A stretch of DNA of 34,820 nucleotides from Bacteroidales bacterium. GTDB taxonomy: Bacteria; Bacteroidota; Bacteroidia; Bacteroidales; UBA932. Location: contig JAFRRR010000094.1 of NCBI GenBank assembly GCA_017428035.1, positions 1 through 34,820 on the forward strand, given 5' to 3'. Below the pieces are notes generated by a model, which did not search any database, was not told the DNA's origin, and saw only the letters and a list, made by a program, of their open reading frames with translations. A program made the translations under genes and the position numbers. Below, in pieces: positions 1-34,820 of the stretch (positions are counted from its first letter, which is position 1; the number at the start of each line of letters is the position of its first letter).

Positions 1-880
1 CAATCTGCTTCATCTCATCGTCGGAAAGCGTGAAGCTGAAGGATTCGATGTTCTCCTGGATATGGGCCGGATTGGAAGAGCCCGGAACCACACAGAATCC
101 TTTCTGAAGATGCCAGCGGATGATGACCTGGGCGGTGGACTTGCCGTGTGCCTTGGCAATGGCGTTGATCACAGGATCGCGGAGGATTTCGCCGTGACTG
201 TCGCGGCCGCCAAGAGGGAACCAGCTTTCAATCTGGATGTTATACTTCTTGGCCATTTCCTGCCAGTGTTCGCGCTGGGCGTAAGGATGGCACTCGATCT
301 GGAACATCTGGGGCTTGACTTTCGCGGGAACCACAATGGATTCGAAGAGTTCGTCGTTGAAATCGAAATCGCTGATGCCGATGGCGCGGACCTTACCCAT
401 TTCGAGGGCCTTCTCCAGTTCTTTCCAGGCGCCGTTGTAGTCGCCCAGCGGCTGGTGCAGATATACAAGGTCCAGATATTCGAGTCCAAGGCGTGCAAGC
501 ATCTTGTCCAGTTGCTGGAGAGTTACGCCTTCGCCATATTCGTTGGGCCAGAGCTTGGAGGTAATCCAAATCTCTTCGCGGGGGATGCCGCTGTCCTTTA
601 CGGCCTGGCCCACGCTGCGTTCGTTCTGGTAAGCGTGTGCGGTGTCGATGTGCCTGTAGCCGGCTTTGAGTGCGGCTAGAACGCTGTTGTAGGTGACTTC
701 GCCAGCGGGGATGGAATAAACGCCGAGTCCGAATTGCGGGATGACGACGCCGTTGTTGAGGGTGATGGTTGTCTGGTTCATAGGGAGTGTAGAGTTTTGA
801 TTGATTACTGAGGAGTTTGTGTTTTGTGCTGCGCAGCCTGCTGCAGTGAGAATGGCCGCAATAGTTAGGAGCGTCTTCAT
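1..880 (-). CDS. Aldo/keto reductase with lipoprotein signal peptide (3' end beyond window)
   Basis: This is an NAD(P)H-dependent carbonyl reductase of the AKR superfamily, closest in feel to the 2,5-diketo-gluconate reductase (DkgA) group. 293 codons are visible and the C-terminus lies left of base 1. The catalytic tetrad can be read: Asp79 and Tyr84 in HIDTAHAY, Lys109 in TSKLW and His142 in VYLHQP; the cofactor-loop region near the end reads VVPGSSNPAHIQEN. The start at 880 adds 33 residues ahead of the usual AKR N-terminus (MNQTTITLNNG, Met34). These form a hydrophobic segment ending in LTAAGC with Cys16 as possible lipid anchor, so the enzyme may be exported, which is odd for a nucleotide-dependent reductase. 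A TACCTTTG box lies 22 bases upstream. The gene is divergent from an AraC regulator, its likely controller. Family confident; export is inference. Confidence 0.9.
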   Translation of the reverse strand, partial: MKTLLTIAAILTAAGCAAQNTNSSVINQNSTLPMNQTTITLNNGVVIPQFGLGVYSIPAGEVTYNSVLAALKAGYRHIDTAHAYQNERSVGQAVKDSGIPREEIWITSKLWPNEYGEGVTLQQLDKMLARLGLEYLDLVYLHQPLGDYNGAWKELEKALEMGKVRAIGISDFDFNDELFESIVVPAKVKPQMFQIECHPYAQREHWQEMAKKYNIQIESWFPLGGRDSHGEILRDPVINAIAKAHGKSTAQVIIRWHLQKGFCVVPGSSNPAHIQENIESFSFTLSDDEMKQI

Positions 881-902
881 AGAGTTATTTACTTTTCTGG
901 TG

Positions 903-910
903 CAAAGGTA
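903..910 (-). promoter_or_regulatory. -7 promoter box for the aldo/keto reductase
   Basis: TACCTTTG on the minus strand fits the Bacteroidota -7 consensus TAnnTTTG. It ends 22 bases before the start codon at 880. No good -33 TTTG is seen, which would suit an activator-dependent promoter. Confidence 0.6.
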
Positions 911-932
911 AGGGGCTTTCCCCTGCGCACCG

Positions 933-969
933 TTACCCTGAATACGGAATGATTTACCCATTTTTCCGT
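933..969. promoter_or_regulatory. Candidate AraC-family operator between divergent genes
   Basis: TTACCC occurs at 933-938 and again at 954-959, 21 bases apart (two helical turns), the spacing AraC-type activators favour for direct half-sites. An inverted pair ACGGAA (944-949) and TTCCGT (964-969) is interleaved. Both lie between the two divergent -7 boxes. Binding is inference. Confidence 0.35.
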
Positions 970-986
970 TTTACAAGAAAATGGCT

Positions 987-994
987 TACATTTG
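987..994 (+). promoter_or_regulatory. -7 promoter box for the AraC-type regulator
   Basis: TACATTTG matches TAnnTTTG exactly and ends 22 bases before the ATG at 1017. The -33 region is weak. Confidence 0.55.
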
Positions 995-1016
995 TATGTA
1001 GAAAGGTTTATTTGCT

Positions 1017-1823
1017 ATGGAAGACTATCTTGTTTATAATACCCTTACCGATTTCGTCCGTCCGTCCGCCTTCCACAAGGACTACCACATCCATTTGCTC
1101 TGCAAGGGTGGGAAGATGTCTTTTTTCTGTGGCCAAAAAGCTTTTGAGGTCACGGCCGGAGACTTTCTTATCTGGCAGATGACAACCGAGTTTACCGATA
1201 TCTCATACTCCGAAGATTTCGATGCAGACCTGCTGATGATTTCCAATCCTTTCCTGGGCCGGCATAATCCGGAGATGATCTGGGCCACGAAAGGCTATAT
1301 GTACATCAAAGAGCATCCGGTATTCCGTCTGGAACCGGATGAACTGGAGATTATCGGTACGGATTTCAAGCAGTTCTTTCAGAGGATACGCGCTCCGAAA
1401 ACCCTTTTCGGAGAGGAGATTGTGGGCTCGCTGCTGGCCATTCTCCTCTATGATATGTGGAATATCTATTCCCGGGAAATTGAGAAGGCCGATATTGAAG
1501 ACATCACCTCGCGCCATTTCCTGCGCTTCCTGATGTCTGTCCAGGAGTACTGCATCCAGCAGCGGGAAGTGGCCTGGTATGCCCGCCAGCTTGGCCTTGC
1601 CCCCAAATATCTCTCCGAGATCAGCAAGTCCATCACCGGCCGCCCAGCCGGGGACTGGATTGACAGCTATGCCGCACACGAGCTGCAGAAACTGCTTTCG
1701 GACCAGCGTCTCACACTTACGGATATCGTGGACACTATGCATTTTTCCTCACAGCCAGCTCTTACCCGTTATATGAAGCGGGTAATGAAAACAACGCCCA
1801 GCGGATTCCGCCGGGCGTTGTAG
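1017..1823 (+). CDS. AraC/XylS-family transcriptional regulator
   Basis: 268 residues. The N-terminal half (about 1-160) looks like a cupin-type sensor domain with no recognised ligand motif. The C-terminal 100 residues form the two helix-turn-helix motifs of the AraC family: the first around REVAWYARQLGLAPKYLSEISK, the second around LTLTDIVDTMHFSSQPALTRYMK, ending in the usual TTPSGFRR. It is transcribed divergently from the aldo/keto reductase, the common arrangement for an AraC regulator and its target. YqhC of E. coli next to yqhD-dkgA is a known parallel, but orthology is not shown. The start is fixed by the TACATTTG box 22 bases upstream. The last ten codons double as a perfect hairpin (1792-1820). 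Confidence 0.9.
   Translation: MEDYLVYNTLTDFVRPSAFHKDYHIHLLCKGGKMSFFCGQKAFEVTAGDFLIWQMTTEFTDISYSEDFDADLLMISNPFLGRHNPEMIWATKGYMYIKEHPVFRLEPDELEIIGTDFKQFFQRIRAPKTLFGEEIVGSLLAILLYDMWNIYSREIEKADIEDITSRHFLRFLMSVQEYCIQQREVAWYARQLGLAPKYLSEISKSITGRPAGDWIDSYAAHELQKLLSDQRLTLTDIVDTMHFSSQPALTRYMKRVMKTTPSGFRRAL
1792..1820. terminator. Bidirectional terminator-like hairpin inside the end of the AraC gene
   Basis: CAACGCCC (1792-1799) pairs with GGGCGTTG (1813-1820), and inside it GCGG (1801-1804) pairs with CCGC (1808-1811) around ATT. Read on the minus strand it lies 23 bases after the flavodoxin stop and is followed by TGTTTTCATT, like an intrinsic terminator for that operon. On the plus strand it ends one base before the AraC stop codon. 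Confidence 0.65.
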
Positions 1824-1843
1824 GGTTTAATCATATTTATCGT

Positions 1844-2392
1844 CTATTTCAGCCCGTCTACCCAGGCCTTGATGTCGGCTTTTTTCGCGCCGTTCAGGGT
1901 CTTTCCCTCTTTCCAGTTGATTTTGGGATACTGCGCCTTGAAGTCCTGGTTGGCCTTGTCTATGGTGCTGCCGCCGGAGGTGGCAAAGAAAATCACGGTC
2001 TTGCCCTCGAAACCGTAGGTCTCGATAAAGGTGTTGATGATTGTGGGGGCAGTGTACCACCATACGGGGAAACCTATGTATATGACATCGAAACTGTCGG
2101 CATCCTTGAGGTCTTTAACAATGGCGGGGCGGGAAGTCTTGTCTGCCATTTCCACGCTGCTGCGGGATTCCTTGTTGCGCCAGTCGAGATCCTCGGCGGT
2201 GTATTTTTCCTCCGGCTTGATTTCGTAGAGGGTGGCGCCCGTCACTGAAGCCAGGTCCTTTGCTACGGCCTCGGTGGTTCCCGTGGCGGAAAAATAGGCT
2301 ACGAGGGTTTTCATTTCATTGTGTTTTTTGGTTTGTCCGCAGGCGGTCAGCGCCAGGGCGACCATTAAACCTGCCAATAGAATTTTTCTCAT
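1844..2392 (-). CDS. Flavodoxin-family lipoprotein
   Basis: 182 residues. Flavodoxins carry FMN and shuttle electrons. The FMN phosphate-loop region reads YFSATGTTEAVAKDLA (about 32-47), the second flavin loop lies near GFPVWWYTAPTI, and FFATSGGST follows. It resembles the Flavodoxin_4 group rather than long-chain electron-transfer flavodoxins. The first 26 residues are an added lipoprotein signal: a Lys/Arg start, a hydrophobic stretch and lipobox LTAC with Cys18. Met27 (MKTLVAYFS) is where a cytosolic flavodoxin would begin, so a second start there is possible. It is the last gene of the operon starting at 5924, 26 bases after the decarboxylase-cupin gene, and is closed by the hairpin at 1792-1820. 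Confidence 0.88.
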   Translation of the reverse strand: MRKILLAGLMVALALTACGQTKKHNEMKTLVAYFSATGTTEAVAKDLASVTGATLYEIKPEEKYTAEDLDWRNKESRSSVEMADKTSRPAIVKDLKDADSFDVIYIGFPVWWYTAPTIINTFIETYGFEGKTVIFFATSGGSTIDKANQDFKAQYPKINWKEGKTLNGAKKADIKAWVDGLK

Positions 2393-2418
2393 ATTATTGT
2401 CGTATATCTGTTACCTTT

Positions 2419-3468
2419 TCATAACTGTAAATATACTTCGTCAGAAACTCTTTCCAGCCACTCGTTGGAGGCGCCTTCCTGTATATCCTTGTGATAAGTC
2501 AGGTGCTGGAACCAGGAATCTTTGGCTGCGCCGTGCCAGTGTTTGACGCCTTCCGGAATCTCGATGATGACGCCGGGACCAAGTTCTACAGCCGGCTTTC
2601 CCCATTCCTGGTACCAGCCGCGGCCGGCTACACAGATGAGCACCTGCACCTGTTTGTGGTGGATGTGCCAGTTGTTGCTGCAGCCGGGTTCGAAAGTCAC
2701 GTTGGCAATGCCGCCGTCCATGGGCGCGAGGTAGCTGTTGCCCACGAAATACTGAGCGTAGGCGGTATTGGGTTGGCCTTTGGGCCAGATGCTGAAATCG
2801 ACCGTCTGTACCGGTGTATAGTTTTCGCCGAACACAGATGCCAGGGCTTCGCGGAGCCGCTCGGCCGCTTCCATACCTACAGTGGCTTCCAGAACGGAAG
2901 GAATATCCCTTAGTTCAGTTTCCTTGACTCCCATATTGAGAGCTCCGGCAACGTGGGCTTTGAGCTGTGGCTCGCAGCCGGGCAGGCAGGCGATGGCGCT
3001 CACCGTCACGATCTCCCGGTCGGAATGGCTCAGGTTGTTCCTGGCAAAGATGTCGCCGAACAGATGGGCTTTAAGGTAATAGTCTGTCTGAGGCGCAAAG
3101 GAGTAATTGAAGGGCTGCCCGGAAAGCTGGGTCTGGACCTCGGTGCCTTGTTTCAGCGCATCATAGTCTGCCGGGAGCGGATCGGCTTCGCGGCCGGGCG
3201 CCGTATTCTGGCCGTTGGTCTGGCGCTCTTCAAGCACGGCCTTGAGAGTGCCCAGGGCGTTGAGCGAACGCGGGAATCCCGTATAGGCATAGAGTTGAGA
3301 CAGGGCTTCTTTGGCCTCACTCACGGTGAGTCCATTATCGAAACCTTCGTTCAGGCACGTTGTCAGTGCCGTTTGGTCACCCTTGGCCTCGCACGCCGCT
3401 ATGGCAGAAAGGGCCTGTTGTCTTGGCGAAAGGGAAAAAGCCATAATAGCCATAATTAACAGATTCAT
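2419..3468 (-). CDS. Carboxymuconolactone decarboxylase-like (two domains) fused to a cupin
   Basis: 349 residues. Domains in order: a first CMD/AhpD-like helical domain (about 12-90, with GLTVSEAKEALSQLYAYTGFPRSLNAL), a second one (about 125-215, with HLFGDIFARNNLSHSDREIVTVSAIACLPGCEPQLKAHV), and a small cupin barrel (about 245-330) with metal-ligand-type motifs WHIHHKQVQVL and EGVKHWH. AhpD-like CMD proteins use a CxxC redox pair; here the spacing is CLPGC, so peroxidase activity is uncertain. Related proteins carry a longer signal peptide. Here only a short hydrophobic stretch (MNLLIMAIMAF) precedes the first domain, and the upstream stop codon at 3470-3472 leaves no room for more. The ATG lies one base after the cyclophilin-like stop, indicating translational coupling. 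Function in vivo unknown; families confident. Confidence 0.88.
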   Translation of the reverse strand: MNLLIMAIMAFSLSPRQQALSAIAACEAKGDQTALTTCLNEGFDNGLTVSEAKEALSQLYAYTGFPRSLNALGTLKAVLEERQTNGQNTAPGREADPLPADYDALKQGTEVQTQLSGQPFNYSFAPQTDYYLKAHLFGDIFARNNLSHSDREIVTVSAIACLPGCEPQLKAHVAGALNMGVKETELRDIPSVLEATVGMEAAERLREALASVFGENYTPVQTVDFSIWPKGQPNTAYAQYFVGNSYLAPMDGGIANVTFEPGCSNNWHIHHKQVQVLICVAGRGWYQEWGKPAVELGPGVIIEIPEGVKHWHGAAKDSWFQHLTYHKDIQEGASNEWLERVSDEVYLQL

Positions 3469-3469
3469 A

Positions 3470-3979
3470 TCACAGGGATAAAGTTACGGAAATATTTCCT
3501 TGGCCGGCTTGCAGGAAGTCTTTCAATTCATCCAGTGTCCCATACTGCATCTTGCCGATGCGGGTGTAGCTCCACTCATTGCTGCCGTAGAACAGCACAA
3601 TCTGGTTGCCGCTATACAGGATGACATCGCCGGGCTGGGTGGTTATCTGAGTGTCATTGGCGGGCAGCGAAAGCCCCAGCGCTCCCACTTTCTCGAAGCC
3701 TCCATAATCGTGGGCCTCATATGAGATAGATGATTCACGGAGGGCTGCCACAAGGGCCCTTGTGGCCTCGTTGTCTTCAATTTTCACCGGGAGTGATTTT
3801 CCGGAAACTGTGATCTTGATTTCGCTTGGCATAGTATCTTCTGATTTGTCTGTTTCATCCTGCTCTTGATGTTCCTGCTGAGGTGGGTCGGGAACAATAG
3901 GGGTGGGGGCTTTAGAGCCGCACCCCGCCTGAAGCATAAGAAAGGTTGCCAGCAGGTATAGCCTGACAAATAGTTTCAT
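3470..3979 (-). CDS. Cyclophilin-like fold lipoprotein
   Basis: 169 residues. The start at 3979 is chosen because it gives a clean signal peptide (MKLFVRLYLLATFLMLQAGC, Cys20 in an LQAGC near-lipobox) and lies two bases after the hydrolase stop; a longer open frame upstream merely overlaps that gene. A Pro/Gln/Asp/Glu-rich linker (about 24-50) leads to a cyclophilin-like beta-barrel domain from about residue 51 (IKITVSGKSLPVKIEDN, then PGDVILYSGNQIVLFYG and YTRIGKM). Bacterial proteins of this fold lack the proline-isomerase active site as far as known, and their role is unclear. They recur beside flavodoxins, CMD proteins and AraC regulators, as here. Confidence 0.82.
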   Translation of the reverse strand: MKLFVRLYLLATFLMLQAGCGSKAPTPIVPDPPQQEHQEQDETDKSEDTMPSEIKITVSGKSLPVKIEDNEATRALVAALRESSISYEAHDYGGFEKVGALGLSLPANDTQITTQPGDVILYSGNQIVLFYGSNEWSYTRIGKMQYGTLDELKDFLQAGQGNISVTLSL

Positions 3980-3981
3980 TA

Positions 3982-5028
3982 TTACAAATTGGTTTTGAAG
4001 AAGGATTCTATCTTGTTGTAAGGGATGACCCCGGCCACGTCGTCGTAAAGATCCACGTGAGAGGCTCCGGGGATGATCATCAGTTCCTTGTTGTCGCCGG
4101 TCAGCAGGCCAAAAGCATACTCGCTGAAGTAGCGGCTGTGGGCTTTCTCGCCGTGGATGATGAGCACGGGTGCCTCGATTTCTCCCGCCCAGGCCAGCAG
4201 GGGCTGGTTCAGGAAACTCTGGCAGCCGATGATGTTCCATCCGTCGGTGGAGTTGCCGCTGCGAGCGTGGTAGCCGCGGGGAGTTTTATAGTAAGCGTGA
4301 TAGTCTTTGACAAACCAGGGTGCATCTTCTGGAAGCGGGTCAATGACGCCGCCGGCGCGCTCATAAGTGCCTGTGGCATAGTCTTTCGTGCGTTGTGCGG
4401 CCAGGGCCTTGCGCTTCTCCATCCGCTGAGCGGGCGTGTCCTCGCTGGCAAAGTAGCCTTCGACATTGACCTTGCTCATATCGTACATAGTGGAAGTCAC
4501 AGTAGCTTTGATGCGCGGGTCAAGCGCGGCAGCATTGATGGCCATACCGCCGAAGCCGCAAATGCCGATGATGCCGATGCGCTCAGGATCCACCAGGTCG
4601 CAGGTAGAAAGAAAGTCCACCGCCGCCAGAAAATCTTCGGTGTTGATGTCTGGCGATGCCATCCTGCGGGGCTCACCGCCCGATTCACCGGTAAAGGACG
4701 GGTCAAAGGCGAGGGTCAGAAAGCCTCTTTCTGCCATATGCTGGGCATAGAGTCCGCTAGACTGCTCTTTAACTGCGCCGAAAGGGCCGCTCACCGCAAT
4801 GGCGGCAAGCTTGCCGGTGGCGTTCTTGGGGACATACATATCGGCCGCCAACTCGATTCCGTAGCGGTTGTGGAAGGTGACTTTGCTGTGGTTCACCAGT
4901 TCTGACTTGGGAAAGGTCTTGTCCCATTCCCGGGTAAGAGTAAGGGTGTTCATATTTTCGTTTGTGTTTGATTTGCAGGCCATCAGCATCAAGGCTGCGG
5001 CGGCCAGGGAGATGATAATCTGTTTCAT
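3982..5028 (-). CDS. Alpha/beta hydrolase lipoprotein with Cys nucleophile (dienelactone hydrolase-like)
   Basis: 348 residues. The nucleophile elbow reads GICGFGG, so the catalytic residue is Cys rather than Ser, as in dienelactone hydrolases and a group of bacterial acyl hydrolases. The catalytic His is in GASHVDLYDD near the C-terminus, and LIIHGEKAHSRYFSE probably carries an acidic or supporting residue. The N-terminus is a lipoprotein signal (MKQIIISLAAAALMLMAC, lipobox LMAC, Cys18). A later Met (Met26) is where a cytosolic form could begin. The start overlaps the stop of the upstream AraC gene by four bases (ATGA), showing translational coupling. Substrate unknown; the company of reductase, flavodoxin and CMD genes suggests an electrophilic or lactone-like compound (inference). 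Confidence 0.87.
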   Translation of the reverse strand: MKQIIISLAAAALMLMACKSNTNENMNTLTLTREWDKTFPKSELVNHSKVTFHNRYGIELAADMYVPKNATGKLAAIAVSGPFGAVKEQSSGLYAQHMAERGFLTLAFDPSFTGESGGEPRRMASPDINTEDFLAAVDFLSTCDLVDPERIGIIGICGFGGMAINAAALDPRIKATVTSTMYDMSKVNVEGYFASEDTPAQRMEKRKALAAQRTKDYATGTYERAGGVIDPLPEDAPWFVKDYHAYYKTPRGYHARSGNSTDGWNIIGCQSFLNQPLLAWAGEIEAPVLIIHGEKAHSRYFSEYAFGLLTGDNKELMIIPGASHVDLYDDVAGVIPYNKIESFFKTNL

Positions 5029-5924
5029 TTGTGCCTTCTGTATTCTGCCGGAGACATTCCGGTAATATTCTTGAAAAGACGGGTGAAATGCTGCGGATAG
5101 GTGAATCCAAACATATTGGCAATGGAAGAAACCGGCAGGTCGGTGGCCAGAAGTGCCTGTTTTGCCAGCAAGACGATTCTGGACTTGATGTAGTCCCGGA
5201 CGTTCACTCCGGTCTCCTGCTTTATCTGTTCGCCCAGATAGTTGGGAGTGAGGTGAAGTGTGTCGGCAATCTCCGCAACTGTCGGAAACCCCTTTCGGGC
5301 CACGGTGCCGCTTTCATACCATTGGGAAAGAGCTCTCTCGAAATCGGTAAGAATGTCTGTTGATCCGGTATCGTGAATCACTATCTGGCGGTCGTAACAC
5401 TTCAGGCAGATATCCAACAGACATTCTATCAAATCGCAAAGCCAGGCCTTGTCGGTCTTTGGGCCGTTTTGCTTCAGGACATATTGTATCCGGTCCACCA
5501 GGGCCTCGCATTGGACCATCTCTCCCTGCGATGTATGGAGGGCTTCGGAACTGCTGTAAGAGAAAAAGGCATATCGGCTCAACTTTTTTCCCAGATGGGT
5601 ACCCAGCAATAAGTCGTGGTGAAATACCAAACCTACGGAATAGTCCGAATTCCGGTCTTGTGTGTCGACCTGAATCACCTGCCCTGGCCCAAAACAAACC
5701 AGGCTGCAGTCAGTATACTTATATTGCTTAAGCCCGTATCCAACGCTGAAGCCGCTGCCTTTGGTAAGCCAGACAGCATAAAGGTCAAGGTTCACCTTGT
5801 CAGATGGATAATGTTTGGAAAAATCTCTCATATCCACAACCGTAACGAGCGGATGCAGTGCATCGAACCCGCACCAATTGCAGTAATCTTGAATGGTTTC
5901 CAGACGTAATACCTCTTGTTTCAT
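5025..5924 (-). CDS. AraC/XylS-family regulator heading the lipoprotein redox operon
   Basis: 299 residues. The N-terminal 180 residues resemble an AraC-type cupin sensor (FSVGYGLKQYKYTDCSLVCFGPGQV). The C-terminal domain carries both helix-turn-helix motifs (FPTVAEIADTLHLTPNYLGEQIKQETG and LPVSSIANMFGFTYPQHFTRLFKNITGMSPAEYRR). It is the first gene of a five-gene operon (hydrolase, cyclophilin-like, CMD-cupin, flavodoxin) and overlaps the hydrolase start by four bases, so it probably controls its own operon. The TATCTTTG box ends only 7 bases before the ATG, so the mRNA should be almost leaderless. It is distinct from the other AraC protein at 1017-1823; whether the two act together is unknown. 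Confidence 0.92.
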   Translation of the reverse strand: MKQEVLRLETIQDYCNWCGFDALHPLVTVVDMRDFSKHYPSDKVNLDLYAVWLTKGSGFSVGYGLKQYKYTDCSLVCFGPGQVIQVDTQDRNSDYSVGLVFHHDLLLGTHLGKKLSRYAFFSYSSSEALHTSQGEMVQCEALVDRIQYVLKQNGPKTDKAWLCDLIECLLDICLKCYDRQIVIHDTGSTDILTDFERALSQWYESGTVARKGFPTVAEIADTLHLTPNYLGEQIKQETGVNVRDYIKSRIVLLAKQALLATDLPVSSIANMFGFTYPQHFTRLFKNITGMSPAEYRRHK

Positions 5925-5931
5925 CGCAACA

Positions 5932-5939
5932 CAAAGATA
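5932..5939 (-). promoter_or_regulatory. -7 promoter box of the AraC-hydrolase-flavodoxin operon
   Basis: TATCTTTG on the minus strand matches TAnnTTTG and ends 7 bases before the start codon at 5924, leaving almost no untranslated leader. Confidence 0.6.
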
Positions 5940-6099
5940 TGAGAATTACGTCAGTTGCCACTTACCATTTTTACGGATAATTGTTCTTGTATTTCGCCTA
6001 AAAGTTACTTCTTCATCAATGGCAGTAAAACCAAAAAGAAAAACGCCAGCATAAAATTGCCTATCGCAAGAAGAATCATTGGTGTTTCACAACCGGAAT

Positions 6100-6128
6100 A
6101 TTGGCAATATTTTGAAACTATTGCCAAT
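6100..6128. promoter_or_regulatory. 29-bp palindromic operator over the nucleotidyltransferase promoter
   Basis: ATTGGCAATA (6100-6109) is mirrored by TATTGCCAAT (6119-6128), and the centre TTTGAAA around G6114 is also symmetric, so 13 of 14 base pairs of the palindrome match. The -33 element TTTG sits at its centre, so a bound repressor dimer would block transcription. Binding protein unknown. Confidence 0.7.
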
Positions 6129-6141
6129 TTATATACATTTG
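6111..6141 (+). promoter_or_regulatory. Promoter of the AbiEi-like/nucleotidyltransferase gene
   Basis: TTTG (6111-6114), 19 bases, then TACATTTG (6134-6141): a full match to the Bacteroidota -33/-7 pattern, ending 14 bases before the ATG at 6156. This decides the start codon. Confidence 0.7.
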
Positions 6142-6155
6142 TTCAAAACATTGAT

Positions 6156-6929
6156 ATGGAATACCACGTGCAAATAACGCCTTGGATGCGTGAGGTTAGC
6201 GAGGTCCTTTTCGAGGAGCTTGTAGGAGTGGACAATTGTATCCACGAGTTTGGGCGGAATCTTATAGTAGAGGTTCCGCGTTCGGAAGTTGATAAAGCCG
6301 TTGCTGTTCTTGGTAAACATTTTCCTGATGTCGTTGATATTCGCAAGGCCTATCAGATGGTGGATGTTTTGCACGATTTCATCTTGGTTAAACCAATGAT
6401 TTCGGAATCGCCGCTGATTAAAGAAGAAGGGATAGTGGTCCCGAGTGCAGAGAAGGCGTTGGTGGATCTTATTGCCGACAAGGAGTATGCGAGTCTAACT
6501 GACACTCAAAAGAATAAGAGCATTCAAAGGGTCTGTGAGACATACAGGATCAATCACGCAAGGATTCAGCGTTATGCGGCAAGGAAAGGGAAGAAAGAAG
6601 AGCTGATGGCGGCGCTGGTAGGCACTGACGGGACAAGAATTGATGCCATTGCCAACATACAGCGGATACTGACGGGCGCCCCTGTGATGCGCGCTTGGCT
6701 ATTTGGTTCGTATGCCAGGATGGAAGAACGACCGGACAGTGATATTGACCTGTTGGTGGATTTTGAAAAGAATATGAAACTTGGGCTGATGGAATTATCA
6801 AAACTTGTTATTCAGATGGAAAAAGCCGTGGGGCGCAAGGTTGATTTGGTGGAGACGGCTTCTCTAAAGCCATTCGCCAGGGAAAGTGTAGAAAAAGATA
6901 AAGTGTTGATTTATGAGAGAGCCCGCTAG
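6156..6929 (+). CDS. AbiEi-like domain fused to a MNT-type nucleotidyltransferase
   Basis: 257 residues from the ATG at 6156, chosen because a full promoter lies 14 bases upstream. The frame stays open 67 codons further (TTG at 5955), so a longer form cannot be excluded. Residues 1-155 resemble the AbiEi-like/DUF6577 proteins of Bacteroidota (ITPWMREVSEVLFEEL, then PSAEKALVDLIADKEY and RINHARIQRYA), recalled from family knowledge. Residues 165-257 are a minimal nucleotidyltransferase: LFGSYARMEERPDSDIDLLV gives the GS...DxD signature, followed by GRKVDLVE. MNT-type enzymes act in HEPN/MNT toxin-antitoxin pairs, and AbiEi in AbiE. No HEPN or second toxin gene is adjacent. Codon use is less GC-biased than its neighbours, so transfer is likely. 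The winged helix usual at the front of AbiEi-like proteins is not recognisable. Confidence 0.75.
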   Translation: MEYHVQITPWMREVSEVLFEELVGVDNCIHEFGRNLIVEVPRSEVDKAVAVLGKHFPDVVDIRKAYQMVDVLHDFILVKPMISESPLIKEEGIVVPSAEKALVDLIADKEYASLTDTQKNKSIQRVCETYRINHARIQRYAARKGKKEELMAALVGTDGTRIDAIANIQRILTGAPVMRAWLFGSYARMEERPDSDIDLLVDFEKNMKLGLMELSKLVIQMEKAVGRKVDLVETASLKPFARESVEKDKVLIYERAR

Positions 6930-6951
6930 AGACGGTAAATTCCGATAGGGA

Positions 6952-8055
6952 TTACTCGCTGTAATTGTGGTCTATGACGATGACCACCTGCCGGTCGGGC
7001 ACCAGAGACTGGATTTCTTCTGTGAGTTTGTGGCAGAGGGCGGCATCGTCGTGGCAAGAGATGTCGGGCACTACGTCCACCGAGAGCATCCGGTCCTTCT
7101 CGGAATAGTAAAATCCGTGGACCTGTACCAGATCTTTGTGGGCGGCCAGAGTTTTCATCACCTTTGACTGAAGTTCGGCCCTCAGGTTCTCACCGGTGGC
7201 TACGGAATAGATTCCGACGGTCATAATGATGCCGTGCCGGGCATACATAGCGTTTGAGATAGAGCGGGTCAGGCCGTGGATATCGTGTGCCGACAGGGTG
7301 TCGGGCACGCCAATGTGCAGCGAACCTATCATCACTTCGGGGCCATAGTTGTGAAGGATGATGTCATAAACGCCGCGGACGCCGTCGAAGCCCATAATCT
7401 CCTGCCGGATTTCCTTTACCAGTTCGGGCGACACCTTGGCCCCGAGCAGTTCGTTTACCGGAGAGGCGAGCATCTCAATGCCGGCCTTTATGATCAGTAT
7501 GGAAATAATGGCCCCCAGATAACCGTCCAGGGAGATGCCCCATATCAGCATAACGCCGGCAGAAACCAGCGTGGCAGCCGTGATTATGGCGTCAAACAGG
7601 GCGTCCGAACCGGAAGCAATCAGAGCGTCGCTGTGCAGCTGTTTGCCCTTCTTTTTCACAAACCATCCGAGAATCAGCTTGACGACGATGGCCACGACAA
7701 TTACAATCAGCGTTGCCGTGGTGTAGGTGGGCTCCGTCGGGTTGAAAATCTTCTTGATGCTTTCGATGAGCGAGGTGATGCCGGCCGACAGCACAATGAC
7801 GGCGATAATTATGGCGCTGAAATACTCAATGCGGCCGAATCCGAAAGGATGCTTGCGGTCGGCAGGCCGCTGCGACAGCTTTGTGCCGACAATGGTGATG
7901 ACGCTGGAGAGAGCGTCGCTCAGGTTGTTGACGGCATCCATCACAATGGCCACACTGCTGGCTATTATGCCAACAACGGCCTTGAATGCCGCCAGCAGCA
8001 CATTGGCAACAATCCCGATGACGCTGGTGCGTATGATTTGAGAATTGCGGTCCAT
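6952..8055 (-). CDS. Cation diffusion facilitator (probable divalent metal efflux)
   Basis: 367 residues; an inner-membrane metal/proton antiporter of the CDF family. The start at 8055 (MDRNSQIIRTSVIG) is preferred over an upstream in-frame codon inside the symporter gene; it lies four bases after that gene's stop. Six membrane helices fit the hydrophobic pattern in about 10-215, with the family signature HPFGFGRIEYFSA after TM2. Metal-site motifs read NNLSD in TM2 and DALFD in TM5 (NxxxD and DxxxD). In the family, HxxxD suggests zinc and these versions manganese or iron, so Mn/Fe export is the better guess. The C-terminal cytoplasmic domain (about 215-300) is the usual dimerisation fold, followed by roughly 65 extra residues. 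It is second in an operon with the Na/Pi symporter. Confidence 0.9.
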   Translation of the reverse strand: MDRNSQIIRTSVIGIVANVLLAAFKAVVGIIASSVAIVMDAVNNLSDALSSVITIVGTKLSQRPADRKHPFGFGRIEYFSAIIIAVIVLSAGITSLIESIKKIFNPTEPTYTTATLIVIVVAIVVKLILGWFVKKKGKQLHSDALIASGSDALFDAIITAATLVSAGVMLIWGISLDGYLGAIISILIIKAGIEMLASPVNELLGAKVSPELVKEIRQEIMGFDGVRGVYDIILHNYGPEVMIGSLHIGVPDTLSAHDIHGLTRSISNAMYARHGIIMTVGIYSVATGENLRAELQSKVMKTLAAHKDLVQVHGFYYSEKDRMLSVDVVPDISCHDDAALCHKLTEEIQSLVPDRQVVIVIDHNYSE

Positions 8056-8059
8056 ACAG

Positions 8060-10024
8060 CTACTGTTCGGTAAAAGAATAGCCGAACCCGGCGCGGGTGG
8101 CGAGGCTGTCTGCATAAGGCCCCAGTTTCTTGCGGATGCGGGCGATGTTCACGTCCACGGTGTGGGCGGTTACAATCACGTCATCGGGCCAAACCTCCTT
8201 TAACAGCTGGTAGCGGGAGAACACTTTGCCGGGATTTTCAAGGAAGAGTTTAAGCAGTTCGTATTCGGTTTTGGTAAAGGCCACGACTTCGCCGTCAATC
8301 TTGACCTGCTTGCCGTCTGTATCTAACTGTATTCCCTTGAATCTTATGCCATTGCGGGCGGCGCCCATACGGGCCTCAACCACATTGATAATGTAGTCGC
8401 CGGTCTTTTCGCATTCGGATGCTATATCGTTGAATACCGTGCCGTTGTCATAGCCGTAGACGCGGTTGTCCAGGTTGGCGATGTTCTGCTGCTTGATGGT
8501 GTTGCGGCAGGCGTTGATGCGAGCCTCAGTGTCTTCGGACAGCGACATATCAAAATTGGACTTGTGGCCCGAAAGCAGGTCGTTCATATGCTCCAGGGCT
8601 TCGTCCACAAGGGCAAACATCTGCTGCATCCCCTCTTCCTGACTCTGGATAAAGGTTATCTTGTTTTCCCGCTTGCGTCGCAGTATCCTGGCAAGATTGA
8701 AGCAGCTGTCGCCAATGGATTCCAGTTCGCCTATCTGGCGAATCATACGCCTGATCTTGTCTTTGGTATCGTCTGACAGGTGTGCATCGCCCACCTGGCC
8801 CAGATAGCGGCCAATCTCATTCTCCATTTTGTCGCTGGCGTCCTCTGCCTTCTTGATCCTTTCGAAGAGCTTTTCAAACGGCTGCTCTTCCTGGATGCGG
8901 TATAGCTCTTTCACCATACCGAACATCTTGCGCATATCGGCACCGAACACCTCAATCTCTTTCTGAGCCTGCAGCACAGAGATTTCCGGGGTCTTCATAA
9001 GACCGCCACGGATATATTGCAGGCGGAATTCCTCTTCCTCTTCGGATTTTTTGGGCTTGATGAGAAGGCACACAAGCTTCTCTATCTGAGGTATAAACCA
9101 AATCAATATGGCAGTATTGATCACGTTGAAGCAGGTGTGGAAGGTGGCCAGTGCAAAGGAGAGCTGGGTGGGATTCTGCTCCGGGTCGGTGGGGTTCAGC
9201 CCCACGATGCCGCACACCATCCTGACGAACGGGAAGAACAGGATCAGCACCCAGATAACGCCGAAAACGTTGAACAGCAGGTGGGCCATAGCGGTACGGC
9301 GGGCCTGCGTGTTGGCGCTCAAAGCGGCCAGATTGGCGGTGAGCGTGGTACCGATGTTCTCGCCCATAACCAGCGCGATACCCTGATAGATAGAAATGGC
9401 TCCAGTGGCGCAAAGCACCATAGTGATAGCCATCAGCGCCGCGGAACTCTGCACCAGCGCCGTCAGAACAGTACCTATCAGAAGGAAAAGCAAGATGGTG
9501 CCGTAATTCGTCTTGAAGCTTGCAAAGAATTCTACCACTGCGGGTTTGTTTGCCAGATCCATCTCTATTCCTGCCTGCTTAAGCATTCCCAGCGCGAAAA
9601 GCAAGAACGAGAGGCCGAACAGGAAATCACCGATATAGCGGTGCTTCCCAAGCTGTATCAAGATGATGCCTATCAGGAATGCCGGCCACACCAGGGTGGT
9701 GATGTTGAAAGAGAAGCCGGCCGACATAATCCAGGCGCTCATAGTGGTGCCGATGTTGGCGCCCATAATCACCGAGATGGCCTGGGAGAGGGTTAGCAGG
9801 GCGGCATTTACAAACGACACCGTCATAACCGTGGTGGCGGCAGAAGATTGCACGGCAACCGTCACCAGCGCGCCGGTGGCAACGCCGGAAAACCGGTTGG
9901 TGGTCATAGCTCCCAGCATATGGCGAAGTCCGGGACCCGCCATTTTCTGGAGGGCCTCGCTCATCACCTTCATTCCGTATATCAGCAGGGCAATCGAGCC
10001 CAGAAGTTTCAGTACAATAAGCAT
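8060..10024 (-). CDS. Na+/phosphate symporter with PhoU-like and C-terminal OmpR/PhoB-type winged-helix domain
   Basis: 654 residues from the ATG at 10024 (a TTG two codons earlier is less likely). Residues 1-320 hold two inverted Na_Pi_cotrans repeats, each with a QSSA motif (about 59 and 192) and a GANIGTT/GENIGTT motif (about 88 and 221), with 8-10 membrane segments. Residues 345-550 are a cytoplasmic PhoU-like helical region (IRRMIRQIGELESIGDSCFNLARIL). Residues 560-654 form a complete Trans_reg_C winged helix: FTKTEYELLKLFLENPGKVF, recognition helix TAHTVDVNIARIRKKLG and wing TRAGFGYSF. The reading frame is uninterrupted across the join. NptA-PhoU proteins are well known; I do not know of the DNA-binding extension as standard. 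It could act as a membrane-bound phosphate-responsive regulator (inference). Confidence 0.92.
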   Translation of the reverse strand: MLIVLKLLGSIALLIYGMKVMSEALQKMAGPGLRHMLGAMTTNRFSGVATGALVTVAVQSSAATTVMTVSFVNAALLTLSQAISVIMGANIGTTMSAWIMSAGFSFNITTLVWPAFLIGIILIQLGKHRYIGDFLFGLSFLLFALGMLKQAGIEMDLANKPAVVEFFASFKTNYGTILLFLLIGTVLTALVQSSAALMAITMVLCATGAISIYQGIALVMGENIGTTLTANLAALSANTQARRTAMAHLLFNVFGVIWVLILFFPFVRMVCGIVGLNPTDPEQNPTQLSFALATFHTCFNVINTAILIWFIPQIEKLVCLLIKPKKSEEEEEFRLQYIRGGLMKTPEISVLQAQKEIEVFGADMRKMFGMVKELYRIQEEQPFEKLFERIKKAEDASDKMENEIGRYLGQVGDAHLSDDTKDKIRRMIRQIGELESIGDSCFNLARILRRKRENKITFIQSQEEGMQQMFALVDEALEHMNDLLSGHKSNFDMSLSEDTEARINACRNTIKQQNIANLDNRVYGYDNGTVFNDIASECEKTGDYIINVVEARMGAARNGIRFKGIQLDTDGKQVKIDGEVVAFTKTEYELLKLFLENPGKVFSRYQLLKEVWPDDVIVTAHTVDVNIARIRKKLGPYADSLATRAGFGYSFTEQ

Positions 10025-10047
10025 AATCAATTCAATTCGGTTGCGAA

Positions 10048-10065
10048 TTTACATTAAAATGACAG
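10048..10065 (-). promoter_or_regulatory. Pho-box-like direct repeat before the symporter gene
   Basis: On the minus strand: CTGTCAT, TTTA, ATGTAAA. This is the 7+4+7 geometry of PhoB sites, with the first unit identical to the E. coli CTGTCAT half-site. A weak -7 box TAAATTCG (10051-10044, one mismatch) overlaps it, 19 bases before the ATG at 10024. Inference only. Confidence 0.4.
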
Positions 10066-10088
10066 CTTAAAAAAGACTGCAGGGCATT

Positions 10089-10106
10089 TGTAACAAAATT
10101 TTAACG
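10089..10106 (+). promoter_or_regulatory. Second Pho-box-like repeat before the TonB receptor
   Basis: TGTAACA (10089-10095), AT-rich AAAT, TTTAACG (10100-10106): an 11-base-step direct repeat just upstream of the weak -7 box of the receptor gene. It resembles Pho-box geometry but departs from the classic sequence. Confidence 0.3.
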
Positions 10107-10113
10107 CTGGCTT

Positions 10114-10121
10114 TATTCTTG
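10114..10121 (+). promoter_or_regulatory. Weak -7 promoter box for the TonB receptor operon
   Basis: TATTCTTG differs from TAnnTTTG at one position and ends 16 bases before the ATG at 10138. A TTTG at 10087-10090 is 23 bases upstream, a little far for a -33 element. Confidence 0.4.
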
Positions 10122-10137
10122 CAGCAAACAGGCCGCG

Positions 10138-12498
10138 ATGAATATACGCAGACTCATACTTGTTGCGACCTTGCTGCTACTGGCCGGCGTGTTGCCGGCT
10201 GTTGCACAGAAGATTGTGCTGTCTGGATATGTCCGGGAGGCGGGCAGCGGAGAGCCGCTGAACGGCGCCGTGGTGTTCACTGCGGATATGAAAACAGGGG
10301 TGTCTGCCAATTCGGCAGGATTCTATTCGATAGAGGTCGCCGCCAAAGAGCAGGTTATCAAGTGCTCCTATGCCGGATATACCACCGCAGAATTTACAAT
10401 CACCCCAAAAGGGAAGAATCTTAAGCACGATTTCCTTCTGGAAGAGGACAGGGAGATGCTGGAGGCGGCCAAGGTGTTCTCCAAGAGCAAGCGCGAGCAG
10501 CTGACCCTGCCTCAGCTGGGCAAGGAGACGGTCACCGCAGACATCATCAAGAAAGTCCCGGCGCTTATGGGCGAGGCCGATGTGATAAGGGTCATACAGA
10601 TGCTGCCGGGCGTGCAGACGCCCAGCGAAGGATCCACCGGCTTCAGCGTCCGCGGCGGCGGCATAGACCAGAACCTTGTGCTGATGGATGGCGCTCCGCT
10701 ATACAATTCGGGCCACTTCCTGGGCTTTCTGTCTATGTTCAACGGCGACGCCGTGAAAAATGCGCAGCTCTATAAGGGCGACTTTCCCGCCTCGTTTGGC
10801 GGCCGGCTTTCGTCGGTGCTGGACGTAAGCACCCGCGACGGCAATAAAAACAAGTTCGAAGGCAATGTCTCCATAGGCCTGATAACCTCCCGCGCCGCGG
10901 TGGAAGGCCCTATCGTAAAGGACAAACTCTCTTTTATGCTGGCCGCCCGCCGCACCTATATGGATGTTTTCTTCCCGATTTTCGGCAAGAATATACCAAA
11001 GAACACCCAGATGTATTTCTACGATATCAACGGCAAGCTCAGCTGGGTGGCAAGCCCCAGGGACAGGGTCTATCTGAGCGTGTTCAGCGGGCGCGACGTG
11101 TTTGGGATGTCTATGGAAGACTTTGACCTGGACAAGATGAAGTTTGCCTTTGCCAACAACACCCAGACGCTGCGCTGGAGCCACGAATTCTCGCCCAAGC
11201 TCTTTTTCAGCGCCACCGCCTATAATTCCCGCTACAAAGGCGGCGTGGACGGTGCTATGAGCGTGGCATCCTGGACCTATACTTCTGCCTTGATGGAGAC
11301 CGGCCTGAAAACTGGCCTGACCTGGTATATCAATTCGTCCAACACTCTCCAGGCCGGCATAGATGCTGCATATCACAGGATGGACCCCTGCGACGTGTCT
11401 CCCGAAGGGGAGGAATCGATAGTGCAGGACGTGCATCTGCAGCGCACATATGCAGTGGCTCCGGCCGTGTATGTTCAGAACGAACAGAAAATAGGGCCTC
11501 TGACGCTGCGCTATGGCCTCAGGGCGGGTACCTTTACCACCCTTGGCGAGGCGGACCAGAAATATTACGACCCCGAGACTCACGACCTGGCCGAGACGGT
11601 CCACTTTGAAAAGGGCGAAGCCATCAAGACCTATTTTGGCCTGGAGCCGCGCTTCTCGGCCTCGTTCTCCATCAACCCCGACTTGAGCCTTAAAGCTGCC
11701 TATTCCCGTTCGTTCCAGTATATACAGCAAGTGCCCATCAGCATCTCCGGCAGCCCCATAGACGCCTGGTTCATGTCCTCGCCCAACATACTGCCGCAGA
11801 TTTCCGACCAGTTCTCTGCGGGCCTCAATGCTTTATTTGCCGGTCAGGCGCTGGAATTCTCTGCCGAAGCGTTCTATAAGAACAACGCCAACACTATGGA
11901 CTTCAAGGAGAATCCGGGCCTGGTGTTCGACGATGCCGAGCGCGAGGGCCTGCTGCGCTTCGGCAAGTCTTATGCCTATGGCGCCGAAGTGATGCTGCGC
12001 TACGAATTCAACCGGCTGAGCGGCTGGCTGGGCTACACTTTCTCCCGCGCCATCTACGATATTCCGGAGTTGAACGGCGGCAAGCCCTATCGCTCCCCGC
12101 TGAATCACGAGCATTCGGTGAACTTTGTCCTGTCTTACGATATCACCCGTCAGATGTCGCTCTCCGCCGACTGGGTGTTCTACAGCGGGGCGCCGACAAC
12201 CTTCCCCGTGGGGCGTTTTTCATACGGTGGGACCTACGCGTCGCTGTACTCGTCTCGCAACGAGGACTCTATGCCGCCATATCACCGTATGGATCTGGCG
12301 TTTACCTATAAGGACCGCCGCCGTGCCGCGGGCCGTCCCGGCGGCTGCGAGTGGAATCTCTCGCTATACAATGCTTATTCGCGCCACAACGCCTGGTCGC
12401 TGGCCTTCCTCTACAACCGTATGGAAGAGAAGCCGCAGGCGCTTAAAGTATATCTGTTCACAATAATCCCGTCTCTGTCGTTCAATGTGTATTTTTAA
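10138..12498 (+). CDS. TonB-dependent outer-membrane receptor with CarboxypepD_reg-like domain
   Basis: 786 residues. Domains in order: Sec signal peptide (1-23, ending in PAVAQ), a CarboxypepD_reg-like beta-sandwich (about 26-100, LSGYVREAGSGEPLNGAVVFTADMKTG), a plug domain (about 120-230, with GFSVRGGGIDQNLVLMDGAPLYN), then a 22-strand barrel ending in the aromatic terminus FNVYF that outer-membrane insertion needs. There is no SusD-like partner. Instead the next gene, overlapping by 14 bases, encodes a DUF4249 lipoprotein, the partner usually found with this receptor class. Ligand unknown. It diverges from the Na/Pi symporter, and both promoters carry Pho-box-like repeats, so a phosphorus-linked substrate is a speculative possibility. 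Confidence 0.93.
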   Translation: MNIRRLILVATLLLLAGVLPAVAQKIVLSGYVREAGSGEPLNGAVVFTADMKTGVSANSAGFYSIEVAAKEQVIKCSYAGYTTAEFTITPKGKNLKHDFLLEEDREMLEAAKVFSKSKREQLTLPQLGKETVTADIIKKVPALMGEADVIRVIQMLPGVQTPSEGSTGFSVRGGGIDQNLVLMDGAPLYNSGHFLGFLSMFNGDAVKNAQLYKGDFPASFGGRLSSVLDVSTRDGNKNKFEGNVSIGLITSRAAVEGPIVKDKLSFMLAARRTYMDVFFPIFGKNIPKNTQMYFYDINGKLSWVASPRDRVYLSVFSGRDVFGMSMEDFDLDKMKFAFANNTQTLRWSHEFSPKLFFSATAYNSRYKGGVDGAMSVASWTYTSALMETGLKTGLTWYINSSNTLQAGIDAAYHRMDPCDVSPEGEESIVQDVHLQRTYAVAPAVYVQNEQKIGPLTLRYGLRAGTFTTLGEADQKYYDPETHDLAETVHFEKGEAIKTYFGLEPRFSASFSINPDLSLKAAYSRSFQYIQQVPISISGSPIDAWFMSSPNILPQISDQFSAGLNALFAGQALEFSAEAFYKNNANTMDFKENPGLVFDDAEREGLLRFGKSYAYGAEVMLRYEFNRLSGWLGYTFSRAIYDIPELNGGKPYRSPLNHEHSVNFVLSYDITRQMSLSADWVFYSGAPTTFPVGRFSYGGTYASLYSSRNEDSMPPYHRMDLAFTYKDRRRAAGRPGGCEWNLSLYNAYSRHNAWSLAFLYNRMEEKPQALKVYLFTIIPSLSFNVYF

Positions 12499-13411
12499 AA
12501 ATAAACTCTTTGCAATCTTGCTGATAGCGCTTCTGGCGGCTTCCTGCACGGAGGTGGTGGATATCCACACCAAGGGCATGGACCGCCACTATCTGGTGGT
12601 GGAGGGGATGCTTACCGACCGGACCGATATGCGGCAGAAGGTGCAACTGACAGGATCCGTGGATTATTTTGAGCCGGAGACGCCGCCTGCAGTGTCGGGA
12701 GCCAGGGTGGCCGTGAGCGATGGAGAAAGCACAGTTGAATATACCGAAACGCCGCCGGGAAGCGGCTGTTACATTGGCCCGGAGGGCTTCTGCGGCACCC
12801 CCGGCGGAACATACACCCTTACCATAGATGTGGAGATAGACGGAGAGCAGCGTCATTATGAGGCTTCTTCTACAATGGAAGAGCCCGGATTTGCCGATGC
12901 AGAGGTGGACTATATGTATGCCGGCAAACCGGAAATGCATATTGACAGCCTCTGGACCGTTGCCCTGTGGGGCAGGGACTTGCCGCAGACAAGTTATTAT
13001 TACATAAACTCCAGATTGAACGACGCAGTGTTCCCTATGCAGCTCTCGCTGTCTATAGACGACAAGTACTTTGCCGGCCAGAAGGTGACCTGCTTTCCGG
13101 TAACGACTCTTGCCCAGACGGGCCTCAGGCAAAAGATGTACGGCGACTGCGCCAAGTATCTGGAGACGGGCGACGTCTTCACGCTTTATGTTTACACGAT
13201 ACCCAAGGATTACTACGATTTCTATATGGGATTTGTGTCAAGCAGTGTGGGCGCGGCTATCCCGCTGATACAGTCGCAGCCATCCAACTGTCCCACCAAC
13301 ATACGCGGCGACTATGCGGCAGGCTATTTCGTGGCCTGCTCCAGTACAAGTGCCAGCGTAGTGATAGACCAGCCGCTGCGGCCGTTCTACAAAAAACTTT
13401 TGGGATTCTAA
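12485..13411 (+). CDS. DUF4249 lipoprotein, partner of the TonB receptor
   Basis: 308 residues. The signal peptide ends in LLAASC with Cys21 as lipid anchor. The remainder matches the pattern of DUF4249 proteins of Bacteroidota: an early HYLVVEGMLTDRTDMRQKVQLTG segment, an Ig-like beta region with YTLTIDVE, and a C-terminal part ending CPTNIRGDYAAGYFVACSST. The start lies inside the last codons of the receptor gene (14-base overlap), so the two are co-translated. These proteins presumably sit at the outer membrane with the receptor and help capture the ligand; the biochemical function is not established. The four bases after its stop lead directly to the convergent SGNH hydrolase gene. Confidence 0.88.
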   Translation: MCIFKNKLFAILLIALLAASCTEVVDIHTKGMDRHYLVVEGMLTDRTDMRQKVQLTGSVDYFEPETPPAVSGARVAVSDGESTVEYTETPPGSGCYIGPEGFCGTPGGTYTLTIDVEIDGEQRHYEASSTMEEPGFADAEVDYMYAGKPEMHIDSLWTVALWGRDLPQTSYYYINSRLNDAVFPMQLSLSIDDKYFAGQKVTCFPVTTLAQTGLRQKMYGDCAKYLETGDVFTLYVYTIPKDYYDFYMGFVSSSVGAAIPLIQSQPSNCPTNIRGDYAAGYFVACSSTSASVVIDQPLRPFYKKLLGF

Positions 13412-13415
13412 ACCG

Positions 13416-14786
13416 CTATTTCAGGGCATCCAGCAGCACCTTTTCCATAATCTTGTAACCGGCCAGGGTAGGGTGCACGCCGTCGTGGGAATTCTCTTTC
13501 GCGATGCCGCCGCGGCCGTCGTTGAGGGCGCTCCAATAGTCTACATACTTGACGTTTTTCTCTGCCGCCATACGTTTTATCATCTCGTTAAGCGCCGCCA
13601 CGGTGCTGGCCTGAGGGCCAAGCTGGGGCCGCCAGGGATATGCCGCAACCGGCAATACAGAGCAGACCAGGGGAATGATGCCGTTGGCCTGGGCGATTTC
13701 TACCATAGAGGCGATGTTGCCCACAATATTCTCCATTGAAATGTCGCCGATATTTTCTGCCAGGTCGTTGGTGCCTATCAGAATGGCGACATATTTGGGG
13801 TGGAGGTCCACCACATCAGCACGGATGCGCGCCAGGTTCTCTATGGTGGTCTGGCCACTGATGCCGCGTCCCACAAAATTGTTTTCGGTAAAGAAGCCGG
13901 GGTCATCGCGCGGCCAGGCATCGGTGATGGAGTCGCCAAAGAGCACCGCCACCGGAGCCTCTTTCTGGGCTGCATTAGCCTCTGCGTAACGCTGATATCT
14001 GCCAAAATCGGTGTCGGAGTGCCCGTTGGTGGCGAATACCCGGCCGCTTATGGTACGGCCCTCGCGTATAAATTTCACCTGGAGGTCGCGGATTGCCTCG
14101 TAGCCTTTGGCGTTGAGGTGCAGATGGTCGCTCTCTGTGAATGTTTCAAAGTTTGTGTCGCTGAACGGGGGCAGCGTGAACAGGTCCAGAAACGGCACGC
14201 CCGCCGCCTGGCAGCAGAGCATCTGCTTGTCCACAAACACATTCATACCGCCTTCGGGGCCCTGATAATTGATGTTTGAGCCGCTTCCGAGCGCAGAAAA
14301 GCACTTGGTGGAGGTCATAAACAGGATGCGCGCCTTGGGCGCTTTTTCGCGGATGCGCTTTAGGCAATAGTTGATGCCGCCGCACTGGGTCTGGAGCTTT
14401 GAGGCGTCAAATCCGTCATATTCAGTATAGTCCCACGGGTCTCCGGAGAGGGTGTTGGCCTGGTTGAAATCGTTGGTCGATGCCCAGAGGATGTAGGTGT
14501 CATATACCGGGGCCTCAGGCGCGCAGGCCTGGTCTATCTGCCACTGGATGTGCTTGCCTTCTTGCTGGGTCTTGTTAGAGAAACCGGCCCCGCCGACACC
14601 GTATTTGGTGATTTCTGCATTCAACTGCTCTGCCCAGTAGTCGGTGGCGACGTTGGATGCGGGAATCACGCTGAATGAGCCGCCGAAAAGGGCGATAGTC
14701 TGTGTGTGCTGTCTGCCGGGGTTGGTAACGCCGCAACCTGCAAGCAGCGCAGTTGCGGCAAAAAGAACAAGAAGATACTTTTTCAT
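13416..14786 (-). CDS. Lipoprotein with two SGNH/GDSL hydrolase domains
   Basis: 456 residues. Signal peptide MKKYLLVLFAATALLAGC, lipobox LAGC, Cys18. The N-terminal domain (about 28-245) is a divergent SGNH fold: block I reads FGGSFS instead of GDS, block III ASTND, block V DHLHLNAKGYEA; it resembles DUF5040-type domains as I recall them. The C-terminal domain (about 275-456) is canonical: FGDSITDAW, GISGQTT, IGTNDLAE and DGVHPTLAGY give Ser, Gly, Asn, and Asp/His. Such enzymes remove acyl or acetyl groups from glycans or lipids; the substrate here is unknown. The TATCTTTG box ends 14 bases upstream and is back to back with the rsgA promoter. Confidence 0.9.
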   Translation of the reverse strand: MKKYLLVLFAATALLAGCGVTNPGRQHTQTIALFGGSFSVIPASNVATDYWAEQLNAEITKYGVGGAGFSNKTQQEGKHIQWQIDQACAPEAPVYDTYILWASTNDFNQANTLSGDPWDYTEYDGFDASKLQTQCGGINYCLKRIREKAPKARILFMTSTKCFSALGSGSNINYQGPEGGMNVFVDKQMLCCQAAGVPFLDLFTLPPFSDTNFETFTESDHLHLNAKGYEAIRDLQVKFIREGRTISGRVFATNGHSDTDFGRYQRYAEANAAQKEAPVAVLFGDSITDAWPRDDPGFFTENNFVGRGISGQTTIENLARIRADVVDLHPKYVAILIGTNDLAENIGDISMENIVGNIASMVEIAQANGIIPLVCSVLPVAAYPWRPQLGPQASTVAALNEMIKRMAAEKNVKYVDYWSALNDGRGGIAKENSHDGVHPTLAGYKIMEKVLLDALK

Positions 14787-14800
14787 ACTAAAGGTTTTCC

Positions 14801-14808
14801 CAAAGATA
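14801..14808 (-). promoter_or_regulatory. -7 promoter box for the SGNH hydrolase gene
   Basis: TATCTTTG on the minus strand, 14 bases before the start at 14786. It diverges from an identical box on the plus strand at 14821. Confidence 0.65.
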
Positions 14809-14820
14809 CTAAGAATAACT

Positions 14821-14828
14821 TATCTTTG
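14821..14828 (+). promoter_or_regulatory. -7 promoter box for rsgA
   Basis: TATCTTTG ends 9 bases before the rsgA ATG at 14838, so the leader is only a few bases long. Confidence 0.65.
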
Positions 14829-14837
14829 CTATCGATT

Positions 14838-15782
14838 ATGAGCGAAACCATACCCGTAAAAGGACAGGCCGTCGTGGTCAAGCACACCGGAAGCCACTAT
14901 CTTCTCTCCAGGCTGCCGGAGTGGAACCTGTTTCCTGCCGTGCTGCGGGGCAAGGTCCGCCTGAAAGGCTCCACCGCCACAAATCCCGTGGCCGTAGGCG
15001 ATGTTGTGGACTATGCTTATGAAGAGGAGATGAGCGTGATAGAGGCAGTGCATCCCCGCAAGAATTATATCATCCGCCGCAGCGCCAACCTTTCGCGCGA
15101 GGCGCACATAATCGCCGCCAATCTTGACCACGCCTACCTGATTGTTACAATGGCCTATCCCGAGACCAAGCTGGCCTTTGTGGACCGTTTTCTGGTGACT
15201 TGCGAGGCCTACGGCGTGCCGGTGACCATCGTCATAAACAAGCGCGACCTCTATGACTCTGAGCTGGAAGAGCTTTCCGCCGCCTTCCGCGACATTTATG
15301 AGGCTGCCGGCTATGAAATCCTGGAAGTGTCGGCCATCACCGGCGAGGGCGTCGACGCCCTGCGCGAGCGCCTCAGTGGCAAGGTCAGCCTGTTCAGCGG
15401 CACATCCGGCGTGGGAAAATCGTCGTTGATAAAGGCTATGGACCCCTCTCTGGACTATATCCGTACCGCTGAGATTTCCCAGGCCCACCTGCAGGGCCGC
15501 CACACCACTACTTTCTACGAGATGTATCCGCTGGCCACCGGCGGTTTCATTATCGACTCTCCAGGCATCCGCGGCTTCGGCCTGGTCGATTTCAAGAAAG
15601 AGGAGCTCAGCACCTATTTCCCGGAGATGCTTAAAGTGATGGACGATTGCCGGTTCAAGCCTTGCACTCATACCCACGAGCCCGGCTGCGCCGTGAAGGC
15701 TGCCGTGGACGAAGGTACAATCTCCCCCGACCGGTATTACTCATATTTGGGAATGCTGGAAGAGGAGAACAAGTATCGTTAG
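14838..15782 (+). CDS. rsgA: Ribosome small subunit maturation GTPase RsgA
   Basis: 314 residues. RsgA (YjeQ) is a late 30S assembly GTPase. It shows an N-terminal OB fold (about 8-70), then a circularly permuted GTPase with motifs in the order NKRD (G4), SGTSGVGKSSL (G1, about 193-203) and DSPGIRGFG (G3). The C-terminal zinc-binding motif reads CRFKPCTHTHEPGC. The open frame continues 44 codons upstream, but the start at 14838 follows a TATCTTTG box by 9 bases and gives the normal length. The stop overlaps the stop of convergent dnaE by four bases. Confidence 0.96.
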   Translation: MSETIPVKGQAVVVKHTGSHYLLSRLPEWNLFPAVLRGKVRLKGSTATNPVAVGDVVDYAYEEEMSVIEAVHPRKNYIIRRSANLSREAHIIAANLDHAYLIVTMAYPETKLAFVDRFLVTCEAYGVPVTIVINKRDLYDSELEELSAAFRDIYEAAGYEILEVSAITGEGVDALRERLSGKVSLFSGTSGVGKSSLIKAMDPSLDYIRTAEISQAHLQGRHTTTFYEMYPLATGGFIIDSPGIRGFGLVDFKKEELSTYFPEMLKVMDDCRFKPCTHTHEPGCAVKAAVDEGTISPDRYYSYLGMLEEENKYR

Positions 15783-18700
15783 ATATAGTACTCTATCCCG
15801 TTTTCTTCAAGGAAATCAAGCAGGGGCTGTTCGGGCCACACCAGGAACTTGCGTGAGAAAAATTCGCACTCAAGCCGGTTGTGGTCGTCGTAGAGCTTGA
15901 CATACAGGCGGGCCTTGCCGCGGCATTTCTTGCAGACCTTGGCAAATTTCTGCTGGAATTCAGGATCCAGACGGCTGGTGGGAATCTTTACGTGGAACTC
16001 CTTGACCCGCTCTTCTTTGGTGTTGGCAAGCAGCGAAATGTCCGCAATGCGCAGGGAATAAACCGGGGTTCGCTCTCCGTCGCCGCCGCTGGGGCGGTCG
16101 TAGCGCTGCTCGGTGACACATTTAATGAGCAGGGGAGTGTTCACCACCGTGTATTGCATAAACTTCTCGTAGTCCTTTGCAAACAAGGCAAACTCAAAGG
16201 TGCCGGTGTAGTCCTCTATCACAAACTTGCAGAAAGGCTTGTTGTTGCGGGTCATTCTCTGCTCCACGGAGGTCACGATGCCCGCTATGGTGTATTGCTT
16301 GTTAAGCACGGACTTATCCAGCTTCAGCTTGCCTTCGCGCACCAGCTGTTCCTGCTCTGGCATCTCGTTCTTGACCTCGGACAGATGGCTCACGGTGCAA
16401 TTGGTAAAGAACTGGCATTCGAAGCGGTACACATCCAGCGGATGGGCGCTGAGGTACATACCCACCACATCCTTCTCTTTCTTTAATATCTCCATCCGGT
16501 TTTCCTCTGCCACTACGGGGAATTCCGGGCGGACCGGCTTGAGTTCTTCCATCTCGCCAAACAGGGAGAAGGCACTGTTGATGGCGCTGTTGTGGTATTT
16601 GGAGGCGTAGCCTATGACAGAATCAATAAACGGCTCGCCCTTGGAAGTGATGGCAAAATACTGGCCGCGGGTGGCCTCCTGGAAACTGTCAAACGCTCCG
16701 GCGCACACCAGGCTCTCCAGCACCTTCCGGTTCAGGATGGTATTGGGCACCCGCTCCACAAAGTCAAAGAAATCCTTGAACGGGCCGTCTTTCTCGCGGA
16801 TTTTTATAATCTCGTTTATGACATTGGGCCCGACGCCCTTTATGCCGCCCATACCAAAGCGGATGGCGCCGGCCTTGTTCACGGTGAACTCGGTGGAACT
16901 CTCGTTGATGTCTGGCCCCAGCACCTTTATCTTGGACTTGCGGCAATCTTCCATAAGCTTGGCAATCTCGTCCATATTGTTCAGATTGCAGCTCATATTG
17001 GCCGCCAGGAACTCGGCGGGGTAGTGTGCCTTCAGATATCCGGTCTGGTAGGCGACCCAGGCATAGCAGGTGGCGTGGGACTTGTTGAAGGCGTAGGAGG
17101 CGAATTTCTCCCAGTCCTTCCAGATCTTGTCCAGCATCTTCTCCGGGTGGCCGTTGGCGATGCCGCCCTCCATAAACTTGCTCTTGAGGCCCATCAGCGT
17201 GTCTATCTGCTTCTTGCCCATAGCCTTGCGCAGGGTGTCGGCCTGGCCTTTGGTGAAGCCGGCCAGCTTCTGGCTCAGAAGCATCACCTGCTCCTGGTAT
17301 ACGGTGATGCCGTAGGTGTCCTTGAGGTATTCCTCCATCTCGGGGAGGTCGTACTCTATGGGCTTGAGTCCCAGCTTGCGGTCCACGAAATCGGGAATGT
17401 AGTCCATAGGGCCGGGCCGGTACAGGGCGTTCATCGCAATCAGGTCTTCGAAACGCTCCGGGTGGAGTTTCTGGAGCCAGGTGCGCATACCGTCGCTTTC
17501 GAACTGGAACACGGCGGTGGTGTCGCCGCGGCCGTAGAGCTCCAGGGTGGCCTTGTCGTTTATCGGAATCTTTTCGATGTCAATCTCCTTGCCGTGGCCC
17601 GCCTTTATAAGGTCCAGGGTCTTGTGTATGATGGAGAGGGTGTTGAGCCCCAGAAAGTCCATCTTGAGCATACCCACATCCTCTATGTAGTGGCCGTCGT
17701 ACTGCGAGGTCACCAGATCTTTGCCGTTCCTGTCTTTTGAGAGGCATACGGGTATGAAATCGCTAATGTCGCCGGGGCCGATGATGGTGGCGCAGGCGTG
17801 CTGGCCTACCTGCTGTATGCAGCCTTCCAGCTTCTGGGCGTATTTGAGCACCTCCTTGACCTGTTCGGAGCCGTTTTCAAGCTCGTTCTTGAACTCCGGC
17901 ACCAGACGGTAGCAGTTGGCCAGGGTAATCTTGACATCTTTCTCTTCTTTGCCCACCTGGAACTTCTTGCCGTCCTCTTCCACCACTTTGAAGCCGGGCT
18001 TGAGCTCGTCCAGCTTGGGGTTGAAAGGATATTTCTGCTCTACCTTCTCGCTCAGGCGGTCCGGCACCATCTTGCTCAGGCGGTTGGACTCGTCTATGCT
18101 GAGCTGGCTGATGCGGGCGACATTTTTTATGGCGCCCTTGGCGGCCATTGTGCCAAAGGTGATTACGCGCGAGACGTGGGTTACGCCGTAGGTCTTTTCT
18201 ACATATTCGTGGGCGTAGTCCAGATTCTCAAAGTCGACGTCGATATCGGGCATCGAGATTCGGTCTGGATTCAGGAAACGCTCGAACAGCAGCTGATATT
18301 TGATGGGGTCCAGGTTGGTGATGCCCAGGCAGTAGGCCACAACGCTGCCGGCGGCCGAACCACGTCCGGGTCCCACCAGGTCGCCTACGGCACGGCAGGC
18401 GGCGATATAGTCCTGGACAATAAGGAAATAGTCCGGGAAGCCCATCCTGGCTATGGTCTTTAGCTCAAAGTCTATGCGCGACGCCTGCTCTTCCGTGAGG
18501 GTGTCTCCATAGCGCTTGCGGGCTCCCAGATATGTCAGATGGCACAGATAGGCCACCGACTGGCAGAACTCGTCGCCGCGGTATTCGCGGGAAATCTCCT
18601 TGCCCTCCTTGTCTTTCTTGATCTCCCACTTGCCTTCTTCAATGACATCCTTGTACTTTTCCAGCTGGTTAACTATGTCGGCCAGAAAGTCTGGGTCGAT

Positions 18701-19630
18701 GTGGAATTTGGGCAGGATGTGGCCGCGGTCAATCTTGTACTGCTCTATCTTGCCGGCGATTTCCAGCGTGGTGGCAAGGGCCTCCGGATGCTCGGGGAAA
18801 AGCGCCGCCATCTCCTCTTCGCTCTTGATGTATTCCTGCTGGGTGTAGTGCAGGCGCTTGGTGTCGGAGACGTTGGCGTTGGTGGTCAGGCATATCAGGC
18901 GGTCGTGCACCGGACCGTCCTCCTTCAGAATGAAGTGGGCGTCGTTGGTGGCGACGGTTTTCACGCCGTGCTTTGCCGCCAGCTCAAATATTTTTTCGTT
19001 TACCTTGCTCTGCTCTTCATAGACCCGGATAATCTCGCGGTAGACGTCGGGGTCAAGGCCTGTGAGCTCCGTCTTGTGGAGCATCACCTCCAGGTAATAA
19101 TCCTCGCCAAAGACGCGTTTGTGCCATTCGATGGCCTCTTCCGCTGCCTTGATGTCGTCGGCCATAATGTCCTTGGGGACCTCTCCGGCCAGGCAGGCAG
19201 AGCAGCAGATCAGGTTTTCGTGGTATTTCTCAATTATCTCGTGGGTCACGCGGGGCTTGTAATACTTGCCCTCTATGTGCCCTATGGAGACAATCTTCAT
19301 AAGGTTCTGGTAGCCCTCGTAGTTCTTTGCCAGCAGTATCAGGTGGTAGTAGTTCTTGTGCTCCGGATCCTTGAGCCGGTGATCGTAGTGGCGGGTTACA
19401 TACACCTCGCAGCCCACGATGGGCTTTACTATGGGCTGCTTTTTCTCGTCCAGGTTGGACTTGTCGTAGGCCCATTTGAAAAACTCCTTCACGCCATACA
19501 TATTGCCGTGGTCGGTGATGGCGATGGCGGGCATACCCAGCTCCCTGGCGCGCGCAAAGAGCTTCTTGATGGAGCTCAGGCCGTCAAGTATAGAGTACTG
19601 GGTGTGGACGTGAAGGTGTACGAACGCCAT
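15779..19630 (-). CDS. dnaE: DNA polymerase III alpha subunit
   Basis: 1283 residues; the replicative polymerase subunit. Domains in order: PHP domain (1-280, HLHVHTQYS and ITDHGNMYG), the polymerase palm with GRGSAAGSVVAY and the catalytic pair in PDIDVDFE (about 460-466), fingers and tandem HhH region, and a C-terminal OB fold (about 1120-1200, KPFCKFVIEDYTGTFEFALF). The length is slightly above the E. coli enzyme, normal for Bacteroidota. It is co-transcribed with gpmI, six bases downstream of that gene's stop. No promoter is seen between them. It ends four bases inside the convergent rsgA gene. Confidence 0.97.
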   Translation of the reverse strand: MAFVHLHVHTQYSILDGLSSIKKLFARARELGMPAIAITDHGNMYGVKEFFKWAYDKSNLDEKKQPIVKPIVGCEVYVTRHYDHRLKDPEHKNYYHLILLAKNYEGYQNLMKIVSIGHIEGKYYKPRVTHEIIEKYHENLICCSACLAGEVPKDIMADDIKAAEEAIEWHKRVFGEDYYLEVMLHKTELTGLDPDVYREIIRVYEEQSKVNEKIFELAAKHGVKTVATNDAHFILKEDGPVHDRLICLTTNANVSDTKRLHYTQQEYIKSEEEMAALFPEHPEALATTLEIAGKIEQYKIDRGHILPKFHIDPDFLADIVNQLEKYKDVIEEGKWEIKKDKEGKEISREYRGDEFCQSVAYLCHLTYLGARKRYGDTLTEEQASRIDFELKTIARMGFPDYFLIVQDYIAACRAVGDLVGPGRGSAAGSVVAYCLGITNLDPIKYQLLFERFLNPDRISMPDIDVDFENLDYAHEYVEKTYGVTHVSRVITFGTMAAKGAIKNVARISQLSIDESNRLSKMVPDRLSEKVEQKYPFNPKLDELKPGFKVVEEDGKKFQVGKEEKDVKITLANCYRLVPEFKNELENGSEQVKEVLKYAQKLEGCIQQVGQHACATIIGPGDISDFIPVCLSKDRNGKDLVTSQYDGHYIEDVGMLKMDFLGLNTLSIIHKTLDLIKAGHGKEIDIEKIPINDKATLELYGRGDTTAVFQFESDGMRTWLQKLHPERFEDLIAMNALYRPGPMDYIPDFVDRKLGLKPIEYDLPEMEEYLKDTYGITVYQEQVMLLSQKLAGFTKGQADTLRKAMGKKQIDTLMGLKSKFMEGGIANGHPEKMLDKIWKDWEKFASYAFNKSHATCYAWVAYQTGYLKAHYPAEFLAANMSCNLNNMDEIAKLMEDCRKSKIKVLGPDINESSTEFTVNKAGAIRFGMGGIKGVGPNVINEIIKIREKDGPFKDFFDFVERVPNTILNRKVLESLVCAGAFDSFQEATRGQYFAITSKGEPFIDSVIGYASKYHNSAINSAFSLFGEMEELKPVRPEFPVVAEENRMEILKKEKDVVGMYLSAHPLDVYRFECQFFTNCTVSHLSEVKNEMPEQEQLVREGKLKLDKSVLNKQYTIAGIVTSVEQRMTRNNKPFCKFVIEDYTGTFEFALFAKDYEKFMQYTVVNTPLLIKCVTEQRYDRPSGGDGERTPVYSLRIADISLLANTKEERVKEFHVKIPTSRLDPEFQQKFAKVCKKCRGKARLYVKLYDDHNRLECEFFSRKFLVWPEQPLLDFLEENGIEYYI

Positions 19631-19636
19631 ATTCCG

Positions 19637-21160
19637 CTAGAAGCTGATCAGGGATTTTCCGGTCATTTCTGCGGGCTGGGGAATGCCCATAAGGGTCAGC
19701 ATAGTGGGGGCGATGTCGGCCAGGCGGCCGTCTGCCACGCTCTTGACATCGTCGTCCACCACCACGAACTGCACTTTATTGAGCGAGTGGGCGGTGTTGG
19801 GGCTGCCGTCGGGGTTCACCGCATTGTCGGCATTGCCGTGGTCGGCGGTGATAAGCACGCTGTAGCCGTGTGCGCGAGCTACCTCCACCACCTGTCCGGT
19901 GAGTTCGTCTATGGTCTTGACTGCCTTGCAGATGGCATCGTAGACGCCGGTGTGGCCCACCATATCGCCGTTGGCAAAGTTCAGGATCACCATATCGTGC
20001 TTCTCGGTCTTGAGGTCGGCCATAAGGGCAGCGGCTACTTCGGGGGCGCTCATCTCGGGCTGCAGGTCGTATGTGGCAACCTTGGGCGAATTGATAAGTA
20101 TGCGGTCCTCATTCTGGAAAGGAGCCTCGCGGCCTCCGTTGAAGAAGAAGGTCACGTGGGCGTATTTTTCGGTTTCGGCAATGCGCAGCTGGGTGCGCCC
20201 GGCAGCGGCAACCACTTCTCCGAGAGTCTTTTGCACATTCTCCTTGTCGAAGAGTATGTGCAGCCCGGTGAACTTGTCGTCGTAGGGGGTCAGGCAGCAA
20301 TAGTAGAGGGGAATGGTGTGCATGCCGGCCTCGGGCATATCCTGCTGGGTGAGCACGGTGGTGATTTCGCGGGCGCGGTCGTTGCGGAAGTTGAAGAAAA
20401 TCACAGCGTCGCCCTCTTTGATGGTGGCCACGGGATTGCCGTCGGCGCCGACCACGCAGATGGGCTTGATGAATTCGTCGGTGACACCCTCGTCGTAAGA
20501 AGCCTGGATGGCATCCACGGCGCTTTTTGCCTTTTTGCCGACACCTTTCACAATCAGGTCATAACCCTCCTTGACGCGCTCCCAGCGTTTGTCGCGGTCC
20601 ATAGTGTAGTAGCGGCCAATCACGCTGGCCACCTTGCCGGTGGTCTCCGCCATCTTCTGCTCCAGCTCTTCCACGAAGCCCTTGCCGCTGCGCGGGTCGC
20701 AGTCGCGGCCGTCCATCAGGCAGTGTACAAACACCTTGTCCAGGCCTTCCTGCTTTGCGACAGCCAGGAATTCATAAAGATGATCCAGGGAGCTATGCAC
20801 GCCTCCGTGGCTGGTAAGGCCCATAAAGTGCAGCGCGCAGCCGGTCTTTTTCACATATTCGTATGCCGCAGCAATCTCTTTGTTCTCAAGCAGGCGATGC
20901 TCGCGGCAGGCCATATTGATCTTGACCAGGTCCTGGTATACGATGCGGCCGCCGCCGATGTTCAGGTGGCCCACCTCGCTGTTGCCCATCTGGCCGTCTG
21001 GCAAGCCCACGTCTTCGCCGCAGGCGCTAAGGTGTGAAAAGGGATATTTTGCCCTCAGGGCGTCGATATGTGGCTGTCCCTGAGTATAAATAGCATTGCT
21101 GTGGTCTTTCTTTCCTTCGCCCCAACCATCCAAAATCATAAGTAATACTTTCTTGTCCAT
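19637..21160 (-). CDS. gpmI: 2,3-bisphosphoglycerate-independent phosphoglycerate mutase
   Basis: 507 residues. It interconverts 3- and 2-phosphoglycerate in glycolysis through a phosphoserine intermediate and uses two Mn ions. The alkaline-phosphatase-fold metal residues are seen in ILDGWGEG (Asp11) and ITADHGNAD; the nucleophile Ser61 lies in [25 protein letters not shown] and [11 protein letters not shown] are family signatures. Length typical. It is first in an operon with dnaE. The TATCTTTG box 32 bases upstream lies in the rnr leader and faces the rnr promoter. Confidence 0.97.
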
Positions 21161-21168
21161 ATTTTTGT

Positions 21169-21176
21169 TAAATTTG
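21169..21176 (+). promoter_or_regulatory. -7 promoter box for rnr
   Basis: TAAATTTG matches TAnnTTTG and ends 32 bases before the rnr ATG at 21209. It points toward the gpmI promoter, so the two transcripts should overlap at their 5' ends. Confidence 0.5.
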
Positions 21177-21192
21177 CACTATTGACATCCCA

Positions 21193-21200
21193 CAAAGATA
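21193..21200 (-). promoter_or_regulatory. -7 promoter box for gpmI-dnaE
   Basis: TATCTTTG on the minus strand ends 32 bases before the gpmI start at 21160. Its -33 region would fall within the first codons of rnr. Confidence 0.55.
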
Positions 21201-21208
21201 CTTTAAAA

Positions 21209-23266
21209 ATGGGTAAAAAATACAGTAAAAAGAAAGATATCGCCAAGAAAAACACAAAGGGCAGAGGGCCAGTGCGTTTCAGTACAAAAGAGCGCCGGAG
21301 CAAGAGTACAGAGGAATATAAGGGCGTGGTGAGCCTGACCCGCGACGGCCTGGGTTTCATCACGATAGAGGGGCAGGAAGACGACATTATGTGCAAGCCC
21401 AACCGGCTGCGCGGGGCGCTTAACGGCGACACCGTGCTGGTGGTGGCCAGCAAGAAAAAGACGGGCCCGCGCCGCGAGGGTGAGGTGGTCCGCATCCTGC
21501 AGCGCAGTCCCAAGCCGCACATCGGCGTGCTGATTGTCCGCGGCCGTCAGGTCTGGGCCATAGTAGAGAGCCCCAGAATGCCCTATGACATCCGCATTCC
21601 GCTGGAAAACGGCGAGGAACTGCCCACCATCGGTGGCAAGAAGGCAGAAAACGGGATGAAGGTTGCGGTGCTGGTGGTGGACTGGCCGCGCAAGAGCGCC
21701 GAGCCGCTGGGCAAGATTGTGGATGTGCTGGGTCTTCCGGGCGAAAACGACACCGAGATGCACGCCATTCTGGCCGAATACAACCTGCCGTACCGCTTCG
21801 AACCCGAGGTAGAAGAGGCCGCGGAAAAGATTTCGGAGAAAATCACCGCTGCGGAAATCTCCCGCCGCAAAGACTATCGCAAGGTCACCACTTTCACCAT
21901 TGACCCCGCCGACGCCAAGGATTTTGACGACGCCCTGTCGTTTATAAAACTGGACAACGGCCACTATGAGGTCGGCGTCCACATAGCCGACGTCACCCAT
22001 TATGTCAAGCCGGGCGATTTGGTGGACAAGGAGGCCTACAACCGCGCCACCAGCGTCTATCTGGTGGACCGCACCATCCCGATGCTGCCCGAAAAGCTCA
22101 GCAACAACTTGTGTTCTCTGCGTCCCGGAGAGGATAAACTCTGCTTTTCCGCCATCTTCGAGATGGACGAAAAGGCCAATGTGCTGGACAGCTGGTTCGG
22201 CCGCACGGTGATCAATTCCGACTACCGGATGGACTACGAGCAGGCACAGCAGATTATTGAGACTGGCGAAGGCGACCTCAAAGATGAAATCAAGATTCTC
22301 TGGAGCCTGGCCGACATATTGCGCAAGAAACGCTTCGAGAAAGGCGCCATCAACTTTGAGCGGCCCGAGATGAAGGTAGAGATAGACGACGCCGGCCGCC
22401 CGGTAAATGTCTACCAGAAAATAAGCAAGGAGAGCAACTTCCTTATAGAGGAGTTTATGCTGCTGGCCAACCGCAGCGTGGCGGAATTCGTGGCCAAGAA
22501 AACCGGCTACAAGCAGCCTACTTTCGTATACCGTATCCACGAGGCGCCCAATGCCGAGAAGCTGGGCAATCTGCGCAGCTTTGCCGGCAACTTCGGCTTC
22601 AAGATGGGCTCTACCGAGACGGTGAAGCAGGCCACCAAGAGCCTGAACACCCTGCTCAAGGATGTCAAGGGCTCGGCGGCAGAAAGTGCCATAGAGATGC
22701 TGGCGCTGCGGGCAATGGCCCGCGCCTGCTATTCCACCGACAACGTGGGTCACTACGGCCTGGCGTTCCCTTTCTACACCCACTTTACCAGTCCTATCCG
22801 CCGCTATCCCGATATGATGGTGCACCGCCTGCTCACAGAGTATCTGGCGGCTTTCTACGGCGGCCACAAGCTGGAAAAGATGCCCGACAAGGCGACCTAC
22901 GAGACCTGGTGCGAGTGGTCATCTGCCCGCGAACAGATAGCTGCCGATGCCGAGCGCGCCAGCATCAAATATAAACTCACCGAGTTTATGCAGGACAAGA
23001 TAGGGCAGGAGTTTGACGGCACTGTGAGCGGCCTCACCGAGTGGGGAATGTATGTAGAGATTGAGCCCACCAAGGTAGAAGGAATGGTGTCTCTCAAGGC
23101 AATCAAAGAAGATTACTTCTCTTTTGACGAAGAGAAATACCGCATCGTGGGCAAACTCTCCAAGCGGGTGTTCACCCTGGGTGACAAGGTGCGCGTCCGC
23201 GTGCTTCGCGCCTCGCTGGAGCAGAAGCAGATAGACTACGAATTGATTTTGAACGACATCGCCTAG
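21209..23266 (+). CDS. rnr: Ribonuclease R
   Basis: 685 residues from the ATG at 21209 (MGKKYSKKKD); the open frame reaches a TTG at 21182, but that would leave no room after the promoter box. RNase R is a processive 3'-5' exoribonuclease that degrades structured RNA. It has a Lys/Arg-rich N-terminus, cold-shock-like domains (about 30-200), the RNB catalytic domain with its Asp cluster in IDPADAKDFDDALS (about 230-244) and the signature FTSPIRRYPDMMVHRLL, and an S1 domain (about 596-680, FDGTVSGLTEWGMYVEI). The stop overlaps the convergent recO stop by four bases. Confidence 0.96.
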   Translation: MGKKYSKKKDIAKKNTKGRGPVRFSTKERRSKSTEEYKGVVSLTRDGLGFITIEGQEDDIMCKPNRLRGALNGDTVLVVASKKKTGPRREGEVVRILQRSPKPHIGVLIVRGRQVWAIVESPRMPYDIRIPLENGEELPTIGGKKAENGMKVAVLVVDWPRKSAEPLGKIVDVLGLPGENDTEMHAILAEYNLPYRFEPEVEEAAEKISEKITAAEISRRKDYRKVTTFTIDPADAKDFDDALSFIKLDNGHYEVGVHIADVTHYVKPGDLVDKEAYNRATSVYLVDRTIPMLPEKLSNNLCSLRPGEDKLCFSAIFEMDEKANVLDSWFGRTVINSDYRMDYEQAQQIIETGEGDLKDEIKILWSLADILRKKRFEKGAINFERPEMKVEIDDAGRPVNVYQKISKESNFLIEEFMLLANRSVAEFVAKKTGYKQPTFVYRIHEAPNAEKLGNLRSFAGNFGFKMGSTETVKQATKSLNTLLKDVKGSAAESAIEMLALRAMARACYSTDNVGHYGLAFPFYTHFTSPIRRYPDMMVHRLLTEYLAAFYGGHKLEKMPDKATYETWCEWSSAREQIAADAERASIKYKLTEFMQDKIGQEFDGTVSGLTEWGMYVEIEPTKVEGMVSLKAIKEDYFSFDEEKYRIVGKLSKRVFTLGDKVRVRVLRASLEQKQIDYELILNDIA

Positions 23267-23982
23267 CTGAACAGGTCGTGAAGGACCTTGAGCGAGCGGA
23301 TGTTCAGATTAAGCGAAAGATGGTAGGATAGATATTCTACCATTTTTTGTGCAAAGACGCCGCGGCGGTCGCGGTTCAACTTCAGCGCCAGCGCCTCTTC
23401 GCGCGGGAGCGTCAGAATTTGGTGGAGCAGCAGCGAATCTTCTGCGCTCCAGGCCTCCGCCAGGGTCTCTTCAGATGTAAATTCCGCAATAACCGGCTGG
23501 AAAAGTGGCGTGTCGGGGCAGTAGTTGTCCTTGGGTTGGAAGCCAAGCGCCCGGCAGAAATCCACCAGAAAGCAGAGATGGAAATTGGCCACGCTGCCCG
23601 TCTCGGCGTCCAGGGCCGTTATTTCCCGCTCCAGGAAATTGAACAGGTCGGGGTCCATCGCCCCGTCCTGTACTCCGCGATAAAGAAGTTCTCCTATAAA
23701 CAGCGCCACGGCGCTCTTGTAGGGGTCGGTGCGGATGGCGGTCAGCGGATACGGCCGCTCGGCCTCTTTTAGATATTCCAGATCACCCTTGCCACCAGTG
23801 GCCGTCACATCCAGGATACTCAGGCTGTGATACTGCCCCTGGGCGCCGCGGCTCTTGCCCGCGCCCCGCAGAAAGAAGCCGGTGCGGCCTCTTTCTGCGT
23901 CCAGTGCCTGCACCACCTGCGACCGGTCACCGTACTTGGTCAGGTGCAGCACAATTATGCGGGTCTCGCGTTCTGCGGGCAT
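23263..23982 (-). CDS. recO: DNA repair protein RecO
   Basis: 239 residues. RecO helps load RecA in the RecFOR recombination pathway and anneals SSB-coated strands. The N-terminal OB fold is seen in about 1-80 (ETRIIVLHLTKYGDRSQVVQALDAERG, then LEYLKEAE), followed by a helical domain with FHLCFLVDFCRALGFQP. The zinc-binding cysteine cluster of some RecO proteins is absent, as is common in Bacteroidota. There is a 121-base gap to rdgB upstream with no clear TAnnTTTG box, so it may be read through from rdgB. The stop shares CTAG with the rnr stop. Confidence 0.92.
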   Translation of the reverse strand: MPAERETRIIVLHLTKYGDRSQVVQALDAERGRTGFFLRGAGKSRGAQGQYHSLSILDVTATGGKGDLEYLKEAERPYPLTAIRTDPYKSAVALFIGELLYRGVQDGAMDPDLFNFLEREITALDAETGSVANFHLCFLVDFCRALGFQPKDNYCPDTPLFQPVIAEFTSEETLAEAWSAEDSLLLHQILTLPREEALALKLNRDRRGVFAQKMVEYLSYHLSLNLNIRSLKVLHDLFS

Positions 23983-24103
23983 ATGGTCGTTGGGTTGGTT
24001 TTTAGCTTCTGGAGGCTATGGGGCTGGTTATTAGCGCTTTGTGAAAAATCGCTACCCTCTTTTGCGTGGGGCGATATTTAGGAACGGGCTGTGTGTCAGG
24101 CTG

Positions 24104-24697
24104 TTATCCTTCAGGCTTCAGGTGTGCGATAAGCTTTTCTACTGCGTGGCCGCGGTGGCTGATGGCGTTTTTCTCTTCCAGGGTGAGCATCGCCATAGTC
24201 TTTTCCATTCCTTTGGGAATGAATACCGGGTCGTAGCCAAAGCCCAGCTCGCCCATAGGCTCCAGGGAGATGTTGCCCTCGCAAATGCCCTCAAAGGTGT
24301 GCAGCTCGCCGTCTTCAATAAGGGCAATCACGCAGCGGAAGCGGGCGGTGCGCTCTTCAAAAGGCACCCCCTGCAACTCCTTGAGCAGCTTCACGACATT
24401 CTGGGCCGGGTTCTTGGGAAGGCCGGCGTAGCGTGCGCTATAGACGCCCGGCGCTCCGTTCAGAAAGTCCACCTCAAGGCCTGTGTCGTCTGCAAAGCAG
24501 GTCTTGTGGAACTTGTCCCACACAAACTGCGCCTTCTCCACCGCATTCTCCGGAATGGTTTCGTGGGTTTCGGGGATATCATCTTCCCAGCCCAGCTCGG
24601 CCGGGGTCACAATCTGGTATCCCTCGCCCAGCTTGCCGGCTATCTCAATCACCTTGTTGTGATTGGCGGTGGCAAAAACAATCTTGGTCGGTTTCAT
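24104..24697 (-). CDS. rdgB: Non-canonical purine NTP pyrophosphatase (RdgB/HAM1)
   Basis: 197 residues. It hydrolyses dITP, XTP and similar damaged nucleotides to monophosphates, keeping them out of DNA. The signatures run throughout: FATANHNKVIEI at the N-terminus, ADDTGLEVDFLNGAPGVYSARYAG in the middle, and GYDPVFIPKG and ISHRG near the end. Length is typical. The TATCTTTG box ends only 5 bases before the ATG, so the transcript is probably leaderless. The gene is divergent from the polyprenyl synthase gene. Confidence 0.95.
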   Translation of the reverse strand: MKPTKIVFATANHNKVIEIAGKLGEGYQIVTPAELGWEDDIPETHETIPENAVEKAQFVWDKFHKTCFADDTGLEVDFLNGAPGVYSARYAGLPKNPAQNVVKLLKELQGVPFEERTARFRCVIALIEDGELHTFEGICEGNISLEPMGELGFGYDPVFIPKGMEKTMAMLTLEEKNAISHRGHAVEKLIAHLKPEG

Positions 24698-24702
24698 ATT
24701 GA

Positions 24703-24710
24703 CAAAGATA
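24703..24710 (-). promoter_or_regulatory. -7 promoter box for rdgB
   Basis: TATCTTTG on the minus strand, 5 bases before the rdgB start codon: the tightest spacing in the window. Confidence 0.65.
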
Positions 24711-24732
24711 AATAAATTCCCGGCGGATTCAT

Positions 24733-24740
24733 TATCTTTG
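24733..24740 (+). promoter_or_regulatory. -7 promoter box for the polyprenyl synthase operon
   Basis: TATCTTTG ends 19 bases before the ATG at 24760, divergent from the rdgB box. Confidence 0.65.
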
Positions 24741-24759
24741 TAGACTAAACAAAGAAGCT

Positions 24760-25737
24760 ATGTATTCGCTTAAAGAGCAGGAAGCCATAATTGCGCGCGC
24801 CATATGTAATCTGAAGTTCGTAAAGGAGCCGGCGGGGCTGTACGAGCCGCTGGAGTATATGATGTCCATAGGTGGCAAACGCATCCGTCCGCGCCTTTGC
24901 CTTGCGGCATACAACCTTTACAGCGACGATATCGGCGACAATATCATCTCGCCCGCGCTTGCGCTGGAGATTTTCCACAATTTCACCCTTCTGCACGATG
25001 ACATTATGGACCGTGCCGACACCCGCCGCGGCCAGCTGACGGTGTGCAAGAAGTGGGGCGACAATGTGGCCATCCTTTCCGGCGACGTGATGTGCATCCT
25101 GGCCTATAAATGGCTCACTGCCTGCCCGGCCGACAAGCAGCCGCAGGTGCTGGAGCTATTTACCAAGATGGGCGCCGAGGTTTGCGAGGGGCAGCAGTAC
25201 GATATGGAATTCGAGACGCAGCCAGTGGTCACCGGCGAAGAATATATCAATATGATAGGCCTCAAGACGGCCGCCCTTCTGGCCTGCTCGGTGAAGATGG
25301 GCGCCGTGATTGCCAATGCACCCGAGGCTCAGGCCGAGGCCCTGTACAATTTCGGCTGGCAGATAGGTCTCGCCTTCCAGATTTCCGATGACTATCTGGA
25401 CACTTTCGGCGACCCGCACGTCTTTGGCAAGAAGATTGGCGGCGACATTATGTGCGGCAAGAAGACCTGGCTGCTGGTAGAGGCCCTCAAGCGCGCCTCC
25501 GGTGAAAACCGGAAACGCCTGAACGAAATCCTGGCGATGGGAGACAGTCGCGCCGAAGATAAAATTGCCGCGATGCAGCAGATGTATATCGACCTCGGCG
25601 TGAAGCAGGACGCCGTAAAGGCTATTGAAGAATACCACGAAAAGGCTATGGAATGCCTTTCCGGCAAGGGCTTCAAATCGGAGCAGCTGGAGATTTTGAA
25701 AGAGTTTTCGGCATCACTTGTACACAGGGAGGATTAG
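24760..25737 (+). CDS. Polyprenyl (farnesyl/geranylgeranyl-type) diphosphate synthase
   Basis: 325 residues; a trans-isoprenyl diphosphate synthase that condenses isopentenyl diphosphate with allylic diphosphates for quinone or other isoprenoid precursors. The first Asp-rich motif is DDIMD (80-84), the second DDYLD (210-214); GGKRIRPRL (38-46) binds the substrate diphosphate. The first motif has the DDxxD form rather than the DDxxxxD form of typical bacterial farnesyl synthases. Phe at five residues before it (FTLLHDD) suggests a limited chain length, but the product cannot be assigned from this alone. The following U32 gene begins directly after this stop, so the two form an operon. Confidence 0.92.
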   Translation: MYSLKEQEAIIARAICNLKFVKEPAGLYEPLEYMMSIGGKRIRPRLCLAAYNLYSDDIGDNIISPALALEIFHNFTLLHDDIMDRADTRRGQLTVCKKWGDNVAILSGDVMCILAYKWLTACPADKQPQVLELFTKMGAEVCEGQQYDMEFETQPVVTGEEYINMIGLKTAALLACSVKMGAVIANAPEAQAEALYNFGWQIGLAFQISDDYLDTFGDPHVFGKKIGGDIMCGKKTWLLVEALKRASGENRKRLNEILAMGDSRAEDKIAAMQQMYIDLGVKQDAVKAIEEYHEKAMECLSGKGFKSEQLEILKEFSASLVHRED

Positions 25738-26973
25738 ATGGAACGCCTTGAAATAATGGCCCCGGCGGGCAATTTCGAGTGCCTGCAGGCCGCCATCCAG
25801 GGCGGCGCCGATTCGGTTTATTTCGGCGTCGGCAACCTGAATATGCGGTCGCATTCTGCCAACAATTTTGCGGTGGAAGACCTTCCCGAGGTGTGCCGGA
25901 TATGCCGCGAGGCGGGCATCAAGAGCTATCTGACGGTCAACATAACCTTCTATAACGAAGACCTGGAACCTATGCGCCAGCTGCTCAAGGCGGCGCGCCA
26001 GGCCGGCGTCACGGCGGTAATAGCTTCCGATATGGCGGCCATTATCGAGGCCCGGCGGCTGGGCATCGAGGTGCATATTTCCACCCAGCTGAGCATTTCC
26101 AATACAGAAAGTCTGCGTTTCTACGCACAATTTGCCGACGTGATTGTGTTGGCGCGCGAGCTCACGCTTTTCCAGGTGAAGGATATCCACGAGGCGATTG
26201 TCCGCGAGGGCATCAAGGGCCCTTCGGGCAATCTGGTGCGCATAGAGCTTTTCTGCCACGGAGCGCTGTGTATGGCCGTCTCGGGCAAGTGCTACCTGTC
26301 GCTGCACGCGCACAACGCCTCCGCCAACCGCGGCAGCTGCTATCAGGTGTGCCGCCGCAGCTATCTGGTCACCGACACCGACGACGGCAACCAGCTGGAG
26401 ATCGACAACAAGTACATAATGTCGCCCAAGGACCTCTGCACCATAGAGTTTATGGACCGCATCATAGATGCCGGCGTCACGGTGTTCAAGATCGAGGGGC
26501 GCGCCCGCAGCGGCGAATATGTCAAGACGGCTGCCCGGGCCTACCGCGATGCCGCCGACGCCGTGCAAAACGGCACCTACACGGCCGAATATGGCACCGA
26601 GCTGAAGGCCCGCCTGGCCACAGTGTTCAACCGCGGCTTCTGGGACGGTTATTATCTGGGCGCCAAAATGGGCGAGTGGAGCGATGTCTACGGCAACAAG
26701 GCGACCCGCACCAAAAAGTATATCGGCAAGATTACCAATTGGTTTGAGAAGCTGGGAGTGGCCGAGGTGCAGATAGAGACGGGCGAGATTTCGGTGGGCG
26801 ACCCCGTGATAATCAGCGGCCCCACCACCGGTGTGCTGGAATTCGATATCCCCGAAATCCGCGTGGACCTCAAACCTGTCCAGACCGCCCGCAAAGGCGA
26901 CCTCTGCTCCATTCCCTGCAAGACCAAACTTCGCCGCAGCGACAAAATCTTCCTGTTCAAGGCGGCGGAGTAG
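25738..26973 (+). CDS. U32-family protein (TrhP/YegQ-like tRNA hydroxylation protein)
   Basis: 411 residues. It has the peptidase U32 signature ELFCHGALC followed by SGKCYLS, then NRGSCYQVCRR, giving the four cysteines that probably bind an iron-sulfur cluster. The N-terminal part is a TIM-barrel (MAPAGNFECLQAAIQGGADSVYFG), and the C-terminus is a small beta domain (about 330-405). The best-studied relatives, YegQ/TrhP, act in prephenate-dependent hydroxylation of U34 in tRNA; others were called collagenases. The tRNA role is the better guess for this length and motif set. The ATG abuts the stop of the polyprenyl synthase gene, so translation is probably coupled. Confidence 0.88.
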   Translation: MERLEIMAPAGNFECLQAAIQGGADSVYFGVGNLNMRSHSANNFAVEDLPEVCRICREAGIKSYLTVNITFYNEDLEPMRQLLKAARQAGVTAVIASDMAAIIEARRLGIEVHISTQLSISNTESLRFYAQFADVIVLARELTLFQVKDIHEAIVREGIKGPSGNLVRIELFCHGALCMAVSGKCYLSLHAHNASANRGSCYQVCRRSYLVTDTDDGNQLEIDNKYIMSPKDLCTIEFMDRIIDAGVTVFKIEGRARSGEYVKTAARAYRDAADAVQNGTYTAEYGTELKARLATVFNRGFWDGYYLGAKMGEWSDVYGNKATRTKKYIGKITNWFEKLGVAEVQIETGEISVGDPVIISGPTTGVLEFDIPEIRVDLKPVQTARKGDLCSIPCKTKLRRSDKIFLFKAAE

Positions 26974-26987
26974 GTGCCTCGCCAGGT

Positions 26988-27590
26988 TTACTCCGTATGC
27001 GGATCCTTCCGCACCCGCTTCACCGTGTGCTTAAGTTTGCCAACCACGAAGTTGATTTCGAGATGAGTTTCGGTTTCGCTGGTTTGCAAATCCGGCATTA
27101 CGATGTCCGTCAGCAGTTCGCCGAAGTGGTTCATCATAGAGGTCTGCTTCTCTTTGTCGGTTTCTTCGTGCATCTGGAGCAGTTCCCGCTTAAGACTGCG
27201 GACTTTCACAAAGGTCTCGATAATGGCGAGGGTGGCATCTTCTGCCCTCTTTGATTTAAGGATAGTAGCGAGCATGTATAAGCCTTTTTCTGTGAAGGCT
27301 TTGTAGTTATACTTTGAATGCCGTCCACTTCCAGAAGATCTTTCTAAGGTCAAAATATTTGATCTTAAAACCGCCGACTCCTCATCGGTTAGTTCAAAAA
27401 GATAGCCAACGGGAAACTTGCTGGGATTGTTGCGTACGGCTTGATTTACCTCGCGCGTTTCTACACCATACAATTCGGCCACGTCACGGTCTAGCAGCAC
27501 TTCTTGCTCCCTGATCACTACGATTTTGCTTTCAACATCCTCCAAGCTTACCAGGGCACTGCTGCAGTCTTCTTTTTTCAGTTTACTCAT
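26988..27590 (-). CDS. ORF6N domain protein
   Basis: 200 residues. The N-terminal 100 residues match the ORF6N domain, a putative DNA-binding domain found in phage and mobile-element proteins: VVIREQEVLLDRDVAELYGVETREVNQAVRNN, then FPVGYLFELTDEE and KAFTEKGLYMLATILKSKRA. The C-terminal part is helical and charged with no recognised domain. Such proteins are common singletons in Bacteroidales genomes, often near mobile DNA, and their role is unclear. It converges with the U32 gene (14 bases apart) and is followed upstream by an AT-rich spacer, consistent with past insertion. The base composition is less GC-rich than its neighbours. Confidence 0.88.
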   Translation of the reverse strand: MSKLKKEDCSSALVSLEDVESKIVVIREQEVLLDRDVAELYGVETREVNQAVRNNPSKFPVGYLFELTDEESAVLRSNILTLERSSGSGRHSKYNYKAFTEKGLYMLATILKSKRAEDATLAIIETFVKVRSLKRELLQMHEETDKEKQTSMMNHFGELLTDIVMPDLQTSETETHLEINFVVGKLKHTVKRVRKDPHTE

Positions 27591-27730
27591 AAAACAACGA
27601 ATTTATGGATTAAATGATTGGCTTACGCAGATGCGAATATAATGCATTGCGGGTCGTTTCGTATCGCAAATAACGCGCTAATTATTAAATATTTACGTTT
27701 TTAAAAATGTGGTAGCAGTTTTTAAAACAG

Positions 27731-27761
27731 TTGGATTATTGAAAATAGATGGTTAATTTTG
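27731..27761 (+). promoter_or_regulatory. Promoter of the DUF4988-like lipoprotein gene
   Basis: TTG (27731-27733), 20 bases, then TAATTTTG (27754-27761). This fits the Bacteroidota pattern and would give a leader of about 100 bases, unusually long for this window. Confidence 0.5.
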
Positions 27762-27868
27762 AAAACAGAAAGCGCGCAATTGCCCTCCCCCGATGTTTTC
27801 TGGTGGGGCAACCTGTTGGTAAACAGCTAATTAGGGTGATCACTGTTTAACTAAATATAAAGCAAACC
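27762..27868 (+). other. Structured 5' leader of the lipoprotein mRNA (candidate)
   Basis: TTGCCC (27780-27785) can pair with GGGCAA (27806-27811). AACAG (27822-27826) can pair either with CTGTT upstream (27813-27817) or with CTGTT downstream (27843-27847), two exclusive folds. GTGATCAC (27836-27843) is a DNA palindrome. No known riboswitch class recognised. Bases 27591-27730 are AT-rich spacer with no gene. Confidence 0.35.
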
Positions 27869-29032
27869 ATGAAAAGACTTCTTTCGATTTTGGTACTTAC
27901 CGCGCTGGTTGTGGCCGGCTGCAGCAAGTACGACGACACCGAGCTGCAGCGCCGCGTGAGCGCCCTTGAGGCATACCAGTCTCTTCTTCAGAAACTTGAC
28001 TCCGGCAAGCCGGTTACCTCGTATTCGCAGTCAGGGACCGACGTTACGTTCAACTTTGGCGACGGCACCAGCATTACGATTGACAACAAACCGTCAGCCG
28101 AGAATCCTATCAAGACCATCACCGCCGACGGCAACACTCTGACAATCACCCTTGCCGACGGCACGGTAGTCCCCGTTACCTACGGCGAGAAGGAAAAATT
28201 CGGGTTTGAAATTGCCAATGGCAGAAGGTGCTTCAGCATTCTGGAAAAAGTGGAGTGGCTTCAGTCAAAGCAGTTAAAATTGCCGTATACCCTCTCAGGA
28301 GATATTGCCGACTTAAATGATGTGGACATAGAGACGAGAGTCACTTCATATCACGGTATTGTAGATAGTTATGACCAGGTTTCGGTAGAAAAAACTGATG
28401 CGAAGAGCGGATCGTTAGTCGTAAGTATGGGGCAGGATTCTGAAGGTTCTGGTTGGGACTCGGGCGAGTTTTATTACTATTATCCGGAGATGGTAGTGGA
28501 TGTTACCGCTCACTTCCCAGACGGCACGTCTTCCTACAAGAAACTTTATATAGTCGGTTTCAAGTACTATTTGGAGACCGACGAGAACACCTGGGATTTG
28601 GCTTATGTCGAGTATGACTCCGCATTGAGAATGAACGTGATACGTCTGCCCAAAAATGCCGGTGAGTTCAAAGTGATACTTAAGGTAGGAACGGATACTT
28701 ATACCAACAAGTATTTTTATGCGTTTTATGACGGTGAGCCCTTTACGACATTTAAATACGACGATATCTTCTATAATAAAATTAATGTCTATGAAGATAA
28801 AAACGGCCTCTTTTTGACACCGATTATAGATCTAAATCAAACAGCGACAGTCAACAGTGGCGAAGGCAACTATGGCTCAAAATGGTGGGATGCAATATAT
28901 ACCGCCGATATCAAGTTCACAGCGAACGCCACTGGTGTAGAACGTTATAATGAAATATTATTCTGGAAGCGGGAATCCCCCAGCTCTGCAGGCAGTCTGA
29001 CTCGCGTCAGAGTGATTCAGGCAGCGCACTAA
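27869..29032 (+). CDS. Lipoprotein with DUF4988-like N-terminus and BACON-like C-terminus
   Basis: 387 residues. The signal peptide ends in VVAGC (Cys18); the next residues SKYDDTE are Lys/Asp-rich, resembling the surface-export signal of Bacteroidota lipoproteins. Residues 22-45 form a short coiled coil (LQRRVSALEAYQSLLQKL), followed by beta-rich repeats (GTDVTFNFGDGTSITID, then DGNTLTITLADGTVVPVTYG), the layout of DUF4988 proteins. The middle is unassigned, rich in Tyr and Asp. The C-terminus (ERYNEILFWK, then RVRVIQAA) looks like the end of a BACON/Ig-like domain, which binds glycans or spaces surface proteins. No receptor or enzyme partner is adjacent. It overlaps convergent trmO by 26 bases. 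Confidence 0.8.
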   Translation: MKRLLSILVLTALVVAGCSKYDDTELQRRVSALEAYQSLLQKLDSGKPVTSYSQSGTDVTFNFGDGTSITIDNKPSAENPIKTITADGNTLTITLADGTVVPVTYGEKEKFGFEIANGRRCFSILEKVEWLQSKQLKLPYTLSGDIADLNDVDIETRVTSYHGIVDSYDQVSVEKTDAKSGSLVVSMGQDSEGSGWDSGEFYYYYPEMVVDVTAHFPDGTSSYKKLYIVGFKYYLETDENTWDLAYVEYDSALRMNVIRLPKNAGEFKVILKVGTDTYTNKYFYAFYDGEPFTTFKYDDIFYNKINVYEDKNGLFLTPIIDLNQTATVNSGEGNYGSKWWDAIYTADIKFTANATGVERYNEILFWKRESPSSAGSLTRVRVIQAAH

Positions 29033-29711
29033 TATCCACCACTGTGGCGACATCCCCGGCCACCTTGAAACGGACATTAAAGCTTCCGTAGGCCATGCCC
29101 CAGACTTTGTCGGGGTCGGTGTCGTAGGAGACGCGGGGGTCCAGAGACAACAGCTGAGATATTTGCGAGAGGGTGTCGGAATCGATGCCCTCTCCGCTTT
29201 TTAGGGCATCTGTCGCGCCGGGCGCGAACTCCACCCGTAGTCGGTGGTCCTTGGTCGGGCCGGTGTAGCCGTCGGAGGCCTCCGGAATGCAGTCGGCGTA
29301 TGGTATGTATGGCTTGATGTCGTAAATCGGCGTGCCGTCCAGCAGGTCGGCTCCCGCCACGTGCAGCAGCGGCCCTCGGTCCGCCGTCATCTCTATCGAT
29401 ACCAGTTTCACCGCCGACATCGCCAGCGAATTGGGTCTGAAGGGCGACCTGGAGGCGAAAACTCCTATTCTGGTGTTGCCGCCCAGGCGCGGCGGCCGCA
29501 CGGTGAAATTGCCGTCCCAAGGGGCTGCGGAAAAGCCCCATATCAGCCAGATGTGGGAGAATTCTTCAAGGCCCCGAACGGCGTCTTCCAACCCGTACCC
29601 GGGCTCGAACACCACGGTGGCCGGGCAATCCTCTGCCAGACGGCTCTGGCGGGGGATGCCGAACTTTTCGCCGAATGGCGAGCGGATGTGTGCTATCGGA
29701 GTGATGTCCAT
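29007..29711 (-). CDS. trmO: tRNA (N6-threonylcarbamoyladenosine37-N6)-methyltransferase TrmO
   Basis: 234 residues from the ATG at 29711, which begins the family motif (MDITPIAHIRSPFGEKFGIPRQ region); the frame is open 25 codons further back, but a TACCTTTG box sits 8 bases before this ATG. TrmO (TsaA/YaeB) methylates t6A37 in tRNA-Thr using SAM through an unusual beta-barrel fold. Visible motifs: RSPFRPNSLAMSAVKL, and DLLDGTPIYDIKPYIPYAD, both diagnostic. The C-terminal extension (about 165-234) is the small extra domain of the family. The last 26 bases overlap the end of the convergent lipoprotein gene. Confidence 0.93.
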   Translation of the reverse strand: MDITPIAHIRSPFGEKFGIPRQSRLAEDCPATVVFEPGYGLEDAVRGLEEFSHIWLIWGFSAAPWDGNFTVRPPRLGGNTRIGVFASRSPFRPNSLAMSAVKLVSIEMTADRGPLLHVAGADLLDGTPIYDIKPYIPYADCIPEASDGYTGPTKDHRLRVEFAPGATDALKSGEGIDSDTLSQISQLLSLDPRVSYDTDPDKVWGMAYGSFNVRFKVAGDVATVVDISALPESL

Positions 29712-29719
29712 ACAGAAGA

Positions 29720-29727
29720 CAAAGGTA
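29720..29727 (-). promoter_or_regulatory. -7 promoter box for trmO
   Basis: TACCTTTG on the minus strand, 8 bases before the trmO ATG: another near-leaderless arrangement. It is divergent from the str operon promoter. Confidence 0.6.
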
Positions 29728-29746
29728 ATCTTTTGTGCAAAACGTG

Positions 29747-29776
29747 TTGATATTCTTAAAATTATTTCTATCTTTG
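29747..29776 (+). promoter_or_regulatory. Promoter of the str operon (rpsL-rpsG-fusA-rpsJ)
   Basis: TTG (29747-29749), 19 bases, then TATCTTTG (29769-29776). Best-formed promoter of the window along with that at 6111. The leader is about 50 bases. Confidence 0.7.
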
Positions 29777-29780
29777 CAGC

Positions 29781-29795
29781 CCGCAAAAAATGCGG
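29781..29795 (+). promoter_or_regulatory. Hairpin at the 5' end of the str mRNA
   Basis: CCGCA (29781-29785) pairs with TGCGG (29791-29795) around an A5 loop, starting within about five bases of the -7 box. It would cap the transcript's 5' end; mRNA protection is a guess. Confidence 0.5.
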
Positions 29796-29829
29796 TTAAC
29801 ACATTTAAATAAAAGATTAATAACTTTTT

Positions 29830-30213
<384 letters not shown>

Positions 30214-30247
30214 TTCTGTTTAATTTATCTAATCAATTTGTTGAAAA

Positions 30248-30724
30248 ATGAGAAAAACGAAGCCTAAAAAGAGGATTCTACTTCCTGATCCGAAGTACAA
30301 CGACGTGCTTGTAACACGTTTTGTCAACAACCTTATGTTGCAGGGGAAGAAGAGTATCGCGTATTCTATTTTTTACGATGCCATTGATATGGTAGGCGAG
30401 AAGATGAAAGATTCTGACAAGGCTCCGATAGAAGTTTGGAAGCAGGCTCTGGAGAACATTACTCCCCAGATCGAGGTTAAGAGCCGCCGTGTAGGTGGTG
30501 CCAACTTCCAGGTTCCTACCGAGATCAGACCTGAGCGCAAAATCTCCATCTCGATGAAGAATATGGTACTCTACGCCCGTAAGCGTTCCGGTCACTCAAT
30601 GGCCGAAAAGTTATGTGCCGAGATAATTGCAGCATACAACAATGAGGGTGCTGCATTCAAGCGCAAAGAGGATATGCACAAGATGGCAGAGGCCAACAAG
30701 GCATTTGCCCACTTCCGTTTCTAA
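30248..30724 (+). CDS. rpsG: Ribosomal protein S7
   Basis: 158 residues; the primary 16S rRNA-binding protein of the 30S head. Motifs [37 protein letters not shown] and HRF-like end AFAHFRF are typical. The length fits the family. It is 34 bases after rpsL in the str operon. S7 often represses its own operon by binding the rpsL-rpsG spacer in E. coli; the short spacer here shows no obvious matching structure. Confidence 0.99.
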
Positions 30725-30749
30725 TTCTTTCAAACCTGTAAGGGTTTAG

Positions 30750-32855
30750 ATGGCAAGAGACCTCACATACACCAGGAACATCGGTATAATGGCCCACATT
30801 GACGCCGGCAAAACGACGACCAGTGAGCGTATCCTGTATTACACAGGCAAGACTCACAAGATCGGCGAGGTGCACGACGGGGCTGCCACTATGGACTGGA
30901 TGGTTCAGGAGCAGGAGAGGGGCATCACTATCACAAGTGCCGCTACCACTGCTTTCTGGAATCACGACGGTGAGAAATATCAGATAAACCTGATAGACAC
31001 TCCCGGCCACGTGGATTTTACCGTTGAGGTAGAGCGTTCGCTGCGCGTGCTGGACGGCACCATAGCGACGTTCTGCGCGGTGGGTCGTGTACAGCCGCAA
31101 TCGGAGACCGTATGGCGTCAGGCCGACAAATACCACGTCCCCAAGATTGCGTATGTAAATAAGATGGACCGCACCGGAGCCGATTTCCTTGCTGTGGTAG
31201 AGGAGATTCACACCAAGCTGGGTGCCAACGCGGTGCCGGTTTGCCTGCCCATCGGGGCGGAGGACAATTTCGAGGGAATTATTGACCTGATTGCAATGAA
31301 GGCGATTTATTACGATCAGGGCACCGAGCTCGTAAACTACGAGGTCAAGGATATTCCCGCCGATATGCTCTCCGAAGCCCAGGAGTGGCGCGGCAAGCTG
31401 ATTGAGGCCGTTGCGGAATTTGACGATAACATTATGGCCAAATTCTTTGACGACCCCGATTCAATCACCGAGGCGGAGATTATTGCAGCCCTTAGAAAGG
31501 CGACCATCAGTATGGCGGCTGTGCCGACCTGCTGCGGTTCGTCTTTCAAAAACAAGGGAGTCCAGTTCCTGCTGGACGCCGTGGTCCGTTATCTTCCCAG
31601 TCCCCTGGACGTGGGCAGTGTGTTCGGTACCAATCCCAAGACCGGCGACGAGGTAGAGCGCAAGCCGCTCGCCAGCGAGCCGTTCTGCGCCCTGGTGTTC
31701 AAAATCGCCACCGATCCGTATGTGGGCCGCCTGGCCTTCCTCAGGGCATATTCGGGACGCCTGGATTCAGGTTCCTATGTGCTCAATACCCGCACAGGAA
31801 AGAAAGAAAGAGTTGCGCGACTGTATCAGATGCACAGCAACAAGCAGAACCCGATAGACTTTGTTGAGGCAGGTGATATCTGCGCCGCAGTCGGGTTCAA
31901 AGAGCTGCGCACCGGTGATACGATATGCGTCGAAGACAAACCCATCGTTCTGGAGTCTATGGTGTTCCCCGACCCGGTTATCGGCGTCGCTGTGGAGCCC
32001 AAGACACAGGGAGACATAGACAAGCTTTCGATGGCGCTGGCCAAGCTTTCTGAAGAGGACCCGACGTTCACCGCCGAGACCAACCAGGATACAGGCCAAA
32101 CCATCATCAGCGGTATGGGTGAGCTTCACCTTGACATTATTATAGACCGTCTGCGCCGCGAGTTTGGCGTAGAAATCAACCAGGGCGCTCCGCAGGTCAA
32201 CTACAAGGAGGCGATTCGCGGGACATATCAGATCCACGAGACCTTCAAGAAGCAGACCGGCGGCCGCGGCAAGTACGCCGACATCGTTGTGGAGTTCTCT
32301 CCCGCCGACGAGGGCGTCACAGGGTTGCAGTTTATCGACGAGGTCAAGGGTGGCAATATTCCCCGCGAGTATATTCCCGCTGTGGAGAAAGGCCTCAAGA
32401 ACTCTATGACAACGGGCGTACTGGCCGGTTACCAGCTGGTAAGCCTCAAGGCCCGCCTGATAGACGGTGCCTATCACCCTGTGGATTCAGACTCGCTTTC
32501 GTTTGAGATTTGCGCCAACATAGCATACAGAAATGCACTCAAGAAGTGCTCTCCGGTGCTGATGGAGCCCATTATGAAGCTGGAGGTAGTAACCCCCGAA
32601 GAGTATATGGGCGACATTGTTGGCGACCTCAACCGCAGGCGCGGCCAGATTCAGGATATGGACAGCAAAGGCAACGCCCGCATCATCAAGGCCCTTGTGC
32701 CGCTGGCAGAGCAGTTTGGCTATGTCACGGTGCTCAGGACCCTGTCCAGCGGACGCGCCACCAGCTCTATGGAGTTCAGTCACTACGAAGAGGTGCCCAC
32801 ACCTATTGCAAAAGAGGTTGTGGAACGTCAGGGACGCATTTTTATTGGTGAATAA
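30750..32855 (+). CDS. fusA: Elongation factor G
   Basis: 701 residues; the GTPase that drives translocation. G1 AHIDAGKTT (15-23), switch [11 protein letters not shown]4 [10 protein letters not shown]; then domain II, domains III-V, ending in the EF-G C-terminal domain ([22 protein letters not shown]). It begins 25 bases after rpsG. No tuf gene follows, unlike many proteobacterial str operons; rpsJ comes next, the usual Bacteroidota order. Confidence 0.98.
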
Positions 32856-32876
32856 ATTCAAATAAATATTTATATA

Positions 32877-33185
32877 ATGAGCCAGAAAATCAGAATTAAA
32901 TTGAAATCTTACGACCACGCGTTGGTGGACAAGTCCACTGACCAGCTCGTAAAGACAGTCAAAGCTACTGGCGCAGTTGTCAGCGGTCCTATCCCTCTGC
33001 CTACCGACCAGAAGATTTTCACTGTAAACCGCTCTACTTTCGTTAACAAGAAAGCCCGCGAGCAGTTCCAACTCAATTCTTTCCGTCGTCTGGTTGACAT
33101 TTACTCTTCCAACCCCAAGACCATCGACGCGCTGATGCGCCTCGAGCTCCCCAGCGGTGTGGACGTAGAGATCAAAGTCAACTAA
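32877..33185 (+). CDS. rpsJ: Ribosomal protein S10
   Basis: 102 residues. S10 is a 30S head protein and, as NusE, part of transcription antitermination complexes. Motifs [16 protein letters not shown] and [18 protein letters not shown] are typical. It lies 21 bases after fusA. In most bacteria rplC follows; here the next feature is a tRNA gene 65 bases downstream, so the S10 gene is separated from the rest of its usual operon. Confidence 0.98.
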
Positions 33186-33232
33186 TCGCAGCGAAAAGAT
33201 CAAAACACACTACTAGTTCCGGATAGTTTGCA

Positions 33233-33240
33233 TATATTTG
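33233..33240 (+). promoter_or_regulatory. -7 promoter box for the tRNA gene
   Basis: TATATTTG ends 10 bases before the tRNA. It is flanked by the inverted pair TTCCGG (33217-33222) and CCGGAA (33243-33248), which might be chance. Confidence 0.5.
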
Positions 33241-33250
33241 CACCGGAAAC

Positions 33251-33324
33251 GGTCCCTTAGCTCAGTTGGTTAGAGCATCTGACTCATAATCAGGGGGTCG
33301 CAGGATCATGCCCTGCAGGGACCA
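33251..33324 (+). tRNA. tRNA with CAU anticodon, probably tRNA-Ile2
   Basis: A 74-base cloverleaf: acceptor GGTCCCT (33251-33257) with AGGGACC (33317-33323), D arm GCTC-AGTTGGTTA-GAGC, anticodon stem TCTGA/TCAGG with loop CTCATAA (anticodon CAT), variable loop GGGTC, T stem GCAGG/CCTGC, discriminator A; CCA is not encoded. C at positions 4 and 5 of the acceptor and the CTTAGCTCAG start resemble E. coli tRNA-Ile2 (lysidine-modified) more than elongator tRNA-Met, which cannot be excluded. The T loop is ATCATGC, with A at 54 and T at 58, the reverse of the normal T54/A58 pair. Confidence 0.88.
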
Positions 33325-33331
33325 CAAAAAA

Positions 33332-33354
33332 GCCGCAGTGATGCGGCTTTTTTT
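33332..33354 (+). terminator. Rho-independent terminator of the tRNA transcript
   Basis: GCCGCA, loop GTGA, TGCGGC, then seven T; preceded by an A run that extends the stem. It lies eight bases after the tRNA. Confidence 0.9.
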
Positions 33355-33421
33355 GGTCCCTTAGGACCCCTAATTTACTAGGGGACTCTGTCCCCTAAAA
33401 CCCCTGCGGCGCAAGGCGCCG

Positions 33422-33443
33422 GCCGCAGTGATGCGGCTTTTTT
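33422..33443 (+). terminator. Second copy of the terminator hairpin
   Basis: The same 16-base hairpin as at 33332, followed by six T, 90 bases downstream. No gene lies between the two copies. Confidence 0.8.
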
Positions 33444-33463
33444 GTATCCCGAAGGGACCCCTA

Positions 33464-33978
33464 GGAAGGCTCTATTGTGGGAGCTATCGTGCCAAAGTGA
33501 CGTCAAGCGGGGAGGCTCTGTAAGCCCTTCTGGGGCAGATTGACCTGTCTGGAGAGGCTTAAATGACGCTTGACGACAAGGTGACCTTCGCTGTAGCCCC
33601 TTCTGGACCGCTTTGGCTTGACGTCACTTTTGCACGTCTGGCAGAAGGGATGAGGGGTGACGGGGATATTGTGCTTTTTAGCTGCGCGTCAGTTTCTGAG
33701 TTCCGGTTAGAGGAGGGAGCGAAGCGACCGACACTAATTGAGCCCGTCAACGACGTTACAGGTGCCTGTCAGGCGCCAATCGGCAGCAGCCGATAGCGGA
33801 AGCCGGGCAGGGTTGGCCTGTGTGCGAGAAAGGCTGGAGCGGCGGGTCTGGGCAGCGCCCAGCAACATAGAGGCGTCGCGGCGAAAAGGAATGAAGAAAC
33901 GGTTAAGCGCGCAGCGTTAAGAAAAGCACCTTCCCCGGAGGCCCTCATCCTTGCTGCCAGAGCAGAGAAACAATGTTT
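33464..33978. other. Palindrome-rich stretch with no convincing gene
   Basis: Only short open frames (up to 77 codons) with no recognised family. It holds the long inverted repeat at 33488-33636, an imperfect 72-base direct repeat (CTGTAAGCCCTTCTGG at 33519, near-copy at 33591), and perfect hairpins at 33761-33777, 33779-33794 (ATCGGC/GCCGAT) and 33847-33861 (CTGGGC/GCCCAG). It could be an RNA gene, a decayed element or spacer; unresolved. Confidence 0.5.
33488..33636. repeat. Inverted repeat with 21-base arms
   Basis: Arms at 33488-33508 and 33616-33636 pair at 20 of 21 positions; the core AAAGTGACGTCAAGC is perfect. The spacer is 107 bases. Each arm contains the 8-base palindrome TGACGTCA. 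Confidence 0.8.
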
Positions 33979-34820
33979 CTACGCGATCGGCTTTTTGTAG
34001 GCGCGGCGGCGCATATAGGGGGTGGCCTCGTAGGCGCCGAACAGGGTCTGGACCTTGTAGTTCTCTTCTAGCTGGGGGTTCATTATGATGTGCTTCACGC
34101 CGCGGTGCAGGCAGCCTTCGTGCAGCTGCTTGAACATAAGCGCGGGCACTCCGCAGGCCTGATACTCCGGAAGCACGCCTATGAGCAGCGCTTCCAGGGT
34201 GTCGTTGTTCTTGAGGGCGCTGAGCACGTGTATGAAGCCGAACGGGAACAGCTTGCCGTGGGCCTTCTTAACCGCCTTGGAGAGGGTTGGCACGCAGAAC
34301 AGGAAGCCGACCGGCTTGTCTTCTTTATTCACCACAACCGAGATGAAGTCTTTGTCCAGAATGGGGACATAGGTCTTCAGGTAGTTCTTGATCTGCTTGT
34401 CGGTGAGGGGAGAGAAGCCGTGCAGCGGTGCGAACGCTTCGTTGTAGAGATGGAAAATCTCCATTCCGTAGCGGTCGCACATCTGCCGCATAGATTTGGG
34501 CTCCACGCAGTGCAGGCCAAACCGCTGCTCTATAAGGGAGTTGTACTGGAACATAGAGGGCAGCTCGGGCGGAATCTCCAGCAGCCTCTGGGTCCAGTCC
34601 ACATCCTTTACAAAGCCCGCTTCTCCAAGCATACTGCCGTAGTAGGGGTAGTTGTAGATGCAGGTAAACGGGCTGATATGCTCGAAGCCTTCTGTGAGCA
34701 GACCTTCTTTGTCCATATCGGTAAAGCCCCACGGGCCGCGGATTTCGCGACGGCCGCGCTCCTTGCCCCAGGCCTCCACGGCGCCGATAAGCGCATCCAG
34801 CACCTCCCTGTCCTCTATAA
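33979..34820 (-). CDS. YghO-like GNAT-fold protein (5' end beyond window)
   Basis: 280 codons visible; the frame stays open to the right edge, so the start lies outside. The motifs GPWGFTDMDKEGLLTEGFEH and YNYPYYGSMLGEAGFVKDVDW, and a C-terminal acetyltransferase-like part (about the last 150 residues, LLIGVLPEYQACGVPALMFKQLHEGCLHRGVKHIIMNPQ), match the YghO family of about 370-390 residues, which belongs to the GNAT fold. The acetyl-CoA loop is degenerate (PEYQACGVPA). Function unknown; I have no evidence for a substrate. It ends with KKPIA and a TAG at 33979, and converges on the repeat-rich region. No strong terminator is seen after it. Confidence 0.85.
   Translation of the reverse strand, partial: IEDREVLDALIGAVEAWGKERGRREIRGPWGFTDMDKEGLLTEGFEHISPFTCIYNYPYYGSMLGEAGFVKDVDWTQRLLEIPPELPSMFQYNSLIEQRFGLHCVEPKSMRQMCDRYGMEIFHLYNEAFAPLHGFSPLTDKQIKNYLKTYVPILDKDFISVVVNKEDKPVGFLFCVPTLSKAVKKAHGKLFPFGFIHVLSALKNNDTLEALLIGVLPEYQACGVPALMFKQLHEGCLHRGVKHIIMNPQLEENYKVQTLFGAYEATPYMRRRAYKKPIA

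Follow-up and report, generated by a model that had tools for sequence, protein, structure and literature searches.

A Na+/phosphate symporter gene fused to a PhoU-like region and a PhoB-type winged helix, with a candidate PhoB-type box in its promoter, in Bacteroidales

The window, the whole 34,820-nucleotide stretch of Bacteroidales DNA that was analyzed (genome G000, 2.26 Mb), carries on its minus strand a gene in which a Na/Pi symporter, a PhoU-like region and a winged-helix (wHTH) DNA-binding domain are joined in one chain (Table 1). The reading frame is unbroken from the ATG at 10024 to the stop codon ending at 8060 (654 amino acids, zero internal stops, hence none between the PhoU and winged-helix parts); an alternative TTG start six bases 5′ of the ATG would give 656 amino acids. 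With Pfam, Na_Pi_cotrans (PF02690) matched in two stretches with 181.4 bits (cut-off 29.1), PhoU (PF01895) at residues 370–447 with 31.0 bits (cut-off 23.5) and Trans_reg_C (PF00486) at residues 578–651 with 74 bits, spanning profile positions 1–77 of 77. The NCBIfam symporter family TIGR00704 scored 219.5 bits (cut-off 210.1), and a profile of the fusion family matched the SLC34A2a structure 9z60 in two stretches; Na-driven phosphate transport is predicted from these matches. The preliminary description had claimed one unbroken frame running from symporter through PhoU into a complete PhoB-type winged helix, and this was borne out, with all Pfam domains over their cut-offs; its PhoU assignment held for the first repeat, the second falling below the Pfam threshold. 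As no hydrophobic segments were found past residue 330, the PhoU and winged-helix parts are taken to be cytoplasmic.

Table 1. Positions in the window of the fusion gene, its parts and the upstream elements.
Feature	Position	Strand	Basis or remark
Fusion gene, 654 amino acids: Na/Pi symporter, PhoU, PhoB-type winged helix	8060..10024	-	intact ORF, Pfam, intact relatives
Na/Pi symporter part, residues 1-325, two Na_Pi_cotrans repeats, QSSA motifs	9050..10024	-	TIGR00704, PF02690
PhoU-like region, residues about 330-553	8366..9037	-	PF01895 at 370-447
Winged-helix DNA-binding domain, residues about 562-654, complete	8063..8341	-	PF00486, 74 bits
Recognition helix region, residues about 621-635, including N626, R629, R631, K632	8120..8164	-	fusion alignment
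Candidate -7 promoter element TAAATTCG	10044..10051	-	Bacteroidales TAnnTTTG type
PhoB-type box GTTAAAATTTT-GTTACAAAT, 11-bp direct repeat	10086..10105	-	62-81 bp upstream of start codon, 1 mismatch

The tail is a winged helix of PhoB lineage with a PhoB-like recognition helix. Its top NCBIfam match was the Bacteroidota PhoB model NF053854 (113.6 bits over profile positions 129–224, cut-off 270), followed by the general PhoB model with 77.6 bits. Among solved structures, the E. coli PhoB DNA-binding domain 1GXP matched at E = 2.8e-14 and the OmpR-family regulator 8hml slightly better, at 1.4e-14. In the stand-alone Bacteroidota regulators that were compared, the recognition helix is the same as in the fusion nearly throughout. 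A tree of 18 fusion tails (six near-duplicates omitted), 16 Bacteroidota regulators picked for their likeness to the tails and eight regulators from other phyla grouped the tails with the Bacteroidota regulators (support 100/99) and did not settle whether there was a single fusion or several. The receiver domain (PF00072) is absent from the protein by Pfam, and the fusion is thus not a PhoB response regulator; HisKA, HATPase and receiver domains are all missing from the chain, which is neither a hybrid two-component regulator (HTCS) nor a hybrid kinase. With a DNA-binding domain, a transmembrane region and no two-component domains, its architecture is that of the transmembrane transcription regulators.

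The fusion is neither a chance product nor an assembly error, because a 98%-identical copy is present in a different genome (G018) and 13 more intact relatives (62–82% identity) were aligned. Absence from close relatives, which would have spoken against the fusion, was looked for and not encountered; each of the 15 proteins aligned from the window's family has the three Pfam families. The architecture was found in 10 of 26 genomes of the window's genus (G000 and nine others), in four genomes of genus g31, in one of genus g38 and in 4 of 18 genomes of a second Bacteroidales family, f55. The family sample comprised 199 genomes, 13 with the fusion (G018 and G007, found separately, lie outside it); matches spanning both parts were present in 2 of 393 genomes of the order sample at E ≤ 1e-28 and in 1 of 395 of the phylum sample, the window's own, at E ≤ 1e-38. 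Seven contigs with the fusion (L067–L073) are Bacteroidales or Bacteroidia MAGs, five of them from named ruminant stomach sites (goat, dairy cattle, roe deer, water buffalo), with no such site named for the other two. The 24 fusions compared below are the 15 aligned, L068, L070–L073 and the four of f55; L067 and L069 were taken as identical to G017 and G104 and not counted separately.

Some candidates were discarded. Among 80 matched contigs, Sphingomonadales and other distant matches spanning the PhoU-end and winged-helix columns looked like fusions; in the seven checked for frame length (L079, L081, L082, L095, L106, L135 and L140) the frames are 231–274 amino acids, the size of response regulators, and three of these seven, viewed as sequence, are ordinary PhoB-like regulators. 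A TAA that seemed to lie inside the frame of the G161 fusion is merely its terminal stop.

Comparison of upstream regions yielded the pattern GTTAMAATTNN-GTTAMAATT, an 11-bp tandem direct repeat. It resembles a Pho box at a target promoter and is treated as a candidate site; the literature searched contained no published Bacteroidota Pho-box sequence for comparison. A promoter/terminator scan and a repeat finder run on the region gave no result above chance level and missed the box. In all 10 fusions of the genus the box begins 80–83 bp ahead of the start codon (seven at ≤2 mismatches, three at 4), and likewise in the G190 and L068 fusions. In the f55 fusions it lies on the opposite strand in all four, an orientation relative to the symporter gene shared with G157, G166 and G175. 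The sequence TAnnTTTG, which we take to be the consensus of the Bacteroidales -7 element, is the type to which the element in the window was assigned; when this pattern was loosened to TA..TT[TC][GA], the distance from the second half-site to the element was 43 bp (once 42) in the 11 sequences with a same-strand box, a twelfth row, L167, having been left out for its opposite orientation.

The box is not a constant companion of the symporter or of the fusion. No match at ≤2 mismatches was found in 11 of the 24 fusions, and within 260–300 bp upstream of G104, G090, G197, G161 and L070–L073 there was none at ≤5. Five of six close unfused siblings had no box and the sixth (L174) had a 4-mismatch match at -29; one of the six belongs to G190, in which a fused copy is present on a different contig. 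Of four Bacteroidales orthologues in a plasmid collection, B. finegoldii L222 had an upstream box at 4 mismatches, L220 one at 5, and L221 and L223 none; a box is thus no general feature of this symporter.

Whole genomes (n = 44) were scanned for the box at ≤2 mismatches, with the reversed pattern as control. In the window's genome, the box before the fusion is the sole match, and G018, G008, G019 and G190 similarly have a single site each, at the fusion promoter. Two sites each occur in G021, G017 and G001, one of the two lying at the fusion promoter; the single site of G006 lies away from its fusion, and G020 and G007 have none. The reversed pattern gave 10 sites over the 26 genomes of the genus and the box 19; as seven of the 19 are fusion promoters, the remaining 12 are near background. 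The f55 fusion genomes G587, G595, G601 and G602 gave 7, 3, 6 and 5 sites against 4, 3, 4 and 5 for the control; these counts are not clearly above control, and in f55 the fusion is not singled out by the box. In 30 loci viewed for other 2-mismatch sites, the neighbors left after discounting the fusions and symporters were by eye mostly non-phosphate genes. In G012, a 2-mismatch box-like site (L209:747–766) lies ~36 bp upstream of another Na/Pi-symporter-like gene, which is cut by the contig edge.

Four residues of the recognition helix, N626, R629, R631 and K632, were chosen post hoc, after the alignment had been viewed. Every one of the 13 fusions whose box has ≤2 mismatches retains all four, and none of the other 11 has the full set; in three of these 11 the box is degenerate, at 4 mismatches. 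Box and helix thus agree in 24 of 24 fusions (Fisher p = 4e-7 on rows that are related to one another); corrected for the tree, the link comes down to two independent contrasts, both concordant (p = 0.5). In the verified PhoB proteins L170 and L171 the fourth residue is R instead of K, and allowing R at this position left the counts unchanged (13/13 and 0/11).

Genomes were also searched for other phosphate regulators. In the window's genus, Trans_reg_C was matched in 10 of 26 genomes, once in each and always in the fusion, and receiver domains are present in all 26; the fusion being the sole OmpR-type DNA-binding domain, no stand-alone OmpR-type regulator and hence no PhoB was found in the 26 genomes. 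Six of these are ≥90% complete with ≤5% contamination, five of the six being fusion genomes, and five of the ten fusion genomes are ≥92% complete. Members of the genus that have no fusion also have no OmpR-type domain, so the fusion alone cannot account for the lack. Four g31 fusion genomes and one of g38 have one Trans_reg_C match apiece, which, listed without coordinates, was taken to be the fusion; at least one match was present in 161 of the 199 genomes of the family sample. The single-domain rule fails in f55, whose four fusion genomes retain two to three further OmpR-type domains; in G587 these are RprY (371.1 bits, cut-off 370) and a regulator that reaches 212 where the PhoB cut-off is 270. 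PstB exceeded its cut-off in 0 of 26 genomes of the genus: the nearest scores were 332 bits in G013 (cut-off 343) and 316 in G002, neither of which has the fusion, and the best in G000 was 157. The four HisKA matches of G000 sit in frames of 1202–1444 amino acids, which are unlike PhoR.

An unfused arrangement was found in two g31 genomes, G157 and G166. There, the genes for a PhoB (295 and 291 bits, cut-off 270) and a shortened PhoR (277 and 281 bits against a cut-off of 500) diverge from a tandem pair of Na/Pi symporter genes, and repeats of the box type on the strand opposite to the symporters lie in the shared intergenic region (2–3 mismatches) and before the second symporter (1–2 mismatches). 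G175 has the same symporter pair and a 1-mismatch box; the contig ends there. The shortened PhoR frames (L170:3248–4054 and L171:8662–9495; 268 and 277 amino acids), adjoining PhoB and the symporters, cover only about positions 354–581 of the 583-position model.

We propose, as the simplest account and with a probability of roughly 0.6, that in the window's lineage the fusion is a membrane-tethered, one-component, self-regulating Na+/phosphate symporter that replaced the PhoR-PhoB pair. The DNA-binding domain of a Bacteroidota PhoB, minus its receiver, would have been joined to a Na+/phosphate symporter-PhoU chain. The trigger would be the transport state or cytoplasmic Pi, read via the symporter and the conformation of the PhoU domain, and would alter how the C-terminal winged helices are exposed or paired; two such helices would occupy the 11-bp tandem box, immediately upstream of the core promoter, and determine how much symporter is made. 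The fusion would thereby do at the symporter promoter what PhoB had done, with the phosphorelay lost and the separate pair replaced. The sequences point to this through the fusion itself, the PhoB-like ancestry and conservation of the winged helix, the box and its near-unique genomic position in the genus, its association with an intact helix and the lack of other OmpR-type domains; from these we infer binding, sensing by symporter and PhoU and a mode of action at the membrane, with control that could be of either sign. The fusion is real and conserved, and the specific circuit has good in silico support in the window's genus; f55 fits the model only in part. The earlier suggestion of a one-protein Pho system, in which Pi flux would be sensed and DNA bound from the membrane, accordingly gained partial support in the genus, with no other OmpR-type domain in its ten fusion genomes, no PstB above cut-off in any of the 26, a box at the fusion's own promoter and an unfused layout in two related genomes, but it does not extend to the 11 fusions with no box at ≤2 mismatches or to f55 with its retained regulators. 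We put at somewhat worse than even the further proposition that the transporter is itself the transcription factor, Pi being sensed via the transport cycle and PhoU and the promoter controlled from the membrane, so that the three-gene circuit of PhoR, PhoB and symporter would be reduced to a single gene that retains its operator.

The box sits just upstream of the core promoter, a position suiting activation, whereas in B. fragilis PhoB is reported to reduce a Na-dependent Pi transporter at low Pi. According to the part of the B. fragilis study consulted (PMC3547664), the Na-dependent phosphate transporter BF4351 was 101-fold lower at low Pi in the wild type, and no BF4351 change is listed there for the phoB mutant. 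Judging from its Ca-ATPase neighbor BF4348 and from the B. finegoldii locus, BF4351 is probably the orthologue of the fusion's symporter.

Another reading is that the tail binds its own promoter and holds the symporter level constant, with no signal from transport or PhoU. This agrees with the box scan, in which the excess over control in the genus was confined to fusion promoters, and with the lack of any sign of signaling between the fused parts. The parts that were fused are, against this, the very ones that PhoU/PhoB signaling joins in other bacteria, where it links phosphate transport to regulation, and related genomes hold a PhoR-like kinase for this PhoB; we regard autoregulation of this kind as unlikely.

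Less likely again is activity of the winged helix only once it has been freed as a soluble PhoB-like fragment, by proteolysis, as is known for some membrane regulators, or from an internal translation start. Two f55 fusion genomes, G601 (L214:2778–3269) and G602 (L215), encode a PhoB remnant of 147 amino acids from its ATG, with most of the receiver missing (in G601, NF053854 with 129 bits over profile positions 111–224), from which it follows that a nearly receiver-less PhoB winged helix can exist as a soluble protein. The linker between PhoU and winged helix in the fusion speaks against release: its length is constant across the 15 aligned proteins but for one 2-residue insertion, and no spacer is obvious. 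G601 also has a 0-mismatch box ~1.1 kb upstream of the remnant, at the head of a run of small genes on the same strand.

Selection on the winged helix and the distribution of the tail bear on whether the domain is used at all. Ten of 12 genus/G190 pairs were usable for dN/dS of the winged helix, and eight gave 0.055–0.141, one 0 and one 0.235 (G000/G006); in the window's genus the domain is under purifying selection. G000 against G587 gave 0.26 and against G161 0.32. Boxless g31 pairs gave 0.44 and 0.47, with 0.34 and 0.38 for the PhoU part, so relaxation there is not confined to the tail. On the symporter tree, a quick tree with long-branch warnings that includes close unfused siblings, eight gains or losses of the tail are required, at least five of them forced by well-supported branches. 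That the winged helix is a passenger left by gene fusion and in course of loss is improbable for the window, since its lineage combines purifying selection on this domain with a PhoB-like helix and a retained box, and suits better the boxless class, with its raised dN/dS, altered helices and repeated presence and absence of the tail. In the same-genus sibling G016 (L168:8829–10547), the frame stops where the winged helix would start and no box is present, which is likely a loss of the tail.

The self-regulating symporter proposed here would share with the PhoR-PhoB pair and Na/Pi symporter of other Bacteroidota a common winged-helix lineage with a near-identical recognition helix, a similar 11-bp direct-repeat box and control of phosphate transport; it differs in having neither a receiver nor a separate kinase, and in carrying the DNA-binding domain on the symporter. 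CadC is membrane-bound and has a winged helix. CadC and ToxR, like the fusion, place a DNA-binding domain in one membrane protein, whereas the membrane part of the fusion is a complete secondary transporter and its DNA-binding domain is C-terminal. Regulation of transcription from the membrane is predicted for the fusion from its architecture. Surveyed transmembrane transcription regulators have up to 22 membrane spans (PMC10269533), and the main text of that survey uses the word transporter a single time, within the title of a reference. The nearest ideas, as far as the accessible parts of the papers go, are CbrA and LysP-CadC. In CbrA, a sensor kinase fused to an SLC5 symporter (PMC7096432), a secondary transporter and signaling parts are likewise joined, but the output is a kinase with a separate response regulator rather than a DNA-binding domain. 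LysP-CadC (PMC12764776) likewise pairs a transporter with a transcriptional regulator, as two proteins instead of one. No symporter-winged helix fusion was found among the literature matches listed, in which coverage of subscription papers was limited.

How PhoU and transporters relay phosphate status to transcription has long been debated as an open question. With transporter, PhoU and DNA-binding domain in the same chain and a single predicted operator, this coupling would become testable on one protein and its promoter. The genomes also offer a natural series, from PhoB/PhoR and symporter with box, through the fusion with box and the boxless fusion with altered helix, to the unfused sibling, that would form a comparative record of a signaling system merged and, seemingly, abandoned.

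No conserved gene neighborhood around the fusion was seen in the maps compared. A TonB receptor and its partner adjoin the fusion in several genomes in varying orientation, and a shared operon is therefore not supported. In the window, a TonB-dependent receptor and a DUF4249 protein (10138–13411) are encoded divergently from the fusion; the box lies ~32 bp before the start of the receptor and could also affect that gene. By eye, G018, G019 and perhaps G104 have a similar pair close to the fusion. In G017, a LytTR-type regulator gene (L152:8688–10474, Pfam-checked) lies directly upstream of the fusion together with a His_kinase gene, and LytTR-type genes were noted by eye near the fusion in G190 (L160:6295–6993) and G197 (L163:4090–5873). 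Elsewhere in the window, positions 5955–6929 encode a DUF6577 and nucleotidyltransferase protein with a weak MntA-type antitoxin match (51.5 bits, cut-off 60).
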